Of a DNA stretch of 64,000 bases, positions 1 to 64,000 are shown piece by piece. The notes under the pieces are model-generated. The model ran no database searches. It saw nothing but the letters and a program-made list of their open reading frames with translations, and was not told the origin of the DNA. The position numbers and the translations under genes were made by a program. The stretch comes from Propionivibrio soli (GTDB taxonomy: Bacteria > Pseudomonadota > Gammaproteobacteria > Burkholderiales > Rhodocyclaceae), in the NCBI RefSeq assembly GCF_025770765.1, contig NZ_JANZKY010000014.1:1-64000 (forward strand), read 5' to 3'. The number at the start of each line of letters is the position of its first letter. The stretch's first letter is position 1.

Positions 1-464
1 TCGGCCAACTGTTCCGCAACGTCAAGGTGCTCGACTCCGGCGCCCGCGGCGCCACCACCACCTTCACCGAGCGCGGCATCGGCGACGTGCTGCTCGCCTG
101 GGAGAACGAAGCCTTCCTGGCGGTGAAGGAACTCGGCCCCGAAAAGTTCGAGATCGTCACCCCGTCGCTCTCCATCCTCGCCGAACCGCCCGTGTCGGTC
201 GTCGACAAGACCGTCGACAAGCGCGGCACGCGCCCCGTCGCCGAAGCGTACCTCAACTACCTATACTCCCCGGAAGGGCAGGAGATCGCCGCCAAACACT
301 ACTACCGGCCGCGCGACGAGAAGGTCGCCGCCAAGTACGCCAAGCAGTTCGCCAAGGTGAACCTGATCACCATCGATGAAGTCTTTGGCGGCTGGGACAA
401 GGCGCAGAAGACGCACTTCGCCGACGGCGGCACGTTCGATCAGATCTACGGGGCGGCGAAGTAG
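1..464 (+). CDS. sbp: Sulfate/thiosulfate ABC transporter substrate-binding protein, C-terminal part (5' end outside window)
   Basis: This is the last ~154 residues of a periplasmic binding protein for sulfate or thiosulfate; the frame is open from base 3, so the start lies before the window. The segment has the family's typical C-terminal lobe, including '[10 protein letters not shown]', a '[13 protein letters not shown]' stretch and the closing '[16 protein letters not shown]' block. The protein captures sulfate in the periplasm and passes it to the CysTWA transporter. It lies 44 bp upstream of cysB in the same direction, which fits sulfur-starvation control. From this fragment I cannot separate Sbp (sulfate) from CysP (thiosulfate), so the symbol is a best guess. 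Confidence 0.9.
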
Positions 465-508
465 GGGAGAAAATCGGGTAACGAACCGGCCGTAAGGAGA
501 AAAAGAAA

Positions 509-1459
509 ATGAACTTCCAGCAGCTCAGAATCGTGCGCGAAACCGTGCGCCAGGACTTCAACCTGACCACCGTGGCAAACACCTTGTTCACCTCGCAGCC
601 GGGGGTCTCCAAGCACATCAAGGATCTCGAAGACGAACTTGGAATCGAGATCTTCGTGCGGCGTGGAAAACGTCTGCTCGGCCTCACCGAGCCGGGCAAG
701 GAGTTGCTGGCGGTCGTCGAGCGCATCCTGCTCGATGCGCAGAACGTCCGCCACATCGCCGACCATTTCTCAAGCCGCGAAAGCGGCAACCTGGTGATCG
801 CGACCACGCATACGCAGGCCCGATACGCGTTGCCAGAGGTGATCAAAGCGTTCAAGTCCGAGTATCCAAGAGTGCATCTTCTGCTGCATCAGGGAAGCCC
901 GAAGGAGATCGCTGAGTTGGTTGTGGCTGGTGAGGCCGATATTGCGATTGCGACTGAGTCGCTGGCCAACGCCACGGAACTTGTCTCATTCCCGTATTAC
1001 AGCTGGCACCACGCCGTGGTCGTACCGGCCAGCCACCCGCTCGCCGAACGTCGGGAAGTCAGTCTAGCCGAGATCGCGGATTACCCGATTGTCACCTATC
1101 ACGAAGGGTTTACCGGGCGCGCGAACATCGACCGGGCCTTCGTCGACGCCGGGCTGGTCCCCGACATCGTTCTTTCAGCGATCGACGCGGATGTGATCAA
1201 GACCTATGTCGGCATCGGACTGGGGGTCGGCATTGTCGCCGCCATGGCGTACGACCCCGAGCGGGATCAGGACTTGCGGCGTATCGACGTACCCGGCCTC
1301 TTTGCCCCAAATACGACCCGCCTCGCGATCCGTCGGGGCGCTTACCTGCGCAGTTTCGCCTATGCCCTGATCGACAAACTGATCCCCGGGCTGACGGAAC
1401 AGAAAATCGCCGAAGCGCTGCGCAACGAAACGCTCGGGGGAAGCGACTTCGTGATCTAG
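509..1459 (+). CDS. cysB: CysB-family LysR-type transcriptional regulator
   Basis: This 316-residue LysR-type regulator matches CysB in length and over its full extent. Residues ~1-60 form the winged helix-turn-helix ('LFTSQPGVSKHIKDLEDELG'), and the remainder is the periplasmic-binding-protein-like co-inducer domain ('TTHTQARYALP', 'GEADIAIATE'). CysB activates sulfate uptake and cysteine biosynthesis genes when N-acetylserine accumulates. The start is set by the AAGGAG at 493-498, about ten bases before the ATG. It follows the sulfate-binding protein gene. The paralogue Cbl has the same architecture, so CysB versus Cbl rests on context only. Confidence 0.93.
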   Translation: MNFQQLRIVRETVRQDFNLTTVANTLFTSQPGVSKHIKDLEDELGIEIFVRRGKRLLGLTEPGKELLAVVERILLDAQNVRHIADHFSSRESGNLVIATTHTQARYALPEVIKAFKSEYPRVHLLLHQGSPKEIAELVVAGEADIAIATESLANATELVSFPYYSWHHAVVVPASHPLAERREVSLAEIADYPIVTYHEGFTGRANIDRAFVDAGLVPDIVLSAIDADVIKTYVGIGLGVGIVAAMAYDPERDQDLRRIDVPGLFAPNTTRLAIRRGAYLRSFAYALIDKLIPGLTEQKIAEALRNETLGGSDFVI

Positions 1460-1539
1460 GACGCGTTGGAACGCCACGTGCCCAGCTAGTAGGAAGGGAG
1501 CGATAGAGCTTTGAGGCGCGCTAATGGATGGGGCACTTC

Positions 1540-1596
1540 TGGCGGAAGCGGTGAGATTCGAACTCACGAAAGGTTGCCCTTTGCCGGTTTTCAAGA
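1540..1596 (-). pseudogene. 3' part of the disrupted host tRNA-Ser(UGA) gene (left attachment site)
   Basis: On the minus strand this reads from the anticodon loop (CTTGAAA) through ACCGG, the variable arm, the T arm (GTGAG-TTCGAAT-CTCAC) and CGCTTCC to an encoded GCCA end. It differs from the intact tRNA-Ser at 6808-6864 at only two of 57 positions. Both changes fit the detached 5' part at 6916-6954 instead: its ACCGG pairs with the CCGGT there, and its CGCTTCC with the GGAAGCG there. It is therefore the original host 3' end and not a copy of the intact gene. It cannot make a tRNA alone. Confidence 0.9.
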
Positions 1597-1651
1597 ACTC
1601 GTAGGCTGATTTTACGCCACTGTGCGCCTCTGGCGTAAGTTTTACGAGTTC
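1595..1651. repeat. Nested inverted repeat at the left end of the element
   Basis: The outer arms GAACTCGTA (1595-1603) and TACGAGTTC (1643-1651) are perfect complements. The inner arms TTACGCCA (1612-1619) and TGGCGTAA (1631-1638) are also perfect. Together they could form one long interrupted hairpin. The outer arm abuts the attachment core and the integrase gene starts 106 bp further on, so an attachment-site or integrase-binding role is likely. There is no T-run to suggest a terminator. Confidence 0.6.
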
Positions 1652-1757
1652 CATGAAATCAGTGAGTTGTGCCGGATTTACATTTTGTGGGTATCTTGCC
1701 ATAGCTTTACCTGGACTGCTTACGGTCTGCGTACCGAACGTCTAGGAGAAGGAAAAA

Positions 1758-2589
1758 ATGGCAAAGCTCACGAAGACCCACATCGACAAAATCACTCTCC
1801 CCCGCAAGCGGGTATGACCTGCATTGGGACGAGCAAGACCGAGGGTTTGGCTTACGTGTTACCAAGGACGGGAAGCGCACCTACATAGTGCAAGGGCGGG
1901 TCAATGGCAAGGAGGCACGCATCGCAATCGGGGCGCATGGTGTATTCACTGTCGACCAAGCCCGCGAGGTTGCACGTGACCACCTGCGGAGCATGAGGCA
2001 GGGCATTGACCCCCGCACCGTTGCCAAGGAGCGCGCAGCCGAGACGGTAACGTTGCGCGACGTAGCAGATGTCTAAAAGCGCGACCGCCCGCTCAAGGAG
2101 AGCAGCAAGGGCGAGATCGAGCGCCATGCGACCACAACCTTTGAGGCATGGCTCAAGAAGCCCATGACGAGCATCACCCGCGAGGCGGTCACAAGGCGGT
2201 TCAACGAGATTAAGAATCACGGTCTGCGCGGCGCCGGACCCGCACCAGCTCAAGCCAATCAGGGTTTCAGCGTGCTTCGCGCCCTGTTCAACTACGCGAT
2301 TCGGGAATACCGCAGGCCGGAGGGTACGGCGATCATCAAGGACAACCCCGTTGAGGTACTTCACAAGAAACGGGCTCCGGTCAAGGCCAAGACGACCCGC
2401 ATACCGGACGGCACGGTTGGCGCGGTGTGGTCAGCACTCCAGCAGTGGCGCGAGGTCGCCTACAACCGCGACACCCTAGCCAGCATTGACCTTGTGATGT
2501 TGTTAATGACGCAGCAATTACAAGATGCGTCTCCGAGAACCGGCAACCGATTTGTCATGCAGCCAAGGAACGGCAAATACACTATTTGA
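1758..2589 (+). pseudogene. Tyrosine-type site-specific integrase, frameshifted and truncated
   Basis: The gene starts at ATG 1758 with AGGAGAAGGA just upstream and begins 'MAKLTKTHIDKITLP', the usual opening of phage/P4-type integrases with a DUF4102-like arm-binding domain. An indel in the run of five C at about 1799-1803 shifts the frame. The reading continues from 1801 as the expected domain ('DRGFGLRVTKDGKRTYIVQG', 'GAHGVFTVDQAREVARDHL'). A TAA at 2074-2076 then interrupts that frame, after which a core-binding segment follows ('FSVLRALFNYAIREYRRPEG'). The frame loses likeness around 2510 and ends at 2589, so the catalytic R-H-R-Y domain is missing. The element cannot excise by itself. 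Confidence 0.85.
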
Positions 2590-2780
2590 CGGACAGCGCC
2601 CATAAGCGATTGGAACTGTTCCACTTCGTCGCCGAGGGGCAGCAGCGCGTAAGCCTATTGCACGCAACCCGCAGAATTCGGCACCTGTTCAGGCACGTCA
2701 AAAAGACGATGAAGACCACTACCGCTAGTAGGTTTGATGGAATCCACCACTGGATGCGGTGCTTACCGGTAATTTGCCAT

Positions 2781-3209
2781 ATGCTGCCTTCATCACAACA
2801 CACCAGCCGAGAAGAGGCCCGCTTTGCCAACTGGCAACGCCCGGAACCAGTAAGCATTCCGCGACCGACTGAAAGACGAGGGCGGCGCTCGCGTCGAATT
2901 CACCCTTAACAAAGACCTTCTCCAAGCAGTGAAGCAGGTCAGACAGAGTCTTGGGGCGAGATGTACCCGCCAAGACGGATTAACCCACTTTCTCAACCAA
3001 GGAGCATCGGCCGTGAAGACCAATCCAAGCAGAAACCGGCAGGGCTGACCGCCAGCGAAACCGCCGAGCTTGCTCAGTTCAAGACCAAGCTCATCAACGA
3101 CCATCTGGACGCCCGCGAAGTGCAGGCGAACGGCGGGCCCGCTGGTGTGGTCCACAAGGCCCGCATCAACGCCATGCTGGACGCGAATAACCAGCATCGC
3201 CAGAAGTAA
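2781..3209 (+). pseudogene. Remnant of one or two small element genes with frameshifts
   Basis: Three plausible coding segments lie in a row but in shifting frames. A segment from ATG 2781 ('SREEARFANWQRPEPV') runs to about 2852. A second runs 2854-3048 ('ARVEFTLNKDLLQAVKQVRQ', then 'GLTHFLNQGAS'). The third continues from about 3045 to 3209 ('LTASETAELAQFKTKLINDH'). A strong AAGGAG at 2998-3003 precedes a GTG at 3013, so the last part may have been a separate gene starting there and broken by one indel near 3045. No family was recognised. Amino-acid composition, not homology, supports coding, so the exact gene structure is uncertain. Confidence 0.4.
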
Positions 3210-3238
3210 CCCGATTCACCAACCACAAGGAGCAATCC

Positions 3239-3787
3239 ATGAGCACCCCTGAAATGAACAAGCTGCGCGAAACCCTCACCAGCGTTATCCAGAAGCACAC
3301 CGAGGCCAACGGCGGATATGACCTACTGCATCCGGAATGGCACGAAGCTGCTGCCAAGGGCGACGACGCGAAAGCCGACAACCTGATGGAAATCGAACTT
3401 GAGCGCACGCGCCGCCTGATGCAGCGTCTGGAGCTTCGCCGCGCCAGCCTTGAGCAGGGCATCGGCAGCGCCGAAGAAGTGGCCCGTGCCGCTGCTGCCG
3501 CGAAGCTCAAGGCTACCTGTGACGCTGTGCTGGCTCGCGCTACTGCCCGCCTTGCTGACCTTGAACCGCTGGCCGCTTCGGTTGCCAAGCTGGTTGATGA
3601 ACTGGAAGCGGATTTTGCCGATTGGAAGGAAGCTCGCTATTACGCCACGCAGGCAGGTGCAGCGCCGGAAGGGTTGGGCAGTGTGGAGAACGACCGCCGC
3701 GTTAGCCGCCTCGTTGAATCGCTCGGCGTATCCCGTCTCCGCGTCGGTGGAGTCGCCAAAGAGATGAACCGCATCAGCATCATGTAA
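3239..3787 (+). CDS. Hypothetical coiled-coil protein of the integrative element
   Basis: This 182-residue protein is intact, with a clear AAGGAG site eight bases before ATG 3239. It is mostly helical and charged, with long Ala/Leu/Glu stretches ('EVARAAAAAKLKATCDAVLA', 'LAASVAKLVDELEADFADWK') that predict a coiled coil over residues ~45-130. There are no membrane segments, signal peptide or known catalytic motif. It lies between broken small genes and a broken helix-turn-helix gene in the same direction, so it probably belongs to the element's original phage-like operon. I do not recognise the family and propose no function. Confidence 0.65.
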   Translation: MSTPEMNKLRETLTSVIQKHTEANGGYDLLHPEWHEAAAKGDDAKADNLMEIELERTRRLMQRLELRRASLEQGIGSAEEVARAAAAAKLKATCDAVLARATARLADLEPLAASVAKLVDELEADFADWKEARYYATQAGAAPEGLGSVENDRRVSRLVESLGVSRLRVGGVAKEMNRISIM

Positions 3788-3857
3788 CTGAACAGAACGG
3801 CGTAACCTGCGGCCGCGCAACGCTCCCGCATAAGTGCCTGTCTCGTTGGAACTACCA

Positions 3858-4610
3858 ATGACACGAACAGGCAAAGATTCCCGAAACATCACATCAGCAC
3901 GCGCCGTCCGCGATGCACAACGACGGGCTGAAATGGTCTCCCTCCGCCTTGAGGGTTTGACGCTCGAACAAATCGGCGAACGTATGGGCGTAGGCAAGCC
4001 CACGCGTGTCGCGTGTCATCAGCAATGCACTTGCCGCGCATACCCGCGAACCTGCCGAAGAACTGCTGGCCCTTGATCTAGGGCGCTGTGACGCTCTGCT
4101 GTCTGAGGCCATGCAGACCGACAAGGCCTTCCACCCGCTTGTGAGCGCGGGCCGTGTGGTAAGCGCCCCCATGCTGGACAGTAACGGCCAGTCAGTACGC
4201 AACCCCGAAACCGGCGACGTACTGACGCGGGTACTGGAGGACAAAGTGCCGAAGCTGGCGGCGATTGCCACAGCGGTTCGCGTCATGGAACGACGCGCCA
4301 AGCTCCTTGGCCTAGATGCAGCAACCAAGCTCCAGCAGGAAGTGACCATCACCGAGCAGGAACCCGCCTACGACCTCTGCAAGCTCGACATGAATGAAAT
4401 GCACCTCTACGGCTACCTGCTGGAGAAGATGCACAACCCCGACAGTCCAGACCGCGCCGACCGCCCAAGCTGCGCGACGAAGTGCAGGCCAAGCTCACGC
4501 CCACCGAGATTGGCATCCTGCAAGCGATTTTCAAGAAGTTGGACGTGCAGTACCTCGCCGCTGACACGGTGAGCGGGCTGTATGCCCCGCCCGCACTGCA
4601 AGCCCCATAA
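3858..4610 (+). pseudogene. Helix-turn-helix protein of phage type, broken by two frameshifts
   Basis: From ATG 3858 the product starts with a clear helix-turn-helix ('LEGLTLEQIGERMGVGKPT'). One extra base near 4005 then shifts the frame; the continuation 'VSRVISNALAAHTREPAEEL' is read from 4006. A second shift, one missing C in the run at 4464-4466, moves the ending to another frame ('KLRDEVQAKLTPTEIGILQA'), which stops at 4608-4610. Repaired, it would be about 250 residues. An N-terminal homeodomain-like helix-turn-helix followed by a helical domain recalls phage terminase small subunits and phage regulators, but I cannot decide between them. The next gene starts 12 bp downstream. Confidence 0.7.
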
Positions 4611-4622
4611 GGAGAACGAACA

Positions 4623-5312
4623 ATGCTCACGAAGCACACCGACCACAAGGCCCGCTCCCATTTCTTATTCGACGACGAACACAGGGCGCCAGCGGCACGC
4701 TATACGATCATCTTCGAGGGGCGGGAGGATGTGGTTATCGCTCAGCCCTTCGAGTCAGCCGCCGCTACTTGGCAGCGGGTGCTGGCGCGACTTGCTGAAA
4801 ACCGCACCATCATTCGGCACGGCGCTTGGCGAGGGCGCGAGTTTCACTACGTCACCATTTATTCAGGCATCGAACCGACCGAAACGCAGCGCAAGGAACA
4901 CATGCGCGACGGGATCAATGCCTGCCTGTATCAGATGGCAGACCCGGCGAGGAGCAAGGACGCCGAGTCCCGCGTGCAGGCGCTTATCGCATTGAACGAC
5001 CTGCATGGGCTGAACCAGCCGCGAACGGTGTATGTGGTCGCCCTGCCCACGCTGGAACAGATCGAAGCCGAGATTGCCCCCGCGAGGTTCAACAATGACA
5101 GAGGGGCGCGATATGTTGAGCCGGCCTATTGGCCGCAGTGCGACGATAGGCGGGAGCCTGTACTTGACCCGAATTACGACCCGCCCCGCGTCATTCGGTA
5201 TGTCGGCTGGCGTCCCTGCTCCTGCTGCGGCAAGAAGTTCTTTAGTCGTGACGTAGCGAGCATCCGCCTGTGTGGCCCGTGCAAGGACGGCACGCGCCGA
5301 GAAAGCTGGTAG
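4623..5312 (+). CDS. Hypothetical protein with C-terminal zinc-ribbon-like cysteines
   Basis: This is an intact 229-residue protein with a good AAGGAG site before ATG 4623. Its C-terminal region holds a CxxC pair ('CSCCGKKFF') and a second pair ('RLCGPC') about 20 residues later, the spacing of a small zinc ribbon. This suggests nucleic-acid or protein binding. The N-terminal ~180 residues show no motif I recognise. It follows the broken helix-turn-helix gene by 12 bp and is probably the last gene of the same operon. It is among the few undamaged genes of the element, so it may still be expressed. Confidence 0.65.
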   Translation: MLTKHTDHKARSHFLFDDEHRAPAARYTIIFEGREDVVIAQPFESAAATWQRVLARLAENRTIIRHGAWRGREFHYVTIYSGIEPTETQRKEHMRDGINACLYQMADPARSKDAESRVQALIALNDLHGLNQPRTVYVVALPTLEQIEAEIAPARFNNDRGARYVEPAYWPQCDDRREPVLDPNYDPPRVIRYVGWRPCSCCGKKFFSRDVASIRLCGPCKDGTRRESW

Positions 5313-5684
5313 TCCCCAACCAACCCCACTGTCAGACAGAGGCGAGGCATAGCAGTGAGTTCCTCGATAACCTAACCTCCGCAGCTTGCGGGGTGATTCC
5401 TCAGAAACCTGACGCAGCCAAGCCGCCCTAGTCGCATGACTTCGACGGGCTTGTTTTTGCCATGACAAATTATCGGCAGCAATCGGGCTAATCGTCGGCG
5501 TGTGCCGCTTTGAACATCATCAAGGCAAGCGTATTGAGGATTAGTCGAACGTCGCCTATACGAACTGACGATTGTGGGCGGCGTAGCAGGCAGCACAGGC
5601 GCTGATCGGGCATAGGGTGCTAAGGGTATTGGCGCGAGTACTGCGCGGCCTGTAGCCGCGCTATCTGCAGTAATTTGGAAGCAG
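5313..5684. other. Non-coding stretch inside the element
   Basis: I found no convincing gene in these 372 bases. Around 5431-5468 an interrupted hairpin (AAGCC...GTCG...CGAC...GGGCTT) is followed by GTTTTTG and could be a weak terminator for the preceding operon. The following sequence shifts to the AT-richer composition of the acyltransferase gene, so a join between two acquired pieces may lie here. Confidence 0.4.
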
Positions 5685-6635
5685 TTACGGTGTTTTCGCA
5701 GCTAGTTTGCGGTATAACTGGCGTGCGATTTTATGTGAGGGCTGCTCAATCAATCTATAAAATATATAGCAACCAAGCAGGATGAAAGGCACGGATATTA
5801 GAATGAAAGGCACGGATATTATTTTGCTTAAGGTTAATAATTTGAACACAATTATCCAGGCGAGAATATGAAACAAATAGATGGAGTAGCTCCATTTTCC
5901 GATTCGATCAAGCCAGTGTTCGTGTTTCGCGGCAGCGATTTCTGAGCTAATCCAAGCGGCACACAAGATGGCGAATAAGTTTCCCGTCAAATAGAAACCT
6001 ACGGCGGTGTTCATTGTGGCCCAATAGCAAAAGCTTGCAATAATGGCGACCGAGAATCTAAGTGGAACAACAGGACCCGAGTGCTTACCGCGCTCCGCCA
6101 GAGCACAACCAATAAGCCAACTGGGGAGACCAATTATCCAGTTCATACTCCAGCCATAGATGGCGGCGCTTCCGTACTGATCAGACCCCTGCCAAAGCGC
6201 GAATCCGTAAGCCACAACAAAAGCTACTGCCCACTGTAATGAGAATGGAAGCCATCTGCGATGCAGAAAAAGAAAGACGGGGTAAAGAGCGTAGTACCAG
6301 AGTTCGCAAACGATACTCCAAAGAATATAGCCGTCCACTGGATTAAAGTCAGTCAGGCCGAGTTGATATGACAGTGGCCAAGCTATAGCAGCGGGGATGG
6401 ATATTCGAATAAAGCGAGCCAACCAAAAGGCACGACAAGGCAATTCTGATTTGACATACGGGGCGTGAATGCAAAATCCAGAAATAACAAAAAATGCAAC
6501 TACAGCTGGGTAACCCGTAAAAATGTATTTTGCAAGCCCTGGCAATGAGGGACCCACAACATGTGCTAGGAGGACGCTTAGGGCCGCAATCGCGCGAAGT
6601 CTATCGATCCCAATAACGTAATTTGCGCTGCTCAT
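5685..6635 (-). CDS. Acyltransferase family 3 (OafA/NolX-like) membrane protein
   Basis: This 316-residue polytopic membrane protein starts with the family's signature 'IDRLRAIAALSVLLAHV', where the histidine is the probable acyl-transfer residue. About nine or ten hydrophobic segments follow, and it ends with a basic tail. Relatives O-acetylate lipopolysaccharide, peptidoglycan or nodulation factors. I chose ATG 6635 over an upstream ATG at 6764 because the extra 43 residues are hydrophilic and unlike the family. The gene is clearly AT-richer than its neighbours, faces against the other element genes and lies near the element's right end, so it looks like acquired cargo. A 21-bp tandem duplication near its 3' end gives a repeated 'SVPFILI' segment. 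Confidence 0.85.
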   Translation of the reverse strand: MSSANYVIGIDRLRAIAALSVLLAHVVGPSLPGLAKYIFTGYPAVVAFFVISGFCIHAPYVKSELPCRAFWLARFIRISIPAAIAWPLSYQLGLTDFNPVDGYILWSIVCELWYYALYPVFLFLHRRWLPFSLQWAVAFVVAYGFALWQGSDQYGSAAIYGWSMNWIIGLPSWLIGCALAERGKHSGPVVPLRFSVAIIASFCYWATMNTAVGFYLTGNLFAILCAAWISSEIAAAKHEHWLDRIGKWSYSIYLFHILAWIIVFKLLTLSKIISVPFILISVPFILLGCYIFYRLIEQPSHKIARQLYRKLAAKTP

Positions 6636-6807
6636 TGTGTTATCAGTGCCTAGCCGAATCGACCCTATAAGACTTACTATCTGCTTACCGCTCTGTTTTG
6701 TTCCCGGCCCTGATTGGCACCGGGTTTGCCCTTGCATGTGGTCAGTTGCAGGGCTTTTCTTCACTTGCTTTGCACCGCGAAGAACTGCGCTAAGCCCTTG
6801 TATTTAT

Positions 6808-6895
6808 TGGCGGAGGCGGTGAGATTCGAACTCACGAAAGGTTGCCCTTTGCTGGTTTTCAAGACCAGTGCAATCGACCACTCTGCCACACCTCC
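6808..6895 (-). tRNA. serT: tRNA-Ser(UGA), intact, carried by the element
   Basis: This is an 88-nt serine tRNA with encoded CCA. Its acceptor stem is GGAGGTG/CGCCTCC, its anticodon arm CTGGT-CTTGAAA-ACCAG (anticodon TGA, complement at 6859-6861), with a long variable arm and the T arm GTGAG-TTCGAAT-CTCAC. The acceptor and anticodon stem pairs differ from those of the disrupted host copy (GGAAGCG/CGCTTCC and CCGGT/ACCGG), each set internally consistent. This gene is therefore a different serine tRNA, inside the element's boundaries, and not the host gene restored. The symbol follows E. coli usage for the UGA isoacceptor. Confidence 0.95.
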
Positions 6896-6915
6896 GACTC
6901 GCTACTTACAACAAA

Positions 6916-6954
6916 TTTCAAGACCGGTGCAATCGACCACTCTGCCACGCTTCC
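6916..6954 (-). pseudogene. 5' part of the disrupted host tRNA-Ser(UGA) gene (right attachment site)
   Basis: On the minus strand it runs from GGAAGCG through the D arm and CCGGT to the anticodon loop CTTGAAA, and then stops matching. It is 39 nt long; with the 49 nt from the other side of the anticodon loop at 1540-1588 the total is 88 nt, exactly the length of the intact tRNA. It lies 20 bp upstream of the intact tRNA-Ser in the direction of transcription, so the former host promoter probably still transcribes both. Confidence 0.88.
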
Positions 6955-6989
6955 GACGTTCCCGAGGCGACCCTCGGCAGTGGGCGCGT

Positions 6990-6995
6990 ATCATA
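6990..6995 (-). promoter_or_regulatory. Likely -10 element of the original tRNA-Ser promoter
   Basis: The minus strand has a consensus-like TATGAT 35 bp upstream of the GGAAGCG start of the disrupted tRNA. I see no good -35 hexamer at the usual distance, so the call rests on the -10 box and position. Transcripts from here would cross the tRNA fragment and reach the intact tRNA-Ser. Confidence 0.4.
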
Positions 6996-7094
6996 CCACG
7001 GGGTTACAAATCGTTACCTCCAGCCTTGCAACTTGAGGCATGCTTGCTTAGTCTTACGTAAGCAGTAAAACCGTTCCTTTAGGAGGATGAATAG

Positions 7095-7787
7095 ATGCAA
7101 CCTCAGTATCAGATGACAGGTCAGGCCACTCGCGAGGTGGCGCAGCAGCAGAACAAGGTCTTGCGCAATACCTACATGTTGCTCGCACTGTCCATGGTGC
7201 CGACGGTCATTGGCGCGTTGCTCGGCGTTCAGCTCGGGTTCTCGCTGTTTGCCGGCAGCCCGCTGATGTCGTTCGTAGTCTTCCTGGCAATTGCGTTCGG
7301 CTTCATGTGGGGTATCGAGCGGACGAAGGACAGCGCGATGGGCGTCGTCCTGTTGCTTGGCTTCACGTTCTTCATGGGGCTCATGCTTTCGCGCATCTTG
7401 CAGGTAGCGCTCGGTTTCTCGAACGGCGCTTCGCTGATCGCGACGGCGGCAGGCGGCACGGGCGCGATCTTCTTCACGCTGGCCGGTATCGCGACCGTGA
7501 CGAAGCGGGATTTCAGCTCGCTGGGCAAGTTCCTGTTTGTCGGCGTCGTGGTGATTCTGCTGGCAGCGCTGGCCAACATCTTCTTCCAGATTCCGGCCCT
7601 TGCGCTGACGATCTCGGCGGCCGCCGTGCTGATCTTCTCGCTGTACATCCTGTACGACATCAGTCGTATCGTGCATGGCGGTGAGACGAACTACATCACG
7701 GCGACGCTGGCGGTCTACCTGGACGTCTACAACATCTTCGTGAGCCTGCTCAACCTGCTGATGGCCTTCAGCGGTAATCGCGACTGA
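7095..7787 (+). CDS. yccA: Bax inhibitor-1/YccA family inner-membrane protein
   Basis: This 230-residue protein has seven hydrophobic segments and the family's C-terminal 'LYDISRIVHGGETNYITATL' block followed by 'LYLDVYNIF'-like residues, typical of bacterial TMBIM/YccA proteins. In E. coli YccA is a substrate and modulator of the FtsH protease; ftsH lies elsewhere in this window at 57153. The start has an AGGAGGATG site directly upstream. The gene stands alone just outside the integrative element and is followed by a strong bidirectional terminator. The subfamily name (YccA versus YbhL) is an inference. Confidence 0.92.
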   Translation: MQPQYQMTGQATREVAQQQNKVLRNTYMLLALSMVPTVIGALLGVQLGFSLFAGSPLMSFVVFLAIAFGFMWGIERTKDSAMGVVLLLGFTFFMGLMLSRILQVALGFSNGASLIATAAGGTGAIFFTLAGIATVTKRDFSSLGKFLFVGVVVILLAALANIFFQIPALALTISAAAVLIFSLYILYDISRIVHGGETNYITATLAVYLDVYNIFVSLLNLLMAFSGNRD

Positions 7788-7842
7788 CGCGAACCATATT
7801 ACCGGCCGCGGGGCGATCGTTCCGCGGTTCGGCAGAAAGACG

Positions 7843-7868
7843 AAGGGCGGCGAAAGCCGCCCTTTTTT
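7843..7868. terminator. Bidirectional rho-independent terminator
   Basis: The stem GGGCGGC (7845-7851) and GCCGCCC (7856-7862) closes a GAAA tetraloop. It is followed by six T on the plus strand and preceded by A residues that serve the minus strand less well. It sits between the converging ends of yccA and arnD. Confidence 0.9.
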
Positions 7869-7872
7869 ATTG

Positions 7873-8751
7873 CTATTGCGCGAGGAACTCGGGGCCTTGC
7901 ATCATCCTTGACCCGCGCCTTCCCGCCGTCTCCGAAAAGGTGACTTCGTGACGCGGCAGGTCGTCGAGGGTCAAAGGGGACGCCAGTGCTCCAAGCCCGG
8001 TCAATTCGTAGCCACGTTCCACCCAACCTGCGAGCAACCGGGCAAAGACGCTCGGGAACTTCATTCCTTCGAGTTCGGCACGCAGGGTGAAGACGTGGTC
8101 CCCAGGAATTGCACTCGATAGCTGCAGTATCCGATCGGCCGCCTGGTCAGCCGAGAAGGAAGGCTCCAGCGCCAAGATCTCGTCGATGGTCGGCAGCGTC
8201 GTCGGAATCTGCGGGCATAGGACGATCTCCCCGTCGATGACCGGAATGAAGGGGTGGCTGCCGTGGCAATCGCTTGCGTACGCGAAGCCGAACCGCTGCG
8301 TCAGGCGCAACGCGTGACGGTTGGTCCGCCATCCCGGGGCGGCGTACGCCGTAGGAAGCGATCCGAAGAGTTCGGCGTATCGCTTGCAGCCTTCACCGAA
8401 TTGCCACCCGACCCAACTGTTGTCGGCACGTTCGATGTTGCGTTCCCAAAGGGCGCGGTTCCAGGCGTGGAGCCCCGTCTCAAAGCCGGCCTCCGCCACT
8501 TTGCGTAAAGTCTCGGCGCAGCGCGTACCAATGTCGGGTGACGGAAAGAGAACGCCATAGAGGCGCGTGCTGCGATCATAGTATTGCGCTAATGAATACC
8601 CCCGCGCTTCCTTGCCGCTGGAGTCCTTGCCGAGCGAAAAGAAGAAGGTTCCCGGCGTTCCGTGTTTCGACAATTGCTCGGTTAGGGCGGGGACGCCGAC
8701 AAGCGTGCCGCGATAAGTGTCGACGTCGATCTTGAGCGCAATGTGTTTCAT
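7873..8751 (-). CDS. arnD: 4-deoxy-4-formamido-L-arabinose-phosphoundecaprenol deformylase
   Basis: This 292-residue polysaccharide-deacetylase (NodB-fold) protein resembles ArnD over its length: 'LKIDVDTYRGTLVGVP' at the N-terminus, 'GTPGTFFFSLGKDSSGKEAR', 'AGFETGLHAWN' and 'FAYASDCHG'. ArnD removes the formyl group from undecaprenyl-linked formamido-arabinose, a step in adding aminoarabinose to lipid A that lowers binding of cationic peptides. Other arn genes are not present here, so the gene is separated from its pathway within this window, and a related deacetylase role cannot be excluded. Asp10/Asp12 and the histidines of the metal site are visible. Confidence 0.85.
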   Translation of the reverse strand: MKHIALKIDVDTYRGTLVGVPALTEQLSKHGTPGTFFFSLGKDSSGKEARGYSLAQYYDRSTRLYGVLFPSPDIGTRCAETLRKVAEAGFETGLHAWNRALWERNIERADNSWVGWQFGEGCKRYAELFGSLPTAYAAPGWRTNRHALRLTQRFGFAYASDCHGSHPFIPVIDGEIVLCPQIPTTLPTIDEILALEPSFSADQAADRILQLSSAIPGDHVFTLRAELEGMKFPSVFARLLAGWVERGYELTGLGALASPLTLDDLPRHEVTFSETAGRRGSRMMQGPEFLAQ

Positions 8752-8855
8752 TGGCGAGGAAAGTCTCGTTTCTGTTCTTTAGTATTTCGGATTATCAACA
8801 AACCTATTCCGCGAACCCGGTGAAGTAGTCCTATACCGCGTCCGGGGGGTGCCGC

Positions 8856-9227
8856 TCAGGCGAAGAGCAGGGCGGCCGCAGCCTTTCGTCCTTCGCTGAC
8901 CAGCACGTTGAATGTTCGGCAGGCTGCCTGAACGTCCATGACCTCAAGGCCCTTCTGAACCTTGGCAAGCGGTCGCATGAGTCGGGGCTCGGGAAAACGG
9001 AGCTGGTTACCGGTGCCGAGCAGGATGATCTCGACCTCGAGCGCGGCAAGGGCTTCGATGTCGGATTCGGCCAGTGTTTCAAAGGTCGCCGACGTCCAAT
9101 CGGTGATCACGCGGTCGGGTAGAACGATAAGGTTGCTGGTGTGGCGCATGGCGTTGACACTGACATAACCTTCGCCATACGCGGTGAAAACGTTGCGGCT
9201 TTCGGCCTGGATAACCTGCAGCTTCAT
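8856..9227 (-). CDS. Mth938-like (DUF498) family protein
   Basis: This 124-residue protein has the compact Mth938/Xcc1710 fold pattern: 'YGEGYVSVNAMRHTSNLIVL' near the N-terminus, 'ALEVEIILLGTGNQLRFPEP' in the middle, and a C-terminal 'ACRTFNVLVSEGRKAAAALL'. The biochemical function of these proteins is unknown; homologues occur across proteobacteria, and animal homologues assist mitochondrial complex I assembly. Start ATG 9227 was preferred over a much longer in-frame opening because homologues begin at this point. It is divergent from alaA, with 145 bp between the starts. Confidence 0.85.
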   Translation of the reverse strand: MKLQVIQAESRNVFTAYGEGYVSVNAMRHTSNLIVLPDRVITDWTSATFETLAESDIEALAALEVEIILLGTGNQLRFPEPRLMRPLAKVQKGLEVMDVQAACRTFNVLVSEGRKAAAALLFA

Positions 9228-9372
9228 AATTTGCGGCGCGAAATGCGGTAAAGTTACGATTATATCTTGTTGCAGGATTTGGTTCGGAGGCGCGCAGTTC
9301 CGTGCTTCCGGTGGCTGCGAACTGTGAGCGGAAAGGACGGTTTGCCTTCGGGCAACCGCGAGGTTGAAAGCG

Positions 9373-10599
9373 ATGAAAACCATTCGGAAATCGAACAAGC
9401 TGGCTGACGTGTGTTATGACATTCGGGGACCGGTCCTCGAACAGGCGCGCAGAATGGAGGATGAGGGGCAAAAGATCATCAAGCTGAACATCGGTAATCT
9501 GGCCGCCTTCGGCTTCGATTCGCCCGAGGAAATACAGCTCGATATGATTCGCAACCTGCCCAACGCCGCAGGCTATTCGGATTCGAAAGGAATCTTCGCC
9601 GCACGCAAGGCCGTCATGCATTACACGCAGCAGAAGGGCATCAAGGGCGTGACGCTCGAAGACATCTATATCGGCAATGGCGTTTCCGAACTGATCGTCA
9701 TGTCGATGAACGCATTGCTCAATGCAGGCGACGAAGTTCTGGTGCCGGCGCCCGATTACCCGCTGTGGACCGCGGCCGTCAGCCTCTCCGGCGGTACCCC
9801 GCGGCATTACCTGTGCGACGAGGGCAGTGGCTGGCTGCCCGATATCGAGGACATGCGAGCCAAGATTACCCCGAACACGCGTGCGATCGTCGTCATCAAC
9901 CCGAACAATCCAACGGGCGCCTTGTACCCGGATAGCATTTTGCTCGAGATCATCGAGCTGGCGCGTCAACACGATCTCATCATTTATGCGGATGAGGTGT
10001 ACGACAAAATTATCTACGACGGCGGTACGCATACCGCCGTCGGCTCGCTGTCGGAAGACGTGGTGACGATTAGCTTCAACGGGCTCTCGAAAAATTACCG
10101 CTCGTGCGGCTACCGCGCCGGGTGGATGGTGGTCTCCGGCGATTTGCGGAATGCGCGCGACTACATCGAGGGGCTCGATATGCTGGCGTCGATGCGGCTG
10201 TGCGCCAACGTCCCGGGGCAATACGGGATTCAAACCGCGCTTGGTGGTCATCAGAGCATCAACGAACTGGTTGCACCGGGCGGACGAATGCGGAAGCAAC
10301 GCGACCTCGCGCACGAGCTGATCACGGCGATTCCGGGTGTGACGTGTGTCAAGCCGAAAGCAACGCTGTATATGTTTCCGCGGCTCGATCCGAAGCTTTA
10401 TCCGATCACCGATGACCAGGCCTTTATCGCCGAGTTGCTGCGTGAAGAACGTGTTCTGCTGGTGCAGGGCACAGGCTTCAATTGGCCAAACCCGGATCAC
10501 TTCCGTCTGGTTTTCCTGCCGCACGAAGATGACCTGCGCGAGGCGGTCAGCCGCGTGGCACGCTTCCTCGAAGGCTATCGCAAACGGTTCAGCGTATGA
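9373..10599 (+). CDS. alaA: Glutamate-pyruvate aminotransferase
   Basis: This 408-residue fold-type I PLP aminotransferase is very close to E. coli AlaA (YfbQ) in wording and length: 'KLADVCYDIRGPVLEQARRM', 'NGVSELIVMSMNALLNAGDE', 'VPAPDYPLWTAAVSLSGG', 'NPNNPTGALYP', and the PLP lysine in 'SFNGLSKNYRSCGYRAG'. It makes alanine from pyruvate with glutamate as donor, in the cytoplasm. I take ATG 9373, which has a GAGG about ten bases upstream, over a TTG three codons earlier. It overlaps the following acetyltransferase gene by 4 bp, and that gene overlaps hom by 4 bp, so the three are cotranscribed. Confidence 0.94.
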   Translation: MKTIRKSNKLADVCYDIRGPVLEQARRMEDEGQKIIKLNIGNLAAFGFDSPEEIQLDMIRNLPNAAGYSDSKGIFAARKAVMHYTQQKGIKGVTLEDIYIGNGVSELIVMSMNALLNAGDEVLVPAPDYPLWTAAVSLSGGTPRHYLCDEGSGWLPDIEDMRAKITPNTRAIVVINPNNPTGALYPDSILLEIIELARQHDLIIYADEVYDKIIYDGGTHTAVGSLSEDVVTISFNGLSKNYRSCGYRAGWMVVSGDLRNARDYIEGLDMLASMRLCANVPGQYGIQTALGGHQSINELVAPGGRMRKQRDLAHELITAIPGVTCVKPKATLYMFPRLDPKLYPITDDQAFIAELLREERVLLVQGTGFNWPNPDHFRLVFLPHEDDLREAVSRVARFLEGYRKRFSV

Positions 10600-11042
10600 C
10601 CCTGCGCGCCATTGCCGTTACGGACGATGCGGGGAGTGTGATCGAACCGGAGTGGCTGGCGCGCGCGGAACCGGTGCATCGGCAACTGCGCCCGCAGCTG
10701 CCGGCAGATTACGCAGGCCGTCTTGCCCGGGTTTTTGCGAACGGTGCCCACCTCGCCGTAGTGGCCGACGGTGAGGTCGTAGTGTGTGTTGCCGTGTGGC
10801 GCTTGATCGAGAACACCTACGAAGGGCGTCGCCTCTATGTCGACGATCTGGTCAGCGATGAAACGCGGCGTTCACAAGGTGCCGGAAAGCTGATGCTCGA
10901 CTGGCTAGAAGGCCGTGCACGCGCTCTGGGCGCCGACGTTCTCGCGCTCGACTCCGGGGTGCAGCGCGCAAGGGCGCACCGTTTCTATTTCCGTGAAGGG
11001 CTTCATATTTCCTCGTTTAGTCTAAAGAAAGTACTGAAATGA
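10596..11042 (+). CDS. GNAT-family N-acetyltransferase
   Basis: This 148-residue protein has the GNAT acetyl-CoA-binding motif A 'LVSDETRRSQGAGKLMLDWL' at residues ~88-107, preceded by the beta-strand 'RRLYVDDL' and followed by 'LDSGVQRARAHRFYFREG', the usual C-terminal motif B region. Substrate is unknown; relatives acetylate small amines, antibiotics or protein N-termini. Its ATG overlaps the alaA stop by 4 bp, and its own stop overlaps the hom start by 4 bp, so translation is coupled across an amino-acid synthesis operon. Confidence 0.9.
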   Translation: MTLRAIAVTDDAGSVIEPEWLARAEPVHRQLRPQLPADYAGRLARVFANGAHLAVVADGEVVVCVAVWRLIENTYEGRRLYVDDLVSDETRRSQGAGKLMLDWLEGRARALGADVLALDSGVQRARAHRFYFREGLHISSFSLKKVLK

Positions 11043-12349
11043 AAGCGATCAACGTTGGGCTTCTTGGCATCGGTACCGTCGGTGGCGGCACCTTCACCGT
11101 TCTCAAACGCAATGCCGAGGAGATAACGCGTCGCGCCGGACGTCCGATCCGGATTTCAGTCGTCGCCGACAAGAATCTGGAGCTCGCCCGGAAAGCCACC
11201 GAAGGGACATGCAAACTGACCGACGATGCCTTTTCGGTCGTTTCCGACCCCGACATCGATATCGTGGTCGAACTCATCGGCGGCTATGGGGTTGCCAAGG
11301 ATCTCGTCCTCAAGGCCATCGAGAACGGCAAGCACGTCGTTACAGCCAACAAGGCGCTGTTGGCGACCCACGGCAACGAGATCTTCTCCGCCGCTCAAGA
11401 CAAAGGCGTCATGGTGGCCTTCGAGGCAGCCGTCGCTGGTGGGATTCCCATCATCAAGGCCTTGCGTGAGGGGCTTACGGCTAACCGGATCGAATGGATC
11501 GCCGGGATCATCAACGGAACGACGAACTTCATTCTTTCCGAGATGCGCGACAAGCGTTTGCCGTTTGACGTCGTGCTCAAAGAGGCACAGCGGCTCGGAT
11601 ATGCCGAGGCTGACCCCGCCTTCGATGTGGAGGGCATCGATGCTGCGCACAAGCTCACGCTCATGAGCGCGATCGCGTTCGGCACCCGTACAGCTTTTGA
11701 AAAGGCGCACGTCGAGGGAATCACCAAACTTGAAGCGGCCGACATCAAGTATGCAGAGCAACTCGGGTATCGCATCAAATTGCTCGGCATTACGAAGCGG
11801 ACGCCCGAAGGGGTCGAGTTGCGGGTGCATCCGACATTGATTCCTGCGAAGCGGCTGATTGCCAACGTAGAGGGCGCGATGAACGCCGTACTCGTCAAGG
11901 GCGATGCCGTTGGCGCAACCCTTTACTATGGCAAGGGCGCTGGCGCCGAGCCCACGGCTTCTGCCATCATTGCCGACCTCGTAGACGTAACCCGGATGCA
12001 CACAGCCGACCCCGGGCATCGCGTTCCGCATCTCGCATTTCAGCCGGACGCCGTGATGGATCTGCCGGTCCTCCCGCTATCCGAAGTGGTGACGAGTTAT
12101 TACCTGCGCCTGCGGGTGGAGGACAAGCCGGGCGTTCTCGCCGACATCACGCGTATCCTGGCCGATCAACAGATATCGATCGATGCCATGATTCAGCGCG
12201 AACCGGACGAGGGCGAGGAACAGACCGACATCATCATGCTCACGCACCGTACGCGCGAAAAGAATATCGATGCGGCGATCGCCAAGATCGAGGGGCTCGC
12301 CGTCGTCAAGGGCAAGATCACGCGGCTGCGGCTCGAAGAACTCCTGTAG
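11039..12349 (+). CDS. hom: Homoserine dehydrogenase
   Basis: This 436-residue monofunctional enzyme reduces aspartate semialdehyde to homoserine, the branch point to threonine and methionine. It has the N-terminal Rossmann motif 'GLLGIGTVGGGTF', the 'VTANKALLATHG' segment, the catalytic region 'GYAEADPAFDVEGIDAAHKL' with the expected Asp and Lys, and a C-terminal ACT domain (~350-430, 'YYLRLRVEDKPGVLADITRI') for threonine feedback. It overlaps the preceding acetyltransferase gene by 4 bp. thrC, the next but one enzyme of the pathway, lies about 1.1 kb downstream beyond a diguanylate cyclase gene. Confidence 0.97.
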   Translation: MKAINVGLLGIGTVGGGTFTVLKRNAEEITRRAGRPIRISVVADKNLELARKATEGTCKLTDDAFSVVSDPDIDIVVELIGGYGVAKDLVLKAIENGKHVVTANKALLATHGNEIFSAAQDKGVMVAFEAAVAGGIPIIKALREGLTANRIEWIAGIINGTTNFILSEMRDKRLPFDVVLKEAQRLGYAEADPAFDVEGIDAAHKLTLMSAIAFGTRTAFEKAHVEGITKLEAADIKYAEQLGYRIKLLGITKRTPEGVELRVHPTLIPAKRLIANVEGAMNAVLVKGDAVGATLYYGKGAGAEPTASAIIADLVDVTRMHTADPGHRVPHLAFQPDAVMDLPVLPLSEVVTSYYLRLRVEDKPGVLADITRILADQQISIDAMIQREPDEGEEQTDIIMLTHRTREKNIDAAIAKIEGLAVVKGKITRLRLEELL

Positions 12350-12648
12350 GGGGCGATTCGTTTCGAGTTAGTTTGCCGGCGGGGCGCCGAGCGTACTTCG
12401 CGTGTGGCGCCGGCTGGCTTTGTCTTGCCCGACACCCCCTCTTTGTATCTCCGGCGTGTCGCCTGCCGACGCCTGCCACCGCCAAGCCTCACAGCTCCGA
12501 TCTATGCCGGAGCTTAAGGGGCGTTCTTTAGTTTCTTATGGTTAATCAGCGGCTTATGTCGTCTTCTTAAAAAAAACTTCAAGATTTTCCGCTCTTTTCC
12601 GTAGAATACTGCACCTGCCCGCCAAGTGACGGACAACGGAGAAGAATA

Positions 12649-13371
12649 ATGAGGCGCAACGACTTTCCATCCTCCATGCACTCCAATCGGCTCGCGTCCC
12701 GGCGACTACACCGCCGCGCGGCGTCGTCGATGCCGCCAACATGCCAGAGCGAAACTCGGCCACAGGCCGCCCCGGCCACCGTTGTCGGATTACCTGAAAC
12801 CGTGGTTCGTGAAGCCGGAATGTTCGAACTGCTGGCCGCCGAGTTGAGGATCGCCGAACTTGAAGCGGAGCTGGCCAAAGCGCGCGATGCGGCGTGCATC
12901 GATCCCCTGACAGGCGCGTTGAATCGACGCGGTTTTGCGCAGGCGAGCGAACGGGAACTGGCGCGAGCGCGCCGTACCGGACAGCCCGTTTGCATCGCGT
13001 ACATCGACCTCGATGATTTCAAGCAGTTGAACGACACATTCGGCCACCTTGCCGGCGATCGGGCGCTCGTTCATTTTGTCGAGTCGCTGCATCGCTCGAT
13101 GCGTCCTTCGGATGTCCTTTGCCGCCTGGGTGGGGAGGAGTTTGTCGTCATGCTTGCCGGCGCTGAGTTGCCGGATGCGGCGGCTGTCGTTGCGCGTTTC
13201 TTACGCGATTTTTCCGCGCACACGATCCTTGGCACCGGGTGTACGATGACTTTCAGTGCCGGTGTTGTTGCCTACGCGCCCGGTGAATCGCTCGAATCGG
13301 CAATCCAGCGTGCCGATGCCGCGACCTACGAAGCCAAGAAGGCTGGCAAGAATCGCGTCGTCATGCGTTGA
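12649..13371 (+). CDS. GGDEF-domain diguanylate cyclase
   Basis: This 240-residue protein has a catalytic GGDEF domain over residues ~80-240: 'DPLTGALNRRGFAQ', 'IDLDDFKQLNDTFGHLAGDR', and the active-site motif 'RLGGEEFVV'. It should make cyclic di-GMP. The N-terminal ~50 residues are basic and unstructured, followed by a short helix 'LLAAELRIAELEAELAKARD' that could form a coiled-coil dimer. There is no membrane segment or sensor domain, so the input is unclear. A GGAGAAG site precedes the ATG. The 299 bp upstream hold no other gene; I see a short hairpin (12493-12514) but no cyclic di-GMP riboswitch. It sits between hom and thrC. Confidence 0.92.
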   Translation: MRRNDFPSSMHSNRLASRRLHRRAASSMPPTCQSETRPQAAPATVVGLPETVVREAGMFELLAAELRIAELEAELAKARDAACIDPLTGALNRRGFAQASERELARARRTGQPVCIAYIDLDDFKQLNDTFGHLAGDRALVHFVESLHRSMRPSDVLCRLGGEEFVVMLAGAELPDAAAVVARFLRDFSAHTILGTGCTMTFSAGVVAYAPGESLESAIQRADAATYEAKKAGKNRVVMR

Positions 13372-13440
13372 GTGCGTCGGCGGAGCGTTCCTCCGCACAT
13401 GGTAAACTCGGGGCCTTTCACGCATCCGTTCCGTAGGCCC

Positions 13441-14883
13441 ATGCGCTACATTTCGACTCGCGGCGATTCGCCGAAATCGCAAACCAAATCCTTTTGCGAA
13501 ATCCTGCTGGGCGGCTTGGCTCCCGATGGTGGCTTGTATCTTCCGGAAGCCTATCCGACGGTCTCGCGGGCAGAACTCGATGCCTGGCGCCACCTTTCCT
13601 ACGCGGACTTGGCGTTCGCCGTGCTATCAAAGTTCATCGACGATATCCCGCCGGCAGACCTCAAAGCGCTAACCCGGAAGACTTACACCGCCGAGGTTTA
13701 CTGCAACGCACGGCCCGGTGACGACGCCAATGAGATTACGCCCTTGCGCTGGCTCGAACCGGGGTTGGGGATCCTCGAACTGTCGAACGGCCCGACCCTG
13801 GCGTTCAAGGATATGGCGATGCAGATGCTCGGAAACCTGTTCGAGTATGTGCTGGCCCGGGAAGGTGAGGAGATCAACATCCTCGGCGCGACATCGGGGG
13901 ACACAGGCTCGGCGGCCGAATACGCAATGCGGGGCAAGCGCGGCATTCGGGTTTTCATGCTTTCGCCGCATGGACGGATGAGCCCGTTCCAGCGTGCGCA
14001 AATGTACTCGCTGCCCGACCCGAACATCTACAACATTGCCGTGCGCGGGATGTTCGACGACGCTCAGGACATCGTGAAGGCGGTGTCAAACGATGCGGCA
14101 TTCAAGGCTAAGTATCGCATCGGGGCCGTTAACTCCATCAATTGGGCCCGCGTGGCCGCGCAGGTCGTTTACTACTTCAAGGGGTATCTGGCCGCCACCC
14201 GGTCTGCTGACGAGCCGGTCGATTTCGCGGTGCCGTCGGGGAATTTCGGCAACATCTGCGCCGGTCATGTCGCCCGCATGATGGGATTGCCCATCGGGCA
14301 ACTCGTGATGGCGACGAACGAGAACGACGTGCTCGACGAATTTTTCCGAACAGGAGTGTATCGACCGCGTACGCCGCAACAGACGTTTACCACCTCCAGT
14401 CCGTCGATGGACATTTCGAAGGCGTCGAACTTCGAACGTTTCGTTTTTGATCTCGTCGGGCGCGAGCCAAGTGTCGTGCGCGACTTGTGGTCCAGGATCG
14501 ACGCCGGCGAGGGTTTCGATCTTTCGAAAACACCGTATTTCGTTGATCTTCCGAGGTTCGGCTTCGTTTCCGGCTCAAGCCGCCATGCCGACCGCGTGGA
14601 GACTATCCGCCGTGTCTTCGACACTTACGGCGTGACAGTCGACACCCATACAGCCGACGGCCTGAAAGTCGCCTTCGAAAAACGCCGGCCCGGGATACCA
14701 ATGGTGGCGCTCGAAACGGCGCTTCCGGCAAAGTTCGAGGAGGCGATCGTCGAGGCGCTCGGGCGGAAACCCGAGCGGCCGCGCTCGATGGAAGGGCTTG
14801 AGAGCTTGCCGCAGCGCGCCGAGGTGATGGACGTCGATCCGGAAGCCGTAAAACGCTATATCGTCGAACAGTTGGCTCGTTGA
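13441..14883 (+). CDS. thrC: Threonine synthase
   Basis: This 480-residue PLP enzyme converts O-phosphohomoserine to threonine. It shows the opening 'MRYISTRGDSP', the PLP-lysine motif 'GPTLAFKDMAMQ', 'LGATSGDTGSAAEYAMRGK' for phosphate binding, and 'VPSGNFGNICAGHVARMMG'. Its length matches the long proteobacterial ThrC class. ATG 13441 is used because homologues start exactly there; 23 in-frame codons upstream have no homologous content. A strong terminator follows at 14908-14930. The gene belongs functionally with hom upstream. Confidence 0.96.
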   Translation: MRYISTRGDSPKSQTKSFCEILLGGLAPDGGLYLPEAYPTVSRAELDAWRHLSYADLAFAVLSKFIDDIPPADLKALTRKTYTAEVYCNARPGDDANEITPLRWLEPGLGILELSNGPTLAFKDMAMQMLGNLFEYVLAREGEEINILGATSGDTGSAAEYAMRGKRGIRVFMLSPHGRMSPFQRAQMYSLPDPNIYNIAVRGMFDDAQDIVKAVSNDAAFKAKYRIGAVNSINWARVAAQVVYYFKGYLAATRSADEPVDFAVPSGNFGNICAGHVARMMGLPIGQLVMATNENDVLDEFFRTGVYRPRTPQQTFTTSSPSMDISKASNFERFVFDLVGREPSVVRDLWSRIDAGEGFDLSKTPYFVDLPRFGFVSGSSRHADRVETIRRVFDTYGVTVDTHTADGLKVAFEKRRPGIPMVALETALPAKFEEAIVEALGRKPERPRSMEGLESLPQRAEVMDVDPEAVKRYIVEQLAR

Positions 14884-14907
14884 GACCGCAAGCAGCATTC
14901 GAAACGC

Positions 14908-14930
14908 AAAGGGCGCTAAAAGCGCCCTTT
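14908..14930 (+). terminator. Rho-independent terminator after thrC
   Basis: AAAGGGCGCT (14908-14917) and AGCGCCCTTT (14921-14930) form a ten-pair stem with a three-base AAA loop. A short TTTGTT follows, beginning in the stem's own T residues. The A-rich 5' side could also serve the small gene transcribed in the opposite direction. Confidence 0.8.
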
Positions 14931-14957
14931 GTTCTATCGATCAGCGGTCGATCCGAT

Positions 14958-15095
14958 CTAGAGATAAATGACGGCGGGGAATACCGCCGCCGCAAGTACG
15001 AGAACAAGCCACTCCAGATTGTTCCTGGCCAGGAAGCCAGTGAAATGCAGTACTAGTATCGTGATCGCAACCACGTAAAACAGCGCAAACAGCAT
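14958..15095 (-). CDS. Small two-span membrane protein, 45 residues
   Basis: A short open frame on the minus strand starts at ATG 15095 and stops at 14958. An AAGGGG site lies about 12 bases upstream of the ATG. The product has two hydrophobic stretches ('LFALFYVVAITILVLHF' and 'WLVLVLAAAVFPAVIYL') separated by 'TGFLARNNLE', the pattern of a hairpin membrane protein. It ends between the thrC terminator and the nadC region. No family is recognised. The almost purely hydrophobic composition and the ribosome site make chance unlikely but do not prove expression. Confidence 0.6.
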   Translation of the reverse strand: MLFALFYVVAITILVLHFTGFLARNNLEWLVLVLAAAVFPAVIYL

Positions 15096-15268
15096 ATCGG
15101 AACGCCCCTTATCTGCTCATCGCAAGCCGAGCGTCGCCCAGCTGCTCCCCGCGTCCTAGTTTTTCATTACAAATTATAGCGACGGTTGCGTGAGCGCGAT
15201 GTGAGATATTTCTCGCGTCCTCACGACTTTCCACATGACTGTATGCGGAAAGTATGAGGTGCCTTGTC

Positions 15269-16183
15269 CTATCCTTCGAAGCGCATCGAAAGATCGAGAG
15301 CGCGCACGTCTTTCGTGAGGCTCCCGATCGATATCCGGTCAACGCCCGTTTCGGCGATTCCGCGTACTGTTTCCAAATTCACGTTGCCCGATGCTTCGAG
15401 TATGGCGCGCCCACCGGAAATCTGGACGGCCTCGCGCATCTGGTCCAAAGACATGTTGTCGAGAAGGACCATCTTGGCTCCGGCGTCCAAGGCTTGGCGC
15501 AATTCGTCGAGCGTTTCGACTTCGACCTGGATGAACGAACAGCGCCCACTGGCTTCGGCTACCGATGTCGCCTGAGCCATCGCGGCGGCAATGCTGCCGG
15601 CTGCCAGAATATGGTTTTCCTTCACGAGGATGGCATCGTACAGCCCGAGCCGGTGATTGCCGCCCCCTCCGCACTTGACGGCGAATTTCTGCGCCAGACG
15701 TAGGCCCGGAAGTGTTTTACGCGTGTCGACGATTTGCGCGCGGGTTCCAGCAACGGCGTCGACGTATTGGCGTGCCTTGGTCGCGACTCCTGAAAGCAGC
15801 TGGAGAAAATTGAGCGCCGTCCGTTCCCCCGTTAGCAGCGCACGGGCTGGGCCTTCCAGGAAGCACAACTCTTGGTTCGGAGCGATGCTCTCTCCGTCCT
15901 TGGCTTGCCAGCGGATGGTGATTGCTGGGTCGAGCGATTGAAAACAGCAATCGAACCAAGCCGTTCCGCATAAAACGGCCTGCTCCCTCGAAATGACCGT
16001 GGCCCGTTTAGTGAGTTTCCCCGACACCAGCTGTGCTGTGAGATCACCAGCTCCTACGTCTTCGGCGAGGGCGGCGGCGATATTGCGCTCGATTTCCGAA
16101 GCGAGATCGGTGGCGGGAGTGGGGGCGAAGAGTGTGGTCATGGTATGCGAAAGCGCTTGTGGCGGAATCGAAGATTCTACCAT
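15269..16183 (-). CDS. nadC: Nicotinate-nucleotide pyrophosphorylase (carboxylating), quinolinate phosphoribosyltransferase
   Basis: This enzyme makes nicotinate mononucleotide from quinolinate and PRPP in de novo NAD synthesis. Visible motifs are 'VLCGTAWFD', '[20 protein letters not shown]', '[20 protein letters not shown]' with the following '[19 protein letters not shown]', and the C-terminal '[19 protein letters not shown]'. I take ATG 16183 (304 residues) because AAGAGGTG lies eight bases upstream; an in-frame ATG at 16141 gives 290 residues, closer to the family norm, but has no ribosome site. It is the last gene of the minus-strand run starting at 20524, separated from lpxH by 170 bp. 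NAD kinase is also in this window at 31728. Confidence 0.94.
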
Positions 16184-16353
16184 CGCCGTTGCACCTCTTT
16201 CGGCGCAAGGCGCATGTTGCCGAATGCCAGCCGGTATGAGTTCTCTTCGGACTTCTTCCGAGCAACAAGACGGACAGGAAACGTTGAGGGTTCACCAGCA
16301 GTATCCCGTTTGTGGGATGACGGGTTCGAAACCCCGCTTTGGAACAAGGACCG

Positions 16354-17094
16354 TTACGTGGGGCCGATCAGCGCTTGTCGGGTTAGGCGGGTGCCATCCC
16401 ACCTCAACACCTCACCACGATGTTCGTGCCAGTCGGACAGTACCCAGCGCTCGACGTGGATACCGTCGACGAGGTGAGCGTGCGTCGCCGGTCGGTGCGT
16501 ATGACCGTGGATCAGAGTGGCATAGCCGCGGGTGCGCAGAAAGTCTTCCGTTTCGGCAGTGTTGACGTCCATAACGCAGGCGTCTTTCTCCCGCTTCTTG
16601 TCTTCACTTTGCCGCCGCATTGCAACGGCGATCGCCTTGCGCTCCGCGAGCGGTTTGGAAAGAAAGGCGGCGCGCCAAGCGGAATCGCGGACTTGCGCGC
16701 GAAACGCCACGTATTCCGCGTCGTTGGTGCACAGAATGTCTCCGTGCGAGAGAACGAACTGCCATCCATCCGCCGACAGGACAAAAGGATCGGGGACCAA
16801 TCGAACGCCGCTGCGTTTTTCAAAGAGGGTGCCAAGCAGGAAATCCCGGTTGCCGTGCATGACCGAAACCTGGACGCCGCGTCCGGCCAACGAGCGCAGT
16901 CCATCGGCGACAGCCCGCTCGCAGGCTGCTTCCGGGTCATCCAGGTAATCGTCGCCGGGCCATGCTTCGAACAGATCGCCGAGGATGAACAGTTGGTCGG
17001 CCGACAGCGCTTCGTGTTCGAGATAATCGAGAAAGATGCGTGTGGCATCGGACGCCTGCGCCGAAAGGTGCAGGTCCGAAATGAAATGGATCAC
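16354..17094 (-). CDS. lpxH: UDP-2,3-diacylglucosamine diphosphatase
   Basis: This 246-residue calcineurin-type phosphoesterase cleaves UDP-2,3-diacylglucosamine to lipid X, the fourth step of lipid A synthesis, at the inner membrane face. The metal-binding motifs are all present in order: 'FISDLHL', 'LFILGDLFEAWPGDD', 'VMHGNRDFLLG', 'LSHGDILCTND' and 'LIHGHTHRPATH'. Length and motifs match LpxH rather than the non-homologous LpxI. It follows ppiB by 24 bp on the same strand, the order found in many beta- and gammaproteobacteria. Confidence 0.95.
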   Translation of the reverse strand: MIHFISDLHLSAQASDATRIFLDYLEHEALSADQLFILGDLFEAWPGDDYLDDPEAACERAVADGLRSLAGRGVQVSVMHGNRDFLLGTLFEKRSGVRLVPDPFVLSADGWQFVLSHGDILCTNDAEYVAFRAQVRDSAWRAAFLSKPLAERKAIAVAMRRQSEDKKREKDACVMDVNTAETEDFLRTRGYATLIHGHTHRPATHAHLVDGIHVERWVLSDWHEHRGEVLRWDGTRLTRQALIGPT

Positions 17095-17118
17095 TGTCCC
17101 TGCACCGTTTGTGAAGTC

Positions 17119-17610
17119 TTAGCAGACTTCAGCGCGCTCGATGATGACGTCTTCCTTCGGTACGTCTTGATGGAAACCGGAGTTTCCGGTTTTCACATTC
17201 TTGATCTTGTCCACCACCTCCGTACCTTCGACAACTTTGCCGAACACGCAGTAGCCCCAGCCATTGCCGTTGGGCGACTTGAAGTTCAGGAAGTCGTTGT
17301 CGACGACGTTGATGAAGAACTGCGCCGTGGCCGAATGCGGATCGCCGGTACGGGCCATGGCGATGGTGTAGGCATCGTTCTTCAGTCCGTTGTCGGCTTC
17401 GTTCTTGATCGGAGCCTCACAGGGCTTCTGTTTCATCCCCGGTTCGAAACCTCCGCCCTGGATCATGAAGCCTGGGATGACGCGATGGAAGACGGTGTTG
17501 TCATAGTGCCCGGCTTCCACGTAGGAGATGAAGTTCTTGACCGTCTCCGGGGCCTTTTCGGCGTCGAGTTCGAGGGCAATGACGCCGAAATTGGTGTGCA
17601 GCTTGATCAT
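17119..17610 (-). CDS. ppiB: Cytoplasmic cyclophilin-type peptidyl-prolyl isomerase
   Basis: This 163-residue cyclophilin has no signal peptide and matches PpiB in length. The active-site motifs are '[16 protein letters not shown]', '[19 protein letters not shown]' and '[20 protein letters not shown]'. It catalyses cis-trans isomerisation of proline peptide bonds in the cytoplasm. It starts 9 bp after the stop of a second, exported cyclophilin gene and ends 24 bp before lpxH, so the two isomerases form a cytoplasmic/periplasmic pair in one operon. Confidence 0.95.
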
Positions 17611-17619
17611 GAGGTTTCC

Positions 17620-18180
17620 TTATTTCTTGTCCGAAAGCACTTTGACTGATTGAATGGTGACGGGTTCGAGCGGCACATTCTGATGCGGTCCGCGATTGCC
17701 GGTGGGGATCTTCGCGATCTTGTCGACAACGGCCATACCCTGAACAACCTTCCCGAACACTGCGTACCCACCGCCGTTCAAGGGGTAATCAAGTTGCCCG
17801 GAGTTGTCGACGAGATTGATGAAGAATTGCGAGGTGGCTGAATCAGGATCGCCTCGACGTGCCATGGCGATCGTTCCGCGCGAGTTCTTGAGGCCGTTCT
17901 TGGCCTCGTTGGGAATCGGGTTTCCCGTTGTTTTCTGTTCCATTGTCGGCGTAAACCCACCGCCCTGAATCATGAAGCCGTCGATCACGCGGTGGAAGGT
18001 GGTGCCGTTGTAGAAACCTTCGTTGGCGTAACGAAGGAAGTTTTGGACTGTCTTCGGCGCCTTTTCCGAGTCGAGATCGATGACGACCGTTCCGGCGCTC
18101 GTCTGCATCTCGATCGTCGGCGCAGCAAGAACGGCCATCGAGAATGCCAAGGCGGATAGCGTCAAAGCGTATTTCGTCAT
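17620..18180 (-). CDS. ppiA: Periplasmic cyclophilin-type peptidyl-prolyl isomerase
   Basis: This 186-residue cyclophilin carries an N-terminal signal peptide ('MTKYALTLSALAFSMAVLAA', cleavage likely after Ala-Leu-Ala or Leu-Ala-Ala). The catalytic core motifs are '[17 protein letters not shown]', 'MARRGDPDSATSQFFINLVD' and 'YAVFGKVVQGMAVVDKI'. It should assist folding of exported proteins. ATG 18180 has GGAG nine bases upstream and overlaps the stop of the preceding L,D-transpeptidase gene by one base (TGATG), which argues for translational coupling. Confidence 0.93.
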   Translation of the reverse strand: MTKYALTLSALAFSMAVLAAPTIEMQTSAGTVVIDLDSEKAPKTVQNFLRYANEGFYNGTTFHRVIDGFMIQGGGFTPTMEQKTTGNPIPNEAKNGLKNSRGTIAMARRGDPDSATSQFFINLVDNSGQLDYPLNGGGYAVFGKVVQGMAVVDKIAKIPTGNRGPHQNVPLEPVTIQSVKVLSDKK

Positions 18181-19424
18181 CAAGCAGCTCCTTCGAAAAT
18201 GATTTTCCATGCGCCGTCCTCGCGAATCCAGTACTGGCGCTTCTTCATTTGGTTGTTGAGGTTGTTGCTTTGGTAATCCTGCTCGAACGTAACGACCACG
18301 AGTTCGTCCTTGCCGGGGTCCCGGAACATCGACAGGTTTGACAGCTTGATCTTGATCCAATCCTTGCTCGCGTTAACCTGCCGCTTTTGTTTCGCGTACT
18401 GCTCAAGATCCTGGTCGCTGGAACGGAAGTTCTTCGAGTAGTGCCGTAGGTACCGGTCGATGTCCTTGCTTTCCCAATCGCTGCGCCAAGTCTCGATAGC
18501 CTTGTTCAGCGTGCGGCGCTCATTTTGCCAGTCGTCGAACGAAAGCCACTCGATCGAGTTGCTGATGATCACCGGCGTCAGTCCGATCTGCAGATTCTTC
18601 GCCAAAGCCTCAAGGTCTGCATTGGACAGCACGACACAGCCATCCGAGGCTTTCGGAGGGCGCGAATACGTGTCGGACGGGGTTCCATGCAGCCAAATGC
18701 CATGACCGTTGCGCCCCTGCCGTTTGTCCCATTCATTCGGGTAGTTGATCGGGAACGCACCACTGCCGTAGAAGTCGCCGACTTTCTTCGGCGAAAGGCT
18801 CGACGTGACGTGATAGACCCCGGTCGGCGTTCTCTTGTCGCCTTCGCGGGTCTTGTCCGCTCCGAGCTTTCCGTGCGAGATGTAGTAGTCGGCGACGAAG
18901 CGCGGGCGGCCCGAAGCGGTGTCGTTCTGGTAAAGGTACAGTCGAGCTTTTTGCGTATCAACGACTACCGCGTATTTCTGATCGGGCGGCATCTGCATCA
19001 GGTACCGCGGAACATACTCCATCGCCGCCGACCGATTGCGGTAAGCCTTCAGCCGGGCGATGGCTTCATCGCGCAGGTCCGCGAGTTTATCGGGCGGAGC
19101 GTTGCTTACGTTTCCGAACGTCGATAGCGGCATGCTGCGCGCAAGCAGTATGTCGCCCTTGATCAGATGCGCGAGGCGGAAAGTCGGGTATTGCTTGAGC
19201 AAGCCTTCGGTCAGGCTGAGTGCGTTGTCGAGCCGGTTTTTCTCGATTTCGTCGAAGATGCGCGAGAGCTGTGGTTCAAGTCCGGAATCCGAAAAAACCG
19301 TCGCTCCGGAACCCTGGCCGGCAACGACAGACGGATTGGCGGGGCAAAGAAGAACCAAGGCGACGGCGAACGTCGCCTGAGCCGCCCGGAGCGTTAGCCG
19401 ACGCGTTCTTGCTGAATGAGCCAT
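18180..19424 (-). CDS. L,D-transpeptidase (YkuD domain) with C-terminal NTF2-like domain
   Basis: This 414-residue exported protein has an N-terminal hydrophobic segment (~12-35), a TPR-like helical region (~45-130), and a YkuD L,D-transpeptidase domain (~150-290). The catalytic histidine and cysteine occur in 'IWLHGTPSDTYSRPPKASDG' and the 'CVVLSN' that follows. Residues ~310-414 form an SnoaL/NTF2-like domain ('WRSDWESKDIDRYLRHYSKN' onward), as found in a class of ErfK-type proteins. It probably cross-links peptidoglycan or anchors proteins to it. The start overlaps the end of the TPR gene by 31 bp, and its stop overlaps ppiA by one base. Confidence 0.92.
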   Translation of the reverse strand: MAHSARTRRLTLRAAQATFAVALVLLCPANPSVVAGQGSGATVFSDSGLEPQLSRIFDEIEKNRLDNALSLTEGLLKQYPTFRLAHLIKGDILLARSMPLSTFGNVSNAPPDKLADLRDEAIARLKAYRNRSAAMEYVPRYLMQMPPDQKYAVVVDTQKARLYLYQNDTASGRPRFVADYYISHGKLGADKTREGDKRTPTGVYHVTSSLSPKKVGDFYGSGAFPINYPNEWDKRQGRNGHGIWLHGTPSDTYSRPPKASDGCVVLSNADLEALAKNLQIGLTPVIISNSIEWLSFDDWQNERRTLNKAIETWRSDWESKDIDRYLRHYSKNFRSSDQDLEQYAKQKRQVNASKDWIKIKLSNLSMFRDPGKDELVVVTFEQDYQSNNLNNQMKKRQYWIREDGAWKIIFEGAA

Positions 19425-20524
19425 TTGCCCCCGGATTTTACGAAAACCACGGTCTTGCTGGCCGATGACTTAAGCGTAGACGACGTGTATTGCTGACGAA
19501 ACTTCACCGTCGCCTTGTCGTCGGCAACGGAGACCTTGATATCGCTGACTTCCACTTGCAACTTGCCGGGCTTGTCGATGCGCTTTGCGCGTTCGGCTTC
19601 CCAGGCCTTGCGTGGCATGCCATCGGGCGTGCGGAAATCGCTGGCGTAGTAGCTCAGGTACGCTTTCACGTCCTTGCGCGACCAGGCGTTAGCCCAACCC
19701 TGCAATGCTTTTGTCACTTCCGCTTCGACAGCCGGCGCAACGTCCGGTTTTTCTACCGCCTTGGGTTCCGGAGTCTTCGTTTCCGGAGCCTTGGCTTCAG
19801 GGGGCGCCTTGGTTTCCGTCGCCTTTGGCTCAGGGGCCTTTGCTTCGGCGACCTTCGTTTCGGGCGCCTTCGTAGCGGCTGGTTCCGGATTCTTTTCGGC
19901 GGGCTTGGGTTCCTGCGCCGCAACAGGCGAAGTCGTAGCCTTCGTCTCCGAGCTGATGCCCGATCCCGCTTTGCCGCTCGTCCCGGGCTTCGCCGACGTG
20001 CTGATGAGTTCCTTGATCATCGAGAGCTTGGTTTGCGTAGCGCGGTTCGATGAGTCGAGCTGCAGGGCCTTGTCGTACGCTTGGCTTGCGAGCTTCGCAT
20101 ACACATCGCCCAGGTTCTCGTGAGCGATGGAATAGCTCGGGTGCGTGCGAATTGCCATCTCCAGTGCTGTGCGCGCCTTGTCGTATTGCTTTTGCTGCGC
20201 GTAGAGAACGGCAAGATTGTTGTAGGGCTCGGGAAGCTCCGGGAAGTCTTCGGTCAGTTTGGTGAAAACGGCAATTGCGTCCGCCGTACGGCCCATCTCT
20301 GTGAGAATCAGCCCCTTGAGAAAGCGGCCTTGGGCATCCTTGGGTTTCGTCGCGATGTAAGCGTCGGCTTTTTCCAGCGCCTGCGGCATCTGGCCTTGCT
20401 TCATCAGGCGTTGGACGTCGGGGAGCGTCTGTGCGTTGGCGAACGTCACTGAAGCGCTCAGAAGCAAACCGACCAGAATGGCTGAAACGCGCGCCAGCGA
20501 AGGCGTTTCGGGGAGCGAATGCAT
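19394..20524 (-). CDS. Exported tetratricopeptide-repeat protein with Pro/Ala/Lys-rich linker and NTF2-like domain
   Basis: This 376-residue protein has a signal peptide ending near 'SVTFANAQ' (~residue 32), three or four TPR units over ~35-165 ('LPEPYNNLAVLYAQQKQYDK'), a low-complexity linker over ~175-265 built of KAPE/TKAPE units, and a C-terminal domain over ~270-376 ('WANAWSRKDVKAYLSYYASD'). That last domain resembles the NTF2-like domain of the next gene, an L,D-transpeptidase, which it overlaps by 31 bp. The linker looks like a flexible cell-wall-spanning spacer. It is the first gene of the minus-strand operon and is divergent from cysS. Its role is unknown; envelope assembly is a reasonable inference. 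Confidence 0.85.
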   Translation of the reverse strand: MHSLPETPSLARVSAILVGLLLSASVTFANAQTLPDVQRLMKQGQMPQALEKADAYIATKPKDAQGRFLKGLILTEMGRTADAIAVFTKLTEDFPELPEPYNNLAVLYAQQKQYDKARTALEMAIRTHPSYSIAHENLGDVYAKLASQAYDKALQLDSSNRATQTKLSMIKELISTSAKPGTSGKAGSGISSETKATTSPVAAQEPKPAEKNPEPAATKAPETKVAEAKAPEPKATETKAPPEAKAPETKTPEPKAVEKPDVAPAVEAEVTKALQGWANAWSRKDVKAYLSYYASDFRTPDGMPRKAWEAERAKRIDKPGKLQVEVSDIKVSVADDKATVKFRQQYTSSTLKSSASKTVVFVKSGGKWLIQQERVG

Positions 20525-20658
20525 CGTTATGGTATACTTCTGCGAAGTTGGTTACTTAACCTGCGGATTCTAGCAAGAAGCGCGTCGAATCCAAAGTTTT
20601 CCTGATGCCCCGTACGCTGGCGAATCTGCGCGGGGCGCCACCGAGTCAAGTAAAGAAT

Positions 20659-22050
20659 ATGCTCAAAATCTACAACTCCCTGGCCAGGGAAAAGCAGGAT
20701 TTTGTCCCGATCGAACCCGGCAAGGTGCGCATGTACGTCTGCGGTATGACCGTGTACGACTACTGCCATCTCGGGCATGGCCGGGTTCTTGTCGTGTTCG
20801 ACGTAGTGCAGCGCTGGCTTAAGGCGAGCGGGTATGACGTCACCTATGTTCGCAACATTACCGACATCGACGACAAAATCATCAAGCGTGCCGCGGAAAA
20901 CAGTGAAACGATCGGTCAGCTGACTGAACGCTTCATCCGGTTCATGGACGAGGATGCTGCGGCGCTCGGCGTTGAAAAGCCGACGTACGAACCGCGAGCC
21001 ACGCAGTACGTGCCGCAGATGCTCTCGCTGATCGGCCAGCTCGAGTCGAAGGGTCTGGCCTACAAGGCGACCGACGGCGACGTGAACTTCTCCGTACGCA
21101 AGTTTCCGAGTTACGGCAAGCTTTCTGGCAAGTCACTGGACGACCTGCGCGCCGGTGAGCGTGTCAATGTGGATCTTGCGAAACAGGATCCGCTCGACTT
21201 TGTGCTCTGGAAACACGCAAAAGAAGGCGAGCCGTTCTGGGAATCGCCTTGGGGACACGGCCGTCCCGGCTGGCATATCGAGTGCTCGGCGATGAGTTCC
21301 GACATTCTCGGCAAGCAGTTCGATATCCACGGAGGCGGGCAGGATCTGCAATTCCCGCACCACGAGAACGAGATTGCACAGTCGGAAGGCGCGCACGATT
21401 GCCGCTTCGTGAATTACTGGATGCACAACGGTTTCGTACGCGTCGATAACGAGAAGATGTCCAAATCGTTGGGCAATTTCTTCTCCATCCGCGAAGTGCT
21501 CAAGAAGTACGACGCGGAAGTTGTGCGCTACTTCATCCTGCGGGCGCATTACCGCAGCCCGCTCAATTACTCGGATGTGCATTTGGACGATGCCCGACAA
21601 TCGCTGGTGCGGCTTTATACCGCCCTGAAAGCGGTGAAAGGCGAAGACTGCACGGTCGATTGGGAAGAAGCCCACGCGCGGCGCTTCCGCTTGGCGATGG
21701 ACGACGACTTCAATACGCCCGAGGCGTGCGCGGTATTGTTTGATCTTGCCGCTGAAGTGAACCGTAGCAAGTCCCCGAAACTTGCCGGTCAGTTGCGTGC
21801 GTTGGCGGGGATTCTTGGTCTCCTGAGGCGCGACCCGCAGGCTTTCCTGCAAGCGACCCCAGGCGGTGCAAGTGAAGGCTCGGCGGAAGGCGAGTTCGCT
21901 CCGGAAAAGATTGAGGCAATGATCGCCGAAAGAGTAGCCGCCAAGAAAGCGAAGAACTTCGCCGAGGCCGACCGCATCCGTAGTGCGCTACTCGCTGCGG
22001 GGATTGTTCTGGAAGACACCGCGCAGGGCACCAACTGGCGACGGGCCTAG
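20659..22050 (+). CDS. cysS: Cysteinyl-tRNA synthetase
   Basis: This 463-residue class I synthetase charges tRNA-Cys. The HIGH-type motif is '[11 protein letters not shown]', the zinc-binding cysteines appear in 'YVCGMTVYD' and 'WHIECSAMS' with '[12 protein letters not shown]', and the KMSKS loop is '[11 protein letters not shown]'. ATG 20659 is used because the family begins with 'LKIYNSL'; an earlier in-frame ATG at 20605 would add 18 unrelated residues. It is divergent from the TPR gene and followed 12 bp later by a Crp/Fnr-type regulator. Confidence 0.97.
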
Positions 22051-22062
22051 GCTACTCCGGTG

Positions 22063-22779
22063 ATGGAAAAGCTTCGTGTTTGCACGGCGTGGCGTGGCGG
22101 CGAGGAGTGTCTGGCCTGTGACGGCCGGGAAAATGCATTCTTCGCCGGTCTGCCTCCGGATGTTGTCGGCTGCCTGCACGTCGATGTGAACAACACCGCC
22201 GTTCAGGGCGGTGAAGTGCTCTATGAGCCGGGAACCAAGCCTGAGCAGGTTTGGGTCTTGCGGACCGGTGCCGTCAAATTGCTCTCTTCGTCATGGGACG
22301 GGACGCCGCGGATCGTGCGTGTTCTCAAGGCAGGCGATGTGGCTGGGCTCGAGGCGCTCCTCTCGGGCAAATACGCGCACACCGCGCTTACGGTCGGTAC
22401 CGTGCATTCGTGCCGGATTCCGCTGCCGGCGGTCGAAGACCTGTGCCTTCAGTATCCCGGTTTCCAATGGAACCTGATGAAGCAACTGCAGGGCGCCGTG
22501 CAGGAAACGGAGCAATGGCTGGTCGACATGGCGAGCGCGGGGACGAGCGCGCGCGTGCGCATGGCGCGCTTGCTTCTTCGTTTGCGCGATGGCGAAAGCA
22601 GCCGGATTCACAACTTCACGCGTGAGGAACTGGGCCTGATGCTGGGCATTGCACTAGAGACGGCGAGCCGCATCATCGCCGCCTTCGTACGTGAGAAGCT
22701 CTTGGTTCGCCGCGAGCCGGGCAGCCGTTTCTACGATGCGGACATCGTGCGGCTTGAGCGTATCGCCAGAGGCAGCTGA
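22063..22779 (+). CDS. Crp/Fnr-family transcriptional regulator
   Basis: This 238-residue regulator has an N-terminal cyclic-nucleotide-fold domain (~25-145, 'GAVKLLSSSWDGTPRIVRVL') and a C-terminal winged helix ('TREELGLMLGIALETASRII'). The recognition helix carries E-x-x-S-R, the FNR-type arrangement that reads TTGAT-like half-sites. Three cysteines near the N-terminus (C7, C16, C19) raise the possibility of an iron-sulfur cluster, as in FNR, but the spacing differs from E. coli FNR, so this is a suggestion only. It begins 12 bp after cysS and ends before a strong terminator shared with dnaJ. Confidence 0.88.
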   Translation: MEKLRVCTAWRGGEECLACDGRENAFFAGLPPDVVGCLHVDVNNTAVQGGEVLYEPGTKPEQVWVLRTGAVKLLSSSWDGTPRIVRVLKAGDVAGLEALLSGKYAHTALTVGTVHSCRIPLPAVEDLCLQYPGFQWNLMKQLQGAVQETEQWLVDMASAGTSARVRMARLLLRLRDGESSRIHNFTREELGLMLGIALETASRIIAAFVREKLLVRREPGSRFYDADIVRLERIARGS

Positions 22780-22841
22780 CAGCCGGGAAGTGAATTGCGG
22801 TGAGGGCCTCTGCGGGTTTTGATATCTAGGGTTCGGATAAT

Positions 22842-22872
22842 AAAAAAGGCCGGCTAAATGCCGGCCTTTTTT
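22842..22872. terminator. Bidirectional rho-independent terminator
   Basis: AAAAAAGGCCGGC (22842-22854) and GCCGGCCTTTTTT (22860-22872) pair completely around a five-base TAAAT loop. The T-run on one strand is matched by the A-run on the other. It separates the converging Crp/Fnr gene and dnaJ. Confidence 0.95.
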
Positions 22873-22947
22873 ATTTGTTGTCCGCCAGATCGGATCTACG
22901 GTCAAGCCGTTGATGAGCCGAATCGCGAGACCCCAGCTTTATCTCCA

Positions 22948-24081
22948 TCAACCCGCAAAGAACTCCCGCGCCTTGTCCATCCACGACTTGGCGCGCGGGT
23001 TGTGCTCGGCTTCGTTTTCCTTGCTGCTCTCCTCGAGTTCGCGCAGCAGCTCCTTCTGACGCTCGGTGAGATGGACGGGGGTTTCGACGACGACATGGCA
23101 GAGCAAGTCGCCGTGCGCGTGGCTGCGCACACCCTTGATCCCCTTGCCGCGAAGCCGGAAGACACGCCCTGATTGGGTCTCGGCCGGAATCTTGATCTTG
23201 GCGGCGCCATCGAGCGTCGGGATATCGATCTCTCCACCGAGCGCGGCCGTCGTAAAGCTGATCGGCATCTCGCAATGCAGGTCATTCTGCTCCCGCTGGA
23301 ACACAGTGTGCGGCTTCAGGTGAATCTGCACGTAGAGGTCGCCGGACGGTCCGCCGTTGATTCCATGCTCGCCTTCTCCGGAAAGCCGGATGCGATCACC
23401 TTCGTCCACGCCCGCAGGAATCTTGACCGCCAACGTCTTGTGCTGCTTGACTCGGCCGGCGCCGTGGCAACTACCGCACGGCTCCGCGATGAACTTGCCG
23501 CTTCCGTGGCACTTCGGGCAGGTCTGTTGGATCGAGAAGAAACCCTGCTGCAAACGTACTTGACCGCTACCCTGGCAGGTCGGGCAGGTCTTCGGCTGCG
23601 TACCGGCCTTGGCGCCAGAGCCTTTGCACGAGTCGCAGACCTCCATCGTCGGGATGCGGATCTTCGTTTCCGTCCCAAAGGCCGCCTGCTCGAGCGTGAT
23701 TTCAAGGTTGTAGCGCAGATCGGCGCCGCGATAGACGTTTGACCGGCCGCCGCGCGAGGCGCCGCCGCCGAAGATTTCGTCGAAGATGCCGCCAAAAGCG
23801 TCGGAGAAGCCGCCGGCACCGAAACCGCCGAAACCACCGCCCATCCCGCTCTGCGGATCCACGCCGGCATGGCCGTACTGGTCGTACGCCGCCCGTTTCT
23901 GGTCGTCCGAGAGAATCTCGTACGCTTCCTTGGCTTCCTTGAAGTGCTCTTCGGCCTTGGGATTATCCGGATTGCGATCCGGGTGATGCTTCATGGCCAG
24001 CTTGCGGTAGGCCTTCTTGATTTCGTCTTCCGAGGCGTCACGGTTGACGCCGAGAACCTCGTAATAGTCGCGCTTTGCCAT
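22948..24081 (-). CDS. dnaJ: Chaperone DnaJ (Hsp40)
   Basis: This 377-residue type I J-protein has the J domain with HPD ('MKHHPDRNP') at residues ~5-70, a Gly/Phe-rich region (~75-110), four zinc-finger repeats ('CDSCKGSG', 'CPTCQGSG', 'CPKCHGSG', 'CGSCHGAG') and the C-terminal substrate domain. It delivers unfolded proteins to DnaK and stimulates its ATPase. It lies 69 bp downstream of dnaK, with a GC-rich hairpin between them. Confidence 0.98.
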
Positions 24082-24105
24082 GGGGCTTTCGAACTAAAGG
24101 GAAAG

Positions 24106-24135
24106 GGGCGAGGGCGCGATTATACGCCCTCGCCC
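24106..24135 (-). promoter_or_regulatory. GC-rich hairpin between dnaK and dnaJ
   Basis: Eleven base pairs, GGGCGAGGGCG (24106-24116) with CGCCCTCGCCC (24125-24135), close an eight-base AT-rich loop. No T-run follows on the minus strand, so it is not a standard terminator. Such a stem can protect the dnaK message from 3' decay or lower read-through into dnaJ; that role is inferred. Confidence 0.65.
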
Positions 24136-24150
24136 AGAACGGCCGATGCC

Positions 24151-26100
<1,950 letters not shown>

Positions 26101-26165
26101 GTCAGTGTCCTTTTATGAAATTCGTGAAATACCGTAAAAATCGGTTACCAGTCGGGATGCGTCCT

Positions 26166-26193
26166 AAGTGGGGCTCGTCGAAGCCTTTTCAAG
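26166..26193 (-). promoter_or_regulatory. Sigma-32 (RpoH) promoter for dnaK
   Basis: On the minus strand CTTGAAA (26187-26193) is followed after 13 bases by CCCCACTT (26166-26173). This fits the heat-shock consensus CTTGAAA-N(11-16)-CCCCATNT closely. The -35 part lies within the last codons of grpE. Confidence 0.85.
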
Positions 26194-26758
26194 CTTTCGC
26201 TTTGGCGACCATCACGAGCGCGGGACGCAGCACACGATCGGCAATCAGGTAACCCTTTTGCAGGACAGTGACGACCGTATTGGGCTCCTGTTCGCTTTCC
26301 ACCATGCTGATCGCTTGGTGGAAATGCGGGTCGAACTTCTCACCGACGGGGTTCAGCTCGGTCACTTTGGCCTTCTCGAAAGCCGCGACCAACTGCTTCA
26401 GGGTGAGCTCCGTACCGGACTTCAGGCTCTCGATGCTTGGCGTTTCGGCAGCCAGCGCCGCTTCCAAGCTGTCCTTTACCGCCAGGAGTTCCCCGGCGAA
26501 ACGTTCGACGGCGAATTTGGAGGCCTTGGCGATATCTTCCTGTGCGCGGCGGCGTACGTTCTCCGTTTCCGCCTTGGCGCGCAACCAAGCGTCGTGGTGC
26601 TCTTCGGCGTTGAGCTCGGCCTTGCGCAACAATTCCTCAAGGCTCGGGGTGCTTTCGGTCGGCGCCGGATCGTCTTGCGAGGGGGACGATGTTTCGTTCG
26701 TGCCGTCGTTCTGAATCAACTCGATGGGTTGTTCAGGTGTCTTGTCTTGCTCTTGCAT
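26189..26758 (-). CDS. grpE: Nucleotide exchange factor GrpE
   Basis: This 189-residue protein releases ADP from DnaK. It has an acidic, low-complexity N-terminus (~1-45), the long coiled-coil helix ('[20 protein letters not shown]', then '[20 protein letters not shown]'), and the C-terminal beta domain ending '[20 protein letters not shown]'. It is the first gene of the grpE-dnaK-dnaJ group and has its own sigma-32 promoter at 26788-26814. The stop is 88 bp upstream of dnaK. Confidence 0.97.
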
Positions 26759-26787
26759 ATCAATGATCTCCCGGAAAACTCGGCCTA

Positions 26788-26814
26788 CCTTGGGGCAACT
26801 TGGTCGATTTCAAG
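26788..26814 (-). promoter_or_regulatory. Sigma-32 (RpoH) promoter for grpE
   Basis: On the minus strand CTTGAAA (26808-26814) and CCCCAAGG (26788-26795) are separated by 12 bases, a good match to the RpoH consensus. It lies about 30 bp upstream of the grpE start. No CIRCE operator (TTAGCACTC-N9-GAGTGCTAA) is present near grpE or dnaK. Confidence 0.85.
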
Positions 26815-26936
26815 GGCCATTTTTCCGCTTTGGTTAGCAGCAGGCTGGAAAATGGTCAGAATGCTGGCGAAAAGCGTGAAGCGGAGCCTTTCTGCTGCTA
26901 CGATTCCGCCTCAGACGACAAAACCGCGACTTCGGC

Positions 26937-28262
26937 ATGACGGAAAAAATCGGGAAATACGAAGTGATTCGTACGCTGGGCAAGGGGGCGACCGCAGTCG
27001 TCTACTTGGCGCGCGACCCCGATACCAACCGCGAAGTGGCGGTGAAGCTGATTCGCTTCAGCGGCGAGAACGCGGCAATGTCCCGGCGGCTGCGCAAGCT
27101 CTTCCAGACCGAGGACTCGATCGGCCGACGGCTCGACCACCCGAACATCGTCAAGGTGTACGACGCGGCGATCGAGGACGACCGGGCGTATCTGGTGATG
27201 GAATACGTAGACGGGACGGCGCTCGAGCAGTACTGTGCGATCAATCGCCTGCTGCCGATGCACCGCGTCATCGGTATTGTCTTCAAGTGTTGCCTGGCAC
27301 TCGATCATGCCTTCCGGCAGGGTGTCGTGCATCGGGACATCAAGCCGGCCAATATCCTGATCGACGCCGAGGACAATCCAAAGATCACGGACTTCGGCCT
27401 CGCGCTGAATCTCAACAAGGACTCCACGTTCGTGATGGGAGTGGGGTCGCCGGCGTACATGTCCCCAGAGCAGATCAAGAATTACCCTCTGAATCAAAAG
27501 ACGGACCTGTACTCGCTGGGTGTCCTGCTTTTTCAGCTATTGACGGGGCGCTTGCCGTTTCGCGCCAGCAGCCAGGCCGCGCTTGTATACAAGATCGTCA
27601 ATATGGAGATCCCGTCGGTCTGCGCCTTGAATCCCAATTTGCCGGCCGGGCTTGATCCGATCATCAAGAAGGCGCTGGAAAAGGACCTCTACAGCCGTTA
27701 CAGGAATGGCGCAGAGTTTGCCAAAGACCTGTCCACGGTGCGTTATCAGATGTTCGACGAAAACGCCGCCGCTCAGGATACCTCGCATTTCGAGCGCCTG
27801 CGGGCGCTGGAATTCTTCCGAGGGTTCGAGGACATCGAGCTCTGGGAAATCCTGCGCATCAGTGTCTGGCGCGAGGTAGCGGACAAAGTCATGCTGATCC
27901 GCGAAGGCGACAAGAACCGCGTGTTCGGGATCATCGTGAAGGGCTTCGTGGAAGTGTCGATGGAAGGCAAGTCGCTTTGCCGCCTCGGCTCAGGCGAAGT
28001 CGTCGGTGAGATGGCGTTTCTGCACCCGACCGATTCTACGCGGTCGTGTTCCGTGGTTACGCTTGAGCCGACCCTGTTCCTGGAGATCAATAGCGCCGCG
28101 CTGGACCTCGGGTCGGATGAGTTGCGCGAGCGGTTTAACAAGGTGCTGACGGCCACCGCGCTGTCGCGGTTGCGTGCCGCCAACAAGGCCTTAGCCAAGC
28201 TCGGGCCGCCCGCCGTTCGTGGCAGCGGCGGTATGTGCGACCTGGAGCTCGCTCCGCCGTAA
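26937..28262 (+). CDS. Serine/threonine protein kinase fused to a cyclic-nucleotide-binding domain
   Basis: This 441-residue protein joins a Hanks-type kinase (~8-275) to a C-terminal cNMP-binding fold (~290-410). The kinase has the glycine loop 'LGKGATAVV', the ATP lysine K37 in 'VAVKLI', the catalytic loop 'VHRDIKPANIL' with D134, the metal-binding 'DFG' at 152-154, and 'SPAYMSPEQI' in the activation segment, so it should be active. The cNMP part has a phosphate-binding-cassette-like 'GEVVGEMAFLHPTDSTRSCS'. There is no membrane segment. This order is the reverse of eukaryotic PKG. It lies divergent from grpE, inside the heat-shock gene group; substrates are unknown. Confidence 0.92.
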   Translation: MTEKIGKYEVIRTLGKGATAVVYLARDPDTNREVAVKLIRFSGENAAMSRRLRKLFQTEDSIGRRLDHPNIVKVYDAAIEDDRAYLVMEYVDGTALEQYCAINRLLPMHRVIGIVFKCCLALDHAFRQGVVHRDIKPANILIDAEDNPKITDFGLALNLNKDSTFVMGVGSPAYMSPEQIKNYPLNQKTDLYSLGVLLFQLLTGRLPFRASSQAALVYKIVNMEIPSVCALNPNLPAGLDPIIKKALEKDLYSRYRNGAEFAKDLSTVRYQMFDENAAAQDTSHFERLRALEFFRGFEDIELWEILRISVWREVADKVMLIREGDKNRVFGIIVKGFVEVSMEGKSLCRLGSGEVVGEMAFLHPTDSTRSCSVVTLEPTLFLEINSAALDLGSDELRERFNKVLTATALSRLRAANKALAKLGPPAVRGSGGMCDLELAPP

Positions 28263-28294
28263 GCCGTTACCGGCCGGCCGTAGCCGACAGCTGC

Positions 28295-29362
28295 TTACAC
28301 TGTCAGATCGACTTGCTGCACCGTTCCCGCGACGCCGTCGTCGCGCAGAAAAACGCCGCTTGACTTGATCTGCCCCTGGAGTTCGTTCGCGCTGGTTTTG
28401 ACATCAAACGGTGTCTCGACACGGGCGAGGGCGATGGCGCCAACGTTCGCTTGCTTGAGACCCGTGAGCACGTCGGCTCCTGCGGCATCCTTGGCCCACA
28501 CCTTCAGGTTGTTGTAGGCCGCGTCGTTCTCGTCGATCCAGCCGTTGTGGTCGCTGTCGTACTGCGCCAGTTCCGAGAACCCGTCGCCGCTCAAGGCGCC
28601 GAACAACTCGGAGCCGTCGTTGATCGTGCCGTCGCCATTGCGGTCGAAAGCGAGGAAACCGCTCCCGCCCGTCACGAAGTTGATTTCGTCGGCCGTGCCG
28701 TTGGCGTCGAGATCGAAACTGAACCGCTGGCTGGTCAGCTGCGCCGCTGTTCCGGAGAAGTTCAGAACCAGCGGATCTTTCGTCTGGCGAGCGTCGCCGG
28801 CGCGGATACGGACGTTCGATTCCTCGTAATAGCTACGGCTCATCGAGAGTCCCACGGAGAACGAAATCTCCTGTCCGTCACTTGTCTTCACAACCCCAGC
28901 GGCCGAGAAGGTCGTCTGTTCGCTCTCCGCGTAAACTTCGTGGCGATCGTACTCGAAGCCCCAGCCGGCGTTGGCCGGTTGAGCGGGGGTTTGGGCTGGT
29001 ACTCCGGCAGGCACCGCAGCGGCTTCATTCATTGCCGCCTCAAGCTCGCTCAGATCGAGGATTTTCACCTCGCGGCCGGTCAGCATATAGACAAGCGCCT
29101 TGACGAGCTGGAGCTTCGGGTCCTTTTCAACGGCATCGGCGCTGTCCTGAACGGCGTTGGCTTCATTTTTCTGCGCGGCTTTGCCCGCATCCGAAAGCTG
29201 GACTTCGGGCAGTTGAACAGCGGGCAAGGGGTTGCTGCGCGCGCTGTTTTCGACCGCCGGGCGACGATCGCCGACCCACGAACGCATCGATTCCTGCAGC
29301 TCGTGCCGTTCCTGCTTGAAATGGGTCGATTCGAGCTGCAACGCTGAACTCGCGATTCTCAT
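28295..29362 (-). CDS. Conserved hypothetical protein with EF-hand-like calcium-binding loops
   Basis: This 355-residue protein has a variable, Pro/Ala-rich N-terminal half. Its C-terminal part contains acidic loops resembling EF-hands: 'FDRNGDGTINDGSELFG' and 'YDSDHNGWIDENDAAYNNL', with a weaker 'FDLDANGTADEIN'. Such loops usually bind calcium. There is no classical signal peptide, although a type I exported protein would not need one. A GGAGACG site precedes ATG 29362. It converges on the kinase gene with 32 bp between the stops. Similar proteins occur in many proteobacteria without assigned function. Confidence 0.75.
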   Translation of the reverse strand: MRIASSALQLESTHFKQERHELQESMRSWVGDRRPAVENSARSNPLPAVQLPEVQLSDAGKAAQKNEANAVQDSADAVEKDPKLQLVKALVYMLTGREVKILDLSELEAAMNEAAAVPAGVPAQTPAQPANAGWGFEYDRHEVYAESEQTTFSAAGVVKTSDGQEISFSVGLSMSRSYYEESNVRIRAGDARQTKDPLVLNFSGTAAQLTSQRFSFDLDANGTADEINFVTGGSGFLAFDRNGDGTINDGSELFGALSGDGFSELAQYDSDHNGWIDENDAAYNNLKVWAKDAAGADVLTGLKQANVGAIALARVETPFDVKTSANELQGQIKSSGVFLRDDGVAGTVQQVDLTV

Positions 29363-29455
29363 GATCGTCTCCTTGCGTACCGTTAACGCAAATTAACGGC
29401 CCGGACGGCGATCACTTGAGGGGCGATACGGCCGCGACTTAGCGCAGCGAGCGGT

Positions 29456-30559
29456 TTACGAGGTGGCGCCAAGCGCCTTGGCACGTTGCGCGCTGGCGGC
29501 GAGTTCGCTCGCATTGGCAGGCATTTGCGTCGGCCAGCCGGCGAGGTGTTTTTCGGCGAGGGCGGCGAGCGCGTGAATCCAGGTTTCCCGCTCATTCAGG
29601 CAGGGGATGTAGCGAAAATCCTTGCCCCCGGCACCGAGGAAGGCGCTTTTGCCTTCCAGCGCGATCTCCTCGAGCGTTTCGAGACAATCGGCGACGAAAC
29701 CGGGGCAGACTACGTCCACGCGCCGTACTCCCTCCTTGGCCAGAGCCTGCAGGGTGGGGGCGGTATAGGGCTGAAGCCATTCAGCGCGGCCGAAGCGCGA
29801 TTGAAAACAGATTTGATACTCGTTCGGGCCAAGACGAAGCGCTTCAGCGAGCAGGCGGCCGGTCTTTTGGCATTCGCAATGGTATGGATCGCCCTTGTCC
29901 AACGTCGAACGCGGTACACCGTGAAAGCTCATGATCAGCCGGTAAGACGAGTTTGGCCGGCCTTCTGCGCCCCAATAGGAGCGGATGCCTTCGGCGAGCG
30001 CTTCGATGTATCCCTTGTCGTCGGCGAAGCTGCGCACCGTCCGCAGTTCCGGCTGGTTGCGCTGCGTGGCCGCCCAGGCGAAGGCGGCGTCAAACGCGGT
30101 GGCCGTCGTGCTCGACGAATATTGCGGATACAGAGGAAGGAGCAGGATGCGCGTGCAACCCTCGGCTTTGAGGCGTGAGAGGACGGCGGGGATCGACGGT
30201 TCGCCGTAGCGCATGGCGTAGGCGACGGTTACGTCATGCCCGCGGGTGCCGAGAAAACCGCGCAGCAGTTTCGACTGCCGTTCGCTATGCACCTTCAGCG
30301 GTGAACCGTCCGGTGTCCAGATCTTTGCGTACTTCTCGGCCGATTTTTTCGGCCGTACATTGAGGATGATGCCGTTCAGGATCGGCCACCAGACAAATCG
30401 AGGAATCTCCACCACACGCGGGTCGGACAGAAATTCCTTGAGATAGCAACGTACGGCGGGTGCCGTCGGCGCTTCCGGGGTGCCGAGATTGATCAGCAAG
30501 ATCGCGGTTTTCGCCGCCGTGCCGTGGCGAAACGGCGGCTCCGGCTGGCAGCGGGCCAT
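29456..30559 (-). CDS. hemH: Ferrochelatase
   Basis: This 367-residue enzyme inserts iron into protoporphyrin IX, the last step of heme synthesis. Family signatures are '[14 protein letters not shown]', '[14 protein letters not shown]', '[16 protein letters not shown]' with the metal-site histidine, '[16 protein letters not shown]' and '[16 protein letters not shown]'. ATG 30559 is used because the stop of hrcA overlaps it by one base (TGATG) and homologues start here. Cotranscription with hrcA is likely. Confidence 0.96.
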
Positions 30560-31587
30560 CAGGAATTGGCCTGGTAGGTGAGCGCGGAGGAAAGCAGCTT
30601 GGCGGTGATGTCGACGATCGGGATCACCCGCTCGTAGGCCATGCGTGTCGGGCCGATGACGCCCACCGAGCCGACGATCTGACCGTCGACCTCGTAGGGC
30701 GCAGTGATCACGCTGCATTCGTCGAGTGGCGCGATGCCTGATTCGCCCCCGATGAAAAGTTGGATGCCGTCGGCACGGTGCGAGATGTCGAGCAATTGCA
30801 TGAGCGCGGTGCGCTGTTCGAAAAGATCGAACAACTCGCGCAGGCGCTTCATGTTCGACGAGAGCTCTTCGAATTCCAGCAGATTCCGCTGCCCCGAAAT
30901 CACGTAGTCGTTGTCGGTCTGGTGCATCGCCTCGTCGCCTGCGGCCAAGGCCGCCGCCATCAGGTCTTGCAGGTCGCCGCGCAGGCGTTGCAGGTCTTCC
31001 TTGACGTGGTCTCGAATATGCTCGAAATCCTGCCCGGAAAAGTGCATGTTGAGGTAGTTCGCCGCGGAAACGAGTTCGGACGGCGAATAAACCCGTTGCG
31101 TGAAAAGAATCCGGTTCTGCACATCGCCATCCATTGTCACCAGGATGAGCAGGATGCGTTTGTCCGAAAGGCTGACGAATTCGACCTGCCGTATCCGTGG
31201 CGTCTTTCGCCGGGGCGCGACAACGATGCCGGCAAACTGGGTGAGCCCGGAAAGCAGGCGTGATGCGCTATTGATGAGCTGCTGCGGCTGCGAGGGGTGC
31301 AACTGGCCTTCGATGGCGTGAATCTTCTCGGAATCGAGCGGTTGCATTGTCAACAGACTATCGACAAAAAAGCGGTAGCCACGCGGCGTCGGGATGCGTC
31401 CGGCAGACGTATGGGGACTCGCAATGAAGCCGATATCCTCCAGGTCGGCCATCACGTTGCGTACCGTCGCGGCCGACAAGTCGAGCCCGGAGTACTTGGA
31501 GAGTGCGCGTGATCCGACCGGCTGTCCGTCTGCGATGTAACGCTCGATCAGGGTTTTCAGCAGGGTTTTGGCGCGCTCGTCTAGCAT
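30559..31587 (-). CDS. hrcA: Heat-inducible transcription repressor HrcA
   Basis: This 342-residue repressor has the N-terminal winged helix '[20 protein letters not shown]', the segment '[20 protein letters not shown]' and '[20 protein letters not shown]', and the GAF-like core ending '[20 protein letters not shown]'. HrcA represses chaperone operons at CIRCE operators, with GroEL as modulator. In this window grpE and dnaK carry sigma-32 promoters and no CIRCE, so the HrcA target is probably groESL elsewhere. It overlaps hemH and diverges from nadK. Confidence 0.97.
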
Positions 31588-31727
31588 GGGGTTGATTCTA
31601 CAAAAAGAATCGTCGTTTAACCATGAAGTAGGTGCGGTCTGCCAAAGATCAAGAGGGTATTCGCCTTTCCGCGCCTGGGTACGGCCTCCGGGAACGGTTG
31701 GCGGCGATTTGTGGTTTAATTCGGCCC

Positions 31728-32654
31728 ATGAACGATAACCCGACCGGCGCTTCAGGCCTCCGCGTGGTGCCCCCGCGAACGATCGCGCTGATTGGCAAAT
31801 ATCAGAGCCGCGAGATCGCCGAATCGCTTTGTCTGCTTGCCGATAATTTGTCCGGACGCGGAATCACGGTGATCATCGAGGAAGCGACGGTGAGCAACTC
31901 CGGCTTGCCGGACGATATGCGTCAATGGGAACAGGGGGATTTCGCGGCGATCGGCGCCCGGGCCGACCTGGCCATCGTGATCGGCGGCGACGGAACGATG
32001 CTCAACGCCGCTCGCCACCTGGCGAGCTACCGGGTGCCTCTCGTCGGCGTCAACCAGGGCCGACTCGGTTTCATGACCGATATCGCGCGCAACGAAATGC
32101 TCACCTGTATGGACGCCTTGCTCGAAGGCCGGTTCACTCCCGAAAGCCGCATGCTGCTGGGTGCCGAGGTGATTCGCGACGGGCATCGGGTGGGAGCGAA
32201 TCTGGCGCTCAACGAGGTGGTGGTGGACAAGGGCGCCATCGGCCGGCTCATCGAATTTGCGCTATTCATCGACGGCGAGTTCATCTACAACCTGCGCTCG
32301 GACGGCCTAATCGCCTCGACGCCGACCGGTTCGACGGCGTATTCGCTCTCGGCCAATGGCCCGATCCTTCATCCACAGGTTACCGGCGTTGCGCTCGTGC
32401 CGTTGTGCCCGCACTCACTGACCAATCGCCCGATCCTCGTCGGTGACCGCAACGAGATCGAAGTCCGCATCATCCACGCCACGGACTCGCGCGTGCACTT
32501 TGATGGCCAGGTTACGTACGACTTGAAGCCGGACGACATCGTACGCATCCGGCGCTCCGAATACTCCATCTGCTTCCTCCACCCGCCCGGATACAGCTAT
32601 TTCGCGATGCTGCGCCAAAAACTGCACTGGAGCGAGCAGCCAAGAATTCACTAA
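31728..32654 (+). CDS. nadK: NAD kinase
   Basis: This 308-residue enzyme phosphorylates NAD to NADP. It has the diagnostic '[15 protein letters not shown]', '[13 protein letters not shown]' and '[20 protein letters not shown]'. I place the start at ATG 31728, where homologues begin; the in-frame opening from 31632 has no related content. No clear ribosome site precedes the ATG, and a TTTAAT lies eight bases before it, so the message could have a very short leader. recN follows 23 bp downstream, the usual proteobacterial pairing. Confidence 0.95.
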
Positions 32655-32677
32655 CGCCGCGAGAGCCCGTTTTCCCT

Positions 32678-34339
32678 ATGTTGCGTCGTCTGACCGTTCG
32701 CGATTTCGTTCTCGTCGACCGGCTCGAACTCGATTTCGAGCCCGGCTTTGGCACCCTCACCGGCGAAACCGGCGCCGGCAAGTCCATCCTTGTTGATGCC
32801 CTGGCCTTTGCACTCGGCGAACGCGCCGACGCGGGGCTTGTGCGCGCCGGCGGTGAGCGTGCCGAAGTCAGCGCCGAGTTCGATCTGGACGATGCGCCAA
32901 GCGCCCGCGACTGGTTGCGCGAGCAAGACCTGGACGCCGACGAAGGGCTCCTCCTGCGCCGGGTGATTGACACATCCGGGCGTTCGCGGGCCTACCTCAA
33001 CGGTTCGCCGGTGACGCTGCAGCAACTGCGCGAAGTCGCCGAGTTCGTCGTCGACATCCATGGCCAGCATGCGCATCAATCGCTATTGCGCGGGGATGCT
33101 CAGCGCGCTTTGCTCGATTCGCATGGTGGCCTGGATGAACTGGCAGGCAAGGTCGCTGGGGCGTGGCGTTCCTGGCGCGAGGCCGTGACCTTGCTCGAAA
33201 CGGCTCGGGGTGGTGCCGAAGCTTTGATGCAAGAACGCGACCAGTTGGAGTGGCAGGTCAAAGAACTGGAAGCGCTCGCTTTCTCCGCCGACGAATGGGC
33301 GGGGCTCGACGCCGAGCACAAGCGGCTCGCGCATGCGGCGAGCCTCGTCGAAGGCGCACGTTACGCGCTCGATTTGCTAGCCGAGTCCGACGCCGCCTGC
33401 GTGGCGCTCGTCGATAACGCCGTCAGCCGCCTCGACCATCTCGTCGAGTACGACGAAGGCCTCACCGAAGTGAGTGCCGTGTTGCAGTCGGCGCAGGCCG
33501 AACTGGCGGAAGCGGTGTCGTCGCTGCGCCGGTATGCCGACCGCGTCGAACTCGACCCCGAACGGCTAGGGGAGGTCGAGCGACGCATCGAAGCCGTTCA
33601 CGCATGCGCGCGAAAATTCCGTTCGCGGCCCGACGAATTGCCGGAACTGCTGGCCCGGTGGCAGGAACGTTTGGCCGCGCTGGGGCAGGCGGCCGACATC
33701 GCGGCGCTCGAAGCCCGCGCCGCCGAAACGCGGGCGGCATACGAAGCGCTCGCCAAGCGGCTTTCCAAAGGGCGGGCCAAGGCCGCCGCGTCGCTCGGCA
33801 ATGAAGTCAGTCGCGTCATGCAGCAGCTCGCGCTCGGCGGAGGACGTTTCGAGGTGACCCTGCTGCCGCTCGACGACGGCGCCGCGTCGGGGCTCGAACG
33901 CATCGAATTCCGCATCGCGGGCCTTGCCGGCACCGAGGCGCGTCCACTTGCCAAGGTGGCATCCGGCGGCGAACTCTCGCGTATCAGCCTTGCCATCCAG
34001 GTAGTGACCAGCCAGGCGGCGAGTGTTCCCACCCTTATCTTCGACGAGGTGGACGTCGGTATTGGCGGCGGCGTTGCCGAGGTCGTTGGGCGCTTGCTGC
34101 GCGAACTCGGCACGGAACGCCAAGTGCTCTGCGTGACGCATCTGCCTCAAGTTGCAGCGCGGGCCAATTGGCAATGGCGCGTCGTGAAGAGCGGCAAGGG
34201 CAACCAGATCCGCAGTGACGTCGTGCCGCTCGACAACGCCGGCCGCATCGAAGAAGTGGCGCGCATGCTGGGTGGTGTCGAGATCACCGCCATTACCCGA
34301 CAGCATGCGCGGGAGATGCTCGATTTTTCGGTGGCCTAA
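32678..34339 (+). CDS. recN: DNA repair protein RecN
   Basis: This 553-residue SMC-like ATPase acts in double-strand-break repair. Walker A is 'TGETGAGKSILVDALAFALG', the ABC signature 'KVASGGELSRISLAIQV', and Walker B 'TLIFDEVDVGIGG', with a coiled-coil middle of ~160-360. The D-loop and 'CVTHLPQVAARA' histidine follow. It is 23 bp downstream of nadK and probably cotranscribed. I see no clear LexA box before either gene. Confidence 0.97.
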   Translation: MLRRLTVRDFVLVDRLELDFEPGFGTLTGETGAGKSILVDALAFALGERADAGLVRAGGERAEVSAEFDLDDAPSARDWLREQDLDADEGLLLRRVIDTSGRSRAYLNGSPVTLQQLREVAEFVVDIHGQHAHQSLLRGDAQRALLDSHGGLDELAGKVAGAWRSWREAVTLLETARGGAEALMQERDQLEWQVKELEALAFSADEWAGLDAEHKRLAHAASLVEGARYALDLLAESDAACVALVDNAVSRLDHLVEYDEGLTEVSAVLQSAQAELAEAVSSLRRYADRVELDPERLGEVERRIEAVHACARKFRSRPDELPELLARWQERLAALGQAADIAALEARAAETRAAYEALAKRLSKGRAKAAASLGNEVSRVMQQLALGGGRFEVTLLPLDDGAASGLERIEFRIAGLAGTEARPLAKVASGGELSRISLAIQVVTSQAASVPTLIFDEVDVGIGGGVAEVVGRLLRELGTERQVLCVTHLPQVAARANWQWRVVKSGKGNQIRSDVVPLDNAGRIEEVARMLGGVEITAITRQHAREMLDFSVA

Positions 34340-34529
34340 ATCAAAGGGCTACGCAAAAGGGCTGCGCTCTAGTCGCGCGCAATTTTAGCCGCCCGCTTCA
34401 GAAGTCCTTTTTTTCGGACGAGTAGCAGCGCGGGCTCCACACGCTACCGCCCGCTGCGGACCGCATGCCGGGTGGTGTGGCAGGGGCAGCTAACAATAGC
34501 GGCCCCTATGCCGATGCATCGGCAGACTC

Positions 34530-35090
34530 TTATTTCTCCGCCTCACTCGGCGTATCGGGCGAGCCATCAACCTTGCCAATATCCTTGAGCGCGGGCCCCG
34601 GCTCGGGCTGATATCTTGAGTTCTTGACCCAGCGCAATAGCACCAACGAAACACTGTCCGCACACTGCTCAAAAATATCGCACTTGCTGAACGCCTTCAT
34701 CCCCGCGACCCAGCACACCCGCATGAACTTCGTCTGGCGCAGAGGATAACCCGTCTCGGTAAGCGTCGCCTCGATACCAACATAGCGATGGCCTGTCATC
34801 GCAAAGCCCTCCACCTTCAAGGCCTCGGTGATCTTCACTTTCAGCTTTGCATCGCCAAGCGGCGCCGTCATCTCGGGCGGTGGCTGCTGCAAGTCGCCGG
34901 TAGGCGGATTGGTATAGAGGGCCGTGCTCAAACGATCTGCGAGCATCTGGTCGACCTTGCACTCCTGGCCGTGACTGACGTTTTCCTTCGGTTCGGCTTG
35001 AAAGCTGATCGGCAATTCAAGCACCGTGAACGGGCCGGCATGCGAATTGAAGCTCAGGGCCAGCAGAAAAATCCATGGGTAGTTTTTCAT
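34530..35090 (-). CDS. Hypothetical exported protein
   Basis: This 186-residue protein begins with a short signal peptide ('MKNYPWIFLLALSFNSHAGP', cleavage probably after His-Ala-Gly or Ser-His-Ala). The mature part is soluble, with three cysteines ('GQECKVDQ', 'MRVCWVAG', 'FSKCDIFEQCADS') that could form disulfides in the periplasm. I recognise no family. It is the last of three consecutive minus-strand genes for exported or possibly exported proteins downstream of the CDI locus; the gap to the gene before it is 26 bp. ATG 35090 was chosen because the signal peptide starts there. Confidence 0.65.
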   Translation of the reverse strand: MKNYPWIFLLALSFNSHAGPFTVLELPISFQAEPKENVSHGQECKVDQMLADRLSTALYTNPPTGDLQQPPPEMTAPLGDAKLKVKITEALKVEGFAMTGHRYVGIEATLTETGYPLRQTKFMRVCWVAGMKAFSKCDIFEQCADSVSLVLLRWVKNSRYQPEPGPALKDIGKVDGSPDTPSEAEK

Positions 35091-35116
35091 CGTGTGTCGA
35101 CGATTTCGAATAGTGA

Positions 35117-35953
35117 TCAATCCAGCAAGCGCTGGAGCAAATTTTTGTTTTCCGGACAGGGGGCGGAACGGGGCAAGACGAATTGCTCGGTGCCGTCGCT
35201 GACATCGTAAACCTCCATTCTGCAAACGCCGCCGTTACCCAAAGGGCCCTCCTCAACCCAACGAACTTGATAGGTACGGCCCCCCTCGGGATCGAACCCC
35301 ACGCAAATCGGGCCGCAACTCACGATCGCATTGTGCATATGGAGCACCGAGTTGCCATAGATACTCAATGGCTTGATCGGCACGTAACCGCTGAATTGCG
35401 GCGATTCGTAAGGGCCGTCACCGTAGGCCACGGCAAAGCGTGCGCTGCCTGGGCCGGCGATGGTCACATACGCTGCTGTCTTTGGGTCGGTCGGTTCGCC
35501 TCGAACATCGAGCCCCAGGCTATGCGCCATTTTGATTTCCTTGACCAGTCCGTTGATCCACTTGATGTAGTTGGGATGGATCTGCCGTTCACCGTCCGAC
35601 TCACGATATTGCAGCCCAGAGGTGCTGCTCAGGTATTTGATCTGGAAGCCGCCCGCATCGTAGGGAATGGCCACCCGAAACGTATGCTTGCGCGCCTGCA
35701 CCAGCTGCAGGCGGATTTCGTTGTTACTGTCCGATTCCAGCTTGTAGACTACTTCGCCGGTATATCGATCGGCGCCGGCGATGATGTAATCATGAATCTG
35801 TTTGGCCGTTGCAGGTGGTCCGTCATCAAATCGGATGTCGGGGTCAACCAGTGTCGCCAGCTTGGCCATGGTGCTGCTCGCGCCCAGCATGAACACCAGC
35901 GCCATGAGTTTGCGAATCGTTGCGGATGTCAATCTCTTGCTCCATGGAAGCAT
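35117..35953 (-). CDS. Hypothetical exported protein
   Basis: This 278-residue protein has a basic N-terminus and a hydrophobic stretch ('LMALVFMLGASSTMA', ending near residue 30), which reads as a signal peptide. The mature part is beta-rich with cysteines near the end ('VSCGPICVGFDPEGG', 'GGVCRMEVYDVSDG', 'APCPEN'). The ATG at 35953 lies 3 bp after the previous gene's stop; ATG 35905 is a possible alternative. No homologous family is recognised. It sits in the exported-protein cluster next to the orphan CDI module. Its function is unknown. Confidence 0.65.
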   Translation of the reverse strand: MLPWSKRLTSATIRKLMALVFMLGASSTMAKLATLVDPDIRFDDGPPATAKQIHDYIIAGADRYTGEVVYKLESDSNNEIRLQLVQARKHTFRVAIPYDAGGFQIKYLSSTSGLQYRESDGERQIHPNYIKWINGLVKEIKMAHSLGLDVRGEPTDPKTAAYVTIAGPGSARFAVAYGDGPYESPQFSGYVPIKPLSIYGNSVLHMHNAIVSCGPICVGFDPEGGRTYQVRWVEEGPLGNGGVCRMEVYDVSDGTEQFVLPRSAPCPENKNLLQRLLD

Positions 35954-35956
35954 CGT

Positions 35957-36328
35957 TTATTGGAAAGCGACTCGCGCCACCAGCTTGCAGTACTTGCTCG
36001 CATCGTCGATGGAGGGCGTTGCTGAAGCGGGCTTGCGCAGCACCTTTTGCACGCCTTGCTGCTGCTCCCAGATGCCCGGCATCCTGTCGCCCTTTTCGGT
36101 CAGCAAGTCATAGAGTGGTTTGTGCAAGGGGCTGGTGTAGTCGTAATCCGGAACCACCGCGCACACCTTGACCCCAGAGCGGCCCGACAGCTCCTTGATT
36201 CGCTCCGTGAACTTCGCTGCGTTAGCTACGCTGTCTTCCAGCGTAGTAACGGCAATGGTTTCCTGACCGAACGAAGTGTATTGAACCTGCCCAGTCGTGA
36301 ATAGAAATACCAGAATCAGTTCCTGCAT
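35957..36328 (-). CDS. Hypothetical small protein, possibly exported
   Basis: This 123-residue protein has an AAGGAAC site before ATG 36328 and a moderately hydrophobic N-terminus ('MQELILVFLFTTGQVQYTSF') that may act as a signal. The remainder is soluble with two cysteines ('VKVCAVVPDYDY', 'SKYCKLVARV'). It is followed after 3 bp by the next exported-protein gene. I do not recognise a family. The tight spacing suggests one transcript with its two downstream neighbours. Confidence 0.6.
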   Translation of the reverse strand: MQELILVFLFTTGQVQYTSFGQETIAVTTLEDSVANAAKFTERIKELSGRSGVKVCAVVPDYDYTSPLHKPLYDLLTEKGDRMPGIWEQQQGVQKVLRKPASATPSIDDASKYCKLVARVAFQ

Positions 36329-36347
36329 GAGTGTTCCTTAGTAAAAA

Positions 36348-36635
36348 TTAATTTGGGTGGATCGAGCGCCAGAAGCGGCCAGGGTGACCGTTTATCGGTG
36401 GCCAGACGATGTCCGTGGTGAGCTGCGCCATTCTGCACTCACGAATATGCGAGGATCGAGTACGCCAACAAATCCACCCGATGCCGACAGCAAACGCCAT
36501 CACGACAAGAATCGGTTGTGGAAGCCCTGATGCGTGGGCGAGGTATTGGACGAATCCGTAGAATTCTTCGGAGAGCAACACGAGTGTGGTGTTGTTTACT
36601 GTTTTTTTCGATCGGCTACTTTTTGTCTTCGCCAC
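36348..36635 (-). CDS. Small putative membrane protein with a hemagglutinin-like tail
   Basis: The open frame is 95 residues from a GTG at 36635 that overlaps the upstream immunity gene by 20 bp; no good ribosome site is visible, so expression is doubtful. It has a basic start ('KTKSSRSKK') and one membrane segment ('ILVVMAFAVGIGWICW'). The last ~25 residues begin 'MAQLTTDIVW', nearly identical to 'MAQLTSDIVW' within CdiA in this window, and the DNA is similar over about 34 bases. It is best read as a patchwork with a relic of a hemagglutinin gene rather than a normal protein. Confidence 0.4.
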   Translation of the reverse strand: MAKTKSSRSKKTVNNTTLVLLSEEFYGFVQYLAHASGLPQPILVVMAFAVGIGWICWRTRSSHIRECRMAQLTTDIVWPPINGHPGRFWRSIHPN

Positions 36636-37041
36636 TATCGGTCATTCCCAACTCGCGGAGTGATTGGTTGATTTCCGTGCCTGAGATCAACTCATCGCTC
36701 TCTTCATATCCTTCCGGCTTGTCGTAGTCGTACTCGATCTTGAATCTGCCGCTCGGGAACAGCGTGAATGTCAAACCCCAGATGCGTTGACCGGTGGTTT
36801 TCAGGAGATCGTCGCGAAGGGAAAGGGCTGCGTCCAAACCTTCCCAGAGCGCAGTGTGATCTTCGCTAAAACCACCGTGCTCATCCTTGATTCCATTACA
36901 TACGAGCCATTGGGATCCTTTAGCCATGGTTGCCAACGTACTAATTTTGCAACCTGCAGAATCCCAAGTGCGCTTTTCGATAAATGCCAATACGTATTGT
37001 GCAAGCGCCCTGTATGCACTTTCAACGTCGTCAAATTGCAT
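36616..37041 (-). CDS. YezG-like (DUF600) immunity protein of an orphan CDI module
   Basis: This 141-residue soluble acidic protein resembles the YezG/DUF600 immunity family, especially in 'FTLFPSGRFKIEYDYDKP' with acidic residues after it. Such proteins neutralise nuclease toxins of polymorphic toxin systems. A GAGGA site precedes ATG 37041. It starts 6 bp after the stop of a truncated toxin tail, the normal toxin-immunity order. The family call comes from memory of the motif and the context; I have not run a search. The complete toxin is not in the window, so this gene would protect against the matching toxin of neighbouring cells. Confidence 0.65.
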   Translation of the reverse strand: MQFDDVESAYRALAQYVLAFIEKRTWDSAGCKISTLATMAKGSQWLVCNGIKDEHGGFSEDHTALWEGLDAALSLRDDLLKTTGQRIWGLTFTLFPSGRFKIEYDYDKPEGYEESDELISGTEINQSLRELGMTDSGEDKK

Positions 37042-37047
37042 GATTCC

Positions 37048-37203
37048 TCACTGAGTAAATCTATACGGAATAACCTTTCCATCCACTATTGCAAGTACCT
37101 TGAACTCATTCGGCCTCACCCCGCCTCCAGCCGGATAACCAACGTCGATCTTCACGCTCACGGAGTTGCCAGCATCGAGCCCTTTATGTAAGCAGTTTTC
37201 CAT
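37048..37203 (-). pseudogene. Orphan CdiA-CT fragment: C-terminal tail of a nuclease-type toxin
   Basis: Fifty-one codons from ATG 37203 to TGA 37048 encode a tail with 'LDAGNSVSVKIDVGYPAGGG' followed by 'VRPNEFKVLAIVDGK'. This pattern is typical of the last ~50 residues of DNA/RNA non-specific endonuclease toxins paired with YezG-type immunity proteins. The reading continues upstream only four codons before meeting the stop of the preceding small gene, so the toxin's catalytic part is gone. It is followed 6 bp later by the YezG-like immunity gene. This matches the orphan toxin/immunity modules seen downstream of many cdiA genes. Confidence 0.6.
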
Positions 37204-37215
37204 GGCTTTCCGGCG

Positions 37216-37413
37216 TCAAATTTCACTATTCACCAATAGGCAAAGCGGACCAGCTTTCTTTACGAGGCTGATTGGCTTGTGAGTATCCCCTCCATCAATC
37301 GAGATCTCCACAACCAAATCTTGGTTCTCGAAGGACTGCAACTCCTTGATCAGTTGTCGAACGGTCTTGCCGTGTGAAACCCAATTCGGTTGTACGGTCG
37401 GTTCGTTCCTCAT
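37216..37413 (-). CDS. cdiI: Putative CDI immunity protein (CdiI), 65 residues
   Basis: This short acidic protein starts one base after the cdiA stop (TGA-C-ATG), with GGAG about eight bases upstream. It contains 'TVRQLIKELQSFENQDLVVE' and 'ISIDGGDTHKPISLV'. Position directly after the toxin-bearing 3' end is the main reason to call it the cognate immunity protein; I do not recognise the family and the size is small for a CdiI. A TTG at 37425 overlapping cdiA is a weaker alternative start. Confidence 0.55.
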   Translation of the reverse strand: MRNEPTVQPNWVSHGKTVRQLIKELQSFENQDLVVEISIDGGDTHKPISLVKKAGPLCLLVNSEI

Positions 37414-37414
37414 G

Positions 37415-40400
37415 TCAGTCTCCAATGCGGTTTAAATTAACATCATAGGTTCCAGCTCTCGTTTCCTTGCTGCCGAGATTCTTCACAGAATCTGCCATTT
37501 TCCATGCGCCGCCATTGTGTCCGTCCAAGTCCCTAGTGATGAAATCATTTCCACGCTTGAAAACTGCTTGCCCATCGTGAACCGTCTCGTTGATCTTCTT
37601 GAAGCCTAGTGCCTCAGCGGCCACCTTAGCTTCTTTGGTCGTTTTATAGACAGGATCGGCGAGAGCACGTGCTCCCTTTTCTGCCTTCGCCAAGATCGAA
37701 GCTGCATCCTCGATCTTATCGCCCGCCTTAACGATCTTGATCGTTCCCGCGGCACCGCCCGAGGGAAGGTTGGCGACTAGGTCCAGCGTCTGTTTGCCCA
37801 TGATCTGGCCGACGGCGTAACCGTCGCCCTTCTCATAGGCTTGTGCGAGTTTCTCGCGCTGCTCTGGCGTCATGACGCCTAACAGATACGGCCAGTTGTC
37901 GGGGTTCTTCACGTAGTCCCAGGCAGCACCAGCACCGGCCTGCAATGTCTCCCGTGCTTGCGCATCGCCGATTGCTGCTCCTCCGAGGTTGACCGCAAGA
38001 CCGTAGAGTGCCTTCGCGGTATCAACCACCATGTCGACGGCGGCACCTGCGAGGCCGCTGGCCATCCCGTTGGCTTTGCCATCCAGCGTGCCTTTCGCAT
38101 ACCTAAGCGTCTCGTCCTTTTCGCTGCCGTAGACGTTTTCCAGCGTGATGTACCCTAAACTGCTGCTCAGGGCGAGCGTTCCCTTGCGTAGATACTCGGC
38201 CGCCGCGTTCCGAACCTCTTGCCGAGCGTTGTTGCAGGCCTGACTGGAAATGCCTTGGCAAGCGTCAAGCTGGGCGTTGCGTTCTTTGTCGATTTTTTCG
38301 AGTGCAGCAATATCCTGTTGGCACGTGGTGTCGCACTGACCCTTGAGTTTCTTCTCCTTCAAGGCGGCCATGCGTATGGCTTCGTCGTGCTTCAGGTAAT
38401 TATTCGTCACCCCGACATAGGCCGACGTTGCTCCCGTCGCCGCGCCCTGTGTCCCACCCGCTACCGCCCCAATCGCTGTTCCAGCCAGCGTCGTGCCGAG
38501 CTGCATCAAGCCGTAGTAATCGGACCTGAGCCGGTTGTATTCCTCCAGGCGCGCCTGTCGTTCCGCCTCGCTCAGGTTCGGATCCGTGATGTCGATCTTC
38601 GTATAATCGAATCCGTTCTGCTTGAGGTACTCCGAGATCAATGGCGCCAAGGCTTCCTGGCCGACGGCTCCGAGGACACCGGCGGCCACATTGCCGCCGC
38701 CAATCTTGGCTTCGATCAAGCCGACGAGGCCGTGCAGCGCCAGCTTCTGCGGCGAACCCTCGGCCCAACCCTGTTTCTGCGCATAATCCCCGACCGCATT
38801 GGCGAGGACGCTGCCGACGATCTGCGCCGCCTGCTGGTTCTGCTTCTGCTTCGCGATCTTGTCCTCGAGGACCTGCGCCTGTTGCAAGGTGAGGGTATTG
38901 GTCAGGCGCTGGTTGGCCGTCTTTGGATCGCGGGCCGTGAGTTCGTCGGCGGTGGCCTGGCTCCGCGCGTCCTTCGCCGTGTCGCCCGAGCCCGTGATCG
39001 TGACGTGGGCCGGGCTGATCACGCTTTGCGTCTGGCTTGACTCCTTCTGATTCTTCGGCAGCGCCGCGTTGCCGTTCAGATTGCCCATCAGATTGCTTGC
39101 CGCATTGCTCCCGAGCGTGCCGAGGGCGGAGCCGTCGGTATTGAAGGCCACACTCATGCTGCTCGCGCTCGCCTTCGTGACTTGATGATTATCGAGATCC
39201 CGACTCGTGAGGCTCGCGGTCGTGAGCTTGTTCTTCTCCGTGCTGTTGCCAACGTCGGCCGTACTCGTGATCGCCGCCCCGACGAGGTCCGTGTCGCCCT
39301 TGACCGTAATGTCGAAGCCGCCGGCCCCGGCGGCGATGCCGCTCTGGCCCACGGCCGAGAGGTAATCGTGCTTGATCTTCTGACTGCTCGCGCTCACGCT
39401 GCCGGTGACGTAGGTGCCGGCGCAGATCGGCGGAATGCACAACGAGAGACTGAAGCCCGAACTCGACTGCTTGCTGTAATAGACGCTGCTGTCCTGCAAG
39501 GTCTCTACCAGGAGATCCCGCCCCACGTCGAAGAGCACCGTATCGCCCGCGACTTGCGCGCCTCGGAGCGTCGAATCGCGGCCGCTCGTCACCTTCAACG
39601 TCTCGGCGGCCGTCACCTGCGTGTTGTCCCAGGTCGTCTCCGTCCCGTTTGCCTTGCCCTTCGACTGGCTCGCACTCACCTGGATCGAGAAACCGTTCTG
39701 TTGGCCGCCGAAGGCGAAGGTCACCCCAAAGCCTGCATTGCTGCCCTTGTTGGTACTCGCGAGATCGCTCGTGTTCGCCGCCGCGGTGAGGAGTACATCG
39801 CGCGCCGCGGCGAGCGTGATGTTCCGCGCCTGCAGCTTGGCCGCGGCCATCGCGAGGTCGGACTCCGTGGCCGCGATGTCGATCGTCTGCGCCTGCAGAT
39901 TGGTGCCGGTGACCCGGGTATCGTGCGTCGTCGTCTCGGCCTTGCTCTTGCTCGTGCCGATCGCCACCTGCACGCCGAACCCCGAACTCGCGCTCGCGCC
40001 GCCCGCGGTGCCGAAGTCCTTGGTGGCCCCCGCGACGCTCGTCGGGTTTGCTCCCGGGATCGTGTCCATCTGCGAGAGCTTGTAGGCGTCGTAGCCCGCC
40101 TTCAGGGCGAAGGCGCCCTGGAGGCGGTCGTTGTCGGAATCGTGCGCCGCTTTCACCGCGTCCCCGATGGCGTTGATCTTCTCCCCGATCGGGCCGGCGA
40201 GTGAAGCGCCGAGCGTAACGCTCTTGCTCTTGGCCACGCTGTGCGTGGCGTTCGTGTCGGCCGCCGCCTGCAGATCGACCGCGTTGCCCGAGAGGGCGAT
40301 CGTCTGGCCGGCGAGGAGGTCAGCGCCCTGGGTGACGACGTTCCCCTGGCCCGTGCCCTTGTATTGACTGTCGAGGCCGGCGCGCACGGTGAGGTTGCCG

Positions 40401-43400
40401 GCATTGGCCGAGAGGAGGGCCGTGCGTGCCGCGGCGGACTGGCCGTCGGTGTCCTCGCTCGCCGCCATCGTGCCGAAGATGGTGAGCTTGCCGAACGTAT
40501 CGGGAGTGAGGCCGATGCTGCGGCTCGAACTCTTGCGCTGCGTCTCGATGGCCTGTGTATCCGCGGCGGCGACGATATCGACGTTGCGCCCGGCGAGGAG
40601 GGTGAGGTCTTTGTCTGCGAGGACGTTGGCGGCCTTGAGAACCGTGTCGCGGCCGCTGGTGACGTCGACGTTTTCGCCGGAGAGGGTACTCACGACCTGG
40701 GTGACGCTCGTGCCGTCCGCATTCTGTTTGAGCGAACTCTTGCCGTAGGAGATCCCGCCGTAGGAAGCGGACAAACCGGATTTCTTCTTCGTCACGAGGT
40801 GCGTCTCGTGGCGCGTGTCCTGCGCCGTATCGAGCACCACGTCGCGACCCGCGGCGACTGCGAGATCCTCCGTTGCTGTGACGTTGCTGCCCCGAATCCG
40901 GATGTCCTGGCCAGCGGACAGCGTGGTGGTGTTCCCGCTGAAAGTGGAGGCCAGCGCCGTGCTCGCGTCGAGGGTGTCGTTGGTGACCTTCGTTTTGCTG
41001 GAAAGGAAGCCTTTGGACTTGGTCTTGTGCCGTTCGTCGAGCGTCTCCGTGGCTTGCCCAGCGTCGATCTGCAAGTTGTTGCCCGCTTGGACGGCAAGCA
41101 TTCCTTTTTCGGTCGTTACGTTGGCGGCCGTGGCAGAGAGGTCGTGCCCGGAGACGAGGGTGAGATCGCTTGTGGCCTGGATAACGGTACCGGTCTCTTG
41201 GCTCTGCGTCGTCCTCAGGTAATTGCTGCCATTTCGCGCATTGGCCTGACGGCGGCTTTCCGTAACGGTACCGAGCGTCAAATCGTGGCCGGCGACCAAG
41301 GCGGTGCCGCCCTTTCCTCCCACGGTGGTCGCACCGTTGTTCGCGACCACAGCGCCGAGCAGCGCAAGGTCGCGGCCGGCGGAGGCGACCAGGGTGCCAT
41401 TCTCTCCCGACACATAGAGTCCAGCTACCCTGTCGATGTTCGTGCGCTCACCCTGCGCATTCGTCTGCGTGCGGGTCGTGCTGCTGAGCGTGAGGTCGCG
41501 CCCGGCGCTGACCTGCAGCGCATCTTTTGCTTCAATCGTACCGCCGAGATTAGTCAGATCGGTACGTGCCGCGGCATACACCGACTGACCGCTGAGGCGG
41601 CCACCAAGGTTCCGGATGTTCTCGGCGGTCAGGCTAACGACACTGCGGCCGGCAATGGTGCCGCTGTTGGCGAGGTCGCCGGTAAGGTCAAGATTGATTG
41701 TTTCGGCGGCGATAAGTGCTCCTGAAGGTTGCACGTCGCCGTCCTGCACGCGCACATAGAGCTGTGGTACGAGCGCCTTTTGGACCGTGCCGTCGGCCAA
41801 CTTGACGTCTTTTTCAACCAGCCACACGATGTCGCTGGTCAGCTGCGCCATCTGCGCTTCGGTGAGGGCAATGCCAGGGACGAGATTCCAGGCCTTGGCT
41901 ACTGTCACCCCGGCGGCCATCAGCGCGCGGTACTGAGCCTCGTCGTTGGCATAGGTTGTGAGGAAGCGCCGTCCGGTCAGTTGGGCGACCTGCTCGGTCA
42001 CCAGGCGTTGTTCATAGAAACCGTCACCAAGACGCTTTTGTGTGGTGGCCGGGTCCATCGACAGCGCCTTCAACATGTAGTCGCTGGAGAGCCATTGGCG
42101 GAAATTGGCAAAGCTCGGATCGGTTTCGATCAGGTAGCCGCGATCCGGGCGACTGGGAGCGCGAAACAGACTGTTGCTGGACAGTGTGGTATCGACGGCA
42201 ACGGTGGCGACCGTAGCCCCGGCAACCGCCTGCCCGACGCTGTTGGTTCTGAGTTCGCCGACCCGCGTCCCGCTTCCGTCGTGGGTCGTGTTCTGCTTAT
42301 AGACCGTCGGTCTGAGGACCAGACTCTGCACGGTCGCCGCAGGAGCGTAAGTCCCCCAATTATCGGTTATGGTGTAGTTGTTGTTAGACCCGGATTTCAC
42401 TTTCTCCCAGAGGTAGTACATGGAACCCGAATCGCTGATGGTGCGGGTGCCTGCCACTTCGGTGTTGGTGAGGCTGTCGATGCTGGCGTTCAGTGCGTCG
42501 CCGGCGATGATCTGGCTGGCGTCGTTAAGCACGGTCCCAGCCTTGATCTGCATCGTGCCACCGGAGAGCAGCTTGGCCGGATCGGTCGCGTCGATTTGCG
42601 TTTCGCTAGTGGTGCGCGTGTAGTCGTAGTGGTAGTAGAAGCTTGTCTGTCCTTCCGGAGTGTTCAGTAGGGACAGAACGCCGCCGTTGCGGGAGCTAAA
42701 CGTGACCTGGCTTTCGTTGTATTGATTGGAACTGCTCTTTGATTGGTAGTCGTTTCGATGCTCCGTGCTTGTCACGGTCGACTTGGTGGTTAAGTGCTCG
42801 TTGGTATTGTTCAATGTTCCGGCGCTAAGCGCGATATTCCCCAGTGCTTCGATGGTGGCGCTAGCATTGTTAAGAGTCGTGGCCTGTCCGGTGGCTTGAT
42901 GCGCGGCATCCAGAGCGCCGCCGATACCGATGTCCTTGCCGCTGAAGAGATAGGCGTGTTCTCGGTTGTCAATTGTGGTGGCGCCGATGTCGAGACGATC
43001 GCGTGCGGCGATGACTGGCGCGTGTGTTTCTCCAGCGATGGTTTCAGCCGTGTTGTTCAACGTGCTGGCGGCGATGGCGACGTGGTCGCCATAGATGCGT
43101 CCGGTGCCGAGATTGTTGACGGTTGAACCGTCGATGAAAGTATTACCGCCATTGATCAGACCACGGTTGGTCAGTGTGTGCGTGTCTGTGGCATTGAGGT
43201 AAACGGCGCCTGGAACTACTCCAGTTGTCGTCTCCGTGCCGGCCAGGATCTGGCCTGAGACTTCGTTGTTCACAGTGGCGGCTGTAAGTGTAAGCGTCGT
43301 TCCGGCCGACAGTGTGGCCCGGTTGGTAAGGGTGCCGGCCGTTGTCAGGCTGGCTGCGCCATTGGCGGTAAATTCGTTGGTGTGGGTATAGTCGCTGATG

Positions 43401-45223
43401 AGTTTTGCCGAGAGGTCTCCCCGGCTAAGTACCTTACCGTCGCCGGTAAGTCCCTTGCTGTCAATGGTGAGCGACTGGCCGGCGATCAGGGTGCCGTCAG
43501 TATTGGTGATGTACTGACCCTTGTTGGCAAGAATGCTGTCTGCGATGGTGAGCGTCTTGCCGGAGGACATCGTTCCCAGTGTGTTGTCGACTACGCCATG
43601 GCCGATCAGCGTAAGGGTCTCGTCCGCACGCAGTGCGCCCGTGTTGTTGTCGACCTGCGTGGCGGAGATAGCGACGTTCCGGCCTTCGATGCCTTGATTC
43701 ACGCCCTGTGTTTGGGCGTTGAGGATGCGGCCGGCTACGACCTCCAGCGTGCTGCCCGAGCGCAGCAGGCCGGTACTGTTCTTTACTGAGCCGCTGCCAC
43801 TGTTTACCGCGAGCGTGCCCAAGGCCTGAACCTGTCCACCTTGGTTGTCGAGCGACGTAGCCGAAAGCGCGATCGCGGCCTCGCTAGCAATCTGACCTGA
43901 GGCATTGTTGATCGTGCCGCTGGTGGCTGTGATGTTGCCTTTGGCACCGACGAAGCCACTACTGTTTTCAAGGCCGCCGGTCGCCAGAGTCACGCTGTCT
44001 TGCCCGACAATGCCGAGAGTGGTGCCAGATTGCGTATTGACGAGTGTTTGGCCATGGGTGTCGATGTACAGCGCGCCACCGGCCTGGATCAGGCCGGCAT
44101 CGTTGGTCAGCGTCCCGCTGGCAATGCTTAGCGCATCGGCGGATGCGATGCGGCCCCGCGTGTTGTCGAGCGCCTGTGCGTGGGTGTCCACTTGCAGGTT
44201 TTGAGCGGTAATGGTGCCGCCGTTGACAAGCCGTCCGTCGGCGGTGACGAGTACCTCGCCGGCTGAGGCGGCGATCGCGCCGGCGTTTTTCACGCCGACA
44301 CCGGATTCGGTGCCGACGAGGACGATCTTGTTGGCATACATACCGCCGAGCTGGGCCACGTCGATTGCATAGGCGGGGGTAGGGCTTCCAGCGGCAATTG
44401 GCGTGACGGAGGTGTTCGCTGCGTCGATCCGGTTGGCGCCCGCCGTCACGCGAAGGTTCTGCGCCCAGAGACCGGCATTGACTTCCACGGCGCGGGCGAT
44501 GATGTCGGTATAGTCGGCGCGGGTGGCGTCGAGGCCCGTTCCCTCGACGCGCACCGTACCGCCTTCGACGCGATAACCCTCAAGCGCGCCGCCGCCGATG
44601 ATCGGCGTCCCGGTCGTCAGCGTCGCGCGGCTGGCATTGAGGAAGCCGCAGCCGCTGCATGTGATGCCGGCCGGGTTGGCGACGATCACCTGGGCGCGGT
44701 TCCCGGCGACTTCGATGTAGCCGGCGAGCAGGCTCGGGTTGCTCGATACGACTTCGTTGAGGATTACGCTGGCCGTTCCTCGGGCCAGCCACGGATTGCC
44801 TTGAATCCATCCGCCAAGGCGGGTGGCCGCGTTGGTACGCGAGTTGTTGAGGATCAGGCCCTGTTGTTGGACGTCGAAGCGTTCGTAGAGGTTGTGCGAG
44901 ACCCCGGCGGCGCTGGGGGTCTGGATGTTCACCACCGGCACGCCATTGGCGGCACCAAGAATAGTCGGTCGCTGTGTTGCCGGGGCATTGCGATAGGCGA
45001 CCGTTTGCGCGCCCGCAGGGTCCGCCAGCAGAGCGGCGAGCCCGAAGGCCACGAACAACGCCAGGGAAAGCGGCCGAACGGTGGCCCATATCGCTTGTGC
45101 GGAGGCGCCGAGCGTTCCATCCGACGTTCCGGCCGTTTTGCCGTCGCCGACGGCGCTTTCCGCCACGGCCATCAGTTGGCCGCGTTTCTTGTTGAATACG
45201 ATGCGGTAGAGATTTTTGTTCAT
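37415..45223 (-). CDS. cdiA: Contact-dependent inhibition / filamentous hemagglutinin-type exoprotein
   Basis: This 2602-residue two-partner-secretion protein begins with an extended signal peptide ('MNKNLYRIVFNKKRGQLMAV', cleavage near residue 73) and a TPS domain (~75-330) recognised by CdiB. Then come long FHA-type beta-helical repeats, with recurring 'AGRDLTL' and 'GNLTVRAG'-like units, to about residue 2000. A pretoxin region with Gly/Ala-rich hydrophobic helices precedes a C-terminal toxin domain (~2520-2602). That domain has 'DLDGHNGGAWKMADSVKNLG' and ends 'TRAGTYDVNLNRIGD', resembling the Ntox21 class of putative RNase toxins. There is no VENN motif. Order cdiB-cdiA-cdiI follows the E. 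coli type. Confidence 0.88.
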   Translation of the reverse strand: MNKNLYRIVFNKKRGQLMAVAESAVGDGKTAGTSDGTLGASAQAIWATVRPLSLALFVAFGLAALLADPAGAQTVAYRNAPATQRPTILGAANGVPVVNIQTPSAAGVSHNLYERFDVQQQGLILNNSRTNAATRLGGWIQGNPWLARGTASVILNEVVSSNPSLLAGYIEVAGNRAQVIVANPAGITCSGCGFLNASRATLTTGTPIIGGGALEGYRVEGGTVRVEGTGLDATRADYTDIIARAVEVNAGLWAQNLRVTAGANRIDAANTSVTPIAAGSPTPAYAIDVAQLGGMYANKIVLVGTESGVGVKNAGAIAASAGEVLVTADGRLVNGGTITAQNLQVDTHAQALDNTRGRIASADALSIASGTLTNDAGLIQAGGALYIDTHGQTLVNTQSGTTLGIVGQDSVTLATGGLENSSGFVGAKGNITATSGTINNASGQIASEAAIALSATSLDNQGGQVQALGTLAVNSGSGSVKNSTGLLRSGSTLEVVAGRILNAQTQGVNQGIEGRNVAISATQVDNNTGALRADETLTLIGHGVVDNTLGTMSSGKTLTIADSILANKGQYITNTDGTLIAGQSLTIDSKGLTGDGKVLSRGDLSAKLISDYTHTNEFTANGAASLTTAGTLTNRATLSAGTTLTLTAATVNNEVSGQILAGTETTTGVVPGAVYLNATDTHTLTNRGLINGGNTFIDGSTVNNLGTGRIYGDHVAIAASTLNNTAETIAGETHAPVIAARDRLDIGATTIDNREHAYLFSGKDIGIGGALDAAHQATGQATTLNNASATIEALGNIALSAGTLNNTNEHLTTKSTVTSTEHRNDYQSKSSSNQYNESQVTFSSRNGGVLSLLNTPEGQTSFYYHYDYTRTTSETQIDATDPAKLLSGGTMQIKAGTVLNDASQIIAGDALNASIDSLTNTEVAGTRTISDSGSMYYLWEKVKSGSNNNYTITDNWGTYAPAATVQSLVLRPTVYKQNTTHDGSGTRVGELRTNSVGQAVAGATVATVAVDTTLSSNSLFRAPSRPDRGYLIETDPSFANFRQWLSSDYMLKALSMDPATTQKRLGDGFYEQRLVTEQVAQLTGRRFLTTYANDEAQYRALMAAGVTVAKAWNLVPGIALTEAQMAQLTSDIVWLVEKDVKLADGTVQKALVPQLYVRVQDGDVQPSGALIAAETINLDLTGDLANSGTIAGRSVVSLTAENIRNLGGRLSGQSVYAAARTDLTNLGGTIEAKDALQVSAGRDLTLSSTTRTQTNAQGERTNIDRVAGLYVSGENGTLVASAGRDLALLGAVVANNGATTVGGKGGTALVAGHDLTLGTVTESRRQANARNGSNYLRTTQSQETGTVIQATSDLTLVSGHDLSATAANVTTEKGMLAVQAGNNLQIDAGQATETLDERHKTKSKGFLSSKTKVTNDTLDASTALASTFSGNTTTLSAGQDIRIRGSNVTATEDLAVAAGRDVVLDTAQDTRHETHLVTKKKSGLSASYGGISYGKSSLKQNADGTSVTQVVSTLSGENVDVTSGRDTVLKAANVLADKDLTLLAGRNVDIVAAADTQAIETQRKSSSRSIGLTPDTFGKLTIFGTMAASEDTDGQSAAARTALLSANAGNLTVRAGLDSQYKGTGQGNVVTQGADLLAGQTIALSGNAVDLQAAADTNATHSVAKSKSVTLGASLAGPIGEKINAIGDAVKAAHDSDNDRLQGAFALKAGYDAYKLSQMDTIPGANPTSVAGATKDFGTAGGASASSGFGVQVAIGTSKSKAETTTHDTRVTGTNLQAQTIDIAATESDLAMAAAKLQARNITLAAARDVLLTAAANTSDLASTNKGSNAGFGVTFAFGGQQNGFSIQVSASQSKGKANGTETTWDNTQVTAAETLKVTSGRDSTLRGAQVAGDTVLFDVGRDLLVETLQDSSVYYSKQSSSGFSLSLCIPPICAGTYVTGSVSASSQKIKHDYLSAVGQSGIAAGAGGFDITVKGDTDLVGAAITSTADVGNSTEKNKLTTASLTSRDLDNHQVTKASASSMSVAFNTDGSALGTLGSNAASNLMGNLNGNAALPKNQKESSQTQSVISPAHVTITGSGDTAKDARSQATADELTARDPKTANQRLTNTLTLQQAQVLEDKIAKQKQNQQAAQIVGSVLANAVGDYAQKQGWAEGSPQKLALHGLVGLIEAKIGGGNVAAGVLGAVGQEALAPLISEYLKQNGFDYTKIDITDPNLSEAERQARLEEYNRLRSDYYGLMQLGTTLAGTAIGAVAGGTQGAATGATSAYVGVTNNYLKHDEAIRMAALKEKKLKGQCDTTCQQDIAALEKIDKERNAQLDACQGISSQACNNARQEVRNAAAEYLRKGTLALSSSLGYITLENVYGSEKDETLRYAKGTLDGKANGMASGLAGAAVDMVVDTAKALYGLAVNLGGAAIGDAQARETLQAGAGAAWDYVKNPDNWPYLLGVMTPEQREKLAQAYEKGDGYAVGQIMGKQTLDLVANLPSGGAAGTIKIVKAGDKIEDAASILAKAEKGARALADPVYKTTKEAKVAAEALGFKKINETVHDGQAVFKRGNDFITRDLDGHNGGAWKMADSVKNLGSKETRAGTYDVNLNRIGD

Positions 45224-45346
45224 TTTCTTGCTTCCGGTGAAACGAAGTGGATTTCGTGTTGTTCGCAGTCCAGGGCTTACGTAATTGCGTGGCCTCGGAA
45301 CATGGCTACGCGGTTGCTATGTAGTTCGTCGTGAGGCATCGCGTTG

Positions 45347-47119
45347 CTAGAACGACAGGGTGAGGTTGAATCCGGCCGTACGATGGTTGGCCGTGAAGTT
45401 CTCCGGCTTGTCGATCGGTCCGCCGACAAAGACGTCGTAACTGAACGCCTTGTAGTTGCCGCGCAGACCGAGCACGGCGCCGGTGAGGCTGCGTCCGACG
45501 AGTTGGTCCGCCGACTGACCGGCGACGCGGCCGTGATCGAGCCCGAGATACAGCTCTTGTCCTGTTTCGCCGAGGGGAAACGAAAGGTCGTTGCGGACAA
45601 GGAAGCCGCGTTCGGCCATCAGCACCGTTTCGCCGTCGAAGCCGCGCACGGTGTAGCGCCCGCCGATCGAGAACCGATCCTGCGGAACGAGCGGAGTGCG
45701 GTTCCACTGCGCACGCCAGTCCACGTTGTAGCGGACACGCTGTTCGCCGAGCTTGAACGGGATGGCGAGACTGGCGTCGGCGGTTACGAGGCGCGGCCGC
45801 GCGGTTCCTTCACCGAAAGCTTCTTCGGGCGCGTGAAGGGCGGCGAAGGCGCCGGTTCCCTGTCGATAGGCGACCGAGCCGTCGAGCGTTGCTTCGCCGA
45901 TGAAGGCGCGGTGCGCCAGCCCGGCTTCCCAACCCGCCATACGACGGCGTTGAACCTCGACCTCGGTGTCGTCGATGAAATTCTTGGATTGCGTGAGATA
46001 GGTGCGGAGCGAAGCTGTTGTTTTGTGCGCACTGTCGCGATAGACGATCCGCGACAGCTTGGCTTCCAGATTCTCGCTCGTACCGCTGTAGAGGTAGTCC
46101 TGATTGATGCCGGCCACCGTCTGATGGTACCGGTTCGAGCTTTGCGTGACTCCGAGCAGCCAGTAACCCCACGGCACCGAGTAGTGCACGGTATGCCCGC
46201 GGGTGCCGCGGTCGCCTTCCTTGCCGCCACCGATATCCTGATTGAGGCTGACGTAGAAAAGGTCGTTGAGCGTGAGCAGATGGTCGGCAGAAACGGTTGC
46301 GTTGGCGAGGTATTTCCCCGTGTCGTCTGAGCCGCCGTCGTTGACGGAAAGTGTCAGGCGCAGCGGGAAACGTTGTTTCCATGTAACGACGATGTCGCTC
46401 TGCCCGAGTTCTTCGGTCGGCACGATTTCGAAGTCGGCTTCCGCCGTCGGTACGCGCTTGAAATTCTCCAGGGCCTGCTCGATGTCGCGTAGATTGAGGA
46501 GGTCCCCCGGCTTGATCGGAAAAGCGTTCCAGGCGTTGGATCGCGAGTCGCTCGCTTCGCTGAAACGTATGGCACGAACGCGCCCGGGAATGATTCGAAG
46601 GGCGAGCTTTCCAGACGTGAGATCTTGGGGCTCGGCGACGACCCGGGTCGTTACGAAACCGCGGGCAACGATCGCGTTCTGAATGCGGGCCATGATCAGG
46701 TTGATCCCTTGGCTGCCGAGGCAACGGCCCGTTGCCGGATCATCGGCGGGGTCGGCGGCGGCCAACGCCCATTCGAATCCGTCGGACTCGCCCAAGAAGG
46801 TGATTTCGCTGATTGGAAAGCAGGGGGTCTCCCGGTCAGGCAGACGATCTGGCAATGTCTCTGAGGCGCGCGGTAGCCGGACGTCCTTCCCCGGTTCCTG
46901 GCTTTCGCGCAATGCCCGCTCCCTTTCCTGCTGGCGCAGTGTTTCCTGCGCTGCCCGTTCGTTCAGTGTCTGCGCCATAACTCCACACGGCACTCCCATG
47001 AGGACGAAGACGGCGACTGCTGCTGGCTGAATTGAGCGCCGAACGGTTGATGTCGAGATAAATGATGTATTGCGTTTTTTGCGGAATACCGATCGGATTT
47101 GATTGTTCTTTTTGAGCAT
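45347..47119 (-). CDS. cdiB: Two-partner secretion outer-membrane transporter (ShlB/FhaC/HecB family)
   Basis: This 590-residue protein exports CdiA across the outer membrane. It has a long signal peptide (to about residue 50, 'VFVLMGVPCGVMAQ'), a Gln/Arg/Glu-rich plug helix (~55-95), POTRA domains (~95-250, 'RGFVTTRVVAEPQDLTSGKL') and a 16-strand barrel. The barrel includes the conserved L6 motif 'YTVRGFDGE' and a terminal phenylalanine ('NLTLSF'), as expected for BAM substrates. ATG 47119 has no clear ribosome site. It lies 123 bp upstream of cdiA. Confidence 0.93.
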   Translation of the reverse strand: MLKKNNQIRSVFRKKRNTSFISTSTVRRSIQPAAVAVFVLMGVPCGVMAQTLNERAAQETLRQQERERALRESQEPGKDVRLPRASETLPDRLPDRETPCFPISEITFLGESDGFEWALAAADPADDPATGRCLGSQGINLIMARIQNAIVARGFVTTRVVAEPQDLTSGKLALRIIPGRVRAIRFSEASDSRSNAWNAFPIKPGDLLNLRDIEQALENFKRVPTAEADFEIVPTEELGQSDIVVTWKQRFPLRLTLSVNDGGSDDTGKYLANATVSADHLLTLNDLFYVSLNQDIGGGKEGDRGTRGHTVHYSVPWGYWLLGVTQSSNRYHQTVAGINQDYLYSGTSENLEAKLSRIVYRDSAHKTTASLRTYLTQSKNFIDDTEVEVQRRRMAGWEAGLAHRAFIGEATLDGSVAYRQGTGAFAALHAPEEAFGEGTARPRLVTADASLAIPFKLGEQRVRYNVDWRAQWNRTPLVPQDRFSIGGRYTVRGFDGETVLMAERGFLVRNDLSFPLGETGQELYLGLDHGRVAGQSADQLVGRSLTGAVLGLRGNYKAFSYDVFVGGPIDKPENFTANHRTAGFNLTLSF

Positions 47120-47546
47120 TTAAAGCTAAAAAACTAATTTGTTATGGTTTGAAAAACAGAAAATGGTACATAGGTGCAGTCTGATCTTGCAACTATTATT
47201 GATGGGCACGGAGTATTGACGATTTAACCCCTTCTTTGTGTGAGGTTTTTGGCAGATCCGGAAAATTGACTTTTCGGTCTTTGCGATGTCCCATGTGTGC
47301 TTGTCAAATCAGATGCTTGTGTTTTGGATGTCAAGACACCGTCGAACCGGATACCAAAGATCAGCTTCTGAAGTTACCGGGGGACTGTGACGATGATAGG
47401 TGGGACGGCTGCGCGTTACCTGCAGTGGCTACTGGAGCGTAAGGAAAGGCTTCGCAGTAGTTACCTGATTGTTTTTTCGGCAGAAACCTGGATTTGTCGC
47501 CACCCTTCGACTATTTTTATGAAAGGTGGTAGCGAGGCGTAGCGCT
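47120..47546. other. AT-richer intergenic region upstream of cdiB
   Basis: These 427 bases lie between the divergent cdiB and metalloprotease genes. The cdiB-proximal ~130 bases are clearly AT-rich, as promoter regions of horizontally acquired genes often are. Open frames exist on the plus strand but none has a ribosome site plus recognisable content. The promoter for cdiB must lie here, but I cannot place it with confidence. Confidence 0.5.
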
Positions 47547-48194
47547 ATGATCGGGAGTGTCGGCGGCTCTTGGGTTTCAGCAGCGGCCTCTTACGGCAAC
47601 GGCGGGATGCCTGCGTCGCGCGGGACGCCAGCAAAAGCGACGGACACCCAAACCACATCGACAACCGACGGCCAAGCAGGCTCGGCTGCGCTTTCCGGCG
47701 TTACGTCAGGCGAACTGACGTCAGCGGAGCTTGAGCAAATCAAGCAGCTCAAACAACTCGACCGGAAAGTGCGGGCACACGAGTTGGCCCACGTGGCGGC
47801 AGGGGCTGGACTGGTCCGCGGTGGCGTCAGCTACACCTACGCCACGGGGCCAGACAACCAGCGCTATGCCGTTGGCGGCGAGGTATCGATTAGCACGGCG
47901 GCAGGAAGGACTCCCGAGGAAACGGTGTCGAAGGCGCAACGCATCCGGGCCGCGGCGTTGGCCCCTGCCGATCCGTCCTCACAAGATCGAAGCGTCGCTG
48001 CGGAGGCGTCGCGCATGGAGGCGGAGGCCCGGGCAGAGATTGCGATGCAGCGGCAGGAATCCTTTTCGGCGCGGTCCGGTTCTTCAGCGGCGCCAGGTGG
48101 CGACACCGAGGGTCGAGCTGCGATCAGCTCGTATCGTCAACAAGGCGCAGGGGCGTCGGAAGCGCTTGGTGCGCGTGTCAATCTATTTGCCTGA
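47547..48194 (+). CDS. SprA-like putative metalloprotease (CJM1_0395 family)
   Basis: This 215-residue protein has the zinc-protease motif HELAH within 'RKVRAHELAHVAAGAG', followed by 'GVSYTYATGPDNQRYAVGGE', the combination that defines this small conserved family. Residues ~120-170 are rich in Ala/Glu and probably helical ('ETVSKAQRIRAAALAPADPS'). There is no signal peptide. Its substrate is unknown. ATG 47547 was preferred, but a GTG at 47526 in frame is possible. Its stop codon is directly adjacent to that of fur, which runs the opposite way, with no bases between. Confidence 0.8.
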   Translation: MIGSVGGSWVSAAASYGNGGMPASRGTPAKATDTQTTSTTDGQAGSAALSGVTSGELTSAELEQIKQLKQLDRKVRAHELAHVAAGAGLVRGGVSYTYATGPDNQRYAVGGEVSISTAAGRTPEETVSKAQRIRAAALAPADPSSQDRSVAAEASRMEAEARAEIAMQRQESFSARSGSSAAPGGDTEGRAAISSYRQQGAGASEALGARVNLFA

Positions 48195-48656
48195 TTACTC
48201 GGCCGGGGCGGCGGCCGGCACGGCAGCGGCTGCCTCCCGATGGGGGCATTCCTTCTTGGTGCATTCGGCGTACAGGTAGAGCGCGTGCTCTTGAATGGCG
48301 AAACCGCGTTCCTTGGCGATCCGTTTCTGCCGGCGTTCGATTTCTTCATCAATGAATTCCTCGACCCGCCCGCAATTGATGCACACGAGGTGGTCGTGAT
48401 GCTGGCTTTCCTTGATTTCGAAAACCGATTTTCCCGAATCGAAATGGTGGCGTTCAAGCAGCCCAGCCTGTTCGAACTGGGTGAGTACGCGATACACCGT
48501 TGCTAACCCGATATCCTTGTTTTCGCTAAGCAGCAAGCGATGGACGTCGTCAGCAGTCAGGTGGCGGACTTCGGCGTGCTCAAAAAGCTCAAGGATTTTC
48601 AGGCGTGGAAATGTGGCCTTCAGGCCCATGCTTTTCAAGTCGGTGGATTTGCTCAT
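48195..48656 (-). CDS. fur: Ferric uptake regulator Fur
   Basis: This 153-residue repressor has the N-terminal winged helix ('[20 protein letters not shown]'), the dimer and metal region '[20 protein letters not shown]' with histidines and a CxxC, and a second cysteine motif 'YAECTKKEC'. It binds iron and represses uptake genes. The C-terminus is extended by an Ala/Pro-rich tail not present in E. coli Fur. The gene diverges from bamE over 129 bp. I did not find a clear Fur box in that gap. Confidence 0.97.
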
Positions 48657-48785
48657 TGGCTTCGCTTGATCGGTGGCGTAAGGGGTACCGCTTTTTCGGT
48701 TATGATATACCGCTTAACGCGGCTTTGAGGCTTGGGTTGTTTTTTGCCTTAAAGTTTCATTCCAATCGCCGGATGCTACACAAGA

Positions 48786-50065
<1,280 letters not shown>

Positions 50066-50439
50066 GGCAGCTTCGATAACCTGCGCACTAGGCCGGCTGG
50101 CAGGTAGTTGGCATAGTCCCTCAGTTGGTTTTGCGAGTAGTAGTGCCGGCTATTAACAAGCGCTAGCGCCGTTCTCCCCATTCTTTCTTTCCCCTTATTG
50201 GCGGAAACAAAGGGGGGCCGGGCCCGATATCTAGTCTTCCTTTGATCGCTCTGAACCGTTCGGCGACGCAGGAACGAAAATGCCGTTAGTGCCTCAAATG
50301 CGAAGATAAGTTACTCGTCCGCAACCGTCATCCGAGCCCTCTTCGTTGAGAAGATTCACGAGGCGGCGAAGCGTACCCTTTCTATCCTGAGCCGGTATGA
50401 AAAACGGGGCGCGAAAAGAGCCGTCGAGGAACGAGCGCG
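50066..50439. other. Intergenic region between dapB and the carA promoter
   Basis: I see no gene with a ribosome site and plausible content in these ~370 bases. There is no obvious dapB terminator with a T-run. The segment may hold upstream control sites for carAB, whose promoter begins at 50440. Confidence 0.4.
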
Positions 50440-50468
50440 TTGCCGAGAGGCCAGCCTTCCGGTATGAT
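50440..50468 (+). promoter_or_regulatory. Sigma-70 promoter of carAB
   Basis: TTGCCG (50440-50445) and TATGAT (50463-50468) are 17 bp apart, close to the sigma-70 consensus. Transcription would start near 50475, giving a leader of ~78 bases before the carA GTG. Confidence 0.7.
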
Positions 50469-50489
50469 TAGAAGGTTTGGAAGTTTTTC

Positions 50490-50519
50490 AAGCGGGAGGG
50501 CTGAGCGCCCGTCCCGCTT
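50490..50519 (+). promoter_or_regulatory. Hairpin in the carA leader (possible attenuator)
   Basis: AAGCGGGA-GGGC (50490-50501) pairs with GCCC-G-TCCCGCTT (50507-50519), twelve pairs with one bulged G and a five-base loop, followed by a short T-rich stretch (TTTTG). Its place between a good promoter and the carA start suggests transcription attenuation responding to pyrimidines or arginine, though it may only stabilise the message. Confidence 0.55.
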
Positions 50520-50552
50520 TTGCGTATATAAGCTACGGAATAGGAGCCTTTC

Positions 50553-51701
50553 GTGTCGTTGTTACCCTCTTTTCCGCCCGCAATCCTTGCTCTTGCCGAC
50601 GGTACCATTTTCCGCGGCTACGCCATTGGCGCTCTCGGTGCCACAAGCGGCGAGGTGGTGTTCAACACGGCGATGACCGGCTACCAGGAAATCCTCACAG
50701 ATCCTTCGTACTGCCGCCAGATCGTCACGCTGACCTATCCGCACATCGGCAATGTCGGCTGCAACAACGAGGATTTCGAATCGCGAGCTAACTTTGCAGC
50801 GGGGCTCGTCATCCGAGATTTACCGTTGCGCGCCGAAAACTGGCGCAAGCAGGACACCCTTTCGGACTACCTCACCAAGCATGGCGTCGTGGCAATCGCC
50901 GGCATCGACACCCGCAAACTCACCCGAGTCTTGCGCGAGAAAGGTGCGCAGGCGGGCTGCATCATGGCGGGTACGGTGGACGACGCGGATGCGATTGGGC
51001 AAGCAAGAGCTTTTCCAGGGTTGGCCGGCATGGATTTGGCGAAAGTCGTCAGCGTTGCGGAACCCTACGACTGGACCGAGGCGGAATGGACGCTAGACGG
51101 CTACGGCCATGCACCGGCGCCGCGTTTCAACGTCGTGGCCTACGATTACGGAATCAAGCGCAACATTCTGCGCATGCTTGCCTCGCGCGGATGCAAGGTA
51201 ACCGTCGTTCCGGCCCAGATGCCGGCTGCCGAAGCGCTTAAATACAACCCGGACGGGATTTTCCTGTCCAACGGCCCCGGCGATCCGGAGCCCTGCGACT
51301 ACGCAATCGAGGCGATCCGCGAATTTCTTGCGCGCGGCATTCCGACTTACGGGATCTGCCTCGGGCATCAGTTGCTGGCGCTGGCGTCCGGTGCACGCAC
51401 GATCAAGATGAAGTTCGGTCACCACGGCGCCAATCATCCGGTGAAGGATCTCGATACCGGCCAAGTGCTGATCACGAGCCAGAACCATGGGTTTGCCGTC
51501 GATCCCGATTCGCTGCCGGCAAATCTGCGGGCAACGCACGTTTCACTATTCGACGGGTCGCTGCAGGGCCTGGCCAGGACGGATGTGCCGGCGTTTTGCT
51601 TCCAGGGGCACCCGGAAGCGAGCCCAGGACCGCACGACGTCGCCTATCTGTTCGACCGTTTCATTCAGCTGATGCAAGACACGAAGGCCAGGGGAAAGTA
51701 A
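50553..51701 (+). CDS. carA: Carbamoyl-phosphate synthase small subunit
   Basis: This 382-residue glutaminase subunit supplies ammonia to CarB. The N-terminal domain has '[20 protein letters not shown]' and '[20 protein letters not shown]'; the C-terminal class I amidotransferase has the nucleophile in '[15 protein letters not shown]' and the histidine in '[11 protein letters not shown]'. The start is GTG 50553 with AGGAG nine bases upstream. carB follows after 3 bp. Carbamoyl phosphate feeds both arginine and pyrimidine synthesis. Confidence 0.98.
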
Positions 51702-51704
51702 CTC

Positions 51705-54911
<3,207 letters not shown>

Positions 54912-54923
54912 AAACTTCCAAAG

Positions 54924-54961
54924 CCGCCGGTCAACCTGCTCCGCGCAGGCCGGCGGTTTTT
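54924..54961 (+). terminator. Rho-independent terminator after carB
   Basis: CCGCCGG (54924-54930) pairs with CCGGCGG (54950-54956), with an inner CCTG/CAGG stem (54935-54938 with 54946-54949), followed by five T (54957-54961). greA begins 31 bp beyond, so it should have its own promoter or depend on read-through. Confidence 0.85.
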
Positions 54962-54992
54962 GCTTTGGTAGAAAAACAAGCGAGTAAATCAC

Positions 54993-55469
54993 ATGAGCAA
55001 AGTACCGCTGACCATTCAAGGCGCCGAGCGCCTCCGTGTCGAACTGCAGCACTTGAAAGCCGTCGACCGGCCGAACGTCATTGCCGCGATCGCGGAAGCG
55101 CGTTCGTACGGCGACTTATCGGAGAACGCGGAGTACGACGCGGCCAAAGAGCGTCAGGCATTCGTCGAGGGGCGGATCCAGGAGATCGAGGGCAAGCTCT
55201 CCAATGCGCAGATCATTGACCCCAAGCTGCTCGATGCCGATGGTCGAGCCGTGTTCGGCGCCACCCTCGATCTTGAGGACCAGGAAAGTGGCGCTCAGGT
55301 AACGTACCAAATCGTCGGTGAGGATGAAGCCGACATCAAGGGTGGGAAGATCTCGGTCAATTCGCCGATCGCACGTGCACTGATCGGCAAGTTTGCCGGC
55401 GATATCGCCCAGGTGCAGGCGCCCGGCGGTATCCGCGAATACGAAGTGCTCGACGTGCGTTACGAGTAA
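54993..55469 (+). CDS. greA: Transcription elongation factor GreA
   Basis: This 158-residue factor rescues backtracked RNA polymerase by stimulating transcript cleavage. The N-terminal coiled coil (~5-75) carries the acidic tip '[20 protein letters not shown]', and the C-terminal FKBP-like domain has '[20 protein letters not shown]'. Length and the tip identify GreA rather than GreB. It lies between the carB terminator and the DUF4149 gene, which starts 7 bp after its stop. Confidence 0.97.
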
Positions 55470-55476
55470 CCTCACC

Positions 55477-55941
55477 ATGCGGCGAGTTGCCGGAAGCCTT
55501 GCCGAGTATGTGTATTTCGCCGCCCTCACGCTCTGGGTGGGCGGCGTGTGGTCGATCGGCTATATCGTTGCGCCGATCCTGTTCGCGACGCTCGACGATA
55601 AGCAACTGGCTGGCCTTGTCGCGGGGAAGATGTTTACATTCGTCGGCTGGATCGGTCTCGGCTGCGGCGTTTACGTTCTTCTCTACAGCAGGCTGAGGGA
55701 AGAAAAAAACCGGGTGTTCTCCTGGTGCGTATTTGCCATGCTGGTTCTGACGGTCGCCATGCTGTTCGGTATTCAGCCGTTGATGGCACAGCTCAAACTG
55801 CAAGCCTTCCCGCTGGATGTGATGCAGAGTCCGCTACGCGCCCGGTTCGTCTTTTGGCACGGTCTTTCCAGCGTCCTCTACCTGCTGCAGAGCCTGCTCG
55901 GGATAGTTGTGGCGACGCTGGCGCGACCGGCATCGAAATGA
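55477..55941 (+). CDS. DUF4149 family membrane protein
   Basis: This 154-residue protein has four hydrophobic segments (~8-32, 48-70, 82-102, 128-150) and the family features 'FAALTLWVGGVWSIGYIVAP' and 'FVFWHGLSSVLYLLQSLLGI'. It occurs next to greA and yhbY in many betaproteobacteria. No function is established. ATG 55477 lies 7 bp after greA, so they are likely cotranscribed; its stop lies 31 bp from that of the converging yhbY. Confidence 0.85.
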   Translation: MRRVAGSLAEYVYFAALTLWVGGVWSIGYIVAPILFATLDDKQLAGLVAGKMFTFVGWIGLGCGVYVLLYSRLREEKNRVFSWCVFAMLVLTVAMLFGIQPLMAQLKLQAFPLDVMQSPLRARFVFWHGLSSVLYLLQSLLGIVVATLARPASK

Positions 55942-55972
55942 AACGAGCCGGATCGGCCAGGAAGACGATGGC

Positions 55973-56338
55973 TCATATATCGCCCTGGAAACTTCGTTTC
56001 GTGCGCCGTGGGCCGGTGCGCGCGGAATGCGGTGGACGATGCGCTTTCGCCGCTTTCCCGTCCTCTTCTTCGCTTGGACGCCAGACAACGAGCAGTTTTC
56101 CGATGTGTTGCACCGGGGCTGCCCGCAACTTTTCGCAGATTTGGGAAAGATACTCTTCGCGGACGTTGCGGTCGTCTTCGAACACCCGAATCTTTATCAA
56201 TTCATGGCTTTTGAGGCTGATATCGATCTCGCGCAGAACCGAATCGGAAAGCCCGTTCTGGCTGACGGCTACGACGGGATTGAGGCCGTGGGCTCGGGCG
56301 CGCAAGGAGCGGCGTTGCTCGGATGTGATCTGGATCAT
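55973..56338 (-). CDS. yhbY: Ribosome-associated RNA-binding protein YhbY (CRM domain)
   Basis: This 121-residue protein has the CRM domain over ~1-95: '[20 protein letters not shown]', '[20 protein letters not shown]' and '[19 protein letters not shown]'. YhbY binds the assembling 50S ribosomal subunit. The C-terminal ~25 residues are a basic extension. ATG 56338 is used because the family starts with a short '[11 protein letters not shown]' lead. It diverges from rlmE over 56 bp, the arrangement usual in proteobacteria; rlmE also acts on the 50S subunit. Confidence 0.93.
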
Positions 56339-56394
56339 GCGGATGGGTCTTTCAAAACGGCCTTTCGAAGCGCGCATTCTACCGGTTTGACGCC

Positions 56395-57021
56395 ATGAAA
56401 CGAACCAAGACGAGCAAAGCCTGGCTGCATGAACACGTGACTGACGCTTACGTACAGCGTGCGAAGGCAGAAGGATACCGGTCGCGGGCGGCTTTCAAAC
56501 TGATGGAAATCGATGATCGGGACCATTTGATTCGCCCAGGGGAGGTCGTTGTTGACCTCGGCTCGACCCCGGGCGGTTGGTCCCAGGTAGCCGCCAAGCG
56601 TCTGGGCGGGAACGGCCGTGTCATCGCGCTCGATCTTCTCGAAATGGAACCCTTGCACGGTGTTGAGTTCTTCCAGGGTGACTTCAGAGACGAAGAGGTA
56701 CTGCGCCGGCTCGAAAATGTGCTCGGTGGTCGCAAAGCGGGCCTTGTTCTTTCGGATATGGCCCCCAATATTTCGGGTATACCGGTTTCGGACCAGGCGC
56801 GTGTAATGCATCTCGCGGAACTTGGGTTGGAATTCGCGCGGGAGTGGCTGAAACCGGAGGGGGCTTTCCTGGTCAAAGTCTTTCAAGGATATGGATACGA
56901 AGAGTTTGTGCGGACGTTGCGGAGCGTTTTCCGGGATGTGTCGACGCGCAAGCCGGATGCGTCCCGCGACCGAAGTTCCGAAGTGTATTTGCTGGGAAGA
57001 GGGCTGAAGGAAGTAGGCTAG
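56395..57021 (+). CDS. rlmE: 23S rRNA (uridine-2'-O) methyltransferase RlmE (FtsJ/RrmJ)
   Basis: This 208-residue heat-shock methyltransferase modifies U2552 (E. coli numbering) of 23S rRNA in the A loop. It shows the SAM motif '[20 protein letters not shown]', the catalytic-tetrad lysine in '[12 protein letters not shown]', the aspartate in '[10 protein letters not shown]', and the second lysine in '[14 protein letters not shown]'. ftsH follows 131 bp later, as in E. coli. Confidence 0.97.
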
Positions 57022-57152
57022 AGGTGGCGTTGCGACCTGCCCCCTGGGCGCATGGTTTGCCGAATAAAGGTTTAGAATGACGCTGTTGCAGATTTTGCGC
57101 GGTTGATACTCTCCCGCCGATAGTTCGGGAGCAACAATGAAGAGGTACAGCA

Positions 57153-59036
57153 TTGAATAACATGTTCAAGAATCTGGCGGTCTGGCTCGTCATCGGCCTC
57201 GTGTTGATGACCGTCTTCAACCAGTTCAATTCCCGCCAGGTTACGCAAGCCTCGATGGAATACTCCGAATTCATGGAGGAAGTCGGGCGTGGTTCCATTT
57301 CCAAGGTTGTGATCGAAGGTCGGGTGCTCAAAGCGACCACCAGTGACGGACGCAAGTTGACGACCTACGCTCCTCCTGACCTCTGGATGGTCTCCGACCT
57401 CCTGAAGCATGGCGTCAAGGTCGAGGCGAAGCCGGAAGAAGAGCAGTCGTTCCTGATGAACATCTTCGTCAGTTGGTTCCCGATGCTTTTGCTGATCGGC
57501 GTGTGGGTCTTCTTCATGCGCCAGATGCAGGGCGGTGGGCGTGGCGGCGCCTTCTCATTCGGCAAGAGCAAGGCACGCTTGCTCGACGAATCGACCAACA
57601 ACATTACCTTCGCAGATGTCGCGGGTTGCGATGAGGCGAAGGAAGAAGTCTCCGAACTCGTCGAGTTTCTCAAAGATCCGTCGAAATTCCAGAAACTCGG
57701 TGGCCGAATCCCCAAGGGCGTGTTGCTGGTCGGCAACCCCGGGACAGGTAAGACGTTGCTTGCCAAAGCCATCGCCGGTGAGGCCAAGGTTCCGTTCTTC
57801 TCGATCTCCGGTTCCGACTTCGTCGAAATGTTCGTGGGCGTAGGTGCAGCCCGTGTTCGCGACATGTTCGAGAACGCCAAGAAACACGCGCCATGCATCA
57901 TCTTCATTGACGAACTCGACGCGGTCGGTCGTCAGCGTGGCGCTGGCCTCGGTGGTGGGAACGATGAACGCGAACAGACGTTGAACCAGATGCTCGTCGA
58001 GATGGACGGCTTCGAGGCAAGCGTCGGCGTTATCGTGATCGCCGCGACGAACCGTCCGGACGTCCTCGACCCGGCGTTAATGCGCCCGGGCCGTTTCGAC
58101 CGCCAGGTTGTCGTACCGCTGCCCGATATCCGGGGCCGCGAGCAGATTCTCATGGTTCACATGCGCAAGGTGCCACTGTCTCCCGACGTCAAGGCCGATA
58201 TCCTCGCGCGCGGTACGCCGGGCATGTCGGGTGCGGATCTTGCAAATCTGGTCAACGAGGCGGCGCTGTTCGCAGCGCGTTCCAACAAGCGGCTCGTGGA
58301 CATGGATGACTTCGAGAAGGCGAAAGACAAGATCCTCATGGGTGCCGAGCGCCGTAGCATGGTCATGAACGAGGAAGAGAAGCGCAATACCGCTTATCAC
58401 GAGTCGGGCCATGCCGTGGTGGCCAAGCTGGTACCGAAGTCCGACCCGGTACACAAGGTGACGATCATTCCGCGCGGCCGTGCGTTGGGCCTCACCATGC
58501 AATTGCCGGAGGAAGACCGCTACGCGTATGACCGTACCTATCTCTTGAGCCGGATCGCGGTGCTGTTCGGTGGCCGGATTGCCGAAGAATTGTTCATGAA
58601 CCAGATGACGACCGGCGCTTCGAACGACTTTGAGCGTGCGACCCAGATGGCGCGCGACATGGTGACCCGTTACGGGATGTCGGACGTGCTCGGTCCGATG
58701 GTCTACGGCGAGAACGAAGGCGAAGTCTTCCTCGGCCGCTCGGTTACGACGCACAAGAACATGTCCGAGTCGACGATGCAAAAGGTCGACCTGGAGATCC
58801 GTCGCATCATCGACGAGCAATACGCGTTGGCGCGGAAGCTGCTCGAAGACAACCGCGACAAAGTGGAAGCCATGACGGCCGCTCTGCTCGAACTGGAGAC
58901 GATCGACGCCGACCAGATCGACGACATCATGGCTGGTCGTCCGCCGCGGCCGCCGAAACAGATGACGATCAAGGGATCGAGTTCGGAAGGTACTCCCCCG
59001 CCGGATGCCGCACCGAGCGCTACCGCGCCGGCCTGA
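57153..59036 (+). CDS. ftsH: ATP-dependent zinc metalloprotease FtsH
   Basis: This 627-residue membrane protease has two N-terminal spans (~5-25 and ~100-120), an AAA ATPase domain with Walker A '[15 protein letters not shown]' and the pore motif '[20 protein letters not shown]', and the zinc site '[12 protein letters not shown]'. It degrades LpxC, sigma-32 and misassembled membrane proteins. The start is TTG 57153, supported by AGAGGT six bases upstream; ATG 57162 would be too far from it. It connects this region to the heat-shock genes and to yccA, whose product modulates FtsH in E. coli. Confidence 0.98.
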
Positions 59037-59055
59037 TCGGCGAGCGAAAATGACC

Positions 59056-59087
59056 AACCGGGGGCTCCCAAAGCCCCCGGTTTTTTT
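59056..59087 (+). terminator. Rho-independent terminator after ftsH
   Basis: AACCGGGGGCT (59056-59066) pairs with AGCCCCCGGTT (59072-59082) around a five-base loop and is followed by further T residues to 59087. folP begins 22 bp beyond, so it needs read-through or its own promoter. Confidence 0.92.
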
Positions 59088-59108
59088 GCGTCCTGCTCTG
59101 GAGTGCGA

Positions 59109-59936
59109 ATGGGTAAGCTGCGCTGTGGGAAATTCGAACTGATACTCGACCGGCCCTTCGTTATGGGCATCGTGAATCTGACGCCTGATTCGTTCTCAGG
59201 CGACGGGTTGGCGACCGACATGAGTGCGGCCATCGCCCACGCGCGGTGTCAGATTGAGGCCGGAGCGGATCTGCTCGACCTCGGGGCCGAATCATCGCGG
59301 CCCGGAGCTATTCCAACATCGCTGGACGATGAACTCAAACGCCTCCTCCCCGTGCTCGACGCGTTGCGCGATTGCGGGGTACCGATTTCCGTCGACACCT
59401 ACAAGCCGGAGGTGATGCGAGCAGCCATTGCGCACGGCGCGGCGATGATCAACGATATCTTTGCGCTGCGTCGCCCCGGAGCTATTGAGGCGGTGGCCGA
59501 CAGTGACTGTGCAGTGTGCCTCATGCACATGCAGGGCGAACCGCTCACGATGCAACAGAGCCCACAGTATGCCGACGTGATCACGGAAGTGGGCGGTTTT
59601 CTGGAAGAACGCATAGGAGCTTTACTCGCCGCCGGGATTGCGCGAGATCGGCTGGTATTGGATCCAGGTTTCGGGTTCGGAAAGACGGTTCAACATAACG
59701 TTCAACTTCTCCAGCACCTCGACGCGCTTTCGGCGAGCGGTCTGCCGATCCTCGCCGGTCTCTCGCGCAAGTCGATGCTCGGCGCAATCACGGGACGTCC
59801 TGTCGAAGACCGTGCAAGTGCCAGCGTGGCCGCAGCGCTCATCGCCACGCAGCGGGGAGCGACTATTCTGCGCGTTCACGACGTGGCGGCGACGTGCGAC
59901 GCGCTTGCGGTTTTGCGTGCGGTTGAGGCCGGCTAG
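59109..59936 (+). CDS. folP: Dihydropteroate synthase
   Basis: This 275-residue TIM-barrel enzyme joins p-aminobenzoate to dihydropterin pyrophosphate and is the target of sulfonamides. The motifs are 'VMGIVNLTPDSFSGDG', 'GADLLDLGAESSRPGA', 'SVDTYKPEVMRAAIAHGAAM', 'LDPGFGFGKTVQHN' and 'LAGLSRKSMLGAITGRP'. ATG 59109 has GGAG directly upstream. In many relatives glmM follows folP; here it is followed by a CYTH-CHAD gene instead. Confidence 0.96.
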   Translation: MGKLRCGKFELILDRPFVMGIVNLTPDSFSGDGLATDMSAAIAHARCQIEAGADLLDLGAESSRPGAIPTSLDDELKRLLPVLDALRDCGVPISVDTYKPEVMRAAIAHGAAMINDIFALRRPGAIEAVADSDCAVCLMHMQGEPLTMQQSPQYADVITEVGGFLEERIGALLAAGIARDRLVLDPGFGFGKTVQHNVQLLQHLDALSASGLPILAGLSRKSMLGAITGRPVEDRASASVAAALIATQRGATILRVHDVAATCDALAVLRAVEAG

Positions 59937-60116
59937 AAAAACGGCGAGGGTTCGGCGCGTATTGGATATGTGCCAAATGCTAAGCGCTTGTGGCACGATA
60001 AGGACACTGAATCGCACGTTTGAGTCGCCGCCATCCATTCATTGGCCTTTCTGTTTTCAGGAAGCTCCGCTTCGCCAAGGATAGGGCGGTGCCCGACAGG
60101 GAAGAAAGACAACGAC

Positions 60117-61649
60117 ATGCCTGTGGAAACCGAACTAAAGCTGCGTCTGCCGTCTTCGCAAGCGGCTCTCCTCGCGTCGCATCCGCTGTTGCAAGGCGTT
60201 GTTGCTCATCGGTGCCGCCTATTCAATACCTACTACGACACGCCGGACCTCGATCTCGCGGCGCATCGAATCGCCTTGCGGCTGCGTCGAAAGGGCCGTT
60301 CCACATGGTTGATGACGGTCAAGGGCGGCGACTCGGGCGCCGGGGGCTTGGCGCAGCGCAACGAGTGGGAGGCGCCGACCGAGCCCGGGGTTTTCGACTT
60401 CGGTATCGTGACTGATCCTGACTTGCGCGACTTGCTGGAGTCGTGCCGGGCGACCTTGCAGCCCCTATTTACGACCGACTTCACACGCACCTCGTGGTTG
60501 TTGCGACGAGGCGAGGCGGCCGTCGAGATTGCGTTTGACCGCGGCCGAATCGGCGCGGGCTCGTCGGCATCTAGTGCGAGCGCAACCGGCACCAAACGCG
60601 AGATGATCTGCGAACTGGAGCTGGAATTGGTGGAGGGAACGTCGTCCGACGTGCTCTTCGACATCGCGATGGAACTCGCGGCCGACATGCGGTTGCATCC
60701 CGAGGTTAGCAGCAAGGCCGAGCGCGGTTACGCGTTGGCTCTCGGTGCGGCCTCGCCGCCGGCGAAAGCGTTCGCTTCGCCGGTGCGCAAGGGCATGTCA
60801 CCGGACGACGCGTTCCGGTCCATTGCGTTGGCAAGTGTGCTGCAACTGCAGCGCAACGAAGCCGGCGCGGTGGCCGGCGAAGACCCTGAGTACGTGCATC
60901 AGGCACGCGTCGCGATTCGCCGCCTGCGTTCCGCCTTCCGGCTCTTCTCGCCCGTGCTTACCGAGGCTTTCATCGAGGTCTACAGCTCGCGCTGGCGGGA
61001 TTTGGCAAAGAGCCTGGGCGACGCCCGGGATTGGGACGTGTTTCTCAGCGAGACGCTGGCTCCCCTTGAGGAGGCATTCCCCGGGGATCCCGATCTGCGC
61101 ATCTTGCGCGAACGGAGCGAAGCCGCCAAGGCGAAGGCACGAAAGGTGGCTGGTGTCGCCCTTGGGCAGAACGAATACAGCCGGCTGCTGCTGGCGTTCT
61201 CGGCGGCGCTTCTGCGAGGCGAACCTCCGACCATCGCGGCGCACCGGAAGGCGGTGAGCGGCAGCCTGCGCAAGTTTGTCGCGAAGCGCCTAGAGAAGCG
61301 AGTTGCGGCGATCGATCGCTTCACCAATGGGTCGGGGAAGATGAACGCCGAGCGATGGCACAAACTGCGCATCGAGTTCAAGAAGCTGCGCTATGCCGTG
61401 GAGTTTTTCTCACCGTTGATGTCGGGCAAGCGCCTCGTTGCGTACCAGACGGCGTTGGCGGCTATCCAGGATCAACTGGGACGGCTCAACGATCAGGCGA
61501 CGGCCTCTCGCCTGATTCGCGATATCCATCCCAAAGGCGAACCGGACCCGCTGACGCAGGGCTGGATCGCCGGCCGTACCGATCTGCTCATTTCCTCGCT
61601 GAACGAGGAGCTACGCCGCTTTGCGGCGCGCAAGAAACCCTGGCGCTAG
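60117..61649 (+). CDS. CYTH-CHAD domain protein (inorganic triphosphatase/polyphosphate-associated)
   Basis: This 510-residue protein begins with a CYTH domain (~1-205), including the ExExK motif 'ETELKLRL', basic residues in 'RIALRLRRKG' and acidic strands ('ICELELELVEG'). It continues with a CHAD domain (~225-505) whose helices carry conserved histidines and arginines ('VHQARVAIRRLRSAFRLFSP', 'WHKLRIEFKKLRYAVEFFSP'). CYTH enzymes hydrolyse triphosphates such as PPPi; CHAD domains bind polyphosphate. The pair is like E. coli YgiF. ATG 60117 marks the family start; an upstream in-frame ATG at 60042 adds unrelated residues. Confidence 0.92.
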   Translation: MPVETELKLRLPSSQAALLASHPLLQGVVAHRCRLFNTYYDTPDLDLAAHRIALRLRRKGRSTWLMTVKGGDSGAGGLAQRNEWEAPTEPGVFDFGIVTDPDLRDLLESCRATLQPLFTTDFTRTSWLLRRGEAAVEIAFDRGRIGAGSSASSASATGTKREMICELELELVEGTSSDVLFDIAMELAADMRLHPEVSSKAERGYALALGAASPPAKAFASPVRKGMSPDDAFRSIALASVLQLQRNEAGAVAGEDPEYVHQARVAIRRLRSAFRLFSPVLTEAFIEVYSSRWRDLAKSLGDARDWDVFLSETLAPLEEAFPGDPDLRILRERSEAAKAKARKVAGVALGQNEYSRLLLAFSAALLRGEPPTIAAHRKAVSGSLRKFVAKRLEKRVAAIDRFTNGSGKMNAERWHKLRIEFKKLRYAVEFFSPLMSGKRLVAYQTALAAIQDQLGRLNDQATASRLIRDIHPKGEPDPLTQGWIAGRTDLLISSLNEELRRFAARKKPWR

Positions 61650-61688
61650 ATCGCTGAGATTGCTAAGGCGGCTCCTTGCCGTCTTGGC

Positions 61689-62552
61689 TTAGTGCACCGT
61701 CGGCGGGGTTTCCGGCATGTCACGAAAGAGTTCATCGATCGCTGCGCGATCGAAGCGGTATTCGCGGTTCGCCAGATCGTCGCGGATGACGATCGCGCCG
61801 CGTTCGTCGAGCACACCGTAGATTTCCTCGCGTCCGAGGGTACGCAGCATGTTGCCGATCTTCTCGCGGTCTTCGGGGCAATTGTTCGTCACCGCACGCG
61901 GGTTGAACACGCGCACCGCTTCCTCGTGGAAGATGCGCGCCAGCAGCGACTCCGGCGACAGGCCGATCAATTCTTCGGGCTTTGCGGTCGCGGCCAACGT
62001 TTCGATACGTCGCCAGCCGTCGGGATCGCGCTGGTCGGTCGACGGCATTTTCTGCAGGAACAGACCGGCGATTCCACTCTCCGTGGCGGCGAGGAAAAAG
62101 CGCGTGGTGATTTGCTCGGATTGCATCAGGTAGTGCTCGAAAACTTCGGCGATGTTGTTGCCGACCATCGGTACGACGCTCTGGTAGGGCTGGCGCATCG
62201 AGGGAAATTCGAGCGAGAGCAGCAGTTGTCCTTGCCCAAGAAGTGCAAGTGGCGGCGCATCCGGCACCTCATCGGCGTGTTGCGCCATGCAGCGGGTGTT
62301 CAGCGCGTCATTACAGTCGATTACCAGCAACGACACCGGCCCATCACCGCGCAGCTGTACGGTAACCCGCCCGGCTTGTTTGAGATTATCGGTGAGCAGC
62401 AGAGCCGTCGCCGTCATTTCGCCGAGAAGAATGATGACCGGGCCCGGATAATCGCGATTCGTTAGCAGTTGCTGCCAAATCGAGCCAAGACGCACCACGG
62501 CGCCGCGGATATCGAGGTCGTCGAGCAGAAAGCGCTGGACGGCATTTTCCAT
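61689..62552 (-). CDS. hslO: Hsp33-family chaperone with degenerate redox switch
   Basis: This 287-residue protein follows Hsp33 through its N-terminal chaperone core ('QRFLLDDLDIRGAVVRLGSI', 'LLGEMTATALLLTDNLKQAG') and linker. In the C-terminal zinc domain, where E. coli has CxC and CxxC, it reads 'PRAVTNNCPEDREKIGNMLR' and 'IVIRDDLANREYRFD'. Only C225 remains; the other three positions appear as E227, D258 and A261 in my alignment by eye. It therefore cannot hold zinc or form the usual disulfides and may be constitutively active or differently controlled. No frameshift explains this. It overlaps the upstream ArsC-like gene by one base. Confidence 0.9.
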   Translation of the reverse strand: MENAVQRFLLDDLDIRGAVVRLGSIWQQLLTNRDYPGPVIILLGEMTATALLLTDNLKQAGRVTVQLRGDGPVSLLVIDCNDALNTRCMAQHADEVPDAPPLALLGQGQLLLSLEFPSMRQPYQSVVPMVGNNIAEVFEHYLMQSEQITTRFFLAATESGIAGLFLQKMPSTDQRDPDGWRRIETLAATAKPEELIGLSPESLLARIFHEEAVRVFNPRAVTNNCPEDREKIGNMLRTLGREEIYGVLDERGAIVIRDDLANREYRFDRAAIDELFRDMPETPPTVH

Positions 62553-62908
62553 CAGTTATTTTCCTTCGAAATTGCCTGAGCGTAGCTCTCCGGTGTGAAG
62601 CCGACCAACAGACTCGGTCCGGTGTCGAGAACGGGGCGTTTGATCAACGCCGGATATTGACTCATCAGGGTCAGTGCCTTCGCTTCGTCGACGTCGGCCC
62701 GCTCGTCTTCGCTCAGCTTACGCCACATGAGGCCGCGCGTATTCAACAGCGTTCGCCATCCGGCTCGCCGATTCCAGTCGGCAAGATGTGCGCCGACGAC
62801 ACCGGCCTTCTTGTAATCGATAAATTCATAGGCGACACCTTGAGCGTCCAGCCAGGAGAAGGCCTTCTTCATTGTGTCGCAGTTCTTGATGCCGAATATT
62901 CTGATCAT
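62552..62908 (-). CDS. ArsC/Spx-family reductase (YffB-like)
   Basis: This 118-residue thioredoxin-fold protein has 'IFGIKNCDTMKKAFSWLDAQ' with a single active-site cysteine (C10), 'EFIDYKKAGV', and the conserved 'LIKRPVLDTGPSLLVGF' near the end. It belongs to the YffB branch of the ArsC family, thought to use glutathione; true arsenate reduction is not implied. It overlaps hslO by one base (TGATG), linking two redox- or stress-type genes. Confidence 0.9.
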   Translation of the reverse strand: MIRIFGIKNCDTMKKAFSWLDAQGVAYEFIDYKKAGVVGAHLADWNRRAGWRTLLNTRGLMWRKLSEDERADVDEAKALTLMSQYPALIKRPVLDTGPSLLVGFTPESYAQAISKENN

Positions 62909-63027
62909 TGTTTTCTTCGCTCAATTCAAGCGGGGTGGCGGAATAGCGTCGCGCCGACTTCTCGGGAACACAAACGAGCCGCACAATGCGTCGTTTCGCG
63001 TTGCCGTTCGAGTTCCTAGGGAGAATT

Positions 63028-63726
63028 CTATGCTCGCCCGGGCTCCGCGGTGACACGGAGCTTCTTTGCGCGCAATTGTTTCCGGAGCGCGCTTTCACCA
63101 TCCGCCGTCAGGCCGCCGAAGTCCCTCAGCCATGAACAAAGCATTTCTTCTTCGGGAAGCAACTGGTCTGGCTCGGTTTTCAGTCCACGGATGGCGTGAT
63201 TGATTCGGGCGTCGATCACAGCGCATTCCTCATGCGTTTCTGAAGCCAGATCGGCAAGCACGATTTCATTCTCGAAATTCCTAGCTGTGTCGTCCAGGTG
63301 CTCGAGTGTACTGTGTTCCATGCGCAGGACGAACTGGAATCGGGCGTGTTTCTCCTGGAAAGTGCCGAGCATCGCGTCGAAATCGGCCATCATGCCGGCC
63401 GTTTGAGCCGCGAAGACCATTTCATTAACGAGCCGTGTAGCAAAAGCGTCCAAAAAACCTTCCGGATCGCCTGCCTTCAAGCCGGGGAAAAACATGGCGT
63501 AGCTGGAGTCGATGTCCACAACAATGGCGCACGGCTTGCCCTGAATAAGCGCAAGATGGGCTTGCCACTGCTTTACCTCGCGTGGCGGCTGCCCGTCGAC
63601 ATCGATCAAGTGTGGCCCGTCTTCGGAAGGGCGCGGCGAGGGCGCTTCGCCCACCAGTGGCGCGGAGCCGGTCTTCCTCGGCTCGATGAACTCGGCGAAA
63701 GCTTGCGAGCAGTTGAAGATGATCAT
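63028..63726 (-). CDS. Conserved hypothetical protein (DUF6933-like)
   Basis: This 232-residue cytoplasmic protein starts 'MIIFNCSQAFAEFIEPRK' and has a central helical region ('FLDAFATRLVNEMVFAAQTA'). There are no membrane segments or catalytic motifs I recognise. Proteins with this opening are found in many proteobacteria without known function; the DUF6933 label is from memory and not checked. It precedes the ArsC-like gene by 119 bp and follows tex by 80 bp on the same strand. Confidence 0.65.
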   Translation of the reverse strand: MIIFNCSQAFAEFIEPRKTGSAPLVGEAPSPRPSEDGPHLIDVDGQPPREVKQWQAHLALIQGKPCAIVVDIDSSYAMFFPGLKAGDPEGFLDAFATRLVNEMVFAAQTAGMMADFDAMLGTFQEKHARFQFVLRMEHSTLEHLDDTARNFENEIVLADLASETHEECAVIDARINHAIRGLKTEPDQLLPEEEMLCSWLRDFGGLTADGESALRKQLRAKKLRVTAEPGRA

Positions 63727-63806
63727 GCGGGATTATCGCTGTTATTCGCCCACGCCCAAGGGGCCAAGAGGTTCGTCTCTTCGTCCGCCCTTATCCAAGC
63801 AAAGCC

Positions 63807-64000
63807 TCAACGCCTTAGTTTCGCGAACGCGGCGGCCATCGCTCCAGCAGGTTCGGGCTGACGGGCCTGCTGTTGTTTGGCCTTGTTGCTCATCGGTACG
63901 CCACCTTTCTTGACGCCGCTAGGGGCTGGCTCGTCGGTCAAGCGCATCGTCAGAGCGATGCGCTGACGTGGCAGATCGACTTCGAGCACCTTGACCTTGA
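63807..64000 (-). CDS. tex: Transcription accessory protein Tex, C-terminal end (5' part outside window)
   Basis: The last ~64 residues of a protein that runs off the window edge. It contains the end of an S1 RNA-binding domain ('KVLEVDLPRQRIALTMRLTD') followed by a basic, Gln/Ala-rich tail. This matches Tex, a conserved nucleic-acid-binding protein related to eukaryotic Spt6. The frame is open through base 64000. Other S1-domain proteins could end similarly, so the name is probable rather than certain. Confidence 0.75.
   Translation of the reverse strand, partial: KVKVLEVDLPRQRIALTMRLTDEPAPSGVKKGGVPMSNKAKQQQARQPEPAGAMAAAFAKLRR

Follow-up and report, generated by a model that had tools for sequence, protein, structure and literature searches.

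A degenerate integrative element that has very probably replaced its host's single tRNA-Ser(UGA) gene with a whole gene of its own

How does a cell get by when a mobile element breaks its only gene for a tRNA, and what happens to the arrangement when the element itself decays? The locus that raises these questions lies in a 64,000-nucleotide stretch of a Propionivibrio soli contig (the whole stretch is called the window here), in which one tRNA-Ser(UGA) gene is found in two pieces and a second, complete one sits between them. Our answer, in which we place high confidence, is that a degenerate integrative element replaced the host's single tRNA-Ser(UGA) with a whole gene that it carried and that the replacement is now locked in.

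A split host gene around an intact one

The host gene is broken in its anticodon loop. The 5' stub (6916-6954, minus strand), on the attL side, stops in that loop, and the 3' part (1540-1596, minus strand) lies on the attR side; common to the two is an 8-bp core, TCTTGAAA, which occupies 6916-6923 (minus strand) at attL and is repeated at 1589-1596. The stub, read from 6954 to 6916, continues through this core into the 3' part, read from 1596 to 1540, to give an 88-nt gene, just as the earlier note had proposed, and that gene is identical at 88 of 88 nt to the intact tRNA-Ser(UGA) of four relatives (G012, G022, G006 and G013; loci L011-L014), of which the two fragments are the 5' and 3' halves. 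Intact genes elsewhere in the genus differ from it by 2 nt (G023), 4 nt (G018) and 6 nt (G009). The attB of a tyrosine integrase overlaps the host tRNA gene and shares no more than this short core with attP, and the relatives hold the empty site. ARAGORN calls neither fragment as a tRNA, so no functional tRNA is predicted at attL or attR; what precedes the 3' part is non-tRNA sequence, with no 5' half joined there.

The single tRNA that ARAGORN does call in the 64-kb window is the complete tRNA-Ser(UGA) between the halves (6808-6895, minus strand; anticodon TGA), the stems of which are fully paired. It points in the same direction as the stub, from which it is separated by 20 bp of element sequence (6896-6915, minus strand; similar sequence occurs in L187 and L209), and its own end runs into element sequence. 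It agrees with the joined host gene at 83 of 88 positions, and the five differences (gene positions 4, 6, 29, 43 and 81) amount to a compensated change at two base pairs and a single G-C to G-U type replacement. A second complete tRNA-Ser(UGA), which would have made the carried one dispensable in the eyes of the earlier note, was not found in the genome (a draft of 36 contigs, rated 99.8% complete); a loose anticodon-loop pattern matched there 45 times and is not diagnostic alone. The host tRNA is otherwise single copy in this draft, as tRNA-dependent lysogeny (see below) requires.

Beside the promoter side of the tRNA, the host flank holds a gene (7095-7787, plus strand) that we take to be yccA-like, of the Bax inhibitor-1 type, with a homologue at 78-85% identity in 9 of 12 same-genus tRNA or stub loci. 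A recognisable tRNA-Ser(UGA) gene is present in 19 of the 28 same-genus genomes, several of the other nine being incomplete. The expectation that relatives would carry an uninterrupted host gene between cysB and yccA was borne out for the gene and for the yccA-like neighbor and failed for the LysR-type gene (the supposed cysB), which is in none of the 12 loci tested (3.4-16.5 kb long).

The remnant and its sister element

What is left of the element in the window is a 5.3-kb remnant. The remains of a tyrosine integrase (1798-2589, plus strand; PF13356, phrog_1) give a profile match over 1798-2520 with one TAA inside, and the catalytic half was not recognised in Pfam, phrog and integrase profile searches. 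Two overlapping ORFs (3834-4076 and 4006-4572, together 3834-4572, plus strand) both match phrog_645 and are probably one broken gene, and an ORF with a cysteine-rich C-terminal end (4623-5312, plus strand) is shared with the family C element L295 (8078-8563; 27% identity over 168 aligned columns, best at the C-terminal end). The cargo is a 359-aa acyltransferase (5685-6764, minus strand; PF01757, E 1.3e-22; phrog_3333, O-acetyltransferase). Pfam and phrog searches of the window found no clear phage structural gene and only weak matches to phage families.

A sister element in another genome (L293; 15.8 kb) has the stub, the whole tRNA, an intact 414-aa tyrosine integrase (PF00589, PF13356) and the 3' fragment. 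To this integrase, the two pieces in the window are 69% and 61% identical, and the ORF at 4006-4572 matches an L293 ORF at 63% identity across 106 aa; none of the ten L293 ORFs compared with Pfam has a structural domain. The order seen in the window, with the intact gene between the halves and a related integrase, recurs in L293 and in L294-L297. The integrase profile matched just 1 of 300 genomes of the order, the window's own (the other 299 gave no match), as well as two viral contigs, and a single-protein integrase search matched 3 of the 28 genus genomes, two of them distantly (36% and 33%).

How the swap would work, and what else might explain it

How could a cell survive such an insertion? 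A tyrosine integrase acting on the 8-bp core in the anticodon loop would put the element into the host's single tRNA-Ser(UGA), and because the element's attachment site lacks the 3' half of the gene, the host tRNA is destroyed at both ends. After integration, the cell would depend on the complete tRNA-Ser(UGA), which follows the core at a distance of 20 bp and has the same orientation. Most likely a single transcript from the broken gene's promoter would span the stub and the new tRNA, with the stub cut off as a leader during tRNA processing; we infer that the carried tRNA is expressed from the host promoter, and it is probably necessary to the cell. The minimum-free-energy fold of the stub and tRNA transcript retains the cloverleaf of the carried gene, in favor of this reading; against it, the fold energy of the transcript resembles that of shuffles (z 0.13), and a promoter scan of 6780-7100 found no promoter-like site. 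As long as the integrase was functional, precise excision would have restored the original host gene, leaving the cell with one working gene in either state. With the integrase broken in this genome, the element has presumably lost its mobility, and the foreign tRNA gene would be locked in.

Might the intact gene be host DNA after all, one member of a native tandem tRNA-Ser pair whose partner was broken by an ordinary element? The likeness of the two genes (83/88) and the acceptor strand GGAGGTG, which the carried gene has in common with G009, would suit this reading, and the earlier note had itself named a tandem pair in a relative as fatal to its claim. However, two complete tRNA-Ser(UGA) genes stand side by side in none of the 19 genomes of the genus (out of 28) that have a recognisable gene, and the intact gene lies between the halves at this locus as well as at L293 and L294-L297, where the integrase is related. 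This count and this gene order largely refute the tandem pair, which we consider very improbable, and they uphold the view that the element broke the host gene and brought a whole isoacceptor with it. Even less weight, indeed almost none, can be given to a reversed-orientation island, a type reportedly described by Zhao and Williams in 2002, in which the host's 3' half is joined to a 5' half supplied by the element and the stub is the displaced fragment; a 5' stub would be expected there too, but the carried gene of the window ends in element sequence, and the free 3' fragment, with no 5' half joined to it, refutes such an island at this locus.

The earlier note also saw addiction here: loss of the element could kill the cell, as its sole tRNA-Ser(UGA) would go too. 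No complete tRNA-Ser(UGA) other than the carried one was found in the genome, and that part holds. Lethal loss by excision, as it was put, must be rejected, because recombination of the ends rebuilds the host gene of the relatives letter for letter; the cell would die only if the part with the tRNA were lost and the ends were not rejoined. Because the integrase is broken, the element should not be lost in the ordinary way in the first place, and we read the locus as a gene replacement that has become fixed and not as a working addiction module; an addiction device is quite unlikely. Another thought is that selection has removed the integrase target from the carried tRNA, whose altered anticodon stem, the site that the integrase would bind, would make the replacement itself unsplittable. 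The carried stem does differ from that of the stub in the window and at 8 of 8 family B and 11 of 11 family C loci, but L134 and L209, which belong to the window's own family, have the same stem in stub and carried tRNA. Stems vary among native genes as well: two natives picked at random from the order have the same stem in 16% of cases (from 107 stems, one per genome, compiled by hand, with G000, chance matches and second matches left out), and the last three stem bases are fixed by the stub pattern itself. For the 12 CCGGT stubs, the stem is retained in one carried tRNA, where 35% would be expected to have it (P 0.045; 0.09 once a shared lineage is collapsed). Such stem comparisons hint only faintly at an integrase-proof replacement tRNA, and selection for one seems to us unlikely.

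Known systems and recurrence

How much of this is new? Not the principle of replacement: tRNA-dependent lysogeny has been described for actinobacteriophages and was tested in mycobacteriophages in 2024 (Guerrero-Bustamante & Hatfull 2024, PMC10865867). As far as excerpts of that paper go, its phages have in common with the window a tyrosine integrase, an attB in a host tRNA, a cognate tRNA carried by the element and two junctions of which neither holds a functional tRNA; core lengths in its table are about 8-17 bp, against 8 in the window. Its cases, however, are phages of Actinobacteria that involve tRNA-Lys, Ile2 and Leu (the term "tRNA-Ser" is absent from its text), whereas ours is a 5.3-kb tRNA-Ser(UGA) remnant with, unlike those phages, a broken integrase. 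The Fionnbharth tRNA, which overlaps a phage gene, is served by a promoter of its own, whereas that of the window starts 20 bp beyond the core and probably relies on the host promoter. Lj965, a Lactobacillus johnsonii prophage cited in the same excerpts, reportedly carries a cognate tRNA and leaves the host's unrebuilt, but it is a phage of another phylum than our host.

Sinorhizobium meliloti prophages like Mesorhizobium phage vB_MloP_Lo5R7ANS are, in excerpts of PMC11476347, similar in that integration mid-gene inactivates a tRNA and the element holds a functionally similar one. They differ in being annotated intact prophages, in two strains, with tRNA-Leu(UAG) as the target, and their carried tRNA is 80.6% like the host's (83/88 in the window). 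Canonical tRNA-targeting genomic islands (Islander, PMC4383910, in excerpt) likewise combine a tyrosine integrase in a tRNA gene with a displaced 3' fragment but restore their target at one junction, whereas both window junctions are fragments and the target is rebuilt at neither. The excerpts of PMC10865867, PMC11476347 and PMC12429752 contain no tRNA-Ser(UGA) element of this kind, which is not proof of its absence from print. What is new, then, is the tRNA-Ser(UGA), the small size of the elements, the position of the tRNA right behind the host's promoter side and a fossil in which the swap appears locked in. A mechanism proven in mycobacteriophages is extended to a serine tRNA and to small elements beyond Actinobacteria, with what would be a permanent swap, a foreign copy having displaced an essential translation gene.

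Nor does the window stand alone. A stub with a whole tRNA-Ser(UGA) is found at no fewer than 38 loci, 4 of them within the 28 genus genomes, in a selection that, being based on ARAGORN, is biased to well-paired carried tRNAs; at three of the 38 (L119, L175 and L189), the stub is identical to the 5' half of the complete gene, and these may be duplications. Host taxa are given for loci L119-L198. Isolates with an element of this kind include Sphingobium sp. Leaf26 (L295) and Sulfurisoma sediminicola BSN1 (L298/L299). Junction and spacing are of the window's kind in L134, L187 and L209 (the tRNA begins 49-52 bp from the TGGC of the stub), and because they recur, the window's junction is not chance. 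In 7 of the 27 genomes checked for all three, one contig holds the stub, the whole tRNA and the 3' fragment, and they are also present together on the 41-kb viral contig G460 (IMG/VR). Among 134 non-intact stubs in the collection, 51 have a complete tRNA-Ser(UGA) in the locus, downstream and on the same strand in 51 of 51; the fetched loci of the other 83 have none, indicating that many stubs arose in another way or have their partner outside that sequence. The scan of genome contigs for stubs returned at least 115 stretches and therefore yields no frequencies. A strict stub pattern gave 0 matches in 399 genomes of the order, in a draw without the other genus genomes and with a last letter that excluded the window too, and a 17-base attL pattern in viral contigs, of which the matches listed resemble chance, was left out of the results.

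We lean toward a broader reading, in which a number of element families, with hosts among the Clostridia and the alpha-, beta- and gammaproteobacteria, commonly replace the whole tRNA-Ser(UGA) directly behind the host's promoter side. A whole gene would let one element enter hosts with differing acceptor stems, which is impossible for half-restoring elements, and the death of an element would fix the swap, so that an essential tRNA would have been replaced repeatedly by foreign copies within one genus. Excerpts of PMC10865867 pose the question of how prevalent the strategy is outside actinobacteriophages, and counts become possible with the signature used here, a 5' half of tRNA-Ser(UGA) that lacks its own stem and is followed closely by a complete gene. 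The case also urges caution in annotation, as a lone intact tRNA gene may be a horizontally acquired replacement. The relative L429, with an integrase 70% identical to L293's, has a locus that looks canonical, of the half-restoring type. The reversed-orientation layout may explain other loci of the scan, such as L191, whose genome holds a complete gene elsewhere.

The split gene and its replacement

ARAGORN finds a single complete tRNA in the 64-kb window, a tRNA-Ser(UGA) at 6808-6895 on the minus strand. Upstream of it and 20 bp away lies the 5' stub of a second tRNA-Ser (6954 to 6916, minus strand; the first 39 nt, ending in the anticodon loop), and the remainder of the stub's gene, its 3' part, lies at 1596-1540 on the same strand. 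Stub and 3' part have TCTTGAAA in common, and four genomes of the genus (L011-L014) have an intact tRNA-Ser(UGA) identical to the 88-nt gene that the two form when joined; the earlier note's reading of a split host gene beside a complete, separate one holds, positions included. The note had placed the empty site between cysB and yccA, and here the answer is divided: a yccA-like gene adjoins the tRNA or stub in 9 of the 12 same-genus loci tested, matching the window's layout, but in none of the 12 was there a LysR-type gene like the one on the other flank (the note's cysB), and thus that flank of the window has changed.

Is the carried tRNA the only one of its kind? The window's own genome, a 36-contig draft rated 99.8% complete, has 45 tRNA matches (RF00005), and ARAGORN was used to read all ten that exceed 80 nt, a length typical of Ser, Leu and Tyr tRNAs. 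Among these ten, Ser CGA, GCT and GGA are present elsewhere in the genome and TGA only in the window, and a 3'-half pattern for tRNA-Ser(UGA) has two matches, the fragment and the complete gene. No second complete copy, which by the earlier note would make the replacement dispensable, was found in the draft.

Relatives and recurrence

From core to core, the window element measures 5.3 kb. A decayed tyrosine integrase adjoins the 3' part: it retains an arm-binding piece (PF13356) and another piece matching phrog_1, with one internal TAA and no catalytic half recognised by profile match. Related elements, which the note had thought worth seeking, do exist: L293 (genome G428) has a stub, then a complete tRNA-Ser(UGA) set 17 bp behind its core and, after another 15.8 kb, a 3' fragment. 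Beside this fragment lies a 414-aa integrase with both domains, an intact relative to which two window pieces are 69% and 61% identical, and another window ORF matches one in L293 with 63% identity over 106 aa. L294-L297 and L305 likewise have integrases next to their 3' fragments, 51-62% identical to that of L293 in alignment. In the viral contig L429, whose integrase is 70% identical to the one in L293, one end bears a complete tRNA-Ser(UGA), and an integrase-side 3' fragment repeats that tRNA's 3' half; this resembles the common half-restoring plan, but the contig stops 8 nt before the tRNA begins and a stub may have been missed.

The stretch 8163-12672 of L293 encodes an HNH nuclease that resembles enzymes of type IV restriction, along with two genes hit by the PADLOC models Hp1 and Hp2, possibly an anti-phage defence cargo. 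The window element's interior has a relative in L044 (G009 C3:418000-433000; 74% nucleotide identity over 2 kb), where the integrase is a different, distant one (36%) and ARAGORN finds no tRNA in 15 kb; here the same cargo sits at another integration site.

In genome contigs, a search for the 5' half of tRNA-Ser(UGA) without its own stem following matched at least 115 stretches, and in viral contigs it matched 29 (at least 146 matches in all). Among the matches listed, 12 are intact genes and 134 are non-intact stubs. Downstream on the same strand, a complete tRNA-Ser(UGA) follows 34 of these stubs within 400 bp and 17 others at a greater distance; none has one upstream or on the other strand of the fetched locus, and 83 have none in it. 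The 34, the window and three same-genus genomes (G002, G014, G015) make at least 38 stub-plus-tRNA loci. Within the genus, 4 of 28 genomes hold a stub and a complete, different tRNA-Ser(UGA), the gene being recognisable (by the 3'-half pattern) in 19 of the 28. Stub, whole tRNA and 3' fragment share one contig in 7 of 27 genomes examined (G428, G439, G436, G441, G440, G429, G451) and also in G460, a 41-kb viral contig. Because 4 of the 38 loci (L133, L153, L177, L196) stand under strain names rather than as metagenome-assembled genomes, binning errors do not account for these arrangements. By their titles, the taxa with such loci among the matches listed include Sphingobium, Novosphingobium, Rhodoferax, Sterolibacterium, Sulfurisoma, Arenimonas and Clostridia. 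One genome, G440, has two such sites (L297 and L307), the second with a changed T stem in its carried tRNA. Another stub-like tRNA-Ser 5' half, with an altered loop, lies near 2071 of L060 (G003), on a contig apparently without a complete Ser-TGA gene, and may add a fifth genome of the genus to the four.

Expression, origin and loss of the carried gene

The carried tRNA is separated from the core by 20 bp, into which a promoter of its own would hardly fit, and a consensus scan found no promoter-like site anywhere in 6780-7100, a result that neither supports nor excludes the host promoter. Among the matches listed, all 51 complete genes near stubs lie downstream on the same strand, which argues for transcription from the host side. 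In the predicted stub-plus-tRNA transcript, the minimum-free-energy fold keeps the carried gene's cloverleaf, with a total energy like that of shuffles.

Why carry a whole gene? Acceptor and anticodon stems are fully paired in all 38 carried tRNAs (ARAGORN selection favours well-paired ones), whereas a hybrid of host stub and carried 3' half would contain one or more mismatches in 34 of the 38 loci. Eight elements with GTTGATT just behind the core adjoin seven different stub acceptor sequences, among which one sequence may be a decayed copy of another. From this anatomy we infer that a whole gene would make the element independent of the host's acceptor stem. The window's carried gene differs by 5 nt from the host gene and also by 5 nt from the G009 gene, with which it has the GGAGGTG acceptor strand in common, and its source is likely within the genus; the L293 carried gene is also closely similar to its own host's gene.

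The earlier note had proposed addiction, in which an element supplying a whole isoacceptor could be lethal to lose. The split host gene and the complete tRNA-Ser(UGA) inside stand, but an active element could be lost without killing the cell, because precise excision would rebuild the host gene found in relatives. In the window, with the integrase broken, the foreign tRNA would now be the host's gene.

A known design and other stubs

The principle is already known, and the window element appears by its sequence to follow it. In PMC10865867, tRNA-dependent lysogeny is shown by experiment for mycobacteriophages, and PMC11476347 describes a Sinorhizobium meliloti prophage case with tRNA-Leu(UAG). 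Like the former, the window element has a short core, no rebuilt tRNA and a cognate carried tRNA, and the defining features that could be checked were found, apart from a phage nature. Those systems are phages, and the window element's genes do not establish that it is one; it is set apart by its tRNA, its small size, a carried gene placed head to tail on the side of the host promoter, and its locked-in state.

Stubs of other kinds were also seen. In Pelagibacteraceae (L127, L169, L171, L174, L179, L197, L198), tRNA-Ser(UGA) stubs lie 1.3-5.3 kb upstream of a complete gene, which in L127 is preceded by two consecutive stubs; these are possibly small, tandem-stacked elements supplying the 5' half. 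In Mesorhizobium and Bradyrhizobium (L191, L135, L146, L167, L185), stubs end in CTTGAAA, after which ttc or tac is usual, and the locus has no tRNA-Ser(UGA), though the genomes of L191 and L135 have one complete gene elsewhere; these stubs are perhaps another attachment type, that of large integrative elements.
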